NCBI RefSeq assembly: GCF_014696135.1 | Contig: NZ_JACJPP010000006.1 | Coordinates: forward strand, 1 to 64,000 | Direction of reading: 5' to 3' | Origin: Nodosilinea sp. FACHB-141 | GTDB taxonomy: Bacteria > Cyanobacteriota > Cyanobacteriia > Phormidesmidales > Phormidesmidaceae | Length of the DNA stretch: 64,000 bases | Shown here: in pieces, positions 1 through 64,000 of the stretch | Layout of the letters: every line of letters begins with the position of its first letter | Position numbering within the stretch: the first letter of the stretch is position 1 | The notes under the pieces: model-generated | Database searches by the model: none | The model's input: only the letters and a program-made list of their open reading frames with translations | Told to the model about the DNA's origin: nothing | Translations under genes and position numbers: made by a program

Positions 1-141
1 TCCACCTACGGCCATGAAGGCGCAGGGGAACAGCAAAAGGCCCGACCACCCAATAAACACAAAGCGATCGCGCTTTAGCCAGTCGTCAAGGACGTCGAAC
101 CATCCTCGCTCGGTTTGCGCGCGTCCCATTGCTATGGTCAT
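1..141 (-). CDS. psbD: Photosystem II D2 protein, N-terminal 47 residues (gene cut by window edge)
   Basis: The translated start reads [20 protein letters not shown] and continues through a WLKRDRFVF motif into the first membrane helix, the conserved N-terminus of the photosystem II reaction-centre protein D2. D2 pairs with D1 in the thylakoid membrane and binds chlorophyll, pheophytin and the QA quinone. ATG is at 141; an AGAGGA Shine-Dalgarno lies 7-8 bases upstream. Only 47 of about 352 residues are inside the window, so the quinone and iron ligands cannot be checked. It is divergent from ycf4, a photosystem I assembly gene. Confidence 0.96.
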
Positions 142-647
142 GTCAAATCCTCTTTATATGACATCCAATCCATAAGGTCGCAACTCTGGTGGATCCAGAC
201 AAGTCTGGCAGAGCATACCTCAAAGCAGGGGTTAGTAACTACTAAGTATTCCAGATATTAGAGCCAGGGAGAATAATATTCCTGCTCCAATCGCCGATAC
301 CTCTGCCTGAGTCGCACCAGCAGCCTTGAAGACAAGCGTCTAAAGACTGGGTTTCTATTTATGATAAGGAGTGTTCTAATTTTTTACAATCTGACACGTA
401 GTTTCTCAGGCTAGCGGTGCCGGGGGCTTGGCGGTAATGAAGTCGGTGTTGGCCATAGGGGTTGACTAGCGAAGCCGCCGTGGGGTTTAGACTGGGCTGA
501 TTCAGTGTTTATATAGAGTAATAGCGGGTGATGTAACCCAGTTCGCTCAGTTTGATTTGAAGAAAGCGGTGGCGTTGAAGCCGCCCCACCCAAGCTTTTT
601 CTAGGTTTTTGTCGCTCTTCATCTATCACTATCGCTTGTTAAGATCT
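142..647. promoter_or_regulatory. Divergent psbD/ycf4 intergenic region
   Basis: About 500 bases separate the divergent psbD and ycf4 starts and must hold both promoters. The psbD-proximal part is AT-rich, while the ycf4-proximal part (410-600) is GC-rich without a believable reading frame. No tRNA or perfect long palindrome was seen. Promoter positions cannot be assigned confidently by eye. Confidence 0.5.
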
Positions 648-1214
648 ATGACTGCCTCCCTGTCGACTACTCAATCTCAAGCCCTTAAGCGCACCGTGTT
701 AGGGGCCCGTCGTGTGAGCAACATTTTTTGGGCCGTGGTGCTCACCCTAGGCGGGCTAGGGTTTGCCCTGGCCGGAGCTTCTAGCTACCTGAAACAGAAC
801 CTGCTGCCCTTCGCTGACCCAACCCAGCTGGTATTTATTCCCCAGGGCATTGCCATGGGCTTTTATGGGGTAGCTGCCCTTGGTCTGGCCACGTTCCTTT
901 GGATTGTCATCAGTTTGGATGTGGGCGGCGGGTACAACAGCTTCGACAAAGCCAGCAATCGCCTACAGATTGTACGCAAAGGCTTTTGGGGCAAAAACCG
1001 CCGCATTGAATTTGAGCATCCCCTAGAAGACGTGACCGCAGTGCGGGTGGCGATTAAAGAAGGGCTCAACCCCAAGCGCACCCTATACCTGCGCATCAAG
1101 GGCCGCCCCGATATTCCGCTGACTCGGGTGGGCCAGCCAATTCCCCTAGCTGATCTGGAAAATCAGGGAGCAGAACTGGCGCGGTTTTTGCAGGTGCCGC
1201 TAGAGGGGCTATAG
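648..1214 (+). CDS. ycf4: Photosystem I assembly protein Ycf4
   Basis: The 188-residue product has the Ycf4 plan: a short N-terminus, two membrane helices at about residues 22-45 and 65-90, then a soluble C-terminal domain beginning with a VGGGYNSFDK motif and containing the FGWG-like segment KGFWGKNRRIE. Ycf4 is a thylakoid scaffold for photosystem I assembly. ATG at 648 gives the usual family length; an in-frame upstream start at 609 would add 13 unconserved residues. No strong Shine-Dalgarno is visible. It is divergent from psbD. Confidence 0.93.
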   Translation: MTASLSTTQSQALKRTVLGARRVSNIFWAVVLTLGGLGFALAGASSYLKQNLLPFADPTQLVFIPQGIAMGFYGVAALGLATFLWIVISLDVGGGYNSFDKASNRLQIVRKGFWGKNRRIEFEHPLEDVTAVRVAIKEGLNPKRTLYLRIKGRPDIPLTRVGQPIPLADLENQGAELARFLQVPLEGL

Positions 1215-1308
1215 ACCGTTTAAAGGTCTATGCTGAGCGGCGGCCCCCGGCTTTGAGCCCGTGCGATAACATGGGGGGTCGGTTGAACTATTAGGAATTG
1301 ACGTATTG

Positions 1309-2052
1309 ATGGCTCTCTCGACACGCCCGTTTACCCTAGCCCTAGCTGCCCTGCTAACCCTATGGCTGGGCGCTTGCACCAGTTCCCCAAGTTTGGACTC
1401 GACCAGCGAAGCCCCCACAGACCCCGGCCTAACTGAGTCAGTGGCGGTGGCCCCGACCGGTTTGCCCGTGCTAGAGGGTACGGCAACGGTGGAGATGGTG
1501 GTGAACGGCAGCCCCATTGTGATGGAGCTAGACGGTGCCAATGCCCCAGTCACCGCGGGCAATTTTGTAGATTTGGTGAACCGTGGCGTCTACGACGGCC
1601 TAGTGTTTCACCGGGTGGTGCGTGACCCACAGCCCTTTGTGGCTCAAGGCGGCGACCCCCAGAGCAAAGACCCTAGCGTGCCGGCTCAGCAGTTGGGTAC
1701 GGGTAGCTTTATTGACCCTGATACCCAGGCTCCCCGGTACGTTCCCTTAGAAATTAAGCCCGCTGGGGCAGAAGAGCCAATCTATAGCCAAACCCTTGAA
1801 GAAGCCGGCATCAGCGATGCCCCAGAACTGCCCCACACTCGGGGTGCTGTAGCTATGGCACGATCGCAGGCGGTAGACTCAGCCTCGGCGCAGTTTTATA
1901 TCACCCTGGCGGAGCTGCCCTTTTTGGACGGTAGCTACGCGGTGTTTGGCTACGTCACCAGCGGTATGGAGGTGGTGGATGCCATTCAGCAGGGCGATCG
2001 CATTGAGTCGGCGCGAGTTACGGCCGGGCTGGAGAATCTGAAGACTGAGTAG
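1309..2052 (+). CDS. Cyclophilin-type peptidyl-prolyl cis-trans isomerase, lipoprotein
   Basis: The 247-residue protein starts with a lipoprotein signal (hydrophobic stretch, lipobox LGAC at about residues 19-22) followed by a Ser/Thr/Pro-rich linker. The cyclophilin domain begins near residue 50 ([16 protein letters not shown]), with the family hallmarks [36 protein letters not shown] and SAQFYI. It would catalyse proline isomerization in the periplasm or on a membrane face. The start is the ATG at 1309, not the adjacent TTG at 1306. Its 3' end overlaps the reading frame of the downstream ketoacyl synthase, suggesting translational coupling. Confidence 0.9.
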
Positions 2053-3220
2053 GCAAGGTAGAGATCGGGCCGTTGTTGTCACTGGCATAGGGCTGGTCAC
2101 GGCCCTAGGAACTACGGCAACGGCCACCTGGAACAATCTTCTGGCCGGGAAATCGGGCATTCGGATCGGACAGCCGTTTTCGGAACTGCCGCCTCGGCCT
2201 TTGGCTATGGTGGGCGATAAGCCCACTGATATTGAGGATTTGCTGGAATTGGCAGTAGCTGAGGCGATCGCCGATGCCCAGCTCACGCCTCCCCTGACCG
2301 ACTGTGGCGTGGTAATCGGCTCTAGCCGCAGCTTTCAGGGCCGCTGGGAACAGATGGCCCGTAGTGAATCTTGGGCAGACAACCCCTGGCTAGAGGCGCT
2401 GCCGCACATGGGGGCGATCGCCGTTGCCCGCCAGATTCAATCCCAAAGCCCGGTGCTGGCACCGATGGCGGCCTGTGCTACAGGATTGACGGCGATTTTC
2501 CAGGGTTATGAGCTGGTGCGGCGGGGGCAGTGCGATCGCGTCATTGTCGGGGCGGCCGAAGCGCCCGTCACTCCCCTTACCCTGGCTGGCTTTGAGCAAT
2601 TGGGAGCCCTCGCCACCACCGGCTGCTACCCCTTTGCCCCCCAACGAGAAGGATTGGTGCTGGGGGAGGGGGCGGCGGTGCTGGTGCTAGAGTCAGCATC
2701 TTCCTGGCTGGCGCGATCGGGGCCAAAAGCTTACGGTCGCATTCTGGGGGGCGGATTTAGCGTTGATGCCTACCACCGCACAGCGCCAGACCCAACACTG
2801 GGGGGCAGTCGTTTGGCTCTCAAGAATTGTCTTTACTACAGCGGGCTGAAGCCTCAGCAGGTCAGCTACGTGCATGCCCACGGCACCGGAACTAGACTCA
2901 ACGACGCCCATGAGGTGCAGCTATTGACGGAGGGGTTTTCGCCGCCGCCGTGGATGAGTTCGACCAAAGGAGCGACAGGGCATACGTTGGGGGCTTCTGG
3001 GGCGATCGGGGCGGCGCTTTGCCTGCTGGCGCTGCGGCATCAAGTGCTGCCACCTAATACAGGGGCTCAGGACGAGAGCATTTACCCCAAGCTCGTGACT
3101 CATCCCATTCCTACTGATTTGGAAGTGGCTCTGTGCTTTAGCTTCGGCTTTGGGGGGCAGAATGGCGTGCTGGCGCTAGGGCTTGATCGCACTAGTGCTG
3201 AAATTAGCGGCTCTGTTTAA
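2045..3220 (+). CDS. Beta-ketoacyl-ACP synthase (FabF-like), start codon non-canonical
   Basis: This is a thiolase-fold condensing enzyme. The catalytic triad is visible: Cys in MAACATG, His in [11 protein letters not shown] and His in [13 protein letters not shown]. The family N-terminus, [15 protein letters not shown], is encoded in frame from about 2066 but no ATG, GTG or TTG precedes it after the in-frame TGA at 2039. The only near-start codon is CTG at 2045, ten bases after a GGAG (2031-2034) and overlapping the stop of the cyclophilin gene. The first conventional start (TTG 2201) would delete the conserved N-terminus. At about 391 residues it is slightly short for FabF (about 412). Role: elongation in fatty acid or related acyl synthesis; substrate unknown. 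Confidence 0.82.
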
Positions 3221-3239
3221 AAACAGGGGACTTTGCAGC

Positions 3240-3260
3240 GGGCAAACAACCGTTTGTCCC
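3240..3260. repeat. Palindromic repeat, GGGCAAAC type, copy 1
   Basis: GGGCAAAC, a 5-base loop and GTTTGTCCC form an imperfect hairpin just after the ketoacyl synthase gene and before the convergent LRR gene. It belongs to the same family as elements at 5402, 7747, 27621 and 41361. It may act as a terminator between the convergent genes. Confidence 0.6.
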
Positions 3261-3308
3261 TACACCGTTTGGCCTTGAGATAAAACGTATTCGATGGGCT
3301 GCTTCTGT

Positions 3309-5216
3309 CTAAAATTCACACGCGCTTTGCGGGACTAAGGGGCAATCTGCTTCCGTTACCGGGACACTCCCAAGGGTAAGGCGCATCAGGTGCGGCAGAG
3401 CGCCCAGCGGACTCAGGTCGGTGACGGGGGTTTCGTCTAGATACAGCACTTCTAAGTTCAGCAGTGAGGCGAGCGGGCTGACATCTTGAACCTCGGTGTT
3501 GACCAGTACTAGCGTTTCTAGACTGGTTAGCTCAGAGAGGGGTCGAATGTCTTGGAGAGGGTTAAACCCAAGGGTCAAAGTTTCGAGGGAGATAAGGGAG
3601 GCTAGGGGGCTAACATCCTCAATGGCGTTGCTGGTCAGCCCCAAGGTAGAAAGGTTACCTAGACTAGCTAACGGCATCAGATCTCGGATTTGGTTGTCGC
3701 TCAGGTAAAGGAAGCTTAGCTGCGACAGCGTAGCCAGGGGACTGAGGTCTTCAATTTGGTTAGAGCTGATGTCTAACCCAAGAAGGTTGGGAAACTGGGC
3801 TAGAGGGCTGAGATCTTCAATTTGATTGCCCTGTAGGGTCAAGGTGCTGAGCTGGGGCAGAACTGGCAGGCGATGCAGATCGCTCAAGCCCGTTTGGCTA
3901 GCGTGGAGACGAGTGAGATCGGTAAGCGTGGTCAGAGGGCCAAAATCGCTGACCGAGGTAGCGTCAATATCGAGGTCTACTACGGGTAGATTTGCCAGGG
4001 GGGCCAGGTTGCTGACCGGGTTGCGGCTCAACCCGAGCTGAAACAAGTAGGGTTTATTGGCTAGAGGGCTGAGATCGGTAACCCCGTTGCCGTCTAGATA
4101 TAGCTCAGATAGCTCGGTTAGCGGTTGCAGGGGGGTGAGATCGGTGACGTAGTTGTCGCCTTGGGGCTCGCGGTAATCGTCCACCCAAACGCGGTTTTCT
4201 AGGGAAAGGCGGGTGAGACGGGTAAGCGATCGCACCGCTGAGATGTCGGTGATCTGGTTAGCATCGAGTTCCAGATCTAGCAGATTCTGAAGGTTGGCCA
4301 GCGGAGCCAGCTCACTGATCTGATTGCCGCTCAGACTCAGTAAGAATAGGTTTTCTAGATTGTTCAGGGGTGTCAGGTCAGCAAGGTTGTTGTGATCGAG
4401 CGTCAGAATTTGGAGATTGCTCAGGGTGGCTAGAGGCTGCACGTCCTGAATTTGGTTGTGATTGAGATGCAGCTCGCTTGGGGATAAAGCCTGTAGCGGC
4501 TTGAGATCGCTAATTTGGTTGCGGCTCAGATCTAGTTCGTAGAGATTGGTGAGGGACTGGAGCGGGGTGAGGTCGCCAATCTGATTGTTGCTAAGAATCA
4601 GGGTCGAGAGCTGACTGAGCCTCTGCAAGGGGCGCAGGTCTTGGATGGTTTGGTTATCTCGTAGATTGAGGCGGGTGAGCTGGGTCAGGCCGGCCAGCGG
4701 AGCCAGGTCGGAAATTTGATTGGCGTAGAGATCGAGCTGAATAAGCTGGGTCAAATCAGCTAGGTTGCTGATGTCGCTGATTTGATTGCCGCCCAGGTTG
4801 ATAACTTGCAGGGAGGGGTGCGATCGCAAAGCGCTAATATCTGTGATTTGATTATCGCTGAGGCCCAGGTCAGTGAGCTGCGTCATCTCGGACAGGGGTT
4901 GAATATCGGTGATCTGGTTGCTGTAGAGATAGAGCTGCTCCAGCTGGGTAAGGGACGCCAACGGACGCAGATCGCTGATGTTGGAATACTCCAGGCTGAG
5001 CGTCGTGCTGCTAGCCAGCTGCTGCTCAGCTTCAGCACAGTCGTCGGTGCCTGTGTAGGCGAGCATGGCCTCAACCGTGTGCTGCGTCTCTGGGGCAAGG
5101 CTGTCGTAGTGATTGCACCAGGCGGCAAAGCTGGTATGGATCGGCTCGGCTTGGGCTAGGGTGGGCAGCGTTACTCCTGCCCAGAGAACCGGAGTTAACA
5201 GCGGCAACAAACGCAT
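3309..5216 (-). CDS. Secreted leucine-rich-repeat protein, internalin-like
   Basis: The 635-residue protein has a Sec signal peptide (LLPLLTPVLWAGVTLPTLAQA) followed by about 23 tandem 21-23-residue leucine-rich repeats of the pattern L..L..L.L..NQI.D..PL, typical of the SD22/internalin LRR class. Such solenoids bind proteins or glycans. No membrane anchor, LPXTG or enzymatic domain is visible, so it is probably periplasmic or secreted. GTG at 5222 and ATG at 5216 are both possible starts; ATG is preferred because the signal peptide is intact. The gene stands alone and is convergent with the ketoacyl synthase. Ligand unknown. Confidence 0.85.
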   Translation of the reverse strand: MRLLPLLTPVLWAGVTLPTLAQAEPIHTSFAAWCNHYDSLAPETQHTVEAMLAYTGTDDCAEAEQQLASSTTLSLEYSNISDLRPLASLTQLEQLYLYSNQITDIQPLSEMTQLTDLGLSDNQITDISALRSHPSLQVINLGGNQISDISNLADLTQLIQLDLYANQISDLAPLAGLTQLTRLNLRDNQTIQDLRPLQRLSQLSTLILSNNQIGDLTPLQSLTNLYELDLSRNQISDLKPLQALSPSELHLNHNQIQDVQPLATLSNLQILTLDHNNLADLTPLNNLENLFLLSLSGNQISELAPLANLQNLLDLELDANQITDISAVRSLTRLTRLSLENRVWVDDYREPQGDNYVTDLTPLQPLTELSELYLDGNGVTDLSPLANKPYLFQLGLSRNPVSNLAPLANLPVVDLDIDATSVSDFGPLTTLTDLTRLHASQTGLSDLHRLPVLPQLSTLTLQGNQIEDLSPLAQFPNLLGLDISSNQIEDLSPLATLSQLSFLYLSDNQIRDLMPLASLGNLSTLGLTSNAIEDVSPLASLISLETLTLGFNPLQDIRPLSELTSLETLVLVNTEVQDVSPLASLLNLEVLYLDETPVTDLSPLGALPHLMRLTLGSVPVTEADCPLVPQSACEF

Positions 5217-5401
5217 CGGCACAGCTTAAAAGAGGCGATCTAAACTGTCCCAATCTAGCCTCGTGGGCCGAAATCAGGCTTTAGGTGTCTAAAAAGACAC
5301 AATTGGCGATCGTCAGCCGCCCTCATTTAGCTAGGAGAAAAATTTAGGATCCCATTCCAGATCCAAATCGCATCATCCGATGACAAACAGCGGGCTGGCG
5401 T

Positions 5402-5422
5402 AGGGGCAAACAGTGTTTGCCC
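5402..5422. repeat. Palindromic repeat, GGGCAAAC type, copy 2
   Basis: GGGCAAAC at 5404-5411, a three-base loop and GTTTGCCC at 5415-5422 form a perfect 8-bp-arm hairpin, flanked by AGG as in the other copies. It lies between the LRR gene and the small membrane protein gene, so it could serve as the terminator of the latter. Confidence 0.7.
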
Positions 5423-5455
5423 AACCCAACCGGGGGTGAGAAGGCGGATTCAGTA

Positions 5456-5698
5456 TCAAGCCAGGCTATTGAAGAATTCCATCGCCATCTGGGGTAGGTG
5501 GCTGACCTCAACCCATAGCTGCTCAGGGCTAATGCCAAACAGATATTGCAGCGCCACAACGATCGCGACCAGACCGATGAGGGGGACAAGTCCTATGCTC
5601 AAAATTCTGAGAAACAGCTGGGCAACTAAAACGACGACCGCGATCGCCGCAATCAGCAGCACCAGTTGAGGATCAACAGAACTAAACACAGAATCCAT
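5456..5698 (-). CDS. Small membrane protein of unknown function
   Basis: The 80-residue product has one or two very hydrophobic stretches (LVLLIAAIAVVVLVAQLFLRI and IGLVPLIGLVAIVVALQYLFG) and an amphipathic C-terminus. I do not recognise a family. ATG at 5698 gives a compact protein; a start at 5731 would add 11 residues. It sits upstream on the same strand relative to no obvious partner; the next gene upstream is the PLP decarboxylase (5783), 84 bases away and on the same strand, so the two may be cotranscribed. Confidence 0.6.
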   Translation of the reverse strand: MDSVFSSVDPQLVLLIAAIAVVVLVAQLFLRILSIGLVPLIGLVAIVVALQYLFGISPEQLWVEVSHLPQMAMEFFNSLA

Positions 5699-5782
5699 GG
5701 GGCAAGAAACGGTTAAGGAATAGATCGACAAAAACCCAGACTATCCTAGCTCAGAGACCGAGAGCGATGGTTGTTGGTGCTT

Positions 5783-7249
5783 TTAGGCCAGAACCCGGAA
5801 GGCTTCTGGTGCATCGCCGCCGGTCACGTAGCCACCCTGTTGTTTGATGGCAGTGAGATGGGCGATCGCCCCTTCACCAATCACCTCGCCTGCCACAATG
5901 GCAGGAATCCCTGGGGGATAGGCCGAAACCGTATCAGCACTAATGCGGCCAACGGCAGCTTTAGCCCCAACGGTTTCTGTAGGGGCAAAGAAAGCCTCGT
6001 GGGGCGACACTACCGGCAGGGTAAATGAGGTATCCGTGATGGGGGCGGGCTGAGGCCAGACCTCGATGGCAGCATGCTGCTTGGCGTGGCTCTTGACTAG
6101 CGATTGAAAACCAGCCACGCACCGCTGCCCATCCTCGTCTGTGTTGCCGAGGCTAACGATCAAGGTCAAGTGTCGCAGCTCCGGCAGTTCGACAGTGACG
6201 CCGAGCTCTTCGTGCAAAATTTCGTCGGCCTCTAGCCCCGTGAGCCCCAGGCCTGATACATCTACCGTCAGACGAGTCAGATCCAGATCGCTAGCGCTAG
6301 AGAAGGCCGTTACCGCCGGTTTATCCACGACTCGCAAACCAGGAACCGTGGCCAGCTCCCTTCGCATGTGTTGTGCTAGGGCCAATGTATCCGACAAAAG
6401 CGCTTTGCCCTCGATCGCTACCTGGTGACGGGCGGCATCTAAGGAAGCCAGCAGCAGAGAATTGGGGCTGGTAGATTGAGTGAGCTGTAGGGCCGCTTGC
6501 AGGCGATCGCGATCGACGCGGTCTCCCCGCGTGTGCAGCATCGCCGCCTGACTTAGTGCTCCCAGCACCTTGTGGGTTGACTGCACCACCAGATCAGCGC
6601 CCAGCTCCAACGCCGGGATTGGCAGGTCAGGGTGAAAGGCAAAGTGCGGCCCGTGGGCTTCATCTATTAGTAAGGGAATGCCGTGGAGGTGGGCGAGGGC
6701 TGCGATCGCCCCTACATCCGAGCAAATGCCGTGGTAGGTAGGCGATACCAGCAGCACCGCGCGGGTGTCGGGATGATGGCTGAGGGTAGCGGCGATCGCC
6801 TCTGCCTTTACCCCCAGCGCCAAGCCCAGTTCTGGGCTGTACTCGGGTGCCACAAAGATTGGCATCGCCCCCGATAGCACCAGCCCCGCAATCACCGAGC
6901 GATGGGCATTGCGCGGCACGATAATTTTGTCGCCAGGGCCACAGGTAGCAAGAATAGCGGCCTCGATGCCGCAGGTCGAGCCGTTGGTGAGAAAGTAGGT
7001 GCGCTCAGCCCCAAACGCCTCGGCAGCGAGTTCCTGAGCTTCCAGAATCACGCCTTCTGGAGCAAACAAATTATCTAGCTCCGGCAATTCCGGCAGGTCT
7101 ACCGCCAGTGCCGCTGCCCCCAACAGGTTTCGCAGTCGAGACGATGCTCCTTGCCCCCGCTTGTGGCCTGGCGCGTAGAACGCCGCATGGGGTCGCCGAC
7201 TGCTGGCCTGCAACGCCGAGAGAATAGGAGTCTGCGATTGATCGAGCAT
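5783..7249 (-). CDS. Orn/Lys/Arg decarboxylase family PLP enzyme
   Basis: The 488-residue protein matches the compact, aspartate-aminotransferase-fold Orn/Lys/Arg decarboxylases common in cyanobacteria. The N-terminal FYAPGHKRG motif, the substrate-side LTNGSTCGIEAA, LLIDEAHGPH (PLP-ring Asp) and STHKVLGALSQ (Schiff-base Lys) are all present, followed by a C-terminal domain with the EADEILHEELGV segment. Arginine or lysine is the likely substrate, giving agmatine or cadaverine; the sequence does not settle which. ATG at 7249 fits the family start MLDQSQTP; the longer reading from 7318 adds unconserved sequence. Confidence 0.87.
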   Translation of the reverse strand: MLDQSQTPILSALQASSRRPHAAFYAPGHKRGQGASSRLRNLLGAAALAVDLPELPELDNLFAPEGVILEAQELAAEAFGAERTYFLTNGSTCGIEAAILATCGPGDKIIVPRNAHRSVIAGLVLSGAMPIFVAPEYSPELGLALGVKAEAIAATLSHHPDTRAVLLVSPTYHGICSDVGAIAALAHLHGIPLLIDEAHGPHFAFHPDLPIPALELGADLVVQSTHKVLGALSQAAMLHTRGDRVDRDRLQAALQLTQSTSPNSLLLASLDAARHQVAIEGKALLSDTLALAQHMRRELATVPGLRVVDKPAVTAFSSASDLDLTRLTVDVSGLGLTGLEADEILHEELGVTVELPELRHLTLIVSLGNTDEDGQRCVAGFQSLVKSHAKQHAAIEVWPQPAPITDTSFTLPVVSPHEAFFAPTETVGAKAAVGRISADTVSAYPPGIPAIVAGEVIGEGAIAHLTAIKQQGGYVTGGDAPEAFRVLA

Positions 7250-7453
7250 GGCTGCGAAAGAACCTATGAGCCGAGTCCTGTAGCGTTGCTCGGGTTTGGT
7301 GAAAGCCTCTCCAGGCAAGACTTCTGCTCCCCCATTTCCTCGCCGTCAAAGACTTGTCACGTACTACTGCTATAGAGGGCATGGAGGGATCTCCACCCTC
7401 ATCACCTACCTTAGATTCGCTATAGTCTGAGAGGAAAAATTGGAGGATATCCC

Positions 7454-7741
7454 ATGGCTAAAGCTACCTGGAACGGCGTTGTATTAGCCGAAAGCGACGC
7501 CTGCGAAGTGGTCGAAGGCAACCAGTACTTTCCCCCCGACTCGCTGAATATGGACTACTTCAAGCCCATCAGCAAAACCACCGGCTGCCCTTGGAAAGGC
7601 ACCGCTAGCTACTACGACATCGTTGTTGATAACAACGTGAATTCTGGTGCCGCCTGGTACTACGCCGAACCCAAGCCCGCCGCGAGCAACATCAAGGGCT
7701 ACGTGGCGTTCTATAGCAACAAGGTGAAAGTCGAGGCGTGA
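7454..7741 (+). CDS. DUF427 domain protein
   Basis: The 95-residue protein is a complete single DUF427 domain: an N-terminal W-G..LAES, then YFPPDSL, the invariant TTGCPWKGTASYYDI block and a C-terminal VAFYSNKVKVE. DUF427 proteins are small beta-rich proteins of unknown biochemical role (once labelled nucleotidyltransferase-like). A strong Shine-Dalgarno TGGAGG lies eight bases before the ATG. It is divergent from the decarboxylase and convergent with ilvC. Confidence 0.9.
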   Translation: MAKATWNGVVLAESDACEVVEGNQYFPPDSLNMDYFKPISKTTGCPWKGTASYYDIVVDNNVNSGAAWYYAEPKPAASNIKGYVAFYSNKVKVEA

Positions 7742-7746
7742 TCTAT

Positions 7747-7775
7747 GTAGGGGCACAGCAGTGCTGTGCCCCTAC
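7747..7775. terminator. Perfect palindrome between convergent genes, likely bidirectional terminator
   Basis: Two 14-base arms (GTAGGGGCACAGCA and its exact reverse complement) flank a single central base in the 41-base gap between the DUF427 stop and the ilvC stop. It belongs to the dispersed GGGGC palindrome family. There is no U-tract, so termination is inferred from position. Confidence 0.65.
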
Positions 7776-7782
7776 CGCCCAA

Positions 7783-8832
<1,050 letters not shown>

Positions 8833-8993
8833 CTATCAAACTAAGGGGGCTAGCCAAAGTCCCTCATTTTATGATCTAACCTTCGCCGACCGCGCGCTCA
8901 GCCACCTCAAAGCAAAGGCGGCAACCTGCCCGATCGGTAGAATAAAGGCATGCACCAAAATCGTGGTCACTGTCCTCCCTACGAGCACCCTTG

Positions 8994-9710
8994 ATGGTTG
9001 AAGCAACCTCTCCCCCAACCCTTGTTGCCCTGGTCACCGGGGCCAACCGAGGCATTGGCCTAGAAGTTACCCGCCAGCTTGCCCAAGCGGGAATGACGGT
9101 GATTTTGGGCAGCCGCGACTTGGTTAAGGGAGAAGCTGCCGCCGCGTCGATGATTCAGGCTGGGTTGGAGGTGCTACCGCAGCCGTTGGATGTGACCGAC
9201 CTAGCCAGCGTTGCCCATCTAGCCCAGTTGGTAGAGCAGCAGTTTGGCCGCCTCGATGTGCTAGTCAACAATGCGGGCATTCTCTACGACACCTGGCAGC
9301 AGGCTAGCAATGCCGACCTGGAGGTGGTGCAGGAGGCGATCGCCACCAATACGCTCGGCCCCTGGCGCATGGCTCAGGCGTTTTTGCCCCTGCTCAAACT
9401 TAGCCCGCACGGTCGCATCGTCAATGTCTCTAGCGGAGCCGGGGCGTTGAGCAGCATGGGGGCAGGCACCCCGGCCTATAGCACCTCTAAAGCAGCCCTG
9501 AATGCGTTTACCCGACTGCTGGCCGCTGAGCTACAGGGCACGGGCATTTTGGTGAATGCGGTGTGCCCTGGCTGGGTGGCGACTGACATGGGCGGCAGCG
9601 GCGGTCGCCCGGTGGCCGATGGCGCAGCCAGCGTGGTGTGGGCAGCGACACTGCCTGACGATGGCCCCACGGGTGGCTTCTTTCGCGATGGCAAACCGCT
9701 GAATTGGTAG
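8994..9710 (+). CDS. Short-chain dehydrogenase/reductase
   Basis: The 238-residue protein has classical SDR signatures: cofactor motif TGANRGIGLEV, NNAGI, catalytic Ser in VNVSSGAG and YSTSK (Tyr and Lys), then CPGWVATDMGG. It resembles the carbonyl-reductase-like branch that uses NADPH. The ATG at 8994 is preferred to the TTG immediately before it. Substrate cannot be read from the sequence. Confidence 0.9.
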   Translation: MVEATSPPTLVALVTGANRGIGLEVTRQLAQAGMTVILGSRDLVKGEAAAASMIQAGLEVLPQPLDVTDLASVAHLAQLVEQQFGRLDVLVNNAGILYDTWQQASNADLEVVQEAIATNTLGPWRMAQAFLPLLKLSPHGRIVNVSSGAGALSSMGAGTPAYSTSKAALNAFTRLLAAELQGTGILVNAVCPGWVATDMGGSGGRPVADGAASVVWAATLPDDGPTGGFFRDGKPLNW

Positions 9711-9723
9711 ATGGCCCAAAGCG

Positions 9724-9972
9724 CTAGCGGCGTATCCATTTGGTGAGAATGCGTATGGGCTGGCCGGTGGTGGGGTCGAGCTGGGGTTTGCTCCAGGCGC
9801 GGGGTTCGGCGAAGCCGATGCTGTGGAGATGGGCGATGACTAGCTCCATGCCGGTGGCGGTGCCGATGAGCATGACGCGCACGGGTTCGCGTGGGTCGGC
9901 GGGCTCTGAGCTGGGTGGGTCGCCGGAGGGCGGCTGGCTATAGATTTCGCTGTTGGGGATGAATTCTGACAT
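9724..9972 (-). CDS. Small hypothetical protein, paralog of the one at 38440
   Basis: The 82-residue product has a Pro/Ser-rich N-terminus and a compact C-terminal half, PVRVMLIGTATGMELVIAHL then GFAEPRAWSKPQ and ILTKWIRR. The protein at 38440-38718 aligns over the same half (RVRHLLYGSRLGIDRTIKIL, GYANPNDWSDP, ILTK). Family function is unknown. The fold prediction by eye is strand, helix, strand. It is convergent with the SDR and lies at the left border of the accessory island. Confidence 0.7.
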   Translation of the reverse strand: MSEFIPNSEIYSQPPSGDPPSSEPADPREPVRVMLIGTATGMELVIAHLHSIGFAEPRAWSKPQLDPTTGQPIRILTKWIRR

Positions 9973-10176
9973 GGCGATCGATAAATAAGGGTGACAGAAG
10001 AGGGCTAAATCCTAGAGCTTTTGAAAAACCCTGGGATCTTTTGCCGCAAGAAGCTGCACGAAGGGTGCGAAACCCTGCGCAAAATGGGAAACTGGGCTAA
10101 CAAATCAGCAATGCCCCGTAACGGCAAGAACGGTCTTGTCTTCTGGGCCGTAGTTTAGAGGCAATACTGGAAGCTT

Positions 10177-10219
10177 ACTTCCGCTTGACGCATGTGTCAA
10201 GCAGTGGACTTCCGGAAGT
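10177..10219. promoter_or_regulatory. Paired palindromes upstream of the XRE gene, possible operator
   Basis: Two palindromes lie 12-54 bases before the XRE start: CTTGAC-N6-GTCAAG at 10184-10201 and the perfect 12-mer ACTTCCGGAAGT at 10208-10219. An extra half site ACTTCCG occurs at 10177. Small XRE proteins often bind their own promoter, so these are candidate autoregulatory operators. This is inference from position and symmetry. Confidence 0.45.
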
Positions 10220-10230
10220 TGAATTCCGCA

Positions 10231-10473
10231 ATGTCTGATGAGGCACTGAATCGGCAAGAATCCCCTTTGAAGCAGATGCGGCAACGGGTTGGGTTAACCC
10301 AAGTTGAACTAGCAAGGCGAATTGGGGTATCCGACAGAGCAGTAAGAGCTTGGGAAAAAGGGGAATATCCTCCAACTCTAACAATCCCTCAGATTCGAGC
10401 ATTATGCAGGGAGTTACAAGTTCCCTTTGATGAACTACCTAGTGACTTTGGCCCTTCGGGAAATAAAGAATAA
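10231..10473 (+). CDS. XRE-family helix-turn-helix regulator
   Basis: The 80-residue protein is a single HTH_3 (Cro/CI) domain: MRQRVGLTQVELARRIGVSD is helices 1-3 and RAVRAWEKGEYPPT the recognition region, followed by IPQIRALCRELQVPFDEL. It should bind DNA as a dimer. ATG at 10231 is preferred; a start at 10192 would place coding sequence over the candidate operators. It precedes the 266-aa and DUF488 genes on the same strand by 173 bases and is the likely regulator of the module. Confidence 0.88.
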   Translation: MSDEALNRQESPLKQMRQRVGLTQVELARRIGVSDRAVRAWEKGEYPPTLTIPQIRALCRELQVPFDELPSDFGPSGNKE

Positions 10474-10646
10474 TTAAAACACTTATTTCAGTACTAGATG
10501 TAGCGTTGCTATTCAAGGAAATGATTACATCTAGCGTTCCTGAATTTCGATGTAAGCACTCAAAACACACAATTGCATTTCTTGCTGAGTGATGTACACT
10601 GTCGAATAAGAATAGTTCACAAGAACTAGTGAAGGGTTGATATCTT

Positions 10647-11447
10647 ATGGAGAGACGGAAGATATTAATTGCTACTAAAACCTACCCTTCCATTAGCAAA
10701 AAGTATAAGGAGACTGTTTGCACTGCTGGAATTCTCTTAGATAACGATGAAACTCCGGTATGTTGGATAAGAATTTATCCTGTCCGATTCCGTACATTGT
10801 CATTTGATAGGCAATATCCTCGATGGTCTATCGTTAGTGCCAAGATAGAGAGAAATGAAAAGGATTACCGAGTAGAAAGCTACAGAATAGACGATTCTTC
10901 TATTGAAGTCATCCGATCACTCGGCACCTCCAACTATTGGCAGGAGCGAAAGTCATTTGTCTTGCCATTTCAAAGCCCGTCAATTTCATCTATCAGCAAC
11001 CAAGGGAGATCTCTTGGAATTATTAAACCTCTCAAGATTGACAGCTATTTCTGTCGACCAGCATCAAGTGAATGGAGTGATAGTCAGAAAGCTGTTCTAG
11101 ATCAGGGCGACTTCTTTGAGGAAGCTAGTGATCTCGAAAAAATACCGTACCAGTTTGGCTACAAATTCACTGCACAAGATGGAACCCAACATAAATTTTC
11201 AATAAGTGACTGGGAAATTAGTCAGTTATACAGAAATTGTCGAAACTCATCTCAAAAAGCAACTCTAGCGGAGAGAGAAAAGGATGCTTTAGAAAAAGTC
11301 AGACAAAAGCTTGCTGAGAGATTCATGGATGAGGACAAAATAGATTTGTACTTTATTGTTGGAAATCTGAAGAATCATAGCAAGACATTTATGATAATCG
11401 GGCTCTTCTACCCACCTTTCAAATCTCAACTTGATCTTGGTATATAG
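10647..11447 (+). CDS. Unknown 266-aa protein of the DUF488-associated module
   Basis: I do not recognise a named domain. The N-terminus (RRKILIATKTYPSISKKYKE, then VCTAGIL and WIRIYPVRFRTL) looks like a conserved family that I have seen next to DUF488 genes, a recollection that needs checking. The middle is rich in charged residues, with YFCRP near residue 135, and the C-terminus has a KIDLYFIVGNLKNHSKTFMIIG segment, a plausible beta-strand pair. No signal peptide or membrane helix is present, so it is cytoplasmic. The gene is clearly AT-richer than its surroundings and has different codon use (many AGA, ATA codons). A GAAGGG Shine-Dalgarno lies ten bases before the ATG. The DUF488 gene follows after 46 bases. 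Confidence 0.8.
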   Translation: MERRKILIATKTYPSISKKYKETVCTAGILLDNDETPVCWIRIYPVRFRTLSFDRQYPRWSIVSAKIERNEKDYRVESYRIDDSSIEVIRSLGTSNYWQERKSFVLPFQSPSISSISNQGRSLGIIKPLKIDSYFCRPASSEWSDSQKAVLDQGDFFEEASDLEKIPYQFGYKFTAQDGTQHKFSISDWEISQLYRNCRNSSQKATLAEREKDALEKVRQKLAERFMDEDKIDLYFIVGNLKNHSKTFMIIGLFYPPFKSQLDLGI

Positions 11448-11493
11448 AGAATTTTGCCACCGTCTTGGCAAGATCTATGTAAGGGATATAGAT

Positions 11494-11922
11494 ATGAACT
11501 CATGTAGCGAAACCTTGAAATCAATACTGACGTTTGGGTACGGAAATCGAAAAGACTATAGCGTTTTTTTGGACTATTTGAAGACGTATAGTATTCAATA
11601 CGTAATTGATGTGCGTCTAAATCCTCGTGCTTGGACGAGAAAATGGTACGGCTGCGCGCTTAAAAAATTCTGTGATGAAATAGATATTGAATACATTTCA
11701 GAGACATCTTTAGGAAATACTTCGGGGAAAAAAAATTGGATCCCTCCAGATATAGCTCTGGCAGAACAGCGTCTCCTTGAGATTGCTGAAATTTTAAACA
11801 GCAAAAAGACTAGGAACATTCTTTTGCTATGTGCCGAGCTAGATTATTCACGCTGTCATCGTACAGAGGTCGCAGAAAGGCTTCAAAGTATGACTGACTT
11901 TCCAATCAAACACTTGCAATAA
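11494..11922 (+). CDS. DUF488 family protein
   Basis: The 142-residue protein shows the DUF488 pattern: the N-terminal TFGYGNRKDYSVFLDYL, the strand VIDVRLNPRAWTRKW, ISETSLGNT, and the C-terminal signature LLLCAELDYSRCHRTEVAE (Cys and Cys-His-Arg). DUF488 has no firmly established activity; the invariant Cys/His/Arg suggest catalysis or metal binding. An AAGGGA Shine-Dalgarno lies seven bases before ATG 11494. A start at 11431 would overlap the preceding gene. Both genes are AT-rich and likely cotranscribed. Confidence 0.88.
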   Translation: MNSCSETLKSILTFGYGNRKDYSVFLDYLKTYSIQYVIDVRLNPRAWTRKWYGCALKKFCDEIDIEYISETSLGNTSGKKNWIPPDIALAEQRLLEIAEILNSKKTRNILLLCAELDYSRCHRTEVAERLQSMTDFPIKHLQ

Positions 11923-11937
11923 TTTCTGTTTTTTCTC

Positions 11938-12264
11938 TTAGCTTGGCTGCTCACGCTCAAGAATACTATTGATATCCTGTGATCCATACAGAATTCGGAC
12001 GACTTCAACCGCTGTGGGCAAGTCAAAATAAAAAATCATGTATTGCCTAAACCCCTTCACATGCCATTTTCGCAAGCCCTGCAAAGAAGCACTCTGAACT
12101 GGGTAAACGACGCCAATTGCAGGCATTCTAGCTATCTGTGCGATCGTTAACCGAGCAGCATCGAAGAATTTTAACGCTGCTTCGGAGTTGCTCTGCGCAA
12201 TGTAGGTGAAGTGATCGTCAAGGTCTTGGTTTGCCCGTGGGCGAACTGTAATTTGCTTACCCAT
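11938..12264 (-). CDS. ParE/RelE-superfamily toxin
   Basis: The 108-residue protein fits ParE: VRPRANQDLDDHFTYIA near the N-terminus, then AALKFFDAARLTI, the LRKWHVKGFRQYMIFY strand pair and VEVVRILYGSQDI near the end. ParE toxins inhibit DNA gyrase, although RelE relatives cleave mRNA and the target here is inferred. ATG at 12264 lies one base after the antitoxin stop (12266), the standard tight coupling. A longer start at 12288 would overlap the antitoxin. The pair faces the DUF488 gene. Confidence 0.87.
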   Translation of the reverse strand: MGKQITVRPRANQDLDDHFTYIAQSNSEAALKFFDAARLTIAQIARMPAIGVVYPVQSASLQGLRKWHVKGFRQYMIFYFDLPTAVEVVRILYGSQDINSILEREQPS

Positions 12265-12265
12265 A

Positions 12266-12514
12266 CTACTCAGTAGGCAGTTGAGCAATTAAAGCTGAGC
12301 GCTTCCGCTCCCACCATTCATCGGTCGCTTCAATAGGCTCGCCGCTTTCTAAGCCTTCTAGCAAAAGTGCTTCAATCTTTGCCTGTTGAGATAGGCGCTC
12401 TTGGTCTCTCAAGACTAAATGCACCAAGTAATCGGTTGCTGTGTCAAAACCAGCCCGTTCAGCTTGTTGAGCGATCGCCGCTCCTACACTATCTGGCAAA
12501 GAGATATTCAACAT
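12266..12514 (-). CDS. ParD-like antitoxin
   Basis: The 82-residue protein begins MLNISLPDSVGAAIAQQAER, a ribbon-helix-helix DNA-binding motif, followed by a charged C-terminal toxin-neutralising region ending in WWERKRSALIAQL. It is upstream of and coupled to the ParE-like toxin. The family normally represses its own promoter. ATG at 12514 gives the usual antitoxin length; an alternative at 12541 adds nine residues. Confidence 0.87.
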   Translation of the reverse strand: MLNISLPDSVGAAIAQQAERAGFDTATDYLVHLVLRDQERLSQQAKIEALLLEGLESGEPIEATDEWWERKRSALIAQLPTE

Positions 12515-12597
12515 AAGGCTTGCACTCAACCAATGCCGCATTCCTTTAATATTACCGAATCCGTCGTCAGCCCAAGTCAGTGTTCTATGCTGAAACT

Positions 12598-13053
12598 ATG
12601 ACCCAAACCATTGAACTTGCTACTTTTGGGGCCGGATGCTTCTGGGGTGTAGAAGCCGCCTTTCGCAAACTCGACAGCGTAATTGCCACCTCCGTAGGCT
12701 ACATGGGCGGCCACTTCGAGAACCCCTGCTACCTAGATGTGCTCTCTCGCATCACCGGCCACGCCGAAGTCTGTCAGGTACAGTTTGACCCCGCCGAAAT
12801 TTCCTACGACGCGCTGCTCGATACCTTTTGGCGCATTCACGACCCCACCAGCCTCAATCGCCAGGGGGGCGATCGCGGCGAGCAATACCGCTCCGTGATT
12901 TTTTACCACACCCCAGAACAGGGCAAAGCCGCCCGTCAAGCCAAAAACAAACTGCAAGACTCAGGCCACTACCCCAAACCCATCGTCACCCAAATCGAAC
13001 CCGCCAGCGCCTACTGGCTCGCCTCAGAAGAGCACCAGCAATACTTTGGCTAG
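12598..13053 (+). CDS. msrA: Peptide-methionine (S)-S-oxide reductase
   Basis: The 151-residue enzyme repairs oxidised methionine. The catalytic motif [15 protein letters not shown] is at residues 13-27, followed by [41 protein letters not shown] and QYRSVIFYH. These match MsrA. ATG at 12598 leaves a short N-terminus, and the protein ends at EEHQQYFG without the extra C-terminal recycling cysteines of longer forms. It is divergent from the ParDE pair. Confidence 0.95.
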
Positions 13054-13065
13054 CCGTTGCTGACT

Positions 13066-13275
13066 TCAAAAGTCATCGTAGGCAGCATCTTCTGGGTTAT
13101 CCCAAATCTGAGCTAACGACGGCTCAGAGGCCTGGGCAGCGGCGGCAACTAGCTGTCTATCTGAATAGCGCTGACTGAGAAAATCAATAAAATCTTCTAT
13201 CTCAGCAATCTGCAAAGGAGAGAACTGACGAATTTTGTCGATCAGTTGCCGTTCTTGCTCAGATAACGCTTGCAT
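13066..13275 (-). CDS. Orphan antitoxin-like protein (DUF2281/VapB-type)
   Basis: The 69-residue protein has a helical N-terminal half (LIDKIRQFSPLQIAEIEDFIDFL) and the tail WDNPEDAAYDDF, a C-terminus typical of small antitoxins whose last codons normally overlap a MazF/PemK or PIN toxin gene. Here the downstream space is only 12 bases before the msrA stop on the other strand, so no toxin exists. It is either a solitary remnant or a regulator. Confidence 0.7.
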   Translation of the reverse strand: MQALSEQERQLIDKIRQFSPLQIAEIEDFIDFLSQRYSDRQLVAAAAQASEPSLAQIWDNPEDAAYDDF

Positions 13276-13337
13276 AGGCTTCCCTACAGCATTGTTTGCG
13301 GGTATGACACCAGTTTAACCCCGTATCAATCAGCGCT

Positions 13338-14297
13338 TTATCTCTGTTCAACCCAAGCAATTACCTGGTCGCCCAAGCGCACATCGTTGAGGCGATCGAT
13401 TTCGCGAATGCCGGTGGGGCTAGTGACATTGACCTCGGTGAGGTAGCCGCCGATCACATCAATGCCCACAAAGTAGAGGCCGTCGCGAATCAGCGTTGGG
13501 GCGAGCTGGCGGCAGATGTCGAGTTCGCGATCGGTGATGTCTACTTGAGCCACCCGGCCACCCACCGCCATGTTGCCGCGAAACTCGCTGCCCGTGGGGA
13601 TGCGGTTCACCGCGCCGATGGGTTCGCCGTTGAGCAAAATGATTCGCTTGTCGCCGTCTTTGGCAGCGGGCAGGTAGGTCTGCACCATCACCGGCTCTTT
13701 GCCCTGCTGGGTGCTGATTTCAACCATAGAGTTGAGGTTGCGATCGCCCGTCTGCAAAAACAAAATCCCCTCGCCAGCCTTGCCCCCCAGAGGCTTGAGC
13801 ACCGCCGAGCCCCAGCGCTCTACAGTTTCGCGAATCACCGCCTTGCTCTGAGTAACAATCGTTTCGGGAATCGCCTCGGTAAATTGCAAGGCATACATCT
13901 TTTCATTAGCGGCCCGCAGCCCCTTGGGTGAGTTGATCACGCGGGTTTTGGCCGGGTCAATGTAGTCGAGAATGTAGGTAGCGTAAAGGTAGGGCACCGT
14001 CACCGGAGGGTCAGTGCGCATAAACACCGCATCCATCTCTTCCAGCGGCAGCTGCACCGCTTCGCCCACTTCAAACCACGGGTTAGCCGCCGCCCAAAGC
14101 CCATCCACCAGATCTACAGGAACGAGCTTCACCGGCTGCATCAGCGCCAGAGCTTTGCCCGCCACCACGCTGAGGGCGTTAGCCGCTGTAATCCACACCT
14201 CGTGGCCGCGCTGCTGGGCCGCCTCCATCAGGGCAACACTGGTGTCGTGGCCGGGGTCGAGGCGGTTGATCGGGTCGATAATGAAGGCAACTTTCAC
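13338..14297 (-). CDS. gshB: Glutathione synthetase
   Basis: The 319-residue ATP-grasp enzyme joins gamma-glutamylcysteine and glycine. N-terminal FIIDPINRLDPGHDTSVALM and AVFMRTDPP, then VINSPKGLRAANEKMYAL, LKPLGGKAGEGILFL (ATP-grasp loop) and DVIGGYLTEVNVTSPTGIRE (Mg/ATP ligands) are all present. The start codon is GTG at 14297. It follows ridA by 75 bases on the same strand and is likely cotranscribed with nudix and ridA. Confidence 0.96.
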   Translation of the reverse strand: MKVAFIIDPINRLDPGHDTSVALMEAAQQRGHEVWITAANALSVVAGKALALMQPVKLVPVDLVDGLWAAANPWFEVGEAVQLPLEEMDAVFMRTDPPVTVPYLYATYILDYIDPAKTRVINSPKGLRAANEKMYALQFTEAIPETIVTQSKAVIRETVERWGSAVLKPLGGKAGEGILFLQTGDRNLNSMVEISTQQGKEPVMVQTYLPAAKDGDKRIILLNGEPIGAVNRIPTGSEFRGNMAVGGRVAQVDITDRELDICRQLAPTLIRDGLYFVGIDVIGGYLTEVNVTSPTGIREIDRLNDVRLGDQVIAWVEQR

Positions 14298-14372
14298 AGG
14301 CGATGCTCAATACTCCAAGTAGAGTTCTAGCATCCCACGCACCGGTTAAGTATGAGGCAGCGCTAAGTAGAG

Positions 14373-14762
14373 CTACAGCACCGCAATGCACTCAATCTCT
14401 ACGGCAACATCTTTGGGCAGGCGCGCCACCTCCACACAGGCCCGCGCTGGGGCATTGTCACCGCCGAAATACTTGGCGTAGATCTCATTCATAGCCCCAA
14501 AGTCGCCCATGTCTTTGAGAAACACCGAGGTTTTGACCACGTTGTCGAAGCTAGCTCCAGCTGCGGTCAAAATCGCCTCTAAGTTGCCGATCACCTGCTC
14601 GGTCTGAGCGACCACATCACCCTCACCCACCAGTTGCCCCGTGGCCGGATCAAGAGCAATTTGGCCTGAGACAAAAAGCATTTGCCCGCTGACCGCCACG
14701 GCCTGATTGTAGGGACCAACGGGGGCAGGGGCGGCGGGGGTGTTGATGATGGTGCGCTGCAT
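14373..14762 (-). CDS. ridA: RidA family reactive intermediate deaminase
   Basis: The 129-residue protein matches the YjgF/RidA fold: APAPVGPYNQAVAVSGQMLF at the start, SGQIALDPATGQL, EQVIGNLEAILTAAG, and the conserved C-terminal RACVEVARLPKDVAVEIECIAV (substrate-binding Arg). RidA hydrolyses enamine/imine intermediates made by PLP enzymes. ATG at 14762 matches the family start. The open frame runs upstream through a G-rich repeat and into the nudix gene, but that part is not coding. Confidence 0.95.
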   Translation of the reverse strand: MQRTIINTPAAPAPVGPYNQAVAVSGQMLFVSGQIALDPATGQLVGEGDVVAQTEQVIGNLEAILTAAGASFDNVVKTSVFLKDMGDFGAMNEIYAKYFGGDNAPARACVEVARLPKDVAVEIECIAVL

Positions 14763-14865
14763 TTTAGTGAAGGGGTGATGGGGTAGGGAAATTAGGGAGT
14801 AGGGGAGTGATGGGGTGGGGGAGTGAGGAAAGTGGTGGATTGGTGACTCCATCACCCCATCACCC
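14763..14865. repeat. G-rich spacer with hairpin potential between nudix and ridA
   Basis: On the plus strand the spacer carries runs such as GGGGTGATGGGGTAGGG and later CCATCACCCCATCACCC, which can pair to form a long imperfect stem. The G runs could also form a quadruplex. On the minus (transcribed) strand it lies in the leader of ridA. Similar G-rich spacers occur at 16927-17041 and 54684-54760. Confidence 0.55.
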
Positions 14866-15306
14866 TCAGTTGCTGCCAAAGCGGGGGCGCTGGCCGTAAA
14901 AGCGGTACTGCCAATAATCTCGCAAAATGCGATCGTGATCAAAGCAGAGATTTTGCGGCACTTCCCAAGGATTGACGATAGCGGCGGTTTTGGCGTCGTC
15001 ACCGGCGACGGGGTCGACAGTGGCAGTGGCCAGAAACACAACGCTGAGGGTGTGCTGGCGGGGGTCGCGATCGGGGTCAGAGTAAACCGCGAGCTGTTCG
15101 ATCAGGGTGACGGTGAGGCCGGTTTCTTCCTGAGCTTCTCGGCGGGCGGCGGTTTCGACGCTTTCGCCATAGTCAACAAAGCCGCCGGGCAGCGCCCAGC
15201 CCAGGGGCTCGTGGTGGCGCTCAATCAGCACGATGGGGCGGTGGGGATGGTGCAGCAGCTCAATAATAATGTCAACGGTAGGTGTGGGGTTGCGATAGGT
15301 AGTCAT
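14866..15306 (-). CDS. Nudix hydrolase
   Basis: The 146-residue protein has a complete Nudix box ([20 protein letters not shown] ending ETGL; G-x5-E-x7-RE-U-x-EE-x-G-U), preceded by WALPGG. It probably hydrolyses a nucleoside diphosphate derivative such as ADP-ribose; specificity is not evident. ATG at 15306 is preferred over one at 15339. It leads the run nudix-ridA-gshB on the minus strand, divergent from malQ by 109 bases. Confidence 0.9.
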
Positions 15307-15415
15307 AGGGGGGACTTTATGGGAAATTTTCTGGAACAAAAATAACTCTTAGGACAGCCGACTCCTCTCCGTAGGTCATGCTAAAGTCCAACTGAAATTT
15401 AAGCCGAGCTAAGCT

Positions 15416-16927
15416 ATGCCCTTTCCCAGAGCCAGCGGCATTCTGCTGCATCCTACGTCGCTGCCCGGTCGGTTTGGTATTGGCGACCTCGGGCCTGAAG
15501 CCTACCAATTTGTAGATTTTTTGGCGTCGACTCGCCAGCAGCTCTGGCAGGTGCTGCCCCTAGGGCCAACCGGTCATGGCAACTCGCCTTACCTCTGCTA
15601 CTCAGCAATGGCGGGTAACCCGCTGCTGATTAGCCTCGAAGAGTTGTGCAATCGCTCCCTACTCTACCCCGACGAACTACACGAATTAGAGCACCTTTCT
15701 CCCCACCAGATCGACTTTGACCGGGTAATCCCAGTCAAGACGGAGCTGTTGAGACGAGCGGCCGACCGGTTTAGCGAAGTGGCTTCTGACGAAGACCGGG
15801 CCGCCCTGGCTCAGTTCAGCGAAGAGTGTCACTTTTGGGTAGATGAGTTTGCCTTTTTTATGGCGCTCAAAAATGCCCACGGCGGCGCGAGCTGGACGGA
15901 ATGGCCCAGCGACATTGCCCGCCGTGAACCCGAGGCGATGGCCGCCTGGCGAGAAAAACTAGCCGGCGATATCTTTACCCACAAGTTTTTGCAGTTTGAG
16001 TTTCACCGCCAGTGGCAGTCGCTGCGGCAGTACGCCCGCGATCGCCAGATTCAGATTATTGGCGACATCCCCATCTACGTGGCCCACGACAGCGTCGATG
16101 TGTGGGCCTATCCCGAAAACTTCATGCTCGATGAAGAAACATTGGCTCCGGCCCAGATGGCCGGGGTGCCACCCGACTATTTCAGCGAGACGGGGCAGCT
16201 CTGGGGCAACCCCACCTACAACTGGGAGGCGTTGAAAAAGAGCGGCTTTAACTGGTGGATTCAGCGCATCAACGCGCTGCTAGGCTATGTCGATATCATC
16301 CGGATCGATCACTTCCGGGGGTTGCAGGCTTTCTGGAGCGTGCCCGCCGGTGAAACCACCGCCATCAATGGCGAATGGGTTGAGGCCCCAGGTACGGAGC
16401 TGTTTGAAGCCGTGCGCCAAACCTTTGGCAAACTGCCCGTCATGGCCGAGGACCTGGGGATGATTACCCCAGAGGTCGAGGCCCTACGGGACGAGTTTGA
16501 GTTTCCGGGCATGAAGATTCTGCACTTCGCCTTTGGCGGCGGCAGTGACAACCCCTACCTGCCCTTCAATTACGTCGAAAACAGCGTGGTCTACACCGGC
16601 ACCCACGACAACGACACCACGGTAGGCTGGTTTGAAAAAATGCCCGACCACGAGCGCGATCGCCTCCAGCAATACCTCGGCTGCATCAGCCCCGAAGGCA
16701 TTCACTGGTCGCTAATTCGCCTGGCGCTGCTGTCGGTCTCCAACCAAGCGATCACTCCCCTGCAAGATGTGCTGGGCTACGGCAGCGACTGCCGCATGAA
16801 CACCCCCGGCCGATCTGACGGCAACTGGGGCTGGCGCTACGAGGCCAAGGTGCTGACAGATGAGGTTAGCGATCGCCTGCGATCGCTAACGGAGCTCTCT
16901 AACCGAGCCACAGCTTCGATGGAGTAA
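15416..16927 (+). CDS. malQ: 4-alpha-glucanotransferase (amylomaltase)
   Basis: The 503-residue GH77 enzyme transfers maltodextrin segments in glycogen metabolism. It starts RASGILLHPTSLPGRFGIGD; nucleophile Asp is in IIRIDHFRGL, acid/base Glu in MAEDLGMIT and the stabilising Asp in YTGTHDNDTT. The 250s-loop segment AGVPPDYFSETGQLWGNP is present. Full length for bacterial MalQ. It is monocistronic and convergent with the CBS gene. Confidence 0.97.
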   Translation: MPFPRASGILLHPTSLPGRFGIGDLGPEAYQFVDFLASTRQQLWQVLPLGPTGHGNSPYLCYSAMAGNPLLISLEELCNRSLLYPDELHELEHLSPHQIDFDRVIPVKTELLRRAADRFSEVASDEDRAALAQFSEECHFWVDEFAFFMALKNAHGGASWTEWPSDIARREPEAMAAWREKLAGDIFTHKFLQFEFHRQWQSLRQYARDRQIQIIGDIPIYVAHDSVDVWAYPENFMLDEETLAPAQMAGVPPDYFSETGQLWGNPTYNWEALKKSGFNWWIQRINALLGYVDIIRIDHFRGLQAFWSVPAGETTAINGEWVEAPGTELFEAVRQTFGKLPVMAEDLGMITPEVEALRDEFEFPGMKILHFAFGGGSDNPYLPFNYVENSVVYTGTHDNDTTVGWFEKMPDHERDRLQQYLGCISPEGIHWSLIRLALLSVSNQAITPLQDVLGYGSDCRMNTPGRSDGNWGWRYEAKVLTDEVSDRLRSLTELSNRATASME

Positions 16928-16947
16928 GGCTGTGGGTGGGGAGGTGA

Positions 16948-17033
16948 GGAAGATGAGGAGGTAAGAGGGTGAAGAGATCTGAAGATTTATCTAACCGATC
17001 TCTTTTCTATCTTCCCCACCTCCCTCATCTTCC
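16948..17033. terminator. Long imperfect hairpin between convergent malQ and CBS genes
   Basis: GGAAGATGAGGAGGT at 16948-16962 pairs with ACCTCCCTCATCTTCC at 17018-17033 with one bulge. An inner AAGAGATC/GATCTCTT stem tightens the loop. It fills the gap between two convergent genes and so may terminate both; there is no clear U-run. Confidence 0.55.
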
Positions 17034-17041
17034 CCATTCCC

Positions 17042-17440
17042 CTACCGACTCAACGCTGGCACTGACATACCCCGCATAAAGATATCGGTCACCGAGATCA
17101 CCCCCACCAGACGCCCGTCTTGAACCACGGGCGCGCGCTGCACGCTGATGTCAGACAACACTTGGGAAGCTTCTTGAATGGTGAGATCAGGGGCCAGAGA
17201 AATGCAGGGCTGGTGCATGATGTCTTGGACCAGTACCTTTTTAGGATCGTGGCCTCGGGTCACCACGGTATAGACAATATCGCGCTCGGTCACCATGCCA
17301 AACGGCATATCTTGAGAGCGGTGTTCGACGAGGAGCGATCGAATCTGTCGCTGCTGCATCAGCTCAATGGCATCGGCGACGGTGGCACCGCTAGCGATGG
17401 TAGTGGCGTTAGGGGTCATGATGTCGGCCACGGTCAGCAT
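17042..17440 (-). CDS. CBS-domain pair protein
   Basis: The 132-residue protein consists of two CBS motifs forming one Bateman module: VADIMTPNATTIASGATVAD with PFGMVTERDIVYTVV, and VQDIMHQPCISLAPDLTIQE with RLVGVISVTDIFMRG. Stand-alone CBS pairs bind adenine nucleotides and tune partner proteins such as thioredoxins in photosynthetic organisms. No other domain is present. Function is inferred only at family level. Confidence 0.92.
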   Translation of the reverse strand: MLTVADIMTPNATTIASGATVADAIELMQQRQIRSLLVEHRSQDMPFGMVTERDIVYTVVTRGHDPKKVLVQDIMHQPCISLAPDLTIQEASQVLSDISVQRAPVVQDGRLVGVISVTDIFMRGMSVPALSR

Positions 17441-17702
17441 AGGACTCTCCAGGAAACAATAGGGTAAGGGCTACAACCACGCATTACAGAGGCCTGCGCG
17501 CCACGGGCAGGCTTCTATCTGAACCCATAAACCGGCTGACAAGGTCCGGCCTGAAAGATCAAAAATCTGGCTGCTGGGGAAGGTCCCTCAGCGCTGCGAT
17601 TCGGTTTGCAGCAATCTCTACTATGGTGACCTCTGAAGCGGGGATCACGGGTTGTATTTGTAGCTTTTCTTTAGATTGCAGGGGCTTGGCAGTTAAAGAC
17701 TC

Positions 17703-18224
17703 TTAAAGTTTTGGCTTAAACGGCAGCGACACCCCCTGCCGCCCCCGCCGTCGGTGTAGGCAGGTTAGCGCGCCGCCAGCGATGGGCACCAGAGGCATCA
17801 GGGCAAGCCAAATGGCGGGGGGCGGCGGGTCAGGCTGAGCCACCACCAGGGGGGTAAAGGTAAACAGATTGGCGGTGAGGAGCGGCGGCGGCAGGGTAGC
17901 CGCTCGCCGTGCTGCCTTTAGGGCGAGCCAGGTTTGCGGGCCGGCGATGCCATCGACAACCAGGCCTTGCTGCGCTTGGAGCGATCGCACCGCCTCAGCG
18001 GTCTCGGTGTCGTAATAGCCATCCACTACTCCGGTAAACAGCCCTAAACTTGCCAGCTCTGTTTGAAGCTGATTGACCAGCGGGCCTCTGTCCTCGGTGC
18101 GCAGCAAGGGAGTAGCGTCGACATCCCGAATAGGCGACAGCGGCTGGGCCAAACCTGGAGTGAGGGGGGCGAGTCCTCCTAGGGCCAGCAGGCCAGCTAG
18201 CAGCAGCCGGCGGCCATGGTACAT
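17703..18224 (-). CDS. Secreted peptidoglycan-binding domain protein
   Basis: The 173-residue protein has a signal peptide ending GLAPLTPGLAQP, a PG_binding_1 domain at about residues 40-95 (VNQLQTELASLGLFTGVVDG, YYDTETAEAVRSLQAQQGL, VDGIAGPQTWLAL), a Pro-rich linker and a C-terminal membrane helix (PAIWLALMPLVPIAGGALTCL) followed by RRR. It is likely anchored in the membrane and contacts the wall. It lies seven to 30 bases downstream of the AEC transporter gene, so they may be cotranscribed. Start 18245 is an alternative. Confidence 0.82.
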   Translation of the reverse strand: MYHGRRLLLAGLLALGGLAPLTPGLAQPLSPIRDVDATPLLRTEDRGPLVNQLQTELASLGLFTGVVDGYYDTETAEAVRSLQAQQGLVVDGIAGPQTWLALKAARRAATLPPPLLTANLFTFTPLVVAQPDPPPPAIWLALMPLVPIAGGALTCLHRRRGRQGVSLPFKPKL

Positions 18225-18251
18225 TGCGATCGCTCGGGTGATCATTGGTCG

Positions 18252-19223
18252 TCACTCCCCAGAAAATGCCCACAGCCAAAGGGGCAGAGTAAATAGCAAA
18301 CTGGCGGAACTGAGCCCTACGCAGGTGACAGACAGGTCGCGATCGAGATCGTAGGCCTCGGCCAGCACCAGGTTAGAAAAAGCGCAGGGCATGCCCGCCT
18401 GCAAAATCATTACCAGTCGAGGTGGACCGTCTACACCCAGAATGGTGAGGCCCAGCCCCACCGCCAGAGGCAGCACCAGCATCTTAATTGCCACGGCTAT
18501 GGTGGCCCGGTGCAGATGCTGCCACGAGCTGAGCTGCTGAATGCGCAGCCCCATTAGCATTAGCGACAGCACCACAATAGCCCAGGCAAACCGATAGAGG
18601 GCTAGGTCAAGCCAGGCGGGCAGGGCGATCGCCTTCAGCCCCAGGCCCAAACCAAAGGCTAGAATAATCGGATTCCGCACGACGGCCCGTAGCCTGGTTG
18701 ACCATTGCCGCTGCCAGGACTGGGCTAGGTTGAGCCGCTGCCCCCCCATTTCTGAGGCCAAAATCGCTCCTAACCCGTAGGAACCCAGCAGCGTTCCCAG
18801 AGCATCGTAGAACAGCGCCCAGCCAAACACACTCACCCCCAGCTGGGGCAGTAGCAGCACCACGGGGTAGCCAATGTAGCCGGTGTTGCCCAACATGGCC
18901 GCCAGGGAAAAACTGCCCTGGGTAGGTCGCGCCCAGGGCTCCTGGTCGGCGCGAATCCACAGGCGGCTGCATAACAGCCCCAGCAAAATGGCGGACCAGG
19001 CTACCACCGGTGCCAGGTATAGATTGCCCGACAGGTCGGCGCGGCGCATAAACCCCACAATGCTGAGGGGAATGCCCAGCCAAAACAAAAAACGCCCTAG
19101 GCGTAGGGGCACCTGCTGATACAACCCCTGGGGCAAGTCTCGGTGGGGGGCAACGCGATAGAGCACAGCACCCAGGGCGATGCCAGCGCAGATTCCTGCC
19201 CCGATCGGCCCATACAGGTGCAT
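18252..19223 (-). CDS. AEC-family (auxin efflux carrier-like) transporter
   Basis: The 323-residue protein has about ten membrane helices in the AEC arrangement, with a conserved SLAAMLGNTGYIGYPVVLLL block near the middle and MILQAGMPCAFSNLVLAEAY near the C-terminus. AEC members export organic anions or related metabolites; the substrate is not visible. ATG at 19223 is preferred over the upstream start at 19259. It precedes the peptidoglycan-binding gene on the same strand. Confidence 0.87.
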   Translation of the reverse strand: MHLYGPIGAGICAGIALGAVLYRVAPHRDLPQGLYQQVPLRLGRFLFWLGIPLSIVGFMRRADLSGNLYLAPVVAWSAILLGLLCSRLWIRADQEPWARPTQGSFSLAAMLGNTGYIGYPVVLLLPQLGVSVFGWALFYDALGTLLGSYGLGAILASEMGGQRLNLAQSWQRQWSTRLRAVVRNPIILAFGLGLGLKAIALPAWLDLALYRFAWAIVVLSLMLMGLRIQQLSSWQHLHRATIAVAIKMLVLPLAVGLGLTILGVDGPPRLVMILQAGMPCAFSNLVLAEAYDLDRDLSVTCVGLSSASLLFTLPLWLWAFSGE

Positions 19224-19371
19224 CAATACCTCAAACGGTGGCAAAACAGCAGCCCTCACATACTCTGCACTGAGATTGTGACAGGCGAGGCCAGAGTTTG
19301 GGGTCGACCACGAGAAGTTGTGACCGCATCGCCGCCAAGGGCCATAATGGGTAGAGCTTTGCCGGAAGCGA

Positions 19372-20184
19372 ATGCCTATGCCTCCTATCGACGATATTCC
19401 CCAAGCGGCCCGCGACGTTCCCCTTTACTCCACGGGCGAAGATCAGCCCGCCTGGCTGCGGCGCACCCGTAGCCTGCGACGCTTTCTAGGCCTGGCTGTG
19501 CTGGCCCTAGCAGCGGGCGGACTGGTGGCCTGGTATCAGACCAACGGGTTTTCTGCCGTCGAATTTGCTCAGCCCTTTGAAACCATGGTCAACCGCTCTG
19601 CGGTTGAGACAGATGCTGGAACAGGGGACGCAGCACCAGCCACCAGCGATCGCGACGTCGCCACCCAGCTAGCTCCCTCCAGCCGCACCCTGCTCAACCA
19701 CCGCGCCTACAATGAGGCCCCGGCCGAAGAGCTAGTCACGCTAAATGCCAATGCCGCTATTCGCCTGCGCGCCGCCGCGGCCAGCCAGTACGAGGAAATG
19801 GCCCAGGCCGCCAGTCGCGCTGGGGTGAGGCTGGTGCCGCTCTCGGGCTTTCGCTCCCAGGAGGAGCAGGAAACGATTTTCTTTAGCCTTAAGGCCGATC
19901 GCGCCCAAGATGCCGAAACCCGCGCCGAGGTCAGCGCCCCGCCGGGCTATAGCGAGCACCACACCGGCTACGCCGTCGATATTGGCGATGGCAACCAGTC
20001 GGGGACTAATCTCAACACAGACTTTGTCGATACCCGGGCCTATCAGTGGATGGAAGCCAACGCCGTGCGCTACGGCTACGAGCTGTCCTTTCCCCCGGAC
20101 AATTTTCAGGGAGTGGCCTTTGAGCCCTGGCACTGGCGGTTTGTGGGCGATCGCACCAGCTTGGAGACCTTCTACAGCAAATAG
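19372..20184 (+). CDS. M15-family D-alanyl-D-alanine carboxypeptidase (VanY-like)
   Basis: The 270-residue protein has an N-terminal membrane anchor (FLGLAVLALAAGGLVAWYQT, residues about 39-58), a low-complexity linker, then a VanY domain with SGFRSQEEQETIF, GYSEHHTGYAVDIGDG (zinc His and Asp) and FEPWHWRFVGD (catalytic Glu and third His). It trims the terminal D-Ala of peptidoglycan stems in the periplasm. It is 38 bases upstream of the 1096-aa gene on the same strand. Confidence 0.92.
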   Translation: MPMPPIDDIPQAARDVPLYSTGEDQPAWLRRTRSLRRFLGLAVLALAAGGLVAWYQTNGFSAVEFAQPFETMVNRSAVETDAGTGDAAPATSDRDVATQLAPSSRTLLNHRAYNEAPAEELVTLNANAAIRLRAAAASQYEEMAQAASRAGVRLVPLSGFRSQEEQETIFFSLKADRAQDAETRAEVSAPPGYSEHHTGYAVDIGDGNQSGTNLNTDFVDTRAYQWMEANAVRYGYELSFPPDNFQGVAFEPWHWRFVGDRTSLETFYSK

Positions 20185-20222
20185 GTAAAGGGTTCTGCGC
20201 AGTTCTGCCTGGCGTTGGCTAC

Positions 20223-23200
20223 ATGGCTCTTGTCCGTCAAAAACTTTCTGACCCCAGGCTAACAGCGTGGTTCAAACTGGCGTCTAGATCATGGCTGCCC
20301 TGGACACTAGCTGGCGTCGTCCTAGGTGGCGGACTGCTGCTTAAAGCTCTGCACTCCCAAGTAGAGGAAACGATTTCAGACGCTCTGCATCAGCCCATTC
20401 AACTGGGGGGGGTACGGGGGATAGCGCAGTGGGGACTAGTGCTGGGCAAAACCGTGATTCCTAGAACTGAAGCCAACGGGCTAGCAGGCGAAATCGATGC
20501 CGTTGTCGTTTTGTTGAACTGGCCGGAGTTGCTGCACCGAGGCAATCTACAGGTGACGGTCACCCTAGTGCGGCCCGATCTATCGGTGGTGCTGCCCGAG
20601 CCAGGGGCCGAGCCGGATTTCCCTGGGGGAAACGGCTCGGGAACGGTGAGCGCTGCCGATATCTTAACGGGCCTTTGGGTTGAAGATGGCCGGTTTACCC
20701 TGTATGCCCCCAGCCCTGGGGCGGCTACCCCTAGCGCCGTCATGGTCCACGACGTACAGGCCGCAGTGCGCCTGCCTCAGGGGCAGCCCGCCCGCCAGGT
20801 GGCCTTTGCGCTGGAGGGTTTACTCGACCAGGGCCACTGGCAGACCAGCGGCACGGTCGATTTGGCGCGGCGATCGCTCCAGGTCGATCTTCAGGGCCAA
20901 GATCTGCCCCTGTCTAGCCTCAACCTGGCGCTGCCGCCAGCAGTAGATATTCATGCCGGATTGCTCAGCGGCGATCTGAAGCTAACCACGCCTCTGCCCA
21001 GTGCCGTTGTACCTCCCTTAGCCGCCCTCGACCTGCAAGGCACGATCGCCGTGCGGGATGGGCAGGGGAATGTGGGCCAGCAGTCGGCACCGATCCACAA
21101 CCTGCAAAGCCGGCTGGAATTTCAGGGACAGCGGGTTACCCTGTCCGACACCAACCTCAACCTGGGCGCCATGGCGCTGACGGCAGCCGGCAGTCTCGAC
21201 CTCAAAACGGGCTACGACCTGAGCGCCCAAGTGCCACCGGTAGCCGCTGGCGATCTACGGGCGGTGGTGGGCGATCGCCTGCCCCTCGACCCCCACCCCT
21301 GGCAGTGGCAGGCCAACCTCACCGGATCGTTTCAAGAGCCTGTTTTGAAGGTGCAGCCCGACCCCGCCCTGCTGCCGCCAGGCCACTTGGCGCTGGATAT
21401 AGGCTTGGTGGCGGTGGCACTAGGAATGCAAGCCCAGGGGCTCCCTCCTCGCGACTGGATTGGGCCGATTGAGGGAGCGACCTACGGGTTTAGGAGCAAT
21501 GGGGCCTGGTTTACCCTCAGCGATGGCACCGTTGTACCACCCCTATCAGAGGCCACCTACCAACGGGCCAGCGGAGGACTGGATAGCCGGCTGCTCCCGG
21601 CCCTCGATCGCAAGTTTTTTTGGTTTTTGCAGACCAATCCCTACGTCACTGCGATCGCCGCCGATCTGTCCAAGGGCAAGCTGTTGGACTACCGCCAAGG
21701 GGCGCGTTTCAACACCGATCGCTTCTTTTTAGAGTATTTTATGCCGGTCTATGTTGAGTCGAGCCGGGCGGCGGGGCTCGACCCCGGCGAATCGCTGTGG
21801 ATGCTCGACCACTCCCTGCGCACCCTGCACGATCCGCTGCTGCGCCATCCCGATGCTCGACCGATTACCGCTGGGGCGGGCACCGTGGGCTCATTTTGGG
21901 CAGGCGAGCAGCTGCTATCGATGCAGCAGGTGCTCACCCGCCCGCTGCTGGCCAAACCAGGACGAACCGGGCAGCTGACCCGCCTGGCCTTGCTCAGGCA
22001 GCTCAATGCCTCCACCTCCTTAGAAAGTCGGCAGCTATCGAGCAGTCCAGAGCTGATGTCGAAAATTCCCAACGTCACCTTTGGAGCCGAGGAGGGGGCG
22101 ATTGCCCTGGCCTTGGGCATAATGCGGTTTGAGGGCGAGGGGCTCTACCCCGATTCGCTGCGATCGCTGGCCGCCTCGATTGAGCAAAACGAGTTCGACA
22201 AGCACGCCCTAAGAACTACCATCACCGGCAGAATGCAGGGCCTAGCGACCGAGAACAGGGCGGCCCTGAGCTTCGCGCTGCTGCGGTTTAGCGATCGCGA
22301 CTGGGCCCAGGTGGGCATGGGCAAGCACCTGTTCCCCGGCGGGGCGGCCCACCTCACTGGCGGCAACACGCTCTCGGTGATGGTCTCCCGCCAGGAGAAA
22401 GCGGGTTACAGCCTGGAAGCGGCCTACCAAAACAGCCGCCTGCTGCTGCTGGAGCTGCTCGCGGGGGCTGACCGGGGGTCTGGGGGCGATCGCATTGTAT
22501 TTGCCCTGCTCAAAGACCACGCCTTTAGCCTCCGCTTTTGGCAAATTTTGGCCCAAAAAGAGCCGCTATTGGCAGCTCAGCTGGGGGCGATCGCCGCCGA
22601 TATCAGCGCCTACCAACAGCTGGCTCAGCAGGGGGCTACCCTCCATGAGACCTTCTACGCGACCCTAGTCACCAGTGATCAGGATATTGGTGTCAGCGCT
22701 ACGCTTAAGCAGGCGGTGGGGTTTCAGGCCCACTTGGCGCGCCTGCTCGACCAGGCCTTTGTTCCCGCCGACCCAGCTGATCCACGCTATCGCGCTTTTC
22801 GCCGTAGCTTGGCCATGTACCTCAGAGAAGCCCCCGACATTTCGGTCTATGGCGGTACTGAGGCAGCTCTGCGGGCCTACGGCCAAGAAACCCTCAACGT
22901 GCAGGAGCTGATCGCTGTCGATGTCGCCGATGCCCCGCGTATTCGAGCCATGGCCCGGCTCTATCACGAAGCCCTAGCTAGCGGCTTGATTACAGAGTGG
23001 GATGCAGCGGGGTTGCAGCGAATTTTGCTCACCGGAGCGCTGCTGGCCGCTGGGGTAGAGCGGCCTGACTTGCCTCCGGCGCTTCAGAATGTGGGCTTCC
23101 CCAGCGCCCAGTTTCGCCGCGACCTGTTATTTGTAGTAGGGGTCGAAGGTATCCAAGTGGAGGCGACCCGGCTGGGCATTCAGGCCCACGACCATCGGGT

Positions 23201-23513
23201 GGGCTTTCAGCCCGTAGCTCGACCCGGCTATCGCGCCCCGGCAATGAATGGAGCCGATGCGGCCAGCTGCCCAAATGAACCTTATGTGGCAGCGATTGCC
23301 TTGGGGGCCGCCACCGCCTTCGTTTGGGATGCCGAAGCTCAGCGCGTCGTCCTACGGCGAGGCCGCACCCGCTGCCCGCTGCAGGAGGACTGGACGGCAC
23401 TATTTTTTCCGGCCCTGCTGGAGAGCGTGCCCATTGAGCACTCCGAGGCGGGGCGCGATCGCCTGCAAGACAGCCTGCAAACGGCCAAACGACTAGAGGC
23501 CGGCATTTTTTGA
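20223..23513 (+). CDS. Large envelope protein of unknown function, AsmA/TamB-like N-terminal part
   Basis: The 1096-residue protein has one N-terminal membrane helix (LPWTLAGVVLGGGLLLKALH, residues 25-45) and then about 350 residues of beta-rich sequence with the LNWPEL, GLWVEDGRFTLYAP and LPLSSLNLALPP features reminiscent of AsmA/TamB lipid-transfer repeats. From about residue 400 the sequence becomes a helical region of about 700 residues that I do not recognise (motifs DRKFFWFLQTNPYVTAI, FFLEYFMPVYVESSRAAGL, LWMLDHSLRTLHD). No catalytic motif is evident. It follows the VanY-like gene by 38 bases and precedes the M41-like gene, so a role at the cell envelope is inferred. GC content is like its neighbours. 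Confidence 0.75.
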   Translation: MALVRQKLSDPRLTAWFKLASRSWLPWTLAGVVLGGGLLLKALHSQVEETISDALHQPIQLGGVRGIAQWGLVLGKTVIPRTEANGLAGEIDAVVVLLNWPELLHRGNLQVTVTLVRPDLSVVLPEPGAEPDFPGGNGSGTVSAADILTGLWVEDGRFTLYAPSPGAATPSAVMVHDVQAAVRLPQGQPARQVAFALEGLLDQGHWQTSGTVDLARRSLQVDLQGQDLPLSSLNLALPPAVDIHAGLLSGDLKLTTPLPSAVVPPLAALDLQGTIAVRDGQGNVGQQSAPIHNLQSRLEFQGQRVTLSDTNLNLGAMALTAAGSLDLKTGYDLSAQVPPVAAGDLRAVVGDRLPLDPHPWQWQANLTGSFQEPVLKVQPDPALLPPGHLALDIGLVAVALGMQAQGLPPRDWIGPIEGATYGFRSNGAWFTLSDGTVVPPLSEATYQRASGGLDSRLLPALDRKFFWFLQTNPYVTAIAADLSKGKLLDYRQGARFNTDRFFLEYFMPVYVESSRAAGLDPGESLWMLDHSLRTLHDPLLRHPDARPITAGAGTVGSFWAGEQLLSMQQVLTRPLLAKPGRTGQLTRLALLRQLNASTSLESRQLSSSPELMSKIPNVTFGAEEGAIALALGIMRFEGEGLYPDSLRSLAASIEQNEFDKHALRTTITGRMQGLATENRAALSFALLRFSDRDWAQVGMGKHLFPGGAAHLTGGNTLSVMVSRQEKAGYSLEAAYQNSRLLLLELLAGADRGSGGDRIVFALLKDHAFSLRFWQILAQKEPLLAAQLGAIAADISAYQQLAQQGATLHETFYATLVTSDQDIGVSATLKQAVGFQAHLARLLDQAFVPADPADPRYRAFRRSLAMYLREAPDISVYGGTEAALRAYGQETLNVQELIAVDVADAPRIRAMARLYHEALASGLITEWDAAGLQRILLTGALLAAGVERPDLPPALQNVGFPSAQFRRDLLFVVGVEGIQVEATRLGIQAHDHRVGFQPVARPGYRAPAMNGADAASCPNEPYVAAIALGAATAFVWDAEAQRVVLRRGRTRCPLQEDWTALFFPALLESVPIEHSEAGRDRLQDSLQTAKRLEAGIF

Positions 23514-23593
23514 GCTATAGCCCCGGCTCCCCATCCTCGCTACCATAGAGCAGAGCGATCGCCGCTTAAGCTATCCAACCGCTGGGAGACCGC

Positions 23594-24283
23594 ATGCGCG
23601 ACACCACCCTCAACACCATTGCCGTCGTCATCTTTGGGGTAACGATGGCTAGTCTGCTGGGGCCGCTAATCCACCTGTCGCCTGCCGTAGTGGCGGTGTT
23701 TGCCGCCGTGGGGCTGGGGGTGTTTAGCGTCGATCAGCTCGGCTTGAGCGGCCGCATCGGCGACATTTTGATGGATACGGTAGCCTGGGCTTCGCCTGAG
23801 CACCGCCAGCGAGTGCTGCACCACGAGGCCGGGCACTTTTTGGCGGCGGTGTTGCTCGATATTCCGGTTGAAGCTTATACCCTCAACACTTGGGAAGCCT
23901 GGAAGCAAGGGATTCCTGGCCAGGGGGGCGTAGTGTTTGGCCCCAGCGACCCAGCGGCCCTGGCGCGGTTTACTCCCCAGGTCATCGACCGCTACTGCCA
24001 GGTGTGGATGGCGGGCATTGCCGCTGAGCAGATGGTTTACGGCGATGCTCAGGGTGGCGGCAATGACACTGCTGCTCTGGGTCAGTTTTGGACAGTGCTG
24101 GGTCGCTCGCCTGCCGAAGCTCCTCTCAAGCAGCGCTGGGCTACCCTCCAGGCCAAAACCCTACTCGAAAAGCACCGTGCCACCTTCGATGCCCTGGTGA
24201 CGGCCATGGACGATCGCGCCCCGGTGGCCGACTGCTGCGCCATTGTCGAAGCGAGCCGTGCCTCGGTAGAAGCTGCGGCCTAG
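23594..24283 (+). CDS. FtsH-like M41 peptidase domain without AAA module
   Basis: The 229-residue protein has two N-terminal hydrophobic stretches (residues about 7-50), then a zinc-protease motif HHEAGHFLAAVLLDIPVEAY that is the M41 HEAGH signature, GGVVFGP, a VWMAGIAAEQMVYGDAQGG segment matching the FtsH AAE region with the following GNDTAAL (third ligand Asp). There is no AAA ATPase, so if active it must degrade peptides without unfolding or regulate FtsH. This stand-alone type is found in cyanobacteria and plastids. It is 80 bases downstream of the 1096-aa gene. Confidence 0.85.
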   Translation: MRDTTLNTIAVVIFGVTMASLLGPLIHLSPAVVAVFAAVGLGVFSVDQLGLSGRIGDILMDTVAWASPEHRQRVLHHEAGHFLAAVLLDIPVEAYTLNTWEAWKQGIPGQGGVVFGPSDPAALARFTPQVIDRYCQVWMAGIAAEQMVYGDAQGGGNDTAALGQFWTVLGRSPAEAPLKQRWATLQAKTLLEKHRATFDALVTAMDDRAPVADCCAIVEASRASVEAAA

Positions 24284-24290
24284 CGCCTGC

Positions 24291-24884
24291 CTACACTTTT
24301 TGCAGCACGAACAAGCTGCCCTGGTTGCCGCGTCCAATTCGCAGGTCATCGTCGAGGTAGGTGACTTCGAGCCAGCCCGCCTGGCGATCGCGGTTAATTC
24401 TAAAATCAATGCCCTGGAAGAGCGAAAACTTGGACGTAGTTTGCATCGCCCCAACGAACTGAGCCGGCGATTCGTACCCCAAGGCCTGGCGCAGACCAAT
24501 CACGCCCCGCTCAAAGCCCACATTTACCCGCTGGGTAGACACAGCCTCTAGAGTCGCGGCCACCGCCACCAATCCCGATAACAGGGGTGGCCCGTTCACC
24601 TCAGCAATGTTATAAATTCGGTTTTCGCCCAGGCGAATGCACTGGTAAATCGGGCCGAGGGAGGCTAAGGGCAGGCGATCGATATTGAGCAGTTCACTGC
24701 TGGTGGTGTAGAGCAGTCGCCAGTCCCCATTCAAGCGATCGGTGGCCTGGAGCGGGTTGGGGGTGGGATTGCGACCCTCTAGGGTAGCGGCTGCCGCTTG
24801 AATCGCGGTGCGATCGCTGGGGCTGCTGCTAATGCCCCGGTTAACGGGGGCTACGGCCTCCAATAGCTCAGTTTTGCCCAACAT
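24291..24884 (-). CDS. PAP/fibrillin family protein (first copy)
   Basis: The 197-residue protein shows the plastid lipid-associated protein pattern: LEGRNPTPNPLQATDRLNGD followed by WRLLYTTSSELLNIDRLPLA, a central beta-barrel segment and the C-terminal WLEVTYLDDDLRIGRGNQGS then LFVL. Fibrillins bind lipids or isoprenoids at thylakoids and plastoglobule-like bodies. It is convergent with the M41-like gene (seven-base gap) and divergent from the DUF3134 gene. Compare the second copy at 45121. Confidence 0.9.
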   Translation of the reverse strand: MLGKTELLEAVAPVNRGISSSPSDRTAIQAAAATLEGRNPTPNPLQATDRLNGDWRLLYTTSSELLNIDRLPLASLGPIYQCIRLGENRIYNIAEVNGPPLLSGLVAVAATLEAVSTQRVNVGFERGVIGLRQALGYESPAQFVGAMQTTSKFSLFQGIDFRINRDRQAGWLEVTYLDDDLRIGRGNQGSLFVLQKV

Positions 24885-25003
24885 GGCCCAGTCTCCACAG
24901 CAGTACCGGCATAATACGGCAAAACTTCGGGCACCGCAGAATAGTGTCTCTGCTACGATGGAATGTCTGTATATTGCCTCGTTACTGGTACAAGACCACC
25001 GCT

Positions 25004-25255
25004 ATGTCTAACAAGTATTACAACCCGTCTTTGCGCCAGGTGCCCCGCAACGCCAAGGCTCCAATTTTGCCCTCCAACGGCGACTCGTCCATCCTGCACT
25101 GGCTGGAGAGCATCGGTCGCCTGCGCAGCCGCGATGTCATTGAGACCATCCCTGATGAAGCCGAAAACGAGGAAATCTCGGATCTGATGGGCAACGACGA
25201 TGCCTTTGAGGACGATGACGACACCGATCTCGCCCTCGACGATGACGACGACTAA
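25004..25255 (+). CDS. DUF3134 family small acidic protein
   Basis: The 83-residue protein begins YYNPSLRQVPRNAKAP, then SSILHWLESIGRLRSRD, the DUF3134 signature known only from cyanobacteria, and ends in an Asp-rich tail (more than ten Asp/Glu). Function is unknown; a binding partner or metal interaction is guesswork. ATG at 25004 is preferred over an upstream start at 24944. Confidence 0.88.
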   Translation: MSNKYYNPSLRQVPRNAKAPILPSNGDSSILHWLESIGRLRSRDVIETIPDEAENEEISDLMGNDDAFEDDDDTDLALDDDDD

Positions 25256-25524
25256 GCGTAGCCCGTCTAAAAAACGTTGTAGCTAAGCGAACTCGGCCCG
25301 CTGGGCGTGGCGAAACTCGAAGGGTTTTAGCCTGAGGCGCTATTGGCTGATGCCAACGGTTTAGGTTGCCGTAAATACGCCGTTAAGTGTTGTTAAACTT
25401 CGCTCCGAAGTGAGACGATTCATTTAAGCTTCCTGACTATTTCCGGGCACTAAATGTAGTCAATTGGAAGATCATCCAGTAGACTCCTGATGGTGTGCGG
25501 TGTGAAGCAAGTGAGGAATTGTTT

Positions 25525-26619
25525 GTGGATGCGAAGTTTTTAGCCTCGGGGCGGCTATCCCTGAATGGCCAAACGCTGTTCTGGCTGCTGGGTCTAGGCC
25601 TCAGCGCCGCTGCCGTCGGGCTAGATGGAACCCTAGGCAATGCCGTCAGCCTGGGTGCCTCAATTACGGTTCCCTTTATTGTGGCCGCTCTGGGCAGCAG
25701 CCTGCTCGGTTTTTCGGCGGTTCCCCTGTTGCGGGCGCTTAAAACCGGTCAATTCATTCGTGAAGAAGGTCCTCAGGGCCATCTTAAGAAAGCGGGCACT
25801 CCAACCATGGGTGGCGCTTTTTTTGTGCCGGTAGCGGTCGTTGTTGCCCTAGTCTCGACAGGCTTTGCCCGCGATTCGGTAGCCGTATCGCTCCTGACCC
25901 TGGCCTACGGGGCCATCGGCTGGGTTGACGACTGGCAGGTAATTCAGCGGCGCTCTAACAAAGGCATCTCACCCCGAGCCAAGCTTGCTCTACAGATTGC
26001 CGTTGCAGTGCTGTTTTGCCTCTGGGTGCTCACCAGTCAGCCTGCTAGCATTACCACCGTGGCGCTGCCCTTGGGCCTGGGCCTACCCCTCAGCTTTTTG
26101 TTTTGGCCCCTAGCCGGGTTTGTGCTAGTGGCCGAAAGCAACGCCACCAACCTCACCGACGGCCTCGATGGGCTGATGGGCGGCACTGGGGCGATCGCCT
26201 TCATGGGCCTAGCTGCCATTGTTGCCCCTACTCACCCCGACCTGATGGTGTTTTGCGCCGCCATGGCCGGTGCTTGCTTAGGCTTCTTGCTCCACAACCA
26301 CAACCCCGCCCGCGTGTTTATGGGCGATACGGGTTCCTTAGCTCTAGGAGCAGCCCTTGGAGCTGTGGGCATTCTCAGCGGCAACCTGTTTGCGCTGCTG
26401 GTGCTGACTTTACTGTTCTTTGCCGAAACCCTATCGGTGATCATTCAGGTGGGCTACTTCAAAGCCACCAAAGGTCCCGACGGCGTAGGCAAGCGTTTCT
26501 TTAAGATGGCACCGCTCCACCACCACTTTGAGCTGTCGGGCTGGTCTGAGATTCAAGTTGTAGCAGTGGCCTACGCGGTAACGGCTGGGCTAGCGGTGCT
26601 GGCCCTCCAGGTGAGATAG
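25525..26619 (+). CDS. mraY: Phospho-N-acetylmuramoyl-pentapeptide transferase
   Basis: The 364-residue integral membrane enzyme attaches UDP-MurNAc-pentapeptide to undecaprenyl phosphate to form lipid I. About ten helices are visible, with catalytic motifs GAIGWVDDWQVI, SNATNLTDGLDGLMGG and RVFMGDTGSLALGA, and the C-terminal FFKMAPLHHHFELSGW. GTG at 25525 starts VDAKFLASGR, matching the usual cyanobacterial N-terminus, with GAGG 12 bases before; an earlier GTG at 25495 is less likely. Confidence 0.95.
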   Translation: MDAKFLASGRLSLNGQTLFWLLGLGLSAAAVGLDGTLGNAVSLGASITVPFIVAALGSSLLGFSAVPLLRALKTGQFIREEGPQGHLKKAGTPTMGGAFFVPVAVVVALVSTGFARDSVAVSLLTLAYGAIGWVDDWQVIQRRSNKGISPRAKLALQIAVAVLFCLWVLTSQPASITTVALPLGLGLPLSFLFWPLAGFVLVAESNATNLTDGLDGLMGGTGAIAFMGLAAIVAPTHPDLMVFCAAMAGACLGFLLHNHNPARVFMGDTGSLALGAALGAVGILSGNLFALLVLTLLFFAETLSVIIQVGYFKATKGPDGVGKRFFKMAPLHHHFELSGWSEIQVVAVAYAVTAGLAVLALQVR

Positions 26620-26646
26620 CCGAATCGCGCTCCTGGGAGGCTTGGT

Positions 26647-27432
26647 ATGGATGGCTCAAACCTGCGCCCCTTAGGCCACCCACCCAACGCCTGGTGGGTT
26701 AACGAGCAGGTGGCTGACATTAGCCGTCAAGCGCTCCAGCCTCGACTGGCCACCCTCGTCACTCAGACCAAGCAGGTGCAGTTTGACCTAGGCAAAACCG
26801 CATGCCTGGTCATCGACATGCAAAACGACTTTTGCCACCCCGACGGCTGGCTGGCCAGCATTGGGGTAAATGTCGCTCCAACCCGTCAGGCGATTCAGCC
26901 ACTGCAAACTCTGTTGCCTAAACTGCGATCGGCCCAGGTGCCGGTAGTATGGGTCAACTGGGGCAACCGCCGCGATCGCCTTAATCTGAGTGCCGGCCTG
27001 CACCATGTCTATAACCCCAGCGGCACTGGTGTGGGTCTCGGCGATCCTCTACCGGCCAATGGTGCCCCCGTACTTACTAAAGGCAGTTGGGCAGCAGCCG
27101 TGGTCGAGGAGCTAGAAGCTCAACCCCAAGACATTTGGGTTGATAAGTACCGCATGAGCGGCTTTTGGGACACGCCCTTGGACAGCATTTTGCGCAACCT
27201 GGGCAAAACCACCCTACTCTTCGCCGGGGTGAATATGGATCAGTGCGTTATAGCCACCCTGCAAGACGCCAACTTTCTCGGCTACGACTGCATTTTGCTG
27301 AGCGACTGTAGCGCCACCACCTCCCCCGACTACTGCGCCCAGGCCACCGTCTATAACGTCAACCAGTGCTTTGGCTTTGTTGCCGATAGCGCTGCTCTAG
27401 CAGCAGCCCTAGAGCCTTCCGTAGCGCTCTAG
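26647..27432 (+). CDS. Isochorismatase-superfamily cysteine hydrolase
   Basis: The 261-residue protein has the full catalytic set: Asp in TACLVIDMQNDFC, Lys in IWVDKYRMSGFWDT and Cys in FAGVNMDQCVIATL. The fold resembles RutB/biuret-type amidohydrolases. Substrate is not determined. It follows mraY by 27 bases on the same strand, perhaps only by chance, because no other amide or pyrimidine catabolism gene is nearby. Confidence 0.88.
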   Translation: MDGSNLRPLGHPPNAWWVNEQVADISRQALQPRLATLVTQTKQVQFDLGKTACLVIDMQNDFCHPDGWLASIGVNVAPTRQAIQPLQTLLPKLRSAQVPVVWVNWGNRRDRLNLSAGLHHVYNPSGTGVGLGDPLPANGAPVLTKGSWAAAVVEELEAQPQDIWVDKYRMSGFWDTPLDSILRNLGKTTLLFAGVNMDQCVIATLQDANFLGYDCILLSDCSATTSPDYCAQATVYNVNQCFGFVADSAALAAALEPSVAL

Positions 27433-27620
27433 CTGAGAACGGTAGATATAGATATCGGTTTCGAATTGGTCTTTTAAGTTGAAGTCCAGCATCAGACTCT
27501 AAACCCCGCACCCTTTGACAGTGGAATCTACTTCTAGGGTGAGACAGTTGCCAAATTCCATTGTGGACAATGGAATTTGGGGATTGTTAGATACAGATAC
27601 GAACCAAAAACTTCACGTTT

Positions 27621-27654
27621 TACTTAGGGGCAAACGGCCGTTTGCCCCTAAGTA
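27621..27654. repeat. Perfect 34-bp palindrome, GGGGCAAAC family copy
   Basis: The 17-base arm TACTTAGGGGCAAACGG is followed directly by its exact reverse complement. It is the longest and most symmetric member of the dispersed family in the window. It lies in the 372-base gap (27433-27804) after the hydrolase gene, where apart from this element and an ATTCCATTGT/ACAATGGAAT inverted pair near 27555-27572 I see no gene. It may act as terminator. Confidence 0.8.
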
Positions 27655-27804
27655 GATTCATGCCACCCTTCAGCAATGCTGAATCTGTAAGCACCAAAAC
27701 TTTTCTTGACTAAAACTGGTGCAGTTGCTCTAATGTGAACTACCCTTGGGCAGACCAATTTACAGGCTTCTTTTTCGTTCTTAAACGCCCCTTCTACCGT
27801 CATC

Positions 27805-28476
27805 ATGAACGTACCCTATTCTCCCGAATCTGCTTACCCTGGAGCCGTGGCCCCAGAAGTACCCCAGGGCAGCCGTCAGGCTCCTTCGGTGCCGATCTCG
27901 GTATACCGCGAGCTAGCCACAGAACTACGCGCTACCCAGGGCATGGTCGATTCACTGACCCAGCAAAATCAGCAGCTCAACCAGCAGAACCAGGTGCTGC
28001 GCCAGGAAATGATTCGCTTTGCGGACTCAGCAGCTCGCCTCAAGCAGGCGATCGAGGTTAGTCAACCTCAGGCGATCGAGCCAGAGAGCATTATCCGCCC
28101 TGTCACGACCTCCTTGGGCGTTGAGACCCCAGCGATGGCTGCGACCTACCCCATGGCTGAAGAGCCTTCGGCTTCTCTACCAGAACGGCTATCAGAGTCT
28201 ATGGGAGAAGGAGTATCGACCCTAGCCAACCAGCTAACTCAAATGGTGAAGCCCAAGGCGAAGAAAGGGGCCAAAATGCCGCCCAAACGGCCCCAGGCAG
28301 CGCCCCAGCGGCTTTACACCGAAGAGCGGATCGATGCTAGCCGTCCTAGTCAGATGAACCAGAAGTCGTCCGACTTGAGCGGGCTGTGGCTGGGTGCAAC
28401 TATTCTGCTAATCGTGATCAGTGCTTTTGGGGCCGGTTTCTTGATTATGAAGCCGTTGCTGAGCAATTCTCGTTGA
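27805..28476 (+). CDS. Coiled-coil protein with C-terminal membrane helix, unknown
   Basis: The 223-residue protein has a disordered N-terminus, a Gln/Asn-rich coiled coil at about residues 40-80 (ATQGMVDSLTQQNQQLNQQN), a long Ala/Pro/Lys linker with KPKAKKGAKMPPKRPQAA, and one C-terminal membrane helix (LWLGATILLIVISAFGAGFL). This is a tail-anchored arrangement. I do not recognise a family. It precedes glnB on the same strand by 153 bases but glnB has its own promoter. Confidence 0.75.
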   Translation: MNVPYSPESAYPGAVAPEVPQGSRQAPSVPISVYRELATELRATQGMVDSLTQQNQQLNQQNQVLRQEMIRFADSAARLKQAIEVSQPQAIEPESIIRPVTTSLGVETPAMAATYPMAEEPSASLPERLSESMGEGVSTLANQLTQMVKPKAKKGAKMPPKRPQAAPQRLYTEERIDASRPSQMNQKSSDLSGLWLGATILLIVISAFGAGFLIMKPLLSNSR

Positions 28477-28540
28477 AGCGCTGGATTGCCGGCTATAGCT
28501 TGCTTTTCTAGCCGCTTTGATTCTGCTTGCCTAATTTTTT

Positions 28541-28554
28541 GTAGCTGACAATAC
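28541..28554 (+). promoter_or_regulatory. NtcA-binding site in the glnB promoter
   Basis: GTAGCTGACAATAC is a perfect GTA-N8-TAC, the NtcA consensus, 76 bases upstream of the glnB ATG. A candidate -10 (TACACAT, from 28578) begins 23 bases after the TAC, the spacing of NtcA-activated promoters. A second symmetric stretch, ACAATAC-A-GTATTGT, overlaps it. Nitrogen-limitation control of glnB is inferred. Confidence 0.8.
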
Positions 28555-28626
28555 AGTATTGTAGGGGTCAGTCCCGATACACATAGACCGAAGCTAAGAG
28601 ATATCCGCTGAAGCACCCTGGTTTGA

Positions 28627-28968
<342 letters not shown>

Positions 28969-28996
28969 CTCTGGCCCGAACGCTAATGCTCGACTC

Positions 28997-29022
28997 AGGC
29001 GCAGCCTAGGCTGCGCCTTTTT
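28997..29022 (+). terminator. Rho-independent terminator of glnB
   Basis: AGGCGCAGCC, TA, GGCTGCGCCT followed by five T is a classic GC stem with a U-tract, 28 bases after the glnB stop. Confidence 0.92.
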
Positions 29023-29243
29023 CATGCCGTTCACAGCTTATTGACCTACTTCAAGTCCGCTTCCCCTAATGGATGTTTAATCACGCTAGGTAGATAAATC
29101 GTTGTGTATCTTGTCTTTAAGTTAGGCATCGGTTGGAGTTGGCTCCTGACTATCAATAGAGAGAATGGTTTAAGACAAGGGCGATCGCCCTCAGATAAGA
29201 TGCTTAGTGGCCCAGCTACCCCATCTCTCGCTAGCGAAGAGAA

Positions 29244-30572
29244 TTGCCTGTGTATCAGCCTCAAATAGAGCAAGAACAACAGATTGAGAGCCTTCTGGCC
29301 CCCTTTGGACGGTTTGGAGTAGAGCTAGGGCTAGAGCGCATTCAGCGATTGCTAGAGGCGTTGGAAAATCCCCAGCACCGGGTGCCGCTGGTGCACGTGG
29401 CAGGCACCAACGGCAAGGGGTCGGTGTGTGCCTACCTGGCGGAAGTGTTAGGGGCAGCAGGGTATCGGGTAGGGCGCTATACTTCGCCGCACTTGGTGAG
29501 CTGGCGAGAGCGAATTGTGGTCAATGGGGAACCCATTGCGGCTGAGAATTTGGTTGCTCGACTGAAGCAGGTGGTGGCAGCTATTGACCCGTCCCAACCC
29601 TCACCGACTCAGTTTGAGGTGTTTACGGCGGCGGCTTGGCTGCACTTCGCCGAGGCTGAGGTAGATCTGGCGGTGATGGAGGTGGGCTTGGGAGGCCGAC
29701 TCGACGCTACCAACGTGGTGGATGTGCCCCTGGTGAGCGTGATTACCTCCCTCAGCCGCGAGCACTGGCAGCGCTTGGGCCCTACCCTAGCCGATATCGC
29801 CCGCGAAAAGGCGGGGGTGCTGAAGGCAGAGCGTCGAGCCGTGATTGGTCCGCTGCCTGCTGAAGCGGCGGTAGTGGTGCAAGCTCGCTTGGCTGAGTTG
29901 GGCTGTCCGGCGGTGTGGCCTGCGCCCGCTGTTTCCGTGGGAGAGGGGCAGGCCAGCTATAGCGACGGTAACGAAGCGATTACCTATCCCTTAGCGCTTT
30001 TGGGCGAGCACCAGCTCACCAATTCGGCGATCGCGATCGCCACCCTGCTCAACCTGCGCTCCCAAGGCTGGAACATTTCTGACGATGCGATCGCCCAGGG
30101 CATGGGCCAAGCTCACTGGCCCGGTCGCTTGCAGTGGGTGACATGGGGCCAAGAACCGCAGAGATATCCGTTGCTGATCGATGGGGCCCACAACCCAGCA
30201 GCGGCCGAGGTACTGCGTCAATACGTTGATCGCTGGTGGGCCAGTCAACCTGGGAGCCCAGCCGGGACAGCGTGGCTGATGGGGATGCTGGCGACCAAGG
30301 ACCACGGCGATATTTTTGCGGCTCTGCTGCGGCCAGGGGATGCCCTGCATTTGGTACCGGTGCCAGGGCATGAGACGGCAGCGCCGGAGGATCTGAGGGC
30401 GATCGCGCGATCGGTCTGCCCCAACCTCGCCCAGTGCGAAGTCCACCCGTCTCTCAGGGATGGCCTGATTGCGATCGCTCAGTCCCCAGCTCAGCTCAAG
30501 GTGCTGTGCGGCTCGCTGTACCTAATCGGTCACTTTCTCGCCACCGAGCATTATGAAGATGGCGAAGGGTAG
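29244..30572 (+). CDS. folC: Folylpolyglutamate synthase/dihydrofolate synthase
   Basis: The roughly 442-residue Mur-ligase-family enzyme has the P-loop VAGTNGKGSVCAYL, the YTSPHLVSWRERI motif, MEVGLGGRLDATN, a DGAHNPAAAEVLR segment and the HFLATEH C-terminus. It adds glutamate to dihydropteroate and folates in the cytoplasm. The start is TTG at 29244 or GTG at 29250; no ATG is available and no strong Shine-Dalgarno is visible. It is monocistronic and convergent with the phosphatase. Confidence 0.93.
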   Translation: MPVYQPQIEQEQQIESLLAPFGRFGVELGLERIQRLLEALENPQHRVPLVHVAGTNGKGSVCAYLAEVLGAAGYRVGRYTSPHLVSWRERIVVNGEPIAAENLVARLKQVVAAIDPSQPSPTQFEVFTAAAWLHFAEAEVDLAVMEVGLGGRLDATNVVDVPLVSVITSLSREHWQRLGPTLADIAREKAGVLKAERRAVIGPLPAEAAVVVQARLAELGCPAVWPAPAVSVGEGQASYSDGNEAITYPLALLGEHQLTNSAIAIATLLNLRSQGWNISDDAIAQGMGQAHWPGRLQWVTWGQEPQRYPLLIDGAHNPAAAEVLRQYVDRWWASQPGSPAGTAWLMGMLATKDHGDIFAALLRPGDALHLVPVPGHETAAPEDLRAIARSVCPNLAQCEVHPSLRDGLIAIAQSPAQLKVLCGSLYLIGHFLATEHYEDGEG

Positions 30573-30644
30573 AGGAAGTAAGGCAGTGCGGCAGAAACGT
30601 CAAACAACCCGACAGCCATACTCAAGGTTGCTCCCCTCATCCGC

Positions 30645-32513
30645 TCATCGGCCCACGACAAACTCATCAAACTTCACCACTGCTGAGTCTGGCTCCCGCG
30701 TATCAAAGTAGTAGCTGCTAATGGTGCCGGTACCCGTGTCAAACACGCTGAAAGCGGTGATATCGTTGCTAGCCAGGTAGGGCAGCGGATTGCCGCTTTC
30801 GTCCCGCAGGGGGGCGATCGTAGGCACTACAGGCTCTAGACCATTGGGGTCGCCTTGGGCCACGTAATCGGTGGGAGAGTAGGTCACCCCTGAGCCCTCT
30901 ATGGTCTCAGGGGGTACCGGACGAGACTTATCTTTCCAAAACGCACCATAGGAATTGCCCACGTTAGAAGTTTCGAGATAGTGGGTGCCCTGGGACGACA
31001 CGAAGCGGTTCCACAGATGCGAGTGGCCGTAGAAGACCAGATCTACCCCGGCCTGTTCGAGCAGGGGCACCAGGTCGCGGGCAATGTAGTCGTCGGTGCG
31101 AGGGTACTCATAGCGAACAGCGGTGAGGCGGCCAGAACTGTCGCGATCGTAGCGGCGTACAGGATTAGTGAAGGCGGGCACAATGTTGTCGCCCAGGGTG
31201 TGGGGTGGATGGTGCAGCATCACCACCTTATACTTGGCCTGGCGAAAGGCCTCACTGGCTAATTCCTGCTCCAGCCACTGATACTGCAAGCTGCCTCGCT
31301 CAATGGGTTCGAAAATATGCTGGCCGTGGCCCCAGTTCTGCGGCGTGCCCAGGTCGGCCTCGCGCTCTTGGTAACGGCCTCGTGCAGTGGCATCGAGGTT
31401 GTAAGGTCGCCAGATTTGCGTGACATAGAGCGACACCAGGCGAATATCGCCAAAGGTGACGGCATAGTAGCGGCTGGTGGTTTCAGGGCGATCGCGGTTC
31501 GGCACCTCGGTGACCGGCAGGCTAAACAAAGCTTCGTAGGTGTCGCTATTAAAGGAATTATCAACAATCCACTGGTGGCGTAGGTCAGGGTCGCCAGCGG
31601 GGTTAAACAGCTCGGTATTGGCCTCGTATAGTTCCACTGCGGCCGATCGCGGTACAGCCTGGTTGAACTGCTCTCCTAGGGGAGCGGCTGCGGCGAAGCG
31701 CCCCATCACCTCGTGGTTGCCCAAAATGGGAAACAGCGGCGCGTGTTGAATAATTTCGCCGCCCTGGTAGGTCACGGCACGGCCGTTGCGCTCTAGGTCA
31801 TAGTGAGTGTTGCCCTGCAAACAGGGAAAAAACCCAACGCCCCGGCTGTCGTCAAACCACTCTGAGGCGCGATCGGGATTGTTAACCAGATCGCCCGCAA
31901 AAAATACCGCATCTACTTGACCCAAGGTCTCTGCCACCTTTTGTAGGTTGGCGGCAACCATAGGCATGTTTTGGTGATCGGAGGTGAGCAAAATCTTAGT
32001 GGGCTGACCGGCTGCGGGGGCTCCAGCCAGGGTAAACGTGCGGCTTTCGGCCACAGTGCCATTGGGTCCAGTGCTGGCTACCCGGTAGGGCACCCGCTGC
32101 CCCGGAAGCAACCCGGTCACTTCGGCCTCATGTCGCCAAATCGGTCGCGCTACGGTCTGTTGTAAATCCAAAAAATCGGGGTGCTCAAGCCGCGACTGAC
32201 CATCTTCTCGGGTTCGGGCCAGCCGCGTGGTAGTAGCTGGGGCTCGATTGGGTAAATTAACGTCGGATGGTTGACCGGGGGAACCCCACCGCACCTGGTG
32301 GTCTTGGCCCTCAAACTCCGTGAACCACATCACTCGCACCGCACCAGGGGTAGGATTCTGCAGAAATGGATCGGTTAAAAGTTGAGTGGTCACAGCACTG
32401 GCCTCAGGGGATGGAGCAGCGGACAACTGACGAGACTCCAGGGCGATTAAAAGAATAGTTGTTATCACCAGCAGCAGGCCCGCCGTGGGTAGGGTCAAGC
32501 TTTTTCGCCGCAT
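30645..32513 (-). CDS. Secreted purple-acid-phosphatase-like metallophosphoesterase
   Basis: The 622-residue protein has a signal peptide (LPTAGLLLVITTILLIALES), an N-terminal fibronectin-like domain (GAVRVMWFTEFEGQDHQVRW) and a calcineurin-like phosphoesterase domain with ILLTSDHQNM, VDAVFFAGDLVNN, PILGNHEVMG, VVMLHHPPH and FYGHSHLWN. The motif set is nearly complete, except the first motif reads DHQ rather than the common DxH. It is presumably periplasmic and hydrolyses phosphate esters. A long acidic insertion lies before the fourth motif. Confidence 0.88.
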   Translation of the reverse strand: MRRKSLTLPTAGLLLVITTILLIALESRQLSAAPSPEASAVTTQLLTDPFLQNPTPGAVRVMWFTEFEGQDHQVRWGSPGQPSDVNLPNRAPATTTRLARTREDGQSRLEHPDFLDLQQTVARPIWRHEAEVTGLLPGQRVPYRVASTGPNGTVAESRTFTLAGAPAAGQPTKILLTSDHQNMPMVAANLQKVAETLGQVDAVFFAGDLVNNPDRASEWFDDSRGVGFFPCLQGNTHYDLERNGRAVTYQGGEIIQHAPLFPILGNHEVMGRFAAAAPLGEQFNQAVPRSAAVELYEANTELFNPAGDPDLRHQWIVDNSFNSDTYEALFSLPVTEVPNRDRPETTSRYYAVTFGDIRLVSLYVTQIWRPYNLDATARGRYQEREADLGTPQNWGHGQHIFEPIERGSLQYQWLEQELASEAFRQAKYKVVMLHHPPHTLGDNIVPAFTNPVRRYDRDSSGRLTAVRYEYPRTDDYIARDLVPLLEQAGVDLVFYGHSHLWNRFVSSQGTHYLETSNVGNSYGAFWKDKSRPVPPETIEGSGVTYSPTDYVAQGDPNGLEPVVPTIAPLRDESGNPLPYLASNDITAFSVFDTGTGTISSYYFDTREPDSAVVKFDEFVVGR

Positions 32514-32666
32514 TGTTGTGAGCCTTTGTGGGTAGAGCCTTGACAGCCCTAGCGTAGCGGCAATAACGACAATATGAAAACTGTCTGCCCACTGTTAACA
32601 GCATCTAAAAGATGTGCCACCTTGAGAACGTCAAACGCTAATATTTACCAGCGCAAAACAACAGGC

Positions 32667-33557
32667 ATGGGCATAACATTTCCTTTCAAACTCAGGGTGG
32701 GTAAGCGCTCTCTCCGATGGTCGGGGGGTGGATTGCTGGCGCTGATCTCCATCGGGCTGCATGGCGTGCTGCTAGCTTGGCCTATGCCCGAGTCTAGCTC
32801 AGAGGCCCCAGAGAGTTTGCCGGAGAGTTTGACCGAAATTACCGCTCCAGCCGCGACCGTGGGTGTGTTGCGGCTACCGGCAGCCGTTAAGCCCGTCGAG
32901 ACCATTGCGGTTGCCCCAGCTTCTCAGTCGCCCCAAGCACCAGCTCCCAAAGCACCGCCTGTCGTTCGCTCCGCTCCGCCTGTTGTTCGCTCCGCGCCGC
33001 CCGCTTCTCCACCTCCCGCCCCCTCGCCAAGTCGAGTCGAGCCGGTAGAGGCCAAGCCCCCTGCACCACCTACGGATGTTGTTGACTTAGAGCCGGTGCC
33101 CCCCGAGCCACTACCCGCAACCCTTGACGAACGCCTGCGTGATCTAGGGCAATACCAGTTTAATCAGCAGGCCAAGTCGCTAGTTGCTGATGAGGTGGCG
33201 TTTCACACGGCTGTGGTGCCGGGATGGCTAGAGACAGAGGGCGAAGGTTTAGGCGATAGCGAGGTACCCGTTTTAGGAGCCAAACTTGCCCCTTTACAGG
33301 TCACCTATCCTCTGGCTAGCTGCCTGACGCCAGCCCCTGCTGAAGGGCTAGTTGGAGTGATTGTGAATGCGGCGGGTCAACTGGTAAAGGAGCCAGTCTT
33401 GCTCGACAGCACGGGCTATACAGTGCTGGATGAGAAAGCACTAGAACTGGCTCTGCAGCGTAGCTTTGGGCCTCAAGCTAGCAGCCCTCTCCCCAACCCT
33501 CGGGCCCATTGGCTGCCGATACAGGTGCAGTACGACGGCGCTAACTGTAGCTCTTAA
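32667..33557 (+). CDS. TonB-like energy transducer family protein
   Basis: The 296-residue protein has an N-terminal membrane helix (WSGGGLLALISIGLHGVLLAW), a long Pro/Ala/Val linker that spans the periplasm (VVRSAPPVVRSAPP repeats) and a C-terminal domain with GLVGVIVNAAGQLVKEPVLL, then LDEKALELALQRSF, resembling the TonB_C fold. TonB couples the proton gradient to outer membrane receptors, but ExbB/ExbD and receptor genes are not nearby, so the partner is unknown. ATG at 32667 is preferred over 32574. Confidence 0.82.
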   Translation: MGITFPFKLRVGKRSLRWSGGGLLALISIGLHGVLLAWPMPESSSEAPESLPESLTEITAPAATVGVLRLPAAVKPVETIAVAPASQSPQAPAPKAPPVVRSAPPVVRSAPPASPPPAPSPSRVEPVEAKPPAPPTDVVDLEPVPPEPLPATLDERLRDLGQYQFNQQAKSLVADEVAFHTAVVPGWLETEGEGLGDSEVPVLGAKLAPLQVTYPLASCLTPAPAEGLVGVIVNAAGQLVKEPVLLDSTGYTVLDEKALELALQRSFGPQASSPLPNPRAHWLPIQVQYDGANCSS

Positions 33558-33650
33558 GGTATTCTTAGCCTTCCTCCCCTTGGGTAGAGGCATGGAAGAG
33601 CAACCCTTGTCATAGTGGCAGGTAAGTCGATTGCCACTACTGATTTCCCC

Positions 33651-34613
33651 ATGGCTCAAGCTATCTCCACCTCTAGCAATTCTGTTCAGGCATACCTGAA
33701 AGAAATTGGCCGCATCCCCCGCCTGACCCGCGACGAAGAGATTTCGCTGGGTAAGCATGTGCAGCAGCTGAATCATCTAACTGATATATCGACCCAGCTA
33801 ACGAACACTTTGGGCCGCGAGCCTTCAGAAGACGAGTGGGCTGCGGCTGCTCAGGTCTCGCTCAACGACTTGCACCAGCAGATCGCTGCGGGAGAGGCGG
33901 CTCGTCGCCGCATGGTGGAAGCTAACCTGCGCCTAGTGGTTTCTATTGCCAAGAAATACACCAAACGCAACCTGGATTTGATGGATTTGGTACAGGAAGG
34001 CACTATGGGCCTTCAGCGTGGGGTCGAAAAGTTCGACCCCACTAAGGGTTTTCGGTTTTCAACCTATGCTTATTGGTGGATTCGTCAGGCGGTAACTCGG
34101 GCGATCGCAGAGAAAAGCCGCGCCATTCGCCTGCCCATTCACATCTTTGAAAAGCTGACCAAGATTAAGCGCGCCCAGCGCCATCTGGCCCAAGAGCTGG
34201 GGCGCACCGCTAACCTTGAAGAAGTAGCTAACTATCTCGATATGCCCTTGGTGCAGGTGCGCCAGTTCCTATCGCAGTCGCAGCAGCCCATGTCGTTAAA
34301 CGCTCTAGTGGGCGACAAAGGCGACACTGAGCTGGCCGACATGCTGGAGGATGAGCAGGGACGATCGCCCGAAGAATATGCAGCTCAAAATAGCCTCAAG
34401 CAAGACATATTTCGCATTCTCGATCGCCTGACGCCGCAGCAGCGAGAGGTACTAGTGCTGCGCTTTGGCCTCGGCACTGGGGAAGGGCTGTCGCTCTCGA
34501 AGGTGGGCCAGCAGCTCAACGTTAGCCGCGAACGAGTGCGCCAGATCGAGCGCGACGCAATTAAGAAACTGCGCTACGCCCGCCATGATTTGAAGGCGTA
34601 TCTAGCTGGTTGA
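33651..34613 (+). CDS. Group 2 RNA polymerase sigma factor (RpoD-like)
   Basis: The 320-residue protein has regions 1.2 ([20 protein letters not shown]), 2 ([20 protein letters not shown] and [20 protein letters not shown]), 3 and 4.2 ([20 protein letters not shown]). It lacks the long N-terminus of the primary SigA, so it belongs to the dispensable group 2 sigmas (SigB/C/D/E-type) used in stress and light/dark regulation. Which paralog cannot be said without a tree. ATG at 33651 is preferred. A strong terminator follows. Confidence 0.94.
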
Positions 34614-34639
34614 AAGCAGGGTAGGCAATTGGCTGATGG

Positions 34640-34672
34640 ATGGGCAAGGGGAGAGACCTCTTGCCCATTTTT
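34640..34672 (+). terminator. Rho-independent terminator of the sigma factor gene
   Basis: ATGGGCAAG, an 11-base loop, CTTGCCCAT then five T. It is 27 bases after the stop codon. Confidence 0.88.
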
Positions 34673-34838
34673 GCGATCGTGCAGTCTCACTTATCTCAGG
34701 CGATCGCTAATTTACTCAAGCTAAATATTTAAGAAATACTAACTTTATGCCAATGCTCTTTTGTAGCTGATATTTGCATTCTATATAGGGGATTACTAGA
34801 GAGCAGCATTTTCTAGAAGCCGGAGCTGTTATATAAGT

Positions 34839-35423
34839 ATGCAATATCCCTTAGAGATTACTTTTAAGGTTTGGACGCTTGCGCCCAAGATCACTGTTAC
34901 AGATGCTAATGGCAAAGTTTTGTTCTTTGTTAAGCAAAAGTTATTCAAATTAAAAGAAGCGATTGGTGTTTTTGCGGACGAAGCCCAAACTCAGAGGCTT
35001 TACGACATAAAAGCCGATCGCATTATTGATTTTTCGGCTCGTTACAACTTTACAGATAGTAACGGCGCAGTAATAGGGGGCGTTAAGAAGAAGGGTATGA
35101 AATCGTTATGGAAAGCCCACTACGATATTTTTGACAACGCAAATAGCGATCTGCATATCCAGGAGGAGAACCCCTGGGTTAAAGTGCTCGACTCGCTGTT
35201 TCAAGAAGTGCCAATTCTAGGAGCCTTAAGTGGCTATGTACTCAACCCTAAGTATTTGGTAAAACGCACCAATGGCACTGTAGTCATGCGTTTAGAAAAG
35301 CAGCCGTCGTTTTTGTCTCGAAAGTTTCTTGTTAAGCCAATCGATCAACTGTCGCCCCAAGAAGAAACCCAGGTACTGCTCAGCTTAATCATGATGATTC
35401 TGCTAGAGCGGGCTCGCGGTTAA
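34839..35423 (+). CDS. LURP-one-related/tubby-like fold protein
   Basis: The 194-residue protein has alternating beta strands with VWTLAPKITVTDANGKVLFF and VKQKLFKLKEAIGVFADEAQ, RIIDFSARYNFTDSNGAVIG and KSLWKAHYDIFD, which resemble the LOR/scramblase-like domain. A short hydrophobic stretch is in the C-terminus (VLLSLIMMILLERA). The role in bacteria is not established; membrane or lipid contact is suggested by the fold. It is less GC-rich than neighbours and stands alone. Confidence 0.78.
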   Translation: MQYPLEITFKVWTLAPKITVTDANGKVLFFVKQKLFKLKEAIGVFADEAQTQRLYDIKADRIIDFSARYNFTDSNGAVIGGVKKKGMKSLWKAHYDIFDNANSDLHIQEENPWVKVLDSLFQEVPILGALSGYVLNPKYLVKRTNGTVVMRLEKQPSFLSRKFLVKPIDQLSPQEETQVLLSLIMMILLERARG

Positions 35424-35778
35424 GGCTGTAGCTTTCAATGAGTAGGATGACAGCTTCCAAACCAGACTAGGCTAACTCGGATTAGAGGACGTTTGGAAAG
35501 CGTTTTGCTGAAACCTCAGTCCCATGCTGCTCCCCTCGTTTTCCTTTTACAAAAGACACCGGGGGAGCTTCACTTTTGCTATAAAAACAGAACTTTTCAA
35601 ATTCTCAGAAGCAATGTTCACATTTTGAGGGATTTTGCGGTCATTCCCCAACAACCTAACGGCAATTCATATTCATCGAATCGCTGTAGAAAAGCTAGCG
35701 TTTAGGGCTATACCATAGAAATACTGGGTTGGTAATGCCAGTAGATTGGTGTTTACTAACCCTAATTGCCCTAATCCA
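35424..35778. other. 355-base intergenic region, nothing firm found
   Basis: AT-richer spacer between the LURP-one-like gene and rarA. A short open frame (35493-35705) has no family features and a poor start. A TACCATAGAAATACTGGGTTGGTA inverted pattern lies near the end (35711-35735), but I see no terminator or tRNA. Confidence 0.4.
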
Positions 35779-37998
35779 ATGGATCTCTTTGACCACAGCC
35801 GCCAGGAGCAGATTGGCCGGGATGCCCCCCTGGCGGCACGGCTGCGGCCTAGAACGCTAGACGAATTCATTGGCCAGGATGCCGTGGTGGGGCCAGGGCG
35901 ACTGCTGCGACGAGCAATTCAGGCCGACCAGCTGTCGTCGCTGATTTTTTTTGGTCCGCCAGGCACGGGCAAAACCACCCTGGCTCAGATCATTGCCAAC
36001 ACCACCAGCGCCCATTTCATCGCGCTGAATGCGGTGCTGGCAGGGGTAAAGGATATTCGAGAGGCGATCGCCGCCGCCCAAGACCTGCGCGGCCAGTACG
36101 GCAGGCGCACGATTCTCTTCATTGATGAAGTGCATCGCTTCAACAAGGCTCAGCAGGATGCGCTGCTGCCCTGGGTGGAGAACGGCACGGTAATTTTGAT
36201 TGGAGCGACGACGGAAAACCCCTACTTTGAGGTAAATAAGGCGCTGGTTAGCCGATCGCGCATTTTTCAGCTCAAGCCGCTGGAGTCAGCGGATCTATAC
36301 CGGGTGGTGGAGCAGGCGCTGGCGGACAAAGAGCGGGGCTACGGCGATCGCCCCATTCAGCTCGAACCCGCTGCGTTGGATCATCTGGTAAACGTAGCCA
36401 ACGGTGACGCTCGCGCCCTGCTCAACGCCCTGGAGCTGGCGGTCGAGACCACGCCCCCCGACGGGCAGGACCAGATCCAAATCACCTTGGATGTGGCGGA
36501 AGAATCGATTCAGCAGCGGGCGGTGCTCTACGACAAAGAGGGCGACGCTCACTTTGACACCATCAGCGCCTTTATCAAAAGCGTGCGCGGCTCTGACCCC
36601 GATGCGGCACTCTACTGGCTGGCCCGCATGGTCTACGCAGGCGAAGACCCCCGCTTCATCTTTCGCCGTCTGGTGATTCTGGCCAGCGAAGACATTGGCC
36701 TGGGCGACCCCCACGCCGTAACGGTGGTGACCAGCTGCGCCGCCGCCTTCGACCGGGTGGGCATGCCCGAAGGCCGCTATCCCCTCGCCCAAGCGACGTT
36801 GTACTTAGCGACAGCCCCCAAATCTAACAGCACCATGGGCTTTTTCGACGCCCTATCTGCTATCGAGCAGGAGCGCGAGCGCGAGGTGCCCAACCCCATG
36901 CGAGATGGCAATCGCGATAGCAAAGGCTTTGGCCACGGCAAAGGCTACCTGTATCCCCACGCCTACCGCGACCACTGGGTCGAGCAGCAGTATTTGCCCA
37001 GCGGCTTGCAGGGGCAGGTGTTTTACCAACCGTCGGCTCAAGGCTACGAGGCATCGATTCAGACCCAGGTAGCCCAACGGCGCGAGGCTCAGCTAGCGGC
37101 AATGGTGGATGGCGGCGGTGCGTTACCCGAAGCGCTCACCTACAGCCCCGATGACCCGGCCCGCGATCGCTGGCTGCAGCGCACCCTCAGCCAGGCGGGC
37201 GAACAGCTGGGGGAGGTGCGCGATCGCGTCTTTGCTCTGGCCCTACCCCAGCGCCACCACCGCATTCTCGACCTTAACGCGCGCACAGGACTGCTCACCT
37301 GGGAAGCTTTGCGCCGGGTACCCGAGGGCGGCGTCTACGCCCGCGTGCACACTGCCCAAGACCAGGCAGCGCTGGAGGAACAGGCGGCTCAACTGCCCGA
37401 ACTGATTCGCCCCGTATTTGTGCATGCTGACTACGAAGCCCTGGCAGCTTATCTTGCCGCCCACACGCCAGGCGTTCGCTTTGAGCGCATTGTGGGCCGC
37501 AATGCCTTTGGGCAAGTGGTAAACCGAGACAGATTTATCGAGATTGTGCAGCACTTGCTAACTCCCGATGGCGTGGTGGTACTGGCCGAAACCATCCCTC
37601 GCCACAGCCAGCGCATCTCCGCCCTAGTAGATGTCACGGGCTTGAGCAAGGCCTTGGTCAAGCGCTGGCACCAGGCGGAAGATGCGATCGCCCATTCCAC
37701 CACCGACCCCCGCTTCAACTGGCAGGCTGATACCCTACAAACCCTCTTTCTCAAAACGGGCTTTACCGTTCAGCTTACCGAAGACGTTTTGCACAGCAGC
37801 ATCTACGTGTCTTCCGCGCTGTTGCAGCGATGGTTTGCGGTGGGCGGCACCCCGCCCAGCTATCGCGATCAGCTAGCAGAGCACCTGCCTGAAAAAGATG
37901 TAGCGACCATTCAACAGACTTGCCAGCGACAGCTCCAGGGGCAAACAGTGCAGTGGCGATCGCCCCTGGTCTACCTGGTGGCCAGGGCAACTTCTTAA
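35779..37998 (+). CDS. rarA: RarA/MgsA AAA ATPase fused to methyltransferase-like domain
   Basis: The 739-residue protein has an N-terminal clamp-loader-like AAA domain (LDEFIGQDAVVGPGRLL, Walker A FFGPPGTGKTTLAQI, Walker B RTILFIDEVHRFNKAQQDAL, sensor IGATTENPYFEVNKAL) and the RarA C-terminal region ending in KGFGHGKGYLYPHAYRDHWV. RarA acts at stalled forks. From about residue 455 an extra ~280-residue domain follows with ILDLNARTGLLTWEALR (a SAM-binding-like GxG replacement, here NARTG), VFVHADYEAL and ERIVGRNAF. Cyanobacterial RarA proteins are known to be longer, and this domain looks like a degenerate methyltransferase; it lacks a clear catalytic motif. ATG at 35779. Confidence 0.9.
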   Translation: MDLFDHSRQEQIGRDAPLAARLRPRTLDEFIGQDAVVGPGRLLRRAIQADQLSSLIFFGPPGTGKTTLAQIIANTTSAHFIALNAVLAGVKDIREAIAAAQDLRGQYGRRTILFIDEVHRFNKAQQDALLPWVENGTVILIGATTENPYFEVNKALVSRSRIFQLKPLESADLYRVVEQALADKERGYGDRPIQLEPAALDHLVNVANGDARALLNALELAVETTPPDGQDQIQITLDVAEESIQQRAVLYDKEGDAHFDTISAFIKSVRGSDPDAALYWLARMVYAGEDPRFIFRRLVILASEDIGLGDPHAVTVVTSCAAAFDRVGMPEGRYPLAQATLYLATAPKSNSTMGFFDALSAIEQEREREVPNPMRDGNRDSKGFGHGKGYLYPHAYRDHWVEQQYLPSGLQGQVFYQPSAQGYEASIQTQVAQRREAQLAAMVDGGGALPEALTYSPDDPARDRWLQRTLSQAGEQLGEVRDRVFALALPQRHHRILDLNARTGLLTWEALRRVPEGGVYARVHTAQDQAALEEQAAQLPELIRPVFVHADYEALAAYLAAHTPGVRFERIVGRNAFGQVVNRDRFIEIVQHLLTPDGVVVLAETIPRHSQRISALVDVTGLSKALVKRWHQAEDAIAHSTTDPRFNWQADTLQTLFLKTGFTVQLTEDVLHSSIYVSSALLQRWFAVGGTPPSYRDQLAEHLPEKDVATIQQTCQRQLQGQTVQWRSPLVYLVARATS

Positions 37999-38112
37999 TG
38001 ATGTTAAGCCTGAGTTAGTGCGACTACCGCTTGCTTAAGGCGATCGCCGATTTCATTTTGGGCAACGTCTAAAAGGACTGCCGCACCCTGCCCAAGAGCT
38101 AAATTGCGGGGT

Positions 38113-38340
38113 GCAATTGCTAAACAGCTGTGCCACTTTGACGATCAGCGGGCTGTGTTTGACGATCAGCAGGCGCAATACGTTAAACAGCTGTGCCACT
38201 TTAACGATCAGCTATGCCACTTTAACGATCATCGGGCTGTGTTTAACGATCAGCGGGCGCAACACGTTAAACCGCTGTGCCACTTTAACGATCAGCGAGT
38301 GCAACATGCTAAACAGCTCTGCCACATTGGCGATCGCAGG
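38113..38340. repeat. Tandem repeat with 21-bp period
   Basis: The core TTTRACGATCAKC begins at 38137, 38158, 38200, 38221, 38242 and 38284, with a diverged copy near 38326. Every spacing is 21 or 42 bases. Larger units also begin with GCAAYRYGYTAAACAGCTGTG at 38113, 38175, 38259 and 38301. In one frame each unit reads CHFNDQ plus a 7-residue turn (for example KQLCHFNDQRAVFNDQ). There is no credible start codon or stop, so I call it a repeat, not a gene. It lies after rarA. Confidence 0.85.
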
Positions 38341-38364
38341 GCACTGATTACGACTAGGGGCGAT

Positions 38365-38426
38365 AGGGTACCGGGTTCCTTTGCCTGTAGCCTAGTCTGG
38401 GCAGCAGCACCAGGAACCCGATACCT
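38365..38426 (-). terminator. Hairpin downstream of the small gene at 38440
   Basis: AGGGTACCGGGTTCC (38365-38379) pairs with GGAACCCGATACCT (38413-38426) with one mismatch and a 33-base loop. Position suggests it terminates the minus-strand small gene; there is no clear U-run. Confidence 0.5.
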
Positions 38427-38439
38427 ACGACTAAGAAAT

Positions 38440-38718
38440 CTACTCGATCAGCACGGTTTTGGTGAGAATAGCCATCCACGTTTGGGGTTCACCTGGGTGC
38501 CCTGGCTCAATGCTATTGGACGGCACAGGGATGGGGTCGCTCCAGTCGTTGGGGTTGGCGTAGCCGTAGGCGTGAAGGATTTTGATGGTGCGGTCTATGC
38601 CTAATCGGCTGCCGTAGAGCAGGTGACGCACGCGCTCTGGGCGAGGATGGGGCTGGGCGGGCTGGGCAGGCGGAAGATACGACGCGCCAGAGGCGTCGGG
38701 TTCGAGATATTCAAACAT
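38440..38718 (-). CDS. Small hypothetical protein, paralog of the one at 9724
   Basis: The 92-residue protein has a Pro-rich N-terminus and a core RVRHLLYGSRLGIDRTIKIL, then GYANPNDWSDPIPVP and WMAILTK. The core aligns with the protein at 9724-9972. Function is unknown. It is preceded on its own strand by an AT-rich region and followed by the 21-bp repeat array. ATG at 38718. Confidence 0.72.
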   Translation of the reverse strand: MFEYLEPDASGASYLPPAQPAQPHPRPERVRHLLYGSRLGIDRTIKILHAYGYANPNDWSDPIPVPSNSIEPGHPGEPQTWMAILTKTVLIE

Positions 38719-39251
38719 CGGTTCTGTGTTCCTTCTATGGGTTTGAGGAAGACAGAACGCGAAAACCCTAGCTAACCGCAGCTGAGGTGCAAACTGGGAG
38801 AGCTAGGGTACGATCGACCTTAGCCCGGCAATCTGCGCAAGAGATTTGCGGGGTTAGCTGTTCGTAGGTGTTGCAAGCGCCTACGGACAGCGCCAAAGTT
38901 TTCGAGTTCTGTGTGGTCACCGCTCTGCTGAACGGCTTAATGGATGATGATAGTGGTACAACTGCTCCTCGTCAACCGTGAAGCGAATGCGCTACCTACC
39001 AGTCTTTATAAAGCTATTCAGAAATTTTTAGTTGCCCACCGGCAGTAAGGATATGCCGTACGAACTTTCCATATAACTACCCTCTCCAGGTAAATTATAC
39101 GGAAACATTAGTATAACTATCCTCTACAAGGCATTTATACAGAAACTGTCGACATAATAAGTTGTTAGCCGCCATAATACCTATTTAAGAGAACTATCAG
39201 GGTACAGGATGGCCTCATTTTCAACCTATATTTTCAATTGACTCAATCATC
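38719..39251. other. AT-rich intergenic region
   Basis: 533 bases between two divergent genes with no reading frame of merit. Contains a 40-bp direct repeat described separately. GC drops clearly relative to flanking DNA and no HIP1 octamer occurs. No tRNA or terminator seen. Confidence 0.5.
39071..39150. repeat. Two tandem 40-bp direct repeats
   Basis: The segment at 39071-39110 (ATATAACTACCCTCTCCAGG...) repeats at 39111-39150 (GTATAACTATCCTCTACAAG...) with exactly 40-base spacing and about 75 percent identity, sharing ATAACTA-CCTCT and TTATAC-GAAAC blocks. It ends about 100 bases before the membrane gene at 39252, so it may be regulatory. Confidence 0.65.
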
Positions 39252-39992
39252 ATGGAAATAATTCAACTGCCAAATAGCGGCGCAGCTGTTACCAGTAGTG
39301 ATAGAGGACTGCATGTTGTCATTCCTGTACGCAAAGAATGGAGCATGGTTATATTGTGCGTACTTTCCTTTCTTATGTTTGGAACAGCCACTCTGGCGAT
39401 GTTGTTTGCAATACCGGATGTACTTAACGATCCAAGCAAACCTCTTTGGCTCTTTATACCCTTCCTAATACTTCTTATTGCAACTGACATCTTAATGATT
39501 GGATTAGTTTTATGGAATTTAACTGGAAGAAGGATTATTCACGTTAATAGCATCCGCATGATCTTACAATATAAAATGTTAGGTTTTGCTCGTGAGCAGA
39601 AGTTTGATCTAGAAAAGATCGACAATCTACAAGTTAGAAACCTTAAGGAATTTGCATTGCCTGGAAGTGACGCCGATCGCATGGATGACAAAACATTCAT
39701 TGCTTCACTTGACAATTACTCTATTACCTCAATGGTTAGTGAAACCTTTTTTGACCGTTTAATGAAAATTGATTTGACGAAGCTTCACAAACTTCGGTTT
39801 AACGATCTGAGAACGTCTAAAGATCCGTTAGAACCGTATCGATTTTCTCGTGGGTTTTGTAGCGGTATTCTGTTTGATTACAACACAAAGCGTCATGAAT
39901 TTGGCATGGGTATAATCAACGGCGCAGAATCGGAGCAGTTAGTCAACATTATCACGCAACGTTATCGAATCTTAGGCTCTAAAAAGGGTTGA
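39252..39992 (+). CDS. Two-helix membrane protein of unknown function
   Basis: The 246-residue protein has a short N-terminus, two adjacent membrane helices at about residues 30-58 and 64-90 (VILCVLSFLMFGTATLAMLF and LFIPFLILLIATDILMIGLV), then a C-terminal soluble domain of about 155 residues whose alternating strands resemble a bacterial PH-like fold. I do not recognise it. Codon use is AT-biased and no HIP1 sites occur, suggesting transfer. It is convergent with the ligase gene. Confidence 0.72.
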   Translation: MEIIQLPNSGAAVTSSDRGLHVVIPVRKEWSMVILCVLSFLMFGTATLAMLFAIPDVLNDPSKPLWLFIPFLILLIATDILMIGLVLWNLTGRRIIHVNSIRMILQYKMLGFAREQKFDLEKIDNLQVRNLKEFALPGSDADRMDDKTFIASLDNYSITSMVSETFFDRLMKIDLTKLHKLRFNDLRTSKDPLEPYRFSRGFCSGILFDYNTKRHEFGMGIINGAESEQLVNIITQRYRILGSKKG

Positions 39993-40019
39993 ATTAGCTC
40001 ATTAGCCTGACATTGCTGA

Positions 40020-41678
40020 TCAGCGAAAAGTTGACAATAGCTCCTTGGCCGAATCCAAGGTGTCGGCTTCGGCGGCGGGTTTGTCTTTGCGCCAGCGCAG
40101 GATGCGGGGGAAGCGCACCGAAATGCCCGACTTGTGGCGAGTCGATGCGGCAATGCCCTCAAAGCCAATCTCGAATACGTGAATCGGCTCAACCGATCGC
40201 ACTGGCCCAAACCGCTCCGTCGTGTGGCGACGAATCCACCTGTCTAGTGCGTCAATCTCTGCATTGTCCAAGCCGCTGTAGGCCTTGGCAAAGGGCACCA
40301 GAGTCTCGCCCTGCCACAGCGCAAAGGTGTAGTCGGTAAACAGGTTGGCCCGCTTGCCGCTGCCCGCCTGGGCGTAGATCAGCACCGCGTCGAGACTCAT
40401 AGGCTCAACCTTGTACTTCCACCAGTAACCGCGCTTGCGACCCACTAGGTAGGGGCTGTCGATCGCCTTCACCACCAGCCCCTCGGCCCCCTGCTGGCGC
40501 GAGTTTTGGCGCAGGGTTGCCAGTTCGGTAAAGGACTGAAACTCAAGGGGCACAGACTGATGCAGGTTGGGGGCGGTGTGCACAGCTAGCAGAGTGGAGA
40601 GCGACTGGGTGCGATCGCTCCAGCTTTTCTCCCGAATATCGATGCCGCCGTACTCCAGCAGGTCGTAGGCGATAAAGTGGACAGGGCTATCGTCCATCAC
40701 CTTTTTGCTGACTTTCTTGCGGCCCAGGCGCTTTTGCAGGTGGTTAAACGACAGCGGCATGCCGTCTTGCCAACAGAGAATTTCCCCATCCATCACAATG
40801 CCGTTGGGGAAGGTGGCCATCATCGCCTCCACTTCCGGAAACTGGTCTGTAACCAGGTCCTCGCCCCGCGACCAGACAAATACCTGGTCGGCCCGCTTAA
40901 TCACCTGGGCGCGAATGCCATCCCACTTCCATTCCGCCCGCCAGCGAGAAAAGTTTTCGCCCTGGAATTTTTCTTCGTCCAAAGAGGTGGCCAAAAAGAA
41001 CGGGTAGGGCTGGCTGGGAGCATTCTGCGTGGCCTCTTCATTGGTCAAGCTGGTGTAGAACTCGACCGTGGGGCTAAAGTCACCCATCAGGCGGTGAGCC
41101 AGTACAGCTTCGGAAACGCCCGTGGCGGCGGCGAGGCCTTTGATCACCAGTTTTGCCGATGCACCAACCCGAAAGGACCCGGTGAGAATCTTGTTGAGCA
41201 CAAAGATCTCGGTATTATCCAGCGCTGCCCACCAGGAGACGATCAAATCGCGCCGTTCATCGTCGGTCTCCATCGCCTTGTACATCGGAACCACCTCCTC
41301 CATCCACTGGTGCAGAGGGATGGGGGCCGAAGGAGGTTGGTTCTCAACATGGCTTGGGGTAGGGGCGCAGCATGCTGCGCCCCTGCGGACAGGTAAATCC
41401 ACATCCCGCAGCAGCAGGGCGATCACCTCCGCCGAGTCGCCCACCTGGGCGTAACAGTCCTTAAACAGCCATTCGGGAATGTCGGAAATTTGCAAAAACA
41501 CGTCCCGCAGCACCCGCGAGGTCACTATGCGGCGGCGAGTTTTGCCCAGCAGCAGATAGAGCGCCCAAACTTTGTCGGCGGATTCAGCCTCTTGAAAGTA
41601 AGCTTGCAGCGATCGCACCTTTTCGTTCGTCGAGGTGGTCGCATCTATATCCTGAAAAAGCTGAGTAAATCGCTGCAT
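40020..41678 (-). CDS. ATP-dependent DNA ligase
   Basis: The 552-residue protein has an N-terminal DNA-binding region, the nucleotidyltransferase domain with active Lys in AEWKWDGIRAQVI (Lys251), motif III-like FVWSRGEDLVTDQFPEV, DGEILCWQDG, EGLVVKAIDSPYLVGRKRGY and KYK in motif V, and an OB-fold C-terminus ending SVRFPRILRWRKDKPAAEAD. It seals nicks using ATP, beside the NAD-dependent LigA expected in the genome. Residues 97-119 (VRRGAACCAPTP...) look like an in-frame insertion created by a palindromic repeat. No repair partners are nearby. Confidence 0.92.
   Translation of the reverse strand: MQRFTQLFQDIDATTSTNEKVRSLQAYFQEAESADKVWALYLLLGKTRRRIVTSRVLRDVFLQISDIPEWLFKDCYAQVGDSAEVIALLLRDVDLPVRRGAACCAPTPSHVENQPPSAPIPLHQWMEEVVPMYKAMETDDERRDLIVSWWAALDNTEIFVLNKILTGSFRVGASAKLVIKGLAAATGVSEAVLAHRLMGDFSPTVEFYTSLTNEEATQNAPSQPYPFFLATSLDEEKFQGENFSRWRAEWKWDGIRAQVIKRADQVFVWSRGEDLVTDQFPEVEAMMATFPNGIVMDGEILCWQDGMPLSFNHLQKRLGRKKVSKKVMDDSPVHFIAYDLLEYGGIDIREKSWSDRTQSLSTLLAVHTAPNLHQSVPLEFQSFTELATLRQNSRQQGAEGLVVKAIDSPYLVGRKRGYWWKYKVEPMSLDAVLIYAQAGSGKRANLFTDYTFALWQGETLVPFAKAYSGLDNAEIDALDRWIRRHTTERFGPVRSVEPIHVFEIGFEGIAASTRHKSGISVRFPRILRWRKDKPAAEADTLDSAKELLSTFR
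41361..41384. repeat. Perfect 24-bp palindrome inside the ligase reading frame
   Basis: AGGGGCGCAGCA is followed by its exact reverse complement. It shares the AGGGGC arm with elements at 5402, 7747 and 27621. It encodes part of ligase residues 99-106 and does not break the frame. Confidence 0.85.
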
Positions 41679-41713
41679 AGCTAGGCAGATGGGCAGGCGT
41701 CGCTTTGCTCATC

Positions 41714-42757
41714 CTACTGTTCTTGCTCAATCTCTGCCCTCACGCTGGCGACATGGACTAAGGCATCACCCTGGTTGACCAGCGGGTTTTGGCCGTGGCC
41801 GATGACAATGCCATCCATGGGGCTGCGCACCTGCACCGGCTTGTCGCCAAAGGTGTCGCTGATAAAGCCCATGGGCTGACGCTGCTTGACTTCATCGCCT
41901 AGGGAAACCGATCGGTGCCAGATACCGCCGCGCGAGGCGCGGACCCAGCGGGTATCGTGCACCTCTAAAGTACATGGCTGAGCCATAGCCGGCGGCGTAT
42001 ACATGCCCAGGTAGGCCAGCACTCGATAAATGCCATCGACCCCGGTTTGTATGGCGGCTTCGTCAAACCGCAGCGCCTCACCCGCTTCGTAGAGCAGGGT
42101 GGGAATTTTGCGCTTTGCCGCTGCCTGGCGCAGCGAGCCATCGCGGTGGGAAGCGTGGATGATCACCGGTGCCCCAAAGGCTCTAGCAAAGTCGTAGGTA
42201 GCTGGATTGTTGAGGTCGGCCCGCACCTGGGGCAAGTTAACGCGGTGAATGGCTGCCGTGTGCAGGTCAATGCCGTGGGTGCACTGGCTAACCACCTCTT
42301 TCATAAACAAATTCGCCAGCCGGCTGGCCATAGAGCCTCGCGCCGAGCCGGGGAAGGCACGGTTGAGATCGCGGCGATCGGGCAGGTAGCGCGATTGCTC
42401 TAGCAGACCAAAGATATTCACCACCGGCACCGCAATCACCGAGCCGGCAAGGCGGTTGGGCCTGAGCGATTTAGCGACCCGGCGAATGATATCGACCCCG
42501 TTGAGCTCATCGCCGTGGATAGCGGCGCTGAGCCACAGGCGCGGCCCCGGCTTTTTGCCGCTGATCACTGTCACCGGCAGCGACATCATAGTGCCGGTGG
42601 TCAGGCGGGCCACCGGCAAGTCGAGTCGCACCCGCTTGCCCAGGGGAATCGTTTCACCCCCAATGGTGAGCGGGGCCAGGGGAACGGCCGTCGGAATCGC
42701 TAGCGGCGGGCCAACGGCTCGAACGCATTCGAGGGAGTCTGGTGAAGGTTTGCCCAA
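41714..42757 (-). CDS. Succinylglutamate desuccinylase/aspartoacylase family protein
   Basis: The 347-residue protein has the zinc carboxypeptidase-like fold: LWLSAAIHGDELNGVDIIRR (zinc His and Glu), PDRRDLNRAFPGSARGSM, HGIDLHTAAIHR (third ligand His), YEAGEALRFDE, and a C-terminal beta domain ending GHGQNPLVNQGDALVHVAS. The family deacylates N-acyl amino acids; the substrate is unknown. The start is TTG at 42757, the only option giving the conserved N-terminus, so confidence in the start is moderate. Confidence 0.87.
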   Translation of the reverse strand: MGKPSPDSLECVRAVGPPLAIPTAVPLAPLTIGGETIPLGKRVRLDLPVARLTTGTMMSLPVTVISGKKPGPRLWLSAAIHGDELNGVDIIRRVAKSLRPNRLAGSVIAVPVVNIFGLLEQSRYLPDRRDLNRAFPGSARGSMASRLANLFMKEVVSQCTHGIDLHTAAIHRVNLPQVRADLNNPATYDFARAFGAPVIIHASHRDGSLRQAAAKRKIPTLLYEAGEALRFDEAAIQTGVDGIYRVLAYLGMYTPPAMAQPCTLEVHDTRWVRASRGGIWHRSVSLGDEVKQRQPMGFISDTFGDKPVQVRSPMDGIVIGHGQNPLVNQGDALVHVASVRAEIEQEQ

Positions 42758-42878
42758 GGCAACCGGCAGGGTAATTTGCCGTCACTATAGCCGATTAACC
42801 GCGGGGCATGGCCGTTTTCTTGGGGGCCGTTTTGTTGGGAAAGAACTCTGTAGGGCCGGTTCAGGAAGCAAAAAGCAG

Positions 42879-42907
42879 TTGACAAATCGTGACAATTCCT
42901 ACTAACC
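42879..42907 (+). promoter_or_regulatory. Candidate promoter of the FMN reductase gene
   Basis: TTGACA at 42879-42884 is followed, 15-17 bases later, by TACTAA/CTAACC as a weak -10. The start codon lies about 45 bases downstream after a perfect AGGAGG (42938-42943). Confidence 0.45.
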
Positions 42908-42949
42908 TGAAGTCATTACGATTACGCTTAAGCGAATAGGAGGTATGCA

Positions 42950-43495
42950 GTGGTGAAGTTTGTCGGTATCGCTGGAAGTCTGCGGCCCAATTCATACAGT
43001 CAGTTAGCGCTGGGGCTGGTATGCGATCGCCTCAGCGCCCTAGGAGCCGAGGTTGAGCAACTCGACCTACGCGAGATGAACCTACCCCTTTGCCACGGCG
43101 GCAAAGATTACCCCGACCACCCTGACGTCGAGCGTCTGCGCCAGGCGTTTCTCGAAGCTGACGGCTTTGTGCTGGTCACCCCCGAGTACCACGGCAGCGT
43201 CAGCGGCGTGCTCAAGAACGCACTAGACCTGATGAGCTTTGACCAGCTCGACGGCAAAGTAGCCGGGGCGGTCAGCATTCTTGGCGGTCAGTCAAACAAC
43301 AATGCCCTCAACGATCTGCGCACGATTTTGCGCTGGGTACACACCTGGGTAGTGCCCGAACAGGTAGCGATCGGTCAAGCCTGGCAAGCCTTTGACGATC
43401 AGGGCAAGATTGTCCATGAAAAGCTCTCTCAGCGGCTGGACGGCCTGGCTCAGAGCCTGTACGACAATACCCGCAAGCTGCGCGAAATAGATTAA
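42950..43495 (+). CDS. NAD(P)H-dependent FMN reductase family protein
   Basis: The 181-residue flavodoxin-fold enzyme begins FVGIAGSLRPNSYSQLAL (phosphate-binding loop), has VLVTPEYHGSVSGVLKNALD (family signature) and AVSILGGQSNNNALNDLRT. It reduces FMN or quinone/azo compounds. The start is GTG at 42950 or 42953 after a strong AGGAGG, an unusually good ribosome site for this genome. It is monocistronic. Confidence 0.92.
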   Translation: MVKFVGIAGSLRPNSYSQLALGLVCDRLSALGAEVEQLDLREMNLPLCHGGKDYPDHPDVERLRQAFLEADGFVLVTPEYHGSVSGVLKNALDLMSFDQLDGKVAGAVSILGGQSNNNALNDLRTILRWVHTWVVPEQVAIGQAWQAFDDQGKIVHEKLSQRLDGLAQSLYDNTRKLREID

Positions 43496-43519
43496 GCCTA
43501 GGCTGCTGGCTGCCATGCC

Positions 43520-43543
43520 TGCCCTCGTTTTCAGGGGCTTTTT
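43520..43543 (+). terminator. Terminator of the FMN reductase gene
   Basis: GCCCT, loop, AGGGGC then five T, 25 bases after the stop. The stem is short (5-6 bp). A second hairpin, AGAGGAAAT/ATTTCCTCT (43558-43566 with 43587-43595), follows. Confidence 0.55.
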
Positions 43544-43693
43544 AAGGCAATCCCTACAGAGGAAATCTGCGGGACCTCTCACCCAAATTTCCTCTGTCTA
43601 TCCCTATGCTCATCATTACGGGATTTTCACTGTCCCAAGGTTAATCAGAGGGCGATCGCGTTAGGCTGAAAGAGTGCTGTTTCCTGGGTTTCC

Positions 43694-45058
43694 ATGCCTA
43701 CGTCAGAGTCGCCTGCCCCCCTCGCTTCCGTCCCCAGTCCTGATGGTTTTGACGCCCACCATCCCCCCGACCCCAAGCTGATCGACGCCTGTGTGCACTG
43801 TGGATTTTGCCTCACCACCTGCCCCAGCTATCGCGTGCTTGGCACCGAAATGGACTCACCCCGGGGCCGCATTTATTTAATGGACGCCATCAACACCGGC
43901 GAAGCGCCTCTGTCGGCTACCTCGGCAAAACATTTTGACTCTTGCCTGGGCTGCCTAGCCTGCACCACAGCCTGTCCTTCTGGAGTGCAGTACGACCAGC
44001 TGATTGCAGCGGTGCGACCCCAGGTACAGCGCAACCATGAGCGACCCCTACCGGAACGGTTGGTGCGATCGCTGATCTTCAGCTTGTTCCCCTACCCCAC
44101 CCGGCTGCGGGCGATGGCTGGGCCGCTGTACCTGTATCAAAAGCTAGGAATTTCTAAGCTGGTGCAGAAAACCGGGCTGCTGGCCAAACTTTCCCCCAGC
44201 CTAGCGGCCATGGAATCGCTGCTGCCGCCGATCACCGCCGAGAGCTTTCAGGACGATCTACCCGAGCTAATCCCCGCCGTGGGCATTCAGCGCTACCGAG
44301 TGGGCATGGTGCTGGGCTGTGTGCAGCGCGTGTTTTTCTCCGATGTGAATGCGGCGACGGCGCGGGTGCTTAGCGCCAACGGTTGCGAGGTGGTGATTCC
44401 CCACGAGCAGGGGTGCTGCTCGGCGCTGCCCGCCCACCAAGGGCAAGAGGCCCAAGCCCAAACCTTAGCCCGCCGCATGATCGACTGCTTCGAGGCCGCC
44501 GAGGTCGATTACGTGGTGATCAACGCCGCAGGCTGTGGCCACACCCTGAAGGAATACCACCACATCTTGCAGGATGACCCGGAGTATCGCGATCGCGCCA
44601 AAGCCTTTGTGGCTAAAGTCCGCGACGTGCAGGAATTCCTCGCCCAAGTAGGGCTGACAACGCCACTACATCCCATCACCCCGGACGCTCTACCCATCGT
44701 CTATCAAGATGCCTGCCACCTGCTCCACGGCCAAAAAATCAGCTTTCAGCCCCGACAGCTGCTCAAACAAATTCCCGGCGTTACCCTGCGAGAACCCCTT
44801 GATGCGGCCCTCTGCTGCGGCAGCGCCGGAGTCTACAACATGCTGCATCCCGACGTGGCCGCAGAGCTAGGCCAGATGAAGGTGAAAAACCTGCTGAACA
44901 CCGGCGCGACATTGGTAGCCTCGTCCAACCCCGGCTGCTCACTGCAAATTCAGCAGCACATGGTTGGGCAAGCACGAGAGGTCCCGCTCTTTCACCCCAT
45001 GGAGCTGCTCGATTTCTCCATTCGCAATCTGCCGCTGCCGTTGGAGAAACCTGTCTGA
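43694..45058 (+). CDS. glcF: Glycolate dehydrogenase iron-sulfur subunit
   Basis: The 454-residue protein has two 4Fe-4S motifs, CVHCGFCLTTCPSY and CLGCLACTTACPSG, and two CCG domains with CCSALPAH and CCGSAGVYN. It is the GlcF type, which passes electrons from GlcD in photorespiratory glycolate oxidation. GlcD and GlcE are not in the window. A Pro-rich N-terminus precedes the first cluster. A second fibrillin gene follows after 62 bases. Confidence 0.93.
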   Translation: MPTSESPAPLASVPSPDGFDAHHPPDPKLIDACVHCGFCLTTCPSYRVLGTEMDSPRGRIYLMDAINTGEAPLSATSAKHFDSCLGCLACTTACPSGVQYDQLIAAVRPQVQRNHERPLPERLVRSLIFSLFPYPTRLRAMAGPLYLYQKLGISKLVQKTGLLAKLSPSLAAMESLLPPITAESFQDDLPELIPAVGIQRYRVGMVLGCVQRVFFSDVNAATARVLSANGCEVVIPHEQGCCSALPAHQGQEAQAQTLARRMIDCFEAAEVDYVVINAAGCGHTLKEYHHILQDDPEYRDRAKAFVAKVRDVQEFLAQVGLTTPLHPITPDALPIVYQDACHLLHGQKISFQPRQLLKQIPGVTLREPLDAALCCGSAGVYNMLHPDVAAELGQMKVKNLLNTGATLVASSNPGCSLQIQQHMVGQAREVPLFHPMELLDFSIRNLPLPLEKPV

Positions 45059-45120
45059 CCAGGCCGGGTATCCTAAGCTCAGCCTATGTTAGGCCACATT
45101 CCCTTCATTTCCCTGCTGCA

Positions 45121-45732
45121 ATGACTCCCCTTCAGACTCGCCGCCATCAGCTTAAAACTCAGCTACTCCAAAGCATTGGTGCCTTAGAAATCGAGGATGC
45201 TATCTTGCCCGTAGAGCATCCCGCCATTGACCAGATCATCTGCGAACTGGAAGCTCTTAACCCTATCGACCAGCCCCTACGGCCAGAGCATTGGCCCATG
45301 CTGCTGGGCTCCTGGGCCCTGGTCTATGCCTCGCGGGGCACCGTGGTCACGCGCCGCCTGGGTCGGCAGTTTCCGCTGCCGGTGGGCATTCAGCGCGTGT
45401 GGCAGCGGCTGACCGACTCCGAAGACAACGGGGCTGGCATCGCCACCGAAAACGGCGCTGTGCTATCTCTACCCTTCTTTGGCGAACTCACTGCCACGGC
45501 CCAGGGCATTTGGAAGCCCTACGAAGAAGGTGAAAGCGCCCGCGTTAGCTTTGGGGCCTTTACGGTGCAAGCCACCCGCCTACTAGGGATTGCTGGACTG
45601 CACCTGCCCCAGATTACCGTGCCGGTGCTCGAGTTTCTCCGCCAAGAGGCGCTGTGGATCACATCCTATCTGGACGAAGATCTGCGATTTGGGCGCGGTG
45701 CCACGGGCAACTTGTTTGTGTTTCGGCGGTAG
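45121..45732 (+). CDS. PAP/fibrillin-like protein (second copy)
   Basis: The 203-residue protein has the same plan as the first copy: MLLGSWALVYASRGTVVTRR (the WxLVYTS-like strand), a barrel centre and the C-terminal ITSYLDEDLRFGRGATGNLF. It presumably binds lipids at thylakoids. It follows glcF on the same strand. Divergence from the copy at 24291 is large, so they represent different fibrillin groups. Confidence 0.87.
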   Translation: MTPLQTRRHQLKTQLLQSIGALEIEDAILPVEHPAIDQIICELEALNPIDQPLRPEHWPMLLGSWALVYASRGTVVTRRLGRQFPLPVGIQRVWQRLTDSEDNGAGIATENGAVLSLPFFGELTATAQGIWKPYEEGESARVSFGAFTVQATRLLGIAGLHLPQITVPVLEFLRQEALWITSYLDEDLRFGRGATGNLFVFRR

Positions 45733-45920
45733 TTAGCGCTCGCTGTGATCCGCCCAGCTGCCGTTATGCTGCGATCGCCCTCATCGCCCTCTATATTTCC
45801 CCATCGTCGTCATTGCGGACGGGCCTTCTGAGCAGTTTGCTGCATCGAGCCGTAGCTGTTTTCTGCAATCAGTTTCGTATTAATTGCAGGCTTGAGCCCA
45901 GAGTAGGTGACCCTGGAAAA

Positions 45921-46658
45921 CTACAGTCGCCGCAGCAGGTTTGGTCCGTGGGTGTCGGTGCCGCAGGTGGTCAGCAGGCCATGGTTTTGGGCCAGTTGCT
46001 CAATAGTAGGGGTATGGCGAGGGCAGGGAGCCCAGTGTTCGGGGTTGGCGTAGGCATAGTAGGTTTCAACCCCATCAATGCCGAGGGCCGCCGCGATGGG
46101 CACCAGGGTTTTAGCCGAGGTGCGGTAGCGGGCAGGGTGGGCCAGCACCGCCAGCCCCCCCGCCGCCTGAATTGCTGCAATGACGGCAACCGCAAGTTTG
46201 GCCTCGCCTCGGGGGGCGTAACCTCGCAGGTAGGGCTCGATCGCATCGTGGCTAGGCGCAAAGCCGTAGCCCAAGATGTGCACCTCGGTTTCAACTAAAA
46301 TAGCGGTGATTTCTACGCCGGTGAACAGCCGTGGCACAGCCCCACCCTTGCCTCGCTGACGGCTGCGGAGAGAAGTAGGGTGGCGCCATTGCCAATCTTC
46401 CAACCAGGCTTTGGCCTGCTGGTAGCCCTTGACGGTGTGGTGGTCAGTGATAGCAAAGGCGCTGAGGCCAATATCGACCACCTGCTCCATGAGACCAGCA
46501 GGGGTGAGCTTGCCGTCGGAGCAAGCGGTGTGCATGTGAAAGTTGTAGGTATAGGGGCAGCTGGTTGCATCTACAGCGCCGAAAATTTTTCTCAGCGTTT
46601 CCGCATCCCCGTTGCGGGGGCGCTGGCTAAAGGTGCTGAGACTGGGAGTGGCAACCAT
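45921..46658 (-). CDS. PHP-domain phosphoesterase (RNase AM/TrpH-like)
   Basis: The 245-residue protein has NFHMHTACSDGKLTPAGLME, ITDHHTVKGY, FTGVEITAIL, VLAHPARY and CGTDTHGPN, the metal-binding motifs of the PHP superfamily in the usual order. The small stand-alone form resembles the 3',5'-nucleoside bisphosphate/5'-3' RNase type; activity here is inferred. An N-terminal extension of about 35 residues precedes the domain. Confidence 0.9.
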   Translation of the reverse strand: MVATPSLSTFSQRPRNGDAETLRKIFGAVDATSCPYTYNFHMHTACSDGKLTPAGLMEQVVDIGLSAFAITDHHTVKGYQQAKAWLEDWQWRHPTSLRSRQRGKGGAVPRLFTGVEITAILVETEVHILGYGFAPSHDAIEPYLRGYAPRGEAKLAVAVIAAIQAAGGLAVLAHPARYRTSAKTLVPIAAALGIDGVETYYAYANPEHWAPCPRHTPTIEQLAQNHGLLTTCGTDTHGPNLLRRL

Positions 46659-46935
46659 GAATCGTGGGGAGGAGTGCTGCGTTTTACCAAAGGTTCTTTA
46701 TTAAATATATAACTTTGCCCCGTTGACGGAGGAATTTTTTGTGCTTAAGGACTGTTATTCGGATAGATTTTTGGCTTAGATCCGCTCTGCCAGAGGGGTG
46801 GCGACGTCGAAGCTATTGCCTTGAATTCTTATTTAGCCTAACGAAAATAGCGGCTTTAAAGTGTTCGTCGCTGACCGATCGCGGAAATCCTGTGGGAAAA
46901 TTTTGACTACTGCTCTGGTTTTCAATTATTCCCCC
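46659..46935. other. Intergenic region between divergent PHP and metallopeptidase-like genes
   Basis: 277 bases holding the promoters of both genes. A segment near 46680-46740 is AT-rich with a TTAAATATATAA run, the most promoter-like stretch. No other feature seen. Confidence 0.4.
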
Positions 46936-47628
46936 ATGGCCAGCGATTCGCAACGCGAGCGGAAACCTGGATGGAACGAGCCTCCGTCCCAGCTAGGTTT
47001 CAACGATGCATCCTTTGATCAACAGGTTCACCAGGCTACCTATTGGCAACAGGCCCCGGCTAGCGGCGCTGACCCCACGGTGCGGGCTACGCAGTATTTA
47101 GGCCTGCTGCGCAATCTGTCGGTCGAACCCAGCTGGATTGCCCTAGCCCACGTAGCTGACCCCCCTGGGGAAGCCCTCATTTGGATTGGTCAGCACATTC
47201 ACCGGGTAAACCAGCAGCTCAACGCCATTTTGCGTGACCTGCTGGGGTGTTTTGAGACAGCTTTGTCTCAAAACATGCAAATCTTTGCGGCTCCAATTGC
47301 ACCCCAGGCAGGAGTAGATGGATTTTGCTGTGATGGGTCGAAACCAGCTCTGGGGGAGAATCGCTCCGCCCCCATTACGCTGATGGTTGACGCAGGCCGC
47401 ATTGTGCTCGCCGACTGGCCAGGGCTGGTGGCCCATGAGCTGGCCCACGGCATCGCCAGGATTCCAGGGCATGGGGCCGAGTTTAGCCGCGCGATCGCTC
47501 ACCTGTGCCTGGCCCAAGATTTGCCGATGCCGTCACCCCAGCTTGATGCCGAGGCGCTGCGCTACTGGCCCCCCTGCCGCCATAACCCTCAGCCCGAGCT
47601 GTTTTGGTTAGGGCGATCGGCTTTTTAG
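46936..47628 (+). CDS. SprT-like metallopeptidase candidate
   Basis: The 230-residue protein has a C-terminal VAHELAHGIARIPGHGAEFS motif, which is HExxH followed by GHG...F, resembling SprT-like peptidases (HExxH with a distal GH). The N-terminal ~120 residues (YWQQAPASGADPTVRATQYL, WIALAHVADPPGEA) are unknown. Two Cys pairs (CCDG; PPCRHN) may bind metal. I know no described family with this whole architecture. ATG at 46936 is preferred over 46861. Confidence 0.72.
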   Translation: MASDSQRERKPGWNEPPSQLGFNDASFDQQVHQATYWQQAPASGADPTVRATQYLGLLRNLSVEPSWIALAHVADPPGEALIWIGQHIHRVNQQLNAILRDLLGCFETALSQNMQIFAAPIAPQAGVDGFCCDGSKPALGENRSAPITLMVDAGRIVLADWPGLVAHELAHGIARIPGHGAEFSRAIAHLCLAQDLPMPSPQLDAEALRYWPPCRHNPQPELFWLGRSAF

Positions 47629-47718
47629 AGCCACCCCCTTAGCTGCTTCGGTTACCCCCCAGGTATGCCATTGAATGGGAGAATAACCAAGACCCGCCTT
47701 ACAGGATTGTTGCCGACT

Positions 47719-48273
47719 ATGAAACGCTTGACAGCCATGCTGGCCCTCGCCCTCATGTTCTGGAGCCTGAGCTTTGCCCCCGCCGAAGCCGCCATTCCCG
47801 ACGACGTGCAAAAGCTGCTCGAAACCAAAAAGTGCCAGGTGTGCATTCTCAATGAGGCCGAGCTCAGCAACACCGATCTAGCCGGGGCCAATCTCAAGAT
47901 TGCAGTGCTCACTGGGGCCAATTTGGCCGGAGCTGACCTGGGCAACGCCAACCTCATGCTCAGCGATATGGAAGGCGCTAACCTCAGCGGTGCCAACCTG
48001 GTCGGGGCTCAAATGAACGGTGCCAATCTGCCTAACGCCAATTTATCCGGTGCCGACCTCTCTAACGTGGAGATGACCCAGGCCAACCTAACCGACGCCG
48101 ATCTCACCGATGCCAATCTGAGTGGTGCGGTCATGCTCAGCGTCACCCTCGGTACCGCCAACATGACGGGGGCCAACCTCAAGGGCGCTAACCTGCGCGG
48201 CGTCAACCGCAGCATGGTGCAGTTTTGCAATACCACCATGCCCGACGGTGCGATCGAGAACCGCGACTGTTAA
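47719..48273 (+). CDS. Secreted pentapeptide-repeat protein
   Basis: The 184-residue protein has a signal peptide (MLALALMFWSLSFAPAEAA), a Cys pair (KKCQVCILNEAEL) and about 24 A(D/N)LxX pentapeptides forming a right-handed beta helix (ANLSGANLVGAQMNGANLPN). The KCxxC...ANL layout is common in cyanobacterial lumenal or periplasmic pentapeptide proteins such as the Slr/Alr families; function is not known. ATG at 47719. Confidence 0.9.
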   Translation: MKRLTAMLALALMFWSLSFAPAEAAIPDDVQKLLETKKCQVCILNEAELSNTDLAGANLKIAVLTGANLAGADLGNANLMLSDMEGANLSGANLVGAQMNGANLPNANLSGADLSNVEMTQANLTDADLTDANLSGAVMLSVTLGTANMTGANLKGANLRGVNRSMVQFCNTTMPDGAIENRDC

Positions 48274-48331
48274 ATGGCGCTTTTAAAAAGTGGTATTGCA
48301 GTGGAGATAGTGAGGACATTCTCTGAGGGCA

Positions 48332-48484
48332 TCATCGACCCTTGGCCATCAGGGTGACCCATCGAATGCGGTGACCCAACTTAGGGCTTAGAATCGCTCG
48401 TGTCATGACAGTAGCAGCAGGGATAGTCCCCATCTCGTCAATCCCTACCTCATCTAGGTAGACGACCTGCTCACAGCAATGCCG
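48332..48484 (-). pseudogene. Degenerate IS630-type transposase fragment
   Basis: Minus-strand translation of roughly 45 codons reads VVYLDEVGID then LGHRIRWVTLMAKG, which resembles the IS630 transposase DDE segment (YLDExGxD... SGKRxxRxSLxA). The rest of the element and its ends are missing, so this is a relic. The match is short, so it is uncertain. Confidence 0.35.
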
Positions 48485-48497
48485 TGGGTCAGAGCAC

Positions 48498-48538
48498 AAG
48501 CAAAGGCCCCTCTCCTGACGGCAGAGGGGCCTTTGCTT
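48498..48538 (-). terminator. Long perfect hairpin, terminator of the flavoprotein gene
   Basis: AAGCAAAGGCCCCTCT (48498-48513) pairs exactly with AGAGGGGCCTTTGCTT (48523-48538). It is 20 bases past the minus-strand stop at 48559. Confidence 0.85.
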
Positions 48539-48558
48539 ATTGACACTGGTAAATCCTA

Positions 48559-49566
48559 TTAGGAGGCGATCGCTTCTTTGACCAGATTTTCCTCCCACCT
48601 GCGCGGGGGGCTGGCGCGGCGAATATTGCGCCAGATCTGGGTGGCGGCCAGGGTGCCATCGGCTATAGCGACCGAGACCTGGTTCAAGCCCTGCTTGAGG
48701 TCGCCGATGGCAAAAATGCGGTCGTGGGTCGTCTGACACATGGTGTTGGTCACCAGGTTTTCACCATCCCACTCTAGGGTTGGGATGCCCTTGAGGTATT
48801 GGTTGTGGTAGATCGAGCCCATGTTAATCAGACCGGTGGTGGCCTCGACCACGGTGCCGTCTGTCAGCTCTACACCGCTCATTTTGTGGTGCTCACCAAG
48901 AAACTTAGCGATGGGTGCCTCATAGAGGGGGTAACCGTAGTCGGCTAGCTTAGCCCGCATTTCATCGCCAACGGTGCAGAGACCGTGGGTAAGCACCGAG
49001 ATATATGGCGTAAACCAATCCAGCACAAAGGCTGCGTTGATCTGCGACTCTTTGCCGGCAATCAGCACCGCTTTTTGATCCCACATATCGAAGCCGTCGC
49101 AGATCATGCAGACGTGCAGGGTATAGCCTGCGTAGTCGTAGACGTTCTGCATATCGTCGAGCTGGGGCAGCACGTCGATCACGCCCGAAGCCGCGATTAG
49201 GTACTTGGCGCGAAATACGGGGTAAACACTGTCGACTTTACCCACCTTGACCTGCACCGCTAGATGGTCGCCCTCATCGACCACGTCTTCGACGTAGCCG
49301 CGGAGGTAGTCTGCCCCCCAATCGACTGACTGCTGAACACCGTGGTTGAGCATTTCGCGCCCGGGGGTGTCGGGGCTGACTCCGACCACATTGCGCACTT
49401 CCTGCATCCACAGCGATCGCCCCTTACCCTTTTCCACCACTAAGCACTTGAGGCCATAGCGGGCCAGATAAATAGCTGCTGACAACCCTCCCATACCACC
49501 GCCGACAACGATGGCGTCATAAACCTGATCGGTGCGTTCGTGTAGATTTTTGCGGGAGAGTTTCAT
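48559..49566 (-). CDS. FAD/NAD(P) thioredoxin-reductase-like flavoprotein
   Basis: The 335-residue protein has an FAD Rossmann motif (AIVVGGGMGGLSAAIYLARY), a CMICDGFDMWDQ redox-like CxxC, a second dinucleotide stretch (AVLIAGKESQINAAF) that departs from the NADPH GxGxxA/HRR pattern of true NTRs, and the C-terminal IFAIGDLKQGLNQVSVAIAD. The missing NADPH motif and C-terminal tail fit the DDOR/Slr0600-like NTR relatives of cyanobacteria rather than canonical TrxB; that is inference. A leader of nearly 300 bases with stable stems precedes it. ATG at 49566. Confidence 0.85.
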   Translation of the reverse strand: MKLSRKNLHERTDQVYDAIVVGGGMGGLSAAIYLARYGLKCLVVEKGKGRSLWMQEVRNVVGVSPDTPGREMLNHGVQQSVDWGADYLRGYVEDVVDEGDHLAVQVKVGKVDSVYPVFRAKYLIAASGVIDVLPQLDDMQNVYDYAGYTLHVCMICDGFDMWDQKAVLIAGKESQINAAFVLDWFTPYISVLTHGLCTVGDEMRAKLADYGYPLYEAPIAKFLGEHHKMSGVELTDGTVVEATTGLINMGSIYHNQYLKGIPTLEWDGENLVTNTMCQTTHDRIFAIGDLKQGLNQVSVAIADGTLAATQIWRNIRRASPPRRWEENLVKEAIAS

Positions 49567-49859
49567 AGCGGCAACTGAGCGAAAGGACTGCAATCGAGCC
49601 TGGGCAGCGATGGATAAAGCCACCCTTCTAAGCTAAAAGGTTCTGCAAGCATCAAGATGAAAATTGACAGAGTCTTTACTGAGTAAGGCCTGAACCTTGC
49701 CAGAACTCAGCTAGGACAGTAGCTGGGAAGTTCCGTAAGGACCCCTGCATACCTGCTCTCTGCAATCAAGGCAGAGGTGAGGGCTATTGGTTTGGATACT
49801 CAAGACTCGTGACCGATAGGGAATAATTCTGCCCTCAGGTCGGCTAGGAACCCCAATCT
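49567..49859 (-). other. Structured leader candidate upstream of the flavoprotein gene
   Basis: Three stems can be drawn: TGAGGGC+TATTGGT with ACCGATA+GCCCTCA (49778-49791 with 49812-49837), CTCTGC/GCAGAG (49758-49776) and GAACT-CAGCTA with TAGCTG-AGTTC (49703-49733). The region lies between the prx terminator and the flavoprotein start and holds no reading frame. It might be a leader, riboswitch or small RNA; no known motif recognised. Confidence 0.35.
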
Positions 49860-49895
49860 AAAAAGGCAAAGGGGATTGCACAATCCCCTTTGCCT
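49860..49895 (-). terminator. Rho-independent terminator of the peroxiredoxin gene
   Basis: AGGCAAAGGGGATTG (49864-49878) and CAATCCCCTTTGCCT (49881-49895) form a perfect 15-bp stem. On the minus strand it is followed by T5 (49860-49864). Confidence 0.92.
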
Positions 49896-49922
49896 AACGC
49901 TCACTGAGGTGAGACAGGGGCG

Positions 49923-50504
49923 TTAGCCCACGAAGGCCAAACGAGGCTCAGACACCCCAGTTGCTTCGGTGCCTTTTATGTAGGCCATCATGGTGTCAGC
50001 GTCAGACACTTCGAAGGGGTCGATGGGGCAGTTGTCGCCAAAGTCAGACTCAACGAAGATCTTTTCGATAGCGCCGTCGTTGACGAGCATGGAGTAGCGC
50101 CAGGAGCGCATGCCAAAGCCCAGGTTGGATTTGTCAACCAGCATGCCCATCTTGCGAGTAAACTCGGCATTGCCGTCGGGCAGCAGGAAGACGTTTTTAG
50201 CGCCAACCTTTTGGCCCCACTGGAACATGACGAAGGCGTCGTTTACTGAGACGCAGATGATGGAATCAACGCCATGGGCCTTGAACTCTTCATACAGCTC
50301 TTCGTAGCGGGGCAGGTGGTTGGAGGAGCAGGTGGGGGTGAAAGCGCCGGGCAGGGAGAACACCACTACCTTCTTACCAGCAAAGAGATCGCTGGTAGTG
50401 GTGTCTTGCCAGCGGTAGGGGTTGGACCCGCCCACAGACTCATCCCGCACGCGGGTCTTAAAGACGACGTCAGGTACGCGCCCAGTAGCAAGCATTGCAA
50501 CCAT
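49923..50504 (-). CDS. Type II (PRX5-like) peroxiredoxin
   Basis: The 193-residue protein has the peroxidatic Cys in [50 protein letters not shown] and the C-terminal [20 protein letters not shown]. It reduces H2O2 and alkyl peroxides using glutathione or thioredoxin. It is divergent from the PerR/Fur gene, with a candidate operator between; the same pairing (type II Prx with perR) is known in Synechocystis (sll1621/slr1738). A start at 50495 is possible. Confidence 0.95.
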
Positions 50505-50557
50505 AATTACCTCTTTCGTAGTTCTACAACAGTTAACTGCGTTTCCAGCCTTCGCTG

Positions 50558-50584
50558 CTTAACCCAGAATAATTCCGAGTTAAG
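50558..50584. promoter_or_regulatory. Candidate PerR operator between prx and perR
   Basis: CTTAAC, 15 bases containing GAATAATTC, then GTTAAG form a 27-bp interrupted palindrome in the 242-base divergent region, 54 bases from the prx start. Its AT core and symmetry resemble Fur-family boxes. Binding is inferred. Confidence 0.5.
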
Positions 50585-50746
50585 AAATCTTCAATAAGTA
50601 TATTAGCTTAAAAATCATTTTCTTTACGAAATCAGACTAATTCTTAGATCGGAATGTTAACCTGTTAAACGTAGGCCACTGTAGTATGTCCAGCCTGAGC
50701 TGGTATTTGGCAGAGTCGTAGCGCTGAAGTTCCGGAGCCAGGGAAA

Positions 50747-51175
50747 ATGTTGTCCCAAGCCGATCAAATCGTCACTATGTTGAAGTCTCGGGGGCTGCGC
50801 GTCACTCCCCAGCGCTTTGCTGTGTATGCCAACCTGCTGGGTCGCTGCGATCACCCAACCGCCGACGATATTCTTCACGACCTCAACCAAAACGCCCCAA
50901 CGTCGTCTCAGGCGACGGTCTACAGTTCGCTGCAAGCGTTGCGTGGTGCCAACCTCGTCCGCGAAGTGCTGCTTGAAGAGGGGGTATGCCGCTACGACGC
51001 CAATATTGGGCCTCACCACCACTTTCGCTGTCAAAGCTGTGGTGCGATCGCCGACATTCCTTGGGAAACCCTAGGCAACGTCAACCTGAAAACCCTTAGC
51101 CCCCGTTGGCAAGTCGAGGGCTATGAGGTGACGGTGCGGGGTGTGTGCGATCGCTGTCAGCCTGAAGCATCCTAA
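50747..51175 (+). CDS. perR: Fur-family regulator, PerR type
   Basis: The 142-residue protein has the winged HTH (RGLRVTPQRFAVYANLLG, HPTADDILHDLNQ, SSQATVYSSLQALRGANLV), the HHHFRCQSCGAI motif and a C-terminal CDRC pair for structural zinc. Divergent orientation from the peroxiredoxin gene indicates the peroxide sensor PerR, repressing prx and itself. The stop overlaps the next start by one base. Confidence 0.9.
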   Translation: MLSQADQIVTMLKSRGLRVTPQRFAVYANLLGRCDHPTADDILHDLNQNAPTSSQATVYSSLQALRGANLVREVLLEEGVCRYDANIGPHHHFRCQSCGAIADIPWETLGNVNLKTLSPRWQVEGYEVTVRGVCDRCQPEAS

Positions 51176-51411
51176 TGCCTGAAACACCGCCTATTACTAG
51201 CGCTTGGCAGCTGAAACCTTGGTGGTGTCAGCCCTGGTCAATTTTGCTGACAGGGGCTGCGATCGTGGGCGGCAGTTGGCTGCTACTCCACCGACTCTGG
51301 CTCACCGGCTTGGTGGCGCTACCCATTGGGGCATGGATGGGCTTTTTCTTACTAGTCTGGCCCCGCTTAATGCGAGAGGCGGGTTATTTAGACGCTCCGC
51401 ATACCGATTAG
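51175..51411 (+). CDS. Small two-helix membrane protein, cyanobacterial conserved type
   Basis: The 78-residue protein has WQLKPWWCQPWSILLTGAAI (first helix) and LTGLVALPIGAWMGFFLLVW (second helix), then RLMREAGYLD. It resembles a conserved cyanobacterial family (DUF6737-like). Its ATG overlaps the perR stop by one base (TAATG), so it is translated with perR. Confidence 0.8.
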   Translation: MPETPPITSAWQLKPWWCQPWSILLTGAAIVGGSWLLLHRLWLTGLVALPIGAWMGFFLLVWPRLMREAGYLDAPHTD

Positions 51412-51487
51412 CAGTCTCACTGACGTCTGGACATAACTAATCTGTAGCTTCATCTAGTAGGGGTTGCTGGATAGCTGACACAGCTCT

Positions 51488-52299
51488 TTAAGTCGAGCGA
51501 GGGCGATCGATGAGTTCGCTCAGCAATTCATCCACTGTTGCTAGCCCTGGCCCTATCGGGCTATCAGCCCATTGCAGTAAAGACGCTACTCGGTTTGATT
51601 GGGGAGCTGAGTCCGGGGGCACGTTGCCTGGAGGCGGATTGAGGGTGAACACCAGCTGGCTAAACTGTGGCCCCGGTAGACCGGAGAGTGCGGTGAATAA
51701 CTGCATGCGCTTCGCGGAGCGTTCCCGTTCGGAATCGCGGGACGACACTGGGCGCTCAGGTTGGAGCGTGTCGGCTTGAGAATATGAACTTGAGGCAGAC
51801 TTGATTCGTTGCAGGGTTGCCCAACCGTCATCCTGACTATTTGAAGCCGGCGCTAGAGACTCGACCGCCCGCCGAATACCTTTCACCACGTCAACAAAGG
51901 CGGCATCGTGGTTAGGCCAGTCCACCACAGGCTTGCCATCCTTCGGTAGCACTTGCAATGTGTCAAAGGGTGCCCCTTTCCAGTCAGTGGGAGTGAGAAT
52001 GATAGGAATTACTCTGGCATCGCCGTTACGGTGACGCTGCATGGCACGCTCCATTTCTTTGCCGTAGCAAAAATCAGAGTTCATAAATCGGGGACTGACC
52101 AGCACAAGATGACATCCGCAGCATCCAGAGCCTCGCGAATCTGCTCATTCCACTCAGTACCTGCTTCAATCTGCCGGTCTTGCCAAGGGCAAACTTTGCC
52201 CTGTCGCTTTAACAGCGCCAAGTGATCTTCAAGTTCTTGTTTGAGTGCTTCATCTCGATGGGAGTAGGAGATGAACACACTCAGCGGCTGAGAAGGCAT
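51488..52299 (-). pseudogene. TIR-effector-associated-domain protein, broken by a frameshift
   Basis: The frame from 52299 gives MPSQPLSVFISYSHRDEALK, then the ADVIL strand and stops at 52081. The frame from about 52100 continues VSPRFMNSDFCYGKEMERAM, the second half of a TIR domain, up to 51488. A single missing base near 52096 explains the break. The C-terminus (LFTALSGLPGPQFSQLVFTL, then LLQWADSPIGPG) resembles effector-associated domains (EAD) of bacterial conflict proteins. TIR domains often cleave NAD. Could be a true pseudogene, a sequencing error, or programmed frameshift. GC is like the surroundings. Confidence 0.85.
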
Positions 52300-52359
52300 A
52301 TGCAGGAAAGACGAAGCATTTGCCCACCACTATAGCTTGGTTGCCATTTCGAACAGCTT

Positions 52360-53316
52360 TTAGAAGGGCAGCTTTTTCTTGCTGGCTTTTTCGCTGTCGT
52401 AGTCGAGTTCCTTCAGCTTCTTCATAATGCGACTGAAGTACTCTTGCATATAGTCTTCAAGGGTGGTGATTTCCTCCTTGGGAATACCAAACACCTGGTA
52501 GACCTCATCCATGGGGGCATCGAGGGGCTGACTGCCGGCGACCACTTCTACAAAGGCGAGGCGATCGGCAAAATTCCAGCCCCACTGAAAGAACTGCGCC
52601 ACTTTGCGAATGGCTCGCAGCAGCTCAAGGGAAATGCGCGAGACTCTGGCCTCTTGGCCACATTTGCGCTCGCACAGGCGCATGATTTCGTAGGCTCCCC
52701 AAGCGCGGGTACCCGCTAAGGGGAAGCTGCGGTTCTCCGTTTCAGGCACAGACAGCACCCTAACCGCAAACCGGGCAATATCCTGGGTATCCATATAGGC
52801 GATAGGAGCGGCTTCACCCATGACCCAGATCGGCTGCTTTTCGAGAACGGGGATGGCGTACTGACCAATCAGCCCTTGGAGAAAGCCGCAGGGCTGCAAG
52901 ATGGTGTAGCTGAGCCCTGACTCGGCCAAAAATTTCTCGGTGCAGCGCTTGACGTTCATCAGCGGCACGTGGGGAAACTTTTCAGAGTTCAGAATGGAGA
53001 AAAAGATGAATCGCTTGACGCCAGCGTCGCGGGTAGCTTTGATCAGGTTGACCTTGCCCTGCCAGTCTACCTGCAGCACCGACTCGGAAGGTCGGGCTGT
53101 AGAAGCATCAATTACCGCATCAACCCCTTCAAGGGCCGCAGGCAGGGTCTCAGGCCTGGAGAGGTTACCCCGCACCAGTTCTACCCCCCACTCTCGCAAA
53201 AAAGCGGCTCGCTGGGCGCTCCTCACCAGGCAGCGGACTTCGTGCCCCTCATCCAGGGCACGGCGAGCAATTTGCCTGCCAAGGGTGCCAGTAGCGCCAA
53301 CGACCAATACTTTCAT
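52360..53316 (-). CDS. ycf39: Ycf39, photosystem II assembly factor
   Basis: The 318-residue NmrA-like atypical SDR has VLVVGATGTLGRQIARRALD (NADP motif), GVDAVIDASTARPSESVLQV, FFSILNSEKFPHVPLMNVKR and LSYTILQPCGFLQGLIGQYA, all family features. Ycf39 with HliC/HliD helps insert chlorophyll into newly made D1. It is 77 bases downstream of petM on the same strand and may be cotranscribed with it. Confidence 0.93.
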   Translation of the reverse strand: MKVLVVGATGTLGRQIARRALDEGHEVRCLVRSAQRAAFLREWGVELVRGNLSRPETLPAALEGVDAVIDASTARPSESVLQVDWQGKVNLIKATRDAGVKRFIFFSILNSEKFPHVPLMNVKRCTEKFLAESGLSYTILQPCGFLQGLIGQYAIPVLEKQPIWVMGEAAPIAYMDTQDIARFAVRVLSVPETENRSFPLAGTRAWGAYEIMRLCERKCGQEARVSRISLELLRAIRKVAQFFQWGWNFADRLAFVEVVAGSQPLDAPMDEVYQVFGIPKEEITTLEDYMQEYFSRIMKKLKELDYDSEKASKKKLPF

Positions 53317-53392
53317 GAGGGAATTGATACAAAAGTTTAACTTCCTCTAAGAATATCAGATGGCTCCACTGGTTACACCCCTGAAGCCAAAT

Positions 53393-53497
53393 CTACTCTT
53401 CGCCGCCCTGCACCCGCAGCAGCAAAAACCCAATCCCCAGGCCCAATAGGGTCAGGGTAAAGATAATGATCGCCGTATTGAAAATTTCGCCGCCCAT
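53393..53497 (-). CDS. petM: Cytochrome b6f complex subunit 7
   Basis: A 34-residue peptide, MGGEIFNTAIIIFTLTLLGL then GIGFLLLRVQGGEE, is the one-helix PetM protein of the b6f complex. A GGAG Shine-Dalgarno precedes the ATG at 53497. It is short enough to be missed by automatic callers. Upstream of ycf39 on the same strand. Confidence 0.92.
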   Translation of the reverse strand: MGGEIFNTAIIIFTLTLLGLGIGFLLLRVQGGEE

Positions 53498-53609
53498 ACG
53501 CTCTCCTTCCACAGCACTATAGTAATTGAGCCAGTTGCCCAGCCCGCCGGAGATGGCTTATCCCCTGGCCGCCCTCATTTTAGACCAGTTTGGTATCACC
53601 CCCTGCGCT

Positions 53610-54683
53610 ATGACTACCCCTGCGACTTCGGTCTCTAACCTGTCTTTGCCGCTCCCTCGGCTGGCAATTCCCCTGGGCGACCCAGCGGGCATCGGTCCTG
53701 AAGTGGTGCTCAAGGCGCTAGGGGCGAGGGATTGGTCGGCGATCGCAACTGTCACCATTCTGGGCACGCGATCGCTCCTACACCAAACGCTAGTAGCCCT
53801 TCAGCAATCCTCCTACGCCGGGCCGCTACCGGCCTTAGACTCCTTAGATTTAGCGGATATTTCGCCGCCGTTGCCTTTAGAAACGGTGACCTTCGGCCAG
53901 GCCAGCGCTGCTACCGGGGCGGCTAGTTTTGCCTATTTACAGACCGCCATTGAGGGTGCTGTGGCGGGGCAGTACGATGCGATCGTCACGGGACCAATCG
54001 CCAAATCAGCTTGGAAAGCGGCTGGGCACCACTACCCTGGACAGACAGAACTTTTAGCTGAGGGGGCCAAAGCCGAGCGGTTTGGCATGGCCTTTGTGGC
54101 TCAGTCGCCCCATACCGACTGGTGGCTGCGCGCCCTGTTGGCTACTACCCACATTCCCCTGCGCCAGGTGCCCGAGGCGCTGACGCCAGCCCTGCTCACC
54201 CAAAAACTCGATTTGCTGATTCACAGCCTGAAGCAGGACTTTGGCCTAACGCAGCCTCGCATTGCCGTGGCGGGTCTCAATCCCCACAGCGGGGAAAGTG
54301 GTCAATTAGGCCGCGAAGAGGTGGACTGGCTGATCTCCTGGCTTGAGGCTCAGCGCCAGCGTTACCCTCAGGTGCAGATCGATGGTCCAATTCCCCCCGA
54401 TACGATGTGGGTGCGCCCTGGGCAAGCCTGGTTTGGCACCGAGGGGAGGGCGCTGGAGACGGCCCACGACGCCTACCTAGCGCTCTATCACGACCAGGGG
54501 CTGATTCCAGTGAAGCTGATGGCTTTTGACCGAGCGGTGAACACGACTGTAGGATTACCCTTTGTGCGAACCTCTCCAGATCACGGCACGGCGTTTGATA
54601 TTGCTGGACGGGGGATCGCCGATGGTAACAGCATGGTAGCGGCGATGGAGGTAGCGGTGGAAATGGTGGGGCGGAGGGGGTAG
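53610..54683 (+). CDS. pdxA: 4-hydroxythreonine-4-phosphate dehydrogenase
   Basis: The 357-residue protein has LAIPLGDPAGIGPEVVLKAL (N-terminal signature), TGPIAKSAWKAAGHHYPGQT (zinc His), AGLNPHSGESGQLGREE, and YHDQGLIPVKLMAFDRAVNT, FVRTSPDHGTAFDIAG with the remaining ligands. It acts in pyridoxal phosphate synthesis. ATG at 53610; an upstream frame from 53526 carries extra residues without similarity. Confidence 0.93.
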   Translation: MTTPATSVSNLSLPLPRLAIPLGDPAGIGPEVVLKALGARDWSAIATVTILGTRSLLHQTLVALQQSSYAGPLPALDSLDLADISPPLPLETVTFGQASAATGAASFAYLQTAIEGAVAGQYDAIVTGPIAKSAWKAAGHHYPGQTELLAEGAKAERFGMAFVAQSPHTDWWLRALLATTHIPLRQVPEALTPALLTQKLDLLIHSLKQDFGLTQPRIAVAGLNPHSGESGQLGREEVDWLISWLEAQRQRYPQVQIDGPIPPDTMWVRPGQAWFGTEGRALETAHDAYLALYHDQGLIPVKLMAFDRAVNTTVGLPFVRTSPDHGTAFDIAGRGIADGNSMVAAMEVAVEMVGRRG

Positions 54684-54760
54684 ATGGGTAGGCGGGTAGG
54701 TGGTAGGTGGGTTAGGTGAACGATTGAGGTTCTGGATGGGGGCGGAGCCTGTCAAGGGGT
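54684..54760. repeat. G-rich imperfect tandem repeat after pdxA
   Basis: GGTAGGCGGGTAGGTGGTAG and similar units repeat with 8-12-base period. The G runs may form a quadruplex. Resembles the spacers at 14763 and 16927. Confidence 0.5.
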
Positions 54761-54847
54761 ATGAGGGGAATGGAGGGATTAGTGAGGCCTCTCTAGAAGA
54801 ACGGGTGCGGTAAAGTGCTTAGGTCAATGGCTTCCCCACTATGTACT

Positions 54848-56551
54848 ATGGCGACTCAAGACGACCTCTACGACCAGCTTCATCGGCTCGATGGCCAGAG
54901 CTATGGCGCGTATAAGGGGCTTAAGGGAAAGTATGATTTTGGGAAATTTGTGTTGCACATTGACCATGTGCAGGGCGACCCCTTTGCGGCTCCGAGTCGA
55001 GTGCGGGTGGTGGTGCCGCAGGTGGTAGCGGGGTTCCCTCGGCAACTGTGGGAACTGCCCTGTCGGGCGATCGCTTTAACAGACTATCTCACCCGTGAAT
55101 TTTATCGGGCAACTCAGGTTCGCCAACGCCCATCGGGTTCGGGCAAAAGCGGATTAATTGGTATTGTGCGCCCCAGCCAGGCCGTTCTCAATCGCAGCGC
55201 GGCCAGGGTTACCAAAGAGACTGTAGAGCTGCGGTTTACCGTGGGTTTACCTGCCTTTGGGCGGCGGATTGCGGGGCGGCAGGCAGCGGAGTTGCTGTGC
55301 GAGTCTGTTCCTGCCTTGGTTGAGGAAACTTTGCTCTATAACGCATTGGATGGAGCGAAGCTTCAGCACCATGTCAATACGGCTGAGGATGCGGAGGAGC
55401 TGCGATCGCAGCTCGCTGCCCACAACTTAGTGGCCTTTATCGCTGATGGTGCTATCCTGCCCCGATGCAGCGGCGTGGACGATCACCCATTGGAGGATCA
55501 GGCGGTTCCCTTTAAATCTCCTGAATCGCTGCGGGTGACGTTGCGCTGTCGCCATGCAGGAGAGATTACCGGAATGGGGATTCCCAAAGGCATTACGCTG
55601 ATTGTGGGGGGCGGCTACCACGGCAAATCGACCTTGCTACGGGCCGTTGAGGCAGGGATATACAACCACGTTCCTAACGATGGGCGACACCAGGTAGTCA
55701 CCAACCCGACGGCGGCAAAGGTGCGGGCAGAGGATGGCCGCAGCATTGCCGGGGTCGATATTTCGCCCTTTATTGACAGCCTGCCCCAGGGCAAATCGAC
55801 GCAGAATTTCTCAACGCCCAACGCCAGTGGCAGCACTTCCCAGGCGGCTAACACGATTGAGGCAATCGAGGCGGGAGCAACGGTGCTGCTGGTGGATGAA
55901 GACACCTCAGCGACGAACTTCATGATTCGCGATCGCAGGATGCAGGCGCTAATCGCCAAAGATCGCGAGCCCATTACCCCTTTCATCGACAAGGTGCGGC
56001 AGCTCTTCACCGACTACGGCATCTCCACCGTGCTGGTAATGGGGGGCAGCGGCGACTACTTCGATGTGGCCGACACCGTGATCGCCATGGATGAGTTTTG
56101 CCCTCAAGATGTGACCAAGCGAGCCAAAGCCATTGCGGCAGAGTTTAAAACAGAGCGCGATCGCGAGGGCGGCGAGTGCTTCGGCACCCTCGTACCGCGA
56201 ATCATTCGGCCCGACAGCATTGACCCCAGCAAAGGCCGCCACAGCGTCAAGCTCAGGGCGCGGGATGTCGATCAGCTCCAAATTGGCACCGAAGCGATTG
56301 ATCTATCAGCGGTGGAGCAGTTAGTGGAGCCAGGCCAAGTGCGGGCGATCGCGGCGGCGATCGTCTACGCTCAGCGCTACCACATGACCTCAACCACATT
56401 GCTGTTTGAGGCCATCACCGCAGTCATGGCCGACATCGATCAGTATGGACTAGACTGCCTGACCGAGTGGCCCATGGGTGATCTAGTTTGGTTTCGGGGT
56501 TTAGAGCTAGCGGCAGCTATTAATCGGCTGCGCACCCTCCAGATCGAGTAA
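54848..56551 (+). CDS. ABC-class ATPase of the PF09818 (ABC_ATPase) family
   Basis: The 567-residue protein has a distinctive N-terminal domain (DLYDQLHRLDGQSYGAYKGL), then an ATP-binding core with Walker A VGGGYHGKSTLLRAV, QNFSTPNASGSTSQAANTIE (signature region) and Walker B TVLLVDEDTSATNFMIRDRR. This predicted ABC-class ATPase family lacks transporter helices and has no well-established role; roles in nucleic acid metabolism have been suggested. ATG at 54848. Confidence 0.87.
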   Translation: MATQDDLYDQLHRLDGQSYGAYKGLKGKYDFGKFVLHIDHVQGDPFAAPSRVRVVVPQVVAGFPRQLWELPCRAIALTDYLTREFYRATQVRQRPSGSGKSGLIGIVRPSQAVLNRSAARVTKETVELRFTVGLPAFGRRIAGRQAAELLCESVPALVEETLLYNALDGAKLQHHVNTAEDAEELRSQLAAHNLVAFIADGAILPRCSGVDDHPLEDQAVPFKSPESLRVTLRCRHAGEITGMGIPKGITLIVGGGYHGKSTLLRAVEAGIYNHVPNDGRHQVVTNPTAAKVRAEDGRSIAGVDISPFIDSLPQGKSTQNFSTPNASGSTSQAANTIEAIEAGATVLLVDEDTSATNFMIRDRRMQALIAKDREPITPFIDKVRQLFTDYGISTVLVMGGSGDYFDVADTVIAMDEFCPQDVTKRAKAIAAEFKTERDREGGECFGTLVPRIIRPDSIDPSKGRHSVKLRARDVDQLQIGTEAIDLSAVEQLVEPGQVRAIAAAIVYAQRYHMTSTTLLFEAITAVMADIDQYGLDCLTEWPMGDLVWFRGLELAAAINRLRTLQIE

Positions 56552-56627
56552 CCGGTTGGTTGGTGAGAAGCGCAAACGCCATTTCACAATTTAGAGCGCG
56601 AAGTCTGAAACGCTCGGTAGCTTTGAG

Positions 56628-57692
56628 CTATTTAGCCCACTGCAGCTTTGCGTTAGCCAGTGTATTTCGGTTCTCGGCTACTTCGTTGAGAATGCGCTCT
56701 AAGTGGCGACCAGCACAGGGGTCAGAAAAATGCTCCTTGGCGTAGGCGCGGGCATTCTCACCGAGTTTCTGGCGCAGAGCATCGTCGTGCCAGAGTAGGT
56801 CGATGGCCTCGGTCATGCTCTCCAAGGAGTTGGGTTCGACTAACCACCCGGTTTCGCCATGGATGATGTAATCTTCGGCCCCATAAAAGTTTGTGACAAT
56901 CAGCGGTCGGCCCATAATCATGGCCTCCACCAAGGTAACCTGCCCGGCAGCCGTAACTCCCTCTTTGGGCTGTAGCGGCACAACGTTTAATCGAGCCTGC
57001 TGACCTAGACGTAAGCACTCCTCCTTGCTAATGCCAAAGGGCAGTTCCACCTGCTCAGGAATCATCAGACCCTCAACAGCACCCTGGCCAGTGGCCACTA
57101 TAGTTTTAATATTGAGCTTTTTGACCGCTTCAAACAGAGTGGGAAAATCGCGATGGGCAGACCCAAGGGAGGCAATAAAGGGAGTTTTTCGCTCTTCTCC
57201 GTACTCAATGGGAATCTCGGGCACCTGATAGGGCAAGAACTCAAACCGATTGGCGGGCAATCCCAGCCACTGGCTATAAAGTTCAATCTCCTTGCGAGTA
57301 TGCACCACAAAATGATCAACTTGGCTCAGACTAGCTCGGGCAAGCTTCTGACGCAGACCTGATCTACAGGTGCCCACATTGAAAAGCCATGCGACTACAG
57401 GCTTGTTGGAAAATCTCAGCTTTTGCTGTAAACCCACCGCCGAAGCCACCTGAGGGAATACGGTGATCACTCCGTCGGCGTCTGAATTAAGTGCGTCAGC
57501 GGCCTGTCTCATGTAGACAAGCCAGTCGTCAATTGGCGTAAATTTAGACTTGCGATCGTGCCATTTTGGCAGCGGTTTTTGTCGCGGAATGAGCTGAAAC
57601 TCGTGGGCATCGCCTGGCACAAAAGGCTCTAACCAGTTGGCAGTATCGATATTATCAATATCAAAAAATGGTGCAGCGATCGCCCATTTCAT
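56628..57692 (-). CDS. Glycosyltransferase, GT-B fold (family 4-like)
   Basis: The 354-residue protein has a Rossmann N-terminus (AIAAPFFDIDNIDTANWLEP), a hinge, and the C-terminal nucleotide-sugar-binding core VTLVEAMIMGRPLIVTNFYG then AEDYIIHGETGWLVEPNSLE. It transfers a sugar to an unknown acceptor. ATG at 57692 is preferred. It pairs with the glycosyltransferase gene at 58185 on the same strand. Confidence 0.87.
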   Translation of the reverse strand: MKWAIAAPFFDIDNIDTANWLEPFVPGDAHEFQLIPRQKPLPKWHDRKSKFTPIDDWLVYMRQAADALNSDADGVITVFPQVASAVGLQQKLRFSNKPVVAWLFNVGTCRSGLRQKLARASLSQVDHFVVHTRKEIELYSQWLGLPANRFEFLPYQVPEIPIEYGEERKTPFIASLGSAHRDFPTLFEAVKKLNIKTIVATGQGAVEGLMIPEQVELPFGISKEECLRLGQQARLNVVPLQPKEGVTAAGQVTLVEAMIMGRPLIVTNFYGAEDYIIHGETGWLVEPNSLESMTEAIDLLWHDDALRQKLGENARAYAKEHFSDPCAGRHLERILNEVAENRNTLANAKLQWAK

Positions 57693-57719
57693 GGTCATAA
57701 CCTCATTGACAAGCGGCAA

Positions 57720-58184
57720 AAAAATTTGTTGACATCAGCCCATGACTCTCAAGACACTGACAGCCTACCAGGAAAAATCTTTAAAGGCTTTCGCTAAATC
57801 ATGCTCAAGCCGGACTCTTGTGGAAAGCATTGGTAGTTGGTGCTACTGGAGAATCACTAAGGTAAGGCTCCACCTGTATATCAGTACCCGTATCGATCTG
57901 ACTGCTCCAGCGCACAGTATAGGCTAGAAACCAAGTTAAAGCCTTTACTCAGTAACTATTGTTAGATCCTATAACGTTCCTCACTTAACCAAAAACCGTC
58001 ATCAATTAGATCAGCCTAGAGGAATACTAATTTTCCGCAGATAGTCCACCAATAGAAAGACAGAATAGGGGACGTAGATCAAGCTCTACATCCCCTATTC
58101 TCTAGCTGGCTGGTTGCCTTAGTCCAGAGCTGCTAGCTTATTAGTTAGATAATCTGGTGGCAATGACTACTGCTAGATAAACCA
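57720..58184. other. 465-base intergenic region between two glycosyltransferase genes
   Basis: AT-rich. Contains a terminator-like hairpin at 58062-58101; no gene with support is visible on either strand, and no HIP1 octamer occurs. Confidence 0.5.
58062..58101 (-). terminator. Hairpin downstream of the second glycosyltransferase gene
   Basis: AGAATAGGGGACGTAGA (58062-58078) pairs with TCTACATCCCCTATTCT (58085-58101) with one mismatch and a six-base loop. Placed about 84 bases after the minus-strand stop at 58185. Confidence 0.75.
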
Positions 58185-59330
58185 TTAAACTGGTCTTGCT
58201 CGTATAACCATGGGCTGGTCTGACGTTGTGCTGTTGGCAACCCGCTGCAGCAATCGGGACACCTGCTCAACATGCTGCTCACTCGTGTGGTTTTCCAAAT
58301 AGTGCTGATAAGCTGCCTCTGCTCTAGCACTCGCCTCCTCAGGGTGGCCTAAGACGTGTACGATGGCGGCCTTTAACTCTTCAGGGGAGTCGGGTTGTAC
58401 GCCCCAGACGAGACCTTTCTCAGCCATTTCTGTGGCCAATCCTACAGTTTTGGTGATGATTACTGGTCGGCGGCAAGCCATTGCTTCCATCAAAACCGTC
58501 AGGCCAGCGGCATAGGTGTTGTTGATTAGGCTAACTACGGCAATATCGGCACTGCGATAAAGATCGCGCAAATCAACCCAGTCGAAATACCGCATTTCCA
58601 TGTTTTGGGGCGGTTGCTCAGGAATTCTGCACCGCGTTTTGGAAGTGGCATTGGGTGATACAGCGCAGACTTTGACGTCTAAATCTAACTGGTGAGTAGC
58701 ATTAGCAAGAGTGATATAGTCTCGCTGCTCCAAGCCAGCACTAGCAATCAAGGGACGATGCTTTTCAATTGTGCCAGGTTCAGGGTAGAAGAACTGTTTG
58801 TCGGTCTGCTCGGCCAAACAAGTCACGCCATCCTCACCTAGGTTGAGCATGTCTCTTAAAGTTTGGACTTTCAGAGTCGTGTTTACAGTGAATGCATCAA
58901 TACTGCGGTGCAGCTGAAACCATTTGAGCAGCAGCTTGGGCCGCCACCGTTCTGGGCACATCACATTGACAACTAACCGAGGGCGATTTTTCTTGAATAA
59001 TGCAAGCAGGGCTAAGGGTAGACCAGCATCTTCGCCACAGCAGTAGACAACATCATCGGAGTTGGTCTGAGCTAAAACCTGTCTTGCTAAAGCCCACTGA
59101 TGCGGTCTGCCAATTAGTTTAGAAAGAACTTTATCGAAGCCATTAACCAGACTGTCATCTTCAAAATCTGGTTGATGAACTTGAGCATTGAGTCTCTCTT
59201 TAAGCTGCCAAATAGTATGCCGCGGCCCTTGACCCAGAGCAGCGCGGGTAACGAAATGCTCGAAGTCAAATTTTGTACTGGTTAAAACGTGGAATTTTGA
59301 GCTGGTGGTTTGACTGGGTAAGGATGTCAT
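58185..59330 (-). CDS. Glycosyltransferase, GT-B fold (family 4-like)
   Basis: The 381-residue protein lacks a signal peptide and has CGEDAGLPLALLALFKKNRP then VVNVMCPERW in the N-terminal half and VSLINNTYAAGLTVLMEAMA followed by CRRPVIITKTVGLATEMAEK and GLVWGVQPDSPEEL in the nucleotide-sugar-binding half (EAMACRRPVI is the typical Glu-containing motif). Acceptor unknown. It is similar in layout, not in sequence detail, to the neighbour at 56628. Confidence 0.86.
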   Translation of the reverse strand: MTSLPSQTTSSKFHVLTSTKFDFEHFVTRAALGQGPRHTIWQLKERLNAQVHQPDFEDDSLVNGFDKVLSKLIGRPHQWALARQVLAQTNSDDVVYCCGEDAGLPLALLALFKKNRPRLVVNVMCPERWRPKLLLKWFQLHRSIDAFTVNTTLKVQTLRDMLNLGEDGVTCLAEQTDKQFFYPEPGTIEKHRPLIASAGLEQRDYITLANATHQLDLDVKVCAVSPNATSKTRCRIPEQPPQNMEMRYFDWVDLRDLYRSADIAVVSLINNTYAAGLTVLMEAMACRRPVIITKTVGLATEMAEKGLVWGVQPDSPEELKAAIVHVLGHPEEASARAEAAYQHYLENHTSEQHVEQVSRLLQRVANSTTSDQPMVIRARPV

Positions 59331-59977
59331 GGCGGATTGACCATAGGATTTATAGGTGAGCAGTGGAACTTAATGCGATCGCATCTTCTCAAGTAATCTT
59401 CAAAAGTCTTAGAAGGGTGATTCTTCGAGCCCGTCAAAAGAGACTTTTTAGAGACTAAGTGTGTAACGAAGTGCCCATCCTAAATCTGTGGTCTATAGCT
59501 GCATAAATAGGTATTTCAAAGGCTAGCTCGGCGTGGAAAGTAAAACCCATGGCTCTGTGTCTCCAAAGATATTCAAGCGCTATCCTTAGCGTGAGGGCAA
59601 GCATAAGCATTTGAGGTGCTTCGCCTGACTATAGGGTCAAGGAAAGCTTAGGTTTTATCGTTGAACTTTTCCAAATAGGCCGCCGAAGCTGCAAAAGCCT
59701 ACGGCTGTCACAACGTTGACTACAGTTAGGCATAAGCTCATCTATGACTTGCCCGGTCACCGTACTAGCTGACCGGAGCAAAACTACAGATTAGCTCTAT
59801 GCACATGGGCAGCCCGTCATGACTCACTACAGGATTGGTTAAGACTCTGCCAAAGTTATCACGCTTACCCCGTCAGTACATACCGATACTTACGTGGGAA
59901 ACGCAATCTTAATCATTCCTGCAATGCCCAACCGTTTTATAAAGTTCTTATATTGAATCCCTCAACCTCTTAAAAGC
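59331..59977. other. 647-base intergenic region
   Basis: Between the divergently placed glycosyltransferase end of the region and uraD on the same strand. I see no convincing open frame, tRNA or strong terminator. Lower GC than average. A HIP1 site at about 59371. Confidence 0.45.
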
Positions 59978-60481
59978 TTAAGCAGACACAATCCAGCTAT
60001 CAAGGCGAGATAAGGCTATTTTCTCAACTTCCAATAAAGCAGCAGACATCTCTGCATCCGTGGAATTGCGTAATCTTTCTACAAAGTTTTTTAAGATTGA
60101 GGTTTTGGTATGTCCTGCCACTGCCAATATGAAGGGAAAGCCGAATTTATCTTTGTACTGCTGATTAAGGGCTTGAAACTGATGATATTCCTCGTTAGTG
60201 AGACTATTAAGCCCGGCTTTGCTCTGTTCTGACACCGAGGCTGCGGCCATAGTAACCCTTGTGCCTAAGTCGGGGTGGGCGTTAATCAAGGCCAGTTGGT
60301 CCGTAGCAGGCATCGTTCGCACAATAGCAACCATGTGCTGGTGAAGATCGGCTACGGAGACGAAAGGACGCAAAGGCCAGATCTGAGCGGCGATCGCGGG
60401 CGTTTCTTCAAAGGCGGGGCCGATGGCAGCGACAAAGTCAGCCTCGGCCATAGCATTGAGCTGGTCTAGGGTATAGGGCAT
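59978..60481 (-). CDS. uraD: OHCU decarboxylase
   Basis: The 167-residue protein has the UraD pattern: LNAMAEADFVAAIGPAFEET, PLRPFVSVADLHQHMV, ALINAHPDLGTRVTMA (catalytic His), EQSKAGLNSLTNEEYHQFQ and KFGFPFILAVAGHTKTSIL (with the conserved substrate residues). It completes conversion of urate-derived OHCU to allantoin. No uricase or HIU hydrolase is nearby. It follows purK on the same strand by 52 bases. Confidence 0.93.
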   Translation of the reverse strand: MPYTLDQLNAMAEADFVAAIGPAFEETPAIAAQIWPLRPFVSVADLHQHMVAIVRTMPATDQLALINAHPDLGTRVTMAAASVSEQSKAGLNSLTNEEYHQFQALNQQYKDKFGFPFILAVAGHTKTSILKNFVERLRNSTDAEMSAALLEVEKIALSRLDSWIVSA

Positions 60482-60533
60482 GGGTGAATGGGGCGCTGTC
60501 TTAGATTCGTTAGATAGGTCGGTGGCTGGTGGG

Positions 60534-61694
60534 TTACGCCCCGTACCAAACGGCCTCGATCGCAGCGGCGGCTGCGATGGGGTCTGCCGCTGCGTCGAGC
60601 CGCAGGGTTATATGCCCCAGCTTGCGTCCGGGGCGAATGGCTTTGTTGTACCAGTAGAGGGTAGCTTCAGGCCATTGTTTAAGGGTCTCAAGCTTCTGGT
60701 GGTGGCTGACTTCAGGCTCGTCTAGCCCCAACAAGTTGACCATAACGGCTTGTGGGCAGTTGAGCGCAGTAGGGCCAAGGGGGCGATCGCTCACAGCCCG
60801 CAGCTGCTGCTCAAACTGGGAGGTTTCGCAGGCATCGAGACTGTAGTGGCCCGAGTTGTGAGTGCGGGGGGCAATTTCATTGATCAGCACCCGGTCGTCC
60901 GAAGTGAGAAAGCACTCAATACCGACGATGCCCACCAGCTGAAGCTGCTCCACCAGAGTGCGGGCAAGGCCGGTCATCCTCGCGGCGACCTCGGGGTTAA
61001 CATGGGCAGGGGCAAAGACACGGCGACAGATCTGCCCGACTTGCTGAGTTTCTACGGTGGGGAAGACAGCAACATCCCCCTCTGCCGAGCGGGCAACCAT
61101 AACCGCCAGCTCCTGTTTGAAGGGCACAAACTCCTCCAGCAGCACCGGGGCACGGTTAAATTTGTCCCACGTGGCGCTGAGCTGAGCCGCATCTTTGACT
61201 ACTGAGGTGCCGTAGCCGTCGTAGCCTAAACGGCGGGTCTTCATCACTAGCGGAAAACCAATCGGCTCTGCCTTAGCGGAAAGTTCGGCCTCGCTTTCAT
61301 CACCGTCTAAAAAGTTGTAGCGCGGGTTGGGTAAACCAATATGCGCAAAAAACTCGCGCTGGTGGCGCTTGTCGAGCACCAGGGCCAATACGTCCAGGCT
61401 AGGGCGAAAGACTGTGCCCTGTTGAGCCAGAGCCTGGAGCCCTTCACAGTCGATAAACTCATTTTCAAAGGTAATCACATCGCACTGGGCCGCGAGGGAT
61501 GCGGTAGCGGGGATATCGGCGATGGGGGCCAGGAGGGTGGATTGAGCGATTGTCACGGCTGGGTCGGTCGAGTTGGGCGTCTGCACCACAAGCTCTAGAC
61601 CCAGCTTTTGCACCGCTGGTCCCATCATCCAGGCGAGCTGTCCGCCGCCAATGACACCAACTCGCCGAATAAAGTTGGGGGTTGCCTGCTCCAT
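60534..61694 (-). CDS. purK: N5-carboxyaminoimidazole ribonucleotide synthase
   Basis: The 386-residue ATP-grasp enzyme has GVIGGGQLAWMMGPAVQKLG, the ATP-binding FPLVMKTRRLGYDGYGTSVV and the Mg-binding DDRVLINEIAPRTHNSGHYS near the C-terminus. It adds bicarbonate to AIR in purine synthesis. ATG at 61694. It shares its strand with uraD, giving a purine synthesis and breakdown pair. Confidence 0.95.
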   Translation of the reverse strand: MEQATPNFIRRVGVIGGGQLAWMMGPAVQKLGLELVVQTPNSTDPAVTIAQSTLLAPIADIPATASLAAQCDVITFENEFIDCEGLQALAQQGTVFRPSLDVLALVLDKRHQREFFAHIGLPNPRYNFLDGDESEAELSAKAEPIGFPLVMKTRRLGYDGYGTSVVKDAAQLSATWDKFNRAPVLLEEFVPFKQELAVMVARSAEGDVAVFPTVETQQVGQICRRVFAPAHVNPEVAARMTGLARTLVEQLQLVGIVGIECFLTSDDRVLINEIAPRTHNSGHYSLDACETSQFEQQLRAVSDRPLGPTALNCPQAVMVNLLGLDEPEVSHHQKLETLKQWPEATLYWYNKAIRPGRKLGHITLRLDAAADPIAAAAAIEAVWYGA

Positions 61695-61822
61695 AGTGCG
61701 CCTACCGTCGTGCAAACCCACATTATCCTACGGCACTTCAACAGAATTTTTGTTGGTCAATAATCTATTGGTTTGCCAGACCAAAGGTTGTTGGTTGGTG
61801 GGGGAAGGGTCCAAGGTCTGAA

Positions 61823-61877
61823 GTTCAGGGTTCAAGGTTCGAGGTTGACCTTAAACCATACACCTTAAACCCTGAAC
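61823..61877. repeat. Inverted repeat with TTCAAGG/AAACCCTGAAC units between relA and purK
   Basis: GTTCAGGGTTCAAGGT (61823-61838) pairs with ACCTTAAACCCTGAAC (61862-61877) with one mismatch. The region also carries short direct variants of AAGGT and TTAAACC. It lies in the 225-base gap between the relA stop and the purK start, on the transcribed strand. Confidence 0.7.
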
Positions 61878-61919
61878 CCCGGGCGGTGAGAGCCTATCTC
61901 AACGAGCTTGGTCCAAGTA

Positions 61920-64000
61920 CTAAGCGACCTGACTCATCCGGCGAATTTTGAGTACGTCGGTCATCTTACGAATTTGCCCAAAGGTCTGTTCGAGGTGGGC
62001 ATGGTCTTTGACGTCAAGCCCCAGATCAATCTCGGCGGTTTGGCCAGGAAAGGTTTTGACCTGGGCCTTGTGAACGTTAATTTGCAGGTCTGACAGGTGA
62101 GAGAGAATGTCTTTGAGGACGCCTACGCGGTCAATTACCTCAATGCGCACTTCTACCGGGTAGGTGTGGCGAGAGCCGCTGTGGTCAACCGGGTTCCAGC
62201 TGACGGGGATGATGCGATCGCCCGGAATATCGACCAGGTTAGGACAGCCTTGGCGGTGGATGGCAATGCCTCGACTACCCAAGGAGACGCTGCCCATAAT
62301 CGGTTCGCCGGGCAGCGGGTTACAGCAGCCCGCAATGTGGTGCACCAGCCCCTCAATTCCCAAAATCGGATCCTTGGAAGGGACAGGGCGAGGGCGCTGG
62401 GGGTTGGCAACAGCTCCGGCCAGAAACCGATCAGAGTCTTGCAGCGAGGATTCGGGCGACAGCGTCTCTAGGGGCTGCTTAGCTTTGACGGCCTCACGCA
62501 GGCGATTGACAAAAGAATTGAGCGTCACCTCGCCGTAGCCCAGTCCGGCCAAAAAGTCGTCAACGCTTTGGTAGTTGCAGCGCTCGGCAGCCAGCTGGGC
62601 AGGTTCAGACTTGAGCAGAGCGTCAAAGCCGCTGCGGCCCAGTTCTTTTTCAAGCATGTCGCGGCCCCGGGCAATATTTTCGTCGCGGTGCGATCGCTTA
62701 TACCACTGGCGAATGCGGTTGCGGGCGCTGGGGGTGACCACAAAATTGAGCCAGTCAAGGCTGGGGTGGCTGTTCTTTTGGGTAATAATTTCAACGATGT
62801 CGCCATTTTCCAGCGGCGTGTCGAGGGTGACGATGCGGCCATTTACCCTAGCTCCAGCGCAGTGGTTGCCCACCTCAGTGTGAATGCGATAGGCAAAATC
62901 TACGGAGGTTGCCCCCCTGCTTAACGGCACCACATCGCCATCGGGGGTGAAGACGTAGACGTCTTCATCAAACAGATTGCCCTTAACGTTTTCGAGAAAT
63001 TCTTTGGCGTCTTTGAGGTCGTTTTGCCACTCCAAGAGCTGCCGCAGCCAGGTAAATTTCTCGTCGTCGGCATTGATGCGGGTATTGGTGGAAGCGCCGG
63101 TTTCTTTGTACTTCCAGTGGGCGGCAATGCCGTACTCGGCGATGTGGTGCATCTCGAGGGTGCGAATCTGCACCTCGATCGGCTTACCCTTGGGGCCAAT
63201 TACCACCGTATGCAGCGACTGGTAGCGGTTGGGCTTCGGCAGGCCGATGTAGTCTTTAAACCGACCGGGAATCGGGCGAAAGGCGTCGTGTACAATCGCC
63301 AGGGCGCGGTAGCAATCTTCGTTGGTGCCGACAATGAGGCGAACGGCAGCAATGTCGTAGATTTCGCTGAAATCCTTTTGCTGCCGCTCCATTTTGCGGT
63401 AGATGCCGTAGAGATGCTTGGGTCTACTGTTGACATCGACCACCTGAATCTCAGACTGGTGCATGCGCTGGCGCAGGGTTTCGGCCACCTCCACGAGCCG
63501 CGCCTCGCGATCGGCCCGCTTCTCGGTGACGTGGCGCTGCATTTGGCGGTAGGCATCGGGCTCTAAGTATTTAAACGAAAGATCTTCCAGTTCCCACTTA
63601 AAGCGGCCGATCCCCAAGCGGTTAGCTAGGGGCGCAAAGATCTCCATGGTTTCGCGGGCAATGCGGCGGCGTTTTTCGTCGCTGAGGTGCTCCAGGGTGC
63701 GCATGTTGTGGAGGCGATCGGCCAGCTTCACCACAATCACCCGAATGTCTTGGGCCATAGCCAAGAACATGCGGCGAAAATTTTCGGCCTGGCGCTCGGT
63801 TTTGCTCTCAAAATTAAACTTTGACAGCTTGGTTACCCCTTCTACCAGCTGTCGCACCTCATCGCCGAAGTGGCCCTCAAGTTCTTCCGGCGTGATATCG
63901 GTGTCTTCGACAATGTCGTGGAGAAAACCAGAGGCAATCATGGCGCTATCGCCGCCTAGGTCACGCAGCAGCCCAGCTACGGCGATGGGGTGGCAAATGT
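61920..64000 (-). CDS. Bifunctional (p)ppGpp synthetase/hydrolase, RelA/SpoT family (5' end beyond window)
   Basis: At least 693 codons. The HD hydrolase domain shows HPIAVAGLLRDLGG and FLHDIVEDTD in the part within the window; the synthetase domain has YDIAAVRLIVGTNEDCYRAL and IEVQIRTLEMHHIAEYGIAA, followed by the TGS domain (VYVFTPDGDVVPLSRGATSV) and a C-terminal ACT domain (IDRVGVLKDILSHLSDLQIN). Both activities look possible. It makes and degrades the stringent alarmone. The beginning of the gene is outside the window, so the start is not known; an internal ATG at 63941 is not the start. Confidence 0.95.
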   Translation of the reverse strand, partial: ICHPIAVAGLLRDLGGDSAMIASGFLHDIVEDTDITPEELEGHFGDEVRQLVEGVTKLSKFNFESKTERQAENFRRMFLAMAQDIRVIVVKLADRLHNMRTLEHLSDEKRRRIARETMEIFAPLANRLGIGRFKWELEDLSFKYLEPDAYRQMQRHVTEKRADREARLVEVAETLRQRMHQSEIQVVDVNSRPKHLYGIYRKMERQQKDFSEIYDIAAVRLIVGTNEDCYRALAIVHDAFRPIPGRFKDYIGLPKPNRYQSLHTVVIGPKGKPIEVQIRTLEMHHIAEYGIAAHWKYKETGASTNTRINADDEKFTWLRQLLEWQNDLKDAKEFLENVKGNLFDEDVYVFTPDGDVVPLSRGATSVDFAYRIHTEVGNHCAGARVNGRIVTLDTPLENGDIVEIITQKNSHPSLDWLNFVVTPSARNRIRQWYKRSHRDENIARGRDMLEKELGRSGFDALLKSEPAQLAAERCNYQSVDDFLAGLGYGEVTLNSFVNRLREAVKAKQPLETLSPESSLQDSDRFLAGAVANPQRPRPVPSKDPILGIEGLVHHIAGCCNPLPGEPIMGSVSLGSRGIAIHRQGCPNLVDIPGDRIIPVSWNPVDHSGSRHTYPVEVRIEVIDRVGVLKDILSHLSDLQINVHKAQVKTFPGQTAEIDLGLDVKDHAHLEQTFGQIRKMTDVLKIRRMSQVA

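Follow-up and report, generated by a model that had tools for sequence, protein, structure and literature searches.

RESULTS

Genes and features of the locus

The window, by which we mean the whole 64,000-nucleotide stretch of DNA analyzed here, carries three same-strand genes at 10177-11922, as the original prediction had claimed. They encode an XRE regulator, a protein of 266 amino acids (aa), and a DUF488 protein, and we refer to the last two as M19B and M19A. The HIP1 sites of the window and its relatives point to a cyanobacterial source. The features of the locus are the following.

10106..12611, no strand: cargo site, replaced in six of six congeners with both flanks; edges approximate, the left one to about 15 bp
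10184-10201 and 10208-10219, no strand: two operator-like palindromes upstream of the XRE gene, read from the sequence
10231..10473, + strand: XRE gene, 80 aa, start corrected; belongs to the cargo site and lies outside the M19 pair
10647..11447, + strand: M19B, 266 aa, tandem-OB-like protein, PADLOC PDC-M19B (PADLOC match and model)
11103..11117, + strand: internal clamp-type motif of M19B, QGDFF, residues 153-157, in a low-pLDDT block
11427..11444, + strand: C-terminal clamp-like hexapeptide of M19B, QLDLGI, residues 261-266 (sequence and low pLDDT)
11494..11922, + strand: M19A, stand-alone DUF488 protein, 142 aa (Pfam, PADLOC, and motif)
11938..12288, - strand: ParE-like toxin gene, fellow cargo (PF05016, E = 1.7e-12)
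12266..12541, - strand: weakly ParD-like gene, fellow cargo (TIGR02606, E = 0.012, below that model's cut-off)

The XRE protein matches HTH_3 (E = 2.3e-13), and both palindromes do lie upstream of its start codon, but the start itself had to be shifted and, judged by the congener proteins, is most likely 10231. The 266-aa protein, described earlier as having no recognized domain, indeed returned zero Pfam or NCBIfam matches at E ≤ 1; it matches phrog_25907 (E = 6.9e-49). M19A matches PF04343 (DUF488; E = 3.5e-14, 53.9 bits against a cut-off of 22.2) and carries the expected Cys and Cys-His-Arg motif as CAELDYSRCHR. The gap of 46 bases reported between the two genes holds if the DUF488 gene starts at ATG 11494, the start favored by a Fischerella homolog. 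The ParDE-like pair said to abut these genes is present on the opposite strand, its ParD-like member being a weak call. Across the 5.9-Mb source genome, M19B and DUF488 have one match each (E ≤ 0.001), and the two are neighbors.

A variable cargo site beside msrA

Comparison with congeners bore out the proposed horizontal acquisition: six of them match the window collinearly on both sides of the site (blastn pieces 79 to 94% identical plus one perfect piece of 29 bp), and in each of the six 10106-12611 is replaced by 1.5 to 3.9 kb of other DNA. The site is flanked by msrA on the right and by an 82-aa gene (9724-9972) on the left, with an SDR gene further left in four of the six. Four further congeners (L157 to L160), in which msrA alone was found, were left out of the comparison. 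In L151 the cargo comprises AbiV (PF18728, E = 3.7e-16), HigB (PF05015, E = 4.5e-25), and an HTH gene (AbiV plus HigBA). Elsewhere it includes an HSDR_N_2/zinc-ribbon protein in L153, of which L154 holds a near-identical copy (the domain scan covered L153), and, by our own reading of the sequence, a transposase in L156. Cargo genes of no known type are found in L152, L155, and L156.

The gene at the left edge in all six congeners is a homolog of the window's XRE gene (E = 6e-23 to 4e-12). Since this homolog occupies the same edge beside other cargo in six of six, the XRE gene marks the site, and the M19 and ParDE-like genes are its cargo. The three-gene XRE-M19B-DUF488 unit suggested earlier is thus rejected on the congener comparison. 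Around other M19 loci, a phmmer search of the open reading frames (ORFs) of nonviral loci L001 to L061 gave only two weak XRE matches, one about 170 bp past M19B (L031, E = 0.0056) and one about 2.8 kb before DUF488 (L027, E = 0.0019). Partly in favor of the original prediction, an XRE domain is fused to the DUF488 partner in two Streptomyces.

The AT richness of the pair is real, with 39% G+C at 10647-11922 against 56.3% in the window and 8 of 1,255 sliding windows as low. By contrast, the HIP1-free stretch that had been taken as a second sign of acquisition is of ordinary size. The window holds 82 HIP1 sites with a largest gap of 3,135 bp, and we rejected this gap as evidence of acquisition, as an equal or larger one arose in 79% of 20,000 random placements.

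A catalogued defense candidate

The pair had been taken for an undescribed module, but the PADLOC catalogue already lists it as phage defense candidate PDC-M19 (M19A plus M19B). The window's M19B matches PDLC04508 over nearly the whole model (E = 2.4e-70; residues 1-263 on model positions 1-267 of 269), M19A matches PDLC04505 in part (E = 2.2e-15; best stretch 136-219 of 294 model positions), and the genes are adjacent, as in PDC-M19. The window-type M19A differs in being without the N-terminal domain, and the PADLOC entry states no mechanism. In the open-licence literature searched, we found neither the name PDC-M19 nor a functional description, binding, toxicity, or phage assay of the pair. 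As far as these searches go, the tandem-OB prediction, clamp motifs, uneven decay, and cargo site described here are new.

Two published systems were compared with the pair by description. Genes 43/44 of phage CarolAnn, considered as a homologous tested system, look unrelated in this comparison; in the CarolAnn paper, gp43 is a proposed membrane channel, and Nymphadora is the phage under attack (PMC6426606). CarolAnn is not among the seven phage records with M19B. ARPP, which has invariant Cys and Gln residues and is paired with a rhodanese-phosphatase (PMC9503650), has a described fold unlike our M19B model, but ARPP and M19B may still be identical.

M19B and DUF488 are consistent neighbors on mobile DNA

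M19B was found in 16 of 386 genomes of the phylum and 4 of 63 of the family, with two loci from genome contigs, as well as in 24 of 72,556 plasmid records (18 fetched), 7 of 50,697 phage records (all Gordonia, 1 fetched), and 44 viral-contig loci, one of which (L101) repeats the L067 contig. Dropping duplicates (L001 to L005, L008 to L023, and L101) and requiring an M19B of at least 230 aa clear of the stretch end left 68 loci, a set that still holds near copies (L029 and L092 are apparently the same phage; L064 and L065 are alike, as are L067 and L068). DUF488 adjoins M19B in 66 of these 68 near-full-length uncut loci, so the suggestion in the original prediction that this 266-aa family occurs beside DUF488 was accurate. 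The 66 loci comprise 27 convergent arrangements, 26 with DUF488 upstream, and 13 with DUF488 downstream, and 62 of 67 full-length M19B sequences differ by more than 10%. The two loci without an adjacent DUF488 are plasmid pSOG2 (L028), whose record has none, and L047, whose contig begins 54 bases before a partial M19B. A Natronococcus M19B found later (L106) also has no DUF488 on its 1.02-Mb record.

Viral contigs gave a similar picture, with DUF488 present in 42 of 44 M19B loci. In the reverse direction, the window's DUF488 protein matched 28 of 386 phylum genomes at E ≤ 0.001, among them a sharp group of 12 of the window type (E ≤ 3.4e-40; the next match is at 8.5e-9). M19B is matched in 11 of these 12 genomes, twice in part, and the twelfth (G219) retains a 19-residue remnant. 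All four plasmid matches to the DUF488 query fell in M19B-bearing records. Control searches, run separately for each protein, matched both M19B and DUF488 in Synechococcus elongatus. Archaeal M19B came from the plasmid searches, in four genera, and a scan of viral contigs with a Sulfolobus query found no archaeal-type M19B.

The M19 pair occurs on chromosomes of bacteria, on bacterial and archaeal plasmids, and in temperate phages, and its distribution is patchy: within the genus, this M19B copy occurs in 1 of 26 genomes and a distant copy in 1 other. The pair of Gordonia phage Nymphadora lies directly beside the immunity repressor, with the integrase three genes on; this is a usual place for prophage defense genes. 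A CI-like repressor lies one ORF from the pair on one viral contig (L078), and on another (L083) the pair sits between head-protease and neck genes, not near a repressor.

M19B is predicted to consist of tandem OB folds

An AlphaFold2 model of M19B built on 32 sequences reached a mean pLDDT of 91.0 and a pTM of 0.88. The best PDB matches in Foldseek were LEF-3 (E = 1.3e-5), RPA, a HIN-domain protein, and Teb1. LEF-3 was also the top match in VIA (Z = 7.9 over 177 residues, root mean square deviation [rmsd] 7.5 Å, a range that the tool calls common), followed by telomere-end, SSB, and RPA proteins and by further matches such as OB domains of tRNA synthetases. On the strength of this model, and with modest scores, we read M19B as tandem OB folds resembling single-stranded DNA (ssDNA)-binding proteins. 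The likeness to LEF-3, RPA, and SSB lies in the predicted tandem OB arrangement; LEF-3 differs in sharing some 9 to 12% identity with M19B, and ssDNA binding by M19B is a prediction from the model. Neither the Foldseek nor the VIA list contains nuclease or polymerase folds, although M19B could still have one, and no enzyme fold was recognized in M19B by either tool. A sequence search for related solved structures gave no meaningful E-value (best, 0.21). Six polar residues, C25, R42, R75, E77, S78, and W189, are invariant in 28 of 28 aligned copies.

Clamp-type motifs in two flexible segments of M19B

Among 35 bacterial representatives of M19B (<60% identity), 33 have Q at residue 153, all 35 have L, F, I, or M at +3, and 31 have F at +4, in the midst of variable residues. 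Many M19B C termini read QLSLF, QMSLF, QGSLF, or similar. The hexapeptide form of the clamp-binding motif is QLxLxL. The bacterial clamp motif is given as QL(S/D)LF and the PCNA motif as Qxx[I/L]xxFF (PMC9690074). With a loose pattern, the tail motif was found in 24 of 37 representatives and failed in 13, against a mean of 1.6 and a maximum of 5 for shuffled tails (500 rounds); among the controls, such a tail was seen in a single DUF488 partner out of 74 and in 20 of the 754 remaining ORFs (200 aa or longer). The internal motif, again by a loose pattern, was found in 32 of 37 representatives (shuffled mean, 7.9; maximum, 15). Both motifs of the window's M19B, QGDFF and QLDLGI, are imperfect, the tail being hexapeptide-like at most. 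Their places coincide with the blocks of lowest pLDDT in the model, 151-160 (61) and 261-266 (50), all other blocks being at 82 or above.

In two Sulfolobales M19B proteins, the aligned Q starts QATLDQY or QATLEQY, and the Natronococcus M19B ends in QPGLDSF, while the Haloquadratum M19B has no clear PCNA-like heptamer. Of 64 bacterial M19B proteins, 11 likewise contain such heptamers, in 5 cases overlapping or beside a motif place; unlike both Sulfolobales heptamers, none of the bacterial ones starts at the aligned Q, and two bacterial tails have one, like the Natronococcus tail. These sequences are at most suggestive of an archaeal switch to PCNA-like motifs. From the motifs as a whole we infer that M19B may bind a sliding clamp.

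The DUF488 partner

M19A is a stand-alone DUF488 protein in the window, an XRE-DUF488 fusion in the two Streptomyces, and a DUF488 domain preceded by ParB_N and HTH_ParB in Saccharolobus and Haloquadratum; cyanobacterial and viral copies with a domain of about 145 aa ahead of DUF488 constitute the long partners. A domain scan of nine DUF488 partners recovered XRE in two and ParB in two (among M19B proteins, the scan covered the window's). All 79 partner ORFs, a set that includes near-identical copies, carry the CxE...CHR motif.

Evidence for a Panacea domain in the long M19A proteins is suggestive. Against SocA_Panacea, 8 of 18 members gave weak matches at E ≤ 1 (best, 6.5e-4). In hhalign, the front of the long M19A aligned with a Panacea set at P = 2.2e-5 and a probability of 52, while the DUF488 half gave P = 0.9, with a rough set that includes at least two wrong ORFs (L113 and L115). 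The model of the long M19A N terminus matched one chain of 7yk3, a DarTG complex structure (Z = 8.6 over 119 residues, rmsd 4.1 Å; Foldseek E = 0.05). The window's M19A has no Panacea domain, with DUF488 models alone matching at E ≤ 1.

The nearest structures to the DUF488 domain of the long M19A model, at Z = 9.7 to 8.4, are CbiL, diphthine synthase, and PTP-fold phosphatases. A sequence search with DUF488 for related solved structures gave no meaningful E-value (best, 0.38). Burroughs and Aravind (2023) reportedly placed DUF488 in a RapZ-C/DUF488/DUF4326 clade of the rhodanese-phosphatase superfamily. The phosphatase-like neighbors of the model fit this placement, and M19A resembles the clade both in its Pfam DUF488 match and in its model.

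Uneven decay of the two genes

Seven loci combine a truncated or split M19B with an intact DUF488 domain. Three of these are congeners of one another with three different lesions: a remnant only (G219), the first 64 positions missing (G315), and the end missing (G322). The others are Rhizobium phaseoli L059 and viral contigs L088, L089, and L093, of which L088 and L093 may be assembly errors, the front of the L093 partner seemingly being out of frame as well. One M19B counted as full length (L037 in G360) lacks its tail and has in-frame stops according to the family search, and a truncated Gloeocapsa M19B (L057) has no DUF488 on its record. We found no clear case of a full-length bacterial M19B without DUF488 in sampling that was mostly M19B anchored; the exceptions, L028 and L106, are archaeal. 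Decay of this kind would be expected of a toxin and its protector, but most of the sampling was M19B anchored, and broken M19B genes could also mean no more than that M19B is dispensable.

DISCUSSION

We propose that M19A and M19B form a mobile two-gene conflict module, similar to toxin-antitoxin or abortive-infection systems, in which M19B is a clamp-docked effector restrained by DUF488; we regard this proposal as evenly poised between right and wrong. In this scenario, M19B, as a tandem-OB and probably nucleic-acid-binding effector, would dock on the replication sliding clamp through its two short flexible motifs, of the QxxLF type in bacteria and PCNA-like in some archaea, and would disturb DNA synthesis or act on DNA at the fork. 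The DUF488 protein, with a cysteine-centered and phosphatase-like predicted fold that is fused to a DNA-binding or antitoxin-like domain in some lineages, would hold back M19B or undo its effect until infection tips the balance. The partnership, the mobility, the motifs and their position in low-confidence segments, the predicted folds, and the uneven decay are observations; clamp binding, toxicity, the roles of the two proteins, and defense are inferences from them. The stress or defense role suggested in the original prediction is plausible.

A more ambitious version of this proposal is tentative, and we would sooner expect it to fail than to hold. It would make the pair a new class of replication-targeting immune module, whose tandem-OB effector carries two docking motifs matched to the host clamp, either the bacterial beta clamp or archaeal PCNA, and acts at the fork on ssDNA or replication factors. 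A phosphatase-like DUF488 antitoxin would restrain it or chemically reverse its action, and the sensor or DNA-binding domain of this antitoxin would be swapped by lineage (none, XRE, ParB, or Panacea-like).

To our knowledge, few toxins or defense effectors act on the replication sliding clamp. SocB and RipA are precedents (PMC9690074, PMC8832971, PMC12795458). The likeness to SocAB of Caulobacter lies in a partner with a clamp-binding motif and in the weak Panacea match of some long M19A proteins (PMC9690074, PMC8832971); the M19 partner differs in having a DUF488 domain and the window's M19A in being without Panacea, and SocB was set against M19B by description. In RipAB (Spr1630/Spr1629), a Rosmer toxin-antitoxin system, the toxin likewise acts on the sliding clamp DnaN, but the antitoxin is XRE-ImmA rather than DUF488, and RipA, too, was compared with M19B by description (PMC12795458).

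Alternatively, the pair may be a DNA repair or replication accessory of mobile elements, in which the clamp recruits M19B as an SSB-like mediator and DUF488 trims phosphates or ends, so that the pair aids the element or its host in replication or escape from damage rather than in defense. We consider this reading possible but doubtful. Housekeeping proteins of replication and repair typically have clamp motifs and OB folds (PMC9690074), the pair is borne by plasmids and phages, and head and neck genes surround one of the viral copies. However, an accessory of this kind fits poorly with the patchy occurrence in the genus, with a cargo site that also houses AbiV and toxin-antitoxin genes, with the uneven decay of M19B, and with the fusion of the partner to XRE, ParB, and Panacea-like domains.

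An enzyme pair analogous to DarTG appears improbable. M19B would then modify DNA or a nucleotide, with C25, R42, R75, E77, S78, and W189 as catalytic residues, the clamp motifs would merely bring it to the fork, and DUF488 would reverse the modification. The invariance of these residues and the constancy of the CxE...CHR motif in the partner argue for such chemistry, but M19B shows no recognized enzyme fold. OB folds usually bind and seldom catalyze, and a chemistry of M19B is hypothetical. The long partners do resemble a binding domain joined to an enzyme, which is how DarG is described (PMC8832971). The likeness to DarTG would thus consist of a binding-like domain joined to a possible reversing enzyme in the long M19A, whose N-terminal domain matches the 7yk3 chain, whereas neither an ADP-ribosyltransferase nor a macro domain was recognized in the M19 pair. 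The least probable reading reverses the roles, with DUF488 as the toxic or effector arm and M19B as a clamp-docked sensor or restrainer: the recognizable enzyme motif and fold do sit on DUF488, but so do XRE, ParB, and Panacea-like domains, which are typically found in antitoxins (PMC8832971), and the DUF488 domain outlives a broken M19B in seven loci.

If the proposed conflict module with M19B as effector and DUF488 as its restraint is correct, it would supply a directly testable mechanism for a widespread, catalogued but unexplained defense candidate, assign a role to a DUF488 lineage, and make M19B a source from which clamp-binding peptides could be drawn. Further defense genes of this genus may also be sought in the cargo site beside msrA. 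In the bacteria, archaea, and phages that carry it, the M19 pair may then let microbes interfere with DNA copying during virus attack.

Gene gp42 of Gordonia phage Nymphadora (L029 5822-6274) is annotated 'HipA toxin'. Despite this label, our HMM search identified its product as a DUF488 protein, and its partner, gp43, is the tandem-OB-like protein M19B.

On archaeal plasmids, the genes adjoining M19B include two ParB-DUF488 fusions, and in two Sulfolobales plasmids, pSOG2 (L028) and L055, a further small gene lies directly 3' of M19B:

L055 3945-4994, ParB_N-HTH_ParB-DUF488 fusion adjoining M19B
L058 5992-7074, ParB_N-HTH_ParB-DUF488 fusion adjoining M19B
L028 5852-6358, gene of about 168 aa directly 3' of M19B
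L055 5870-6361, gene of about 163 aa directly 3' of M19B

CTP binding has been reported for an archaeal DUF488-HTH fusion in a ParB-fold survey (PMC12704722). A domain scan of the pSOG2 3' gene product, the only one of the two scanned, found no convincing family. These 3' genes may represent an addition to, or a substitute for, DUF488.

In a viral contig (L083 7983-9219), the pair is flanked by a head maturation protease gene and a neck gene, an odd spot for cargo. In Rhizobium phaseoli (L059 4929-6157), where IS66-type genes adjoin the locus, DUF488 is intact and M19B lacks its N terminus, which looks like insertion-linked loss.

Within the window, 39001-40000 is a further AT-rich patch (G+C, 0.383).

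Among six congeners (L151-L156), the genus's cargo site, which runs from the left-edge XRE gene to msrA, carries AbiV and HigBA in one genome and a single HSDR_N_2 plus zinc-ribbon protein in a second; a third genome has a nearly identical version of this protein, and the remaining genomes have unknown genes there. These unknown cargo genes are candidates for further defence functions.
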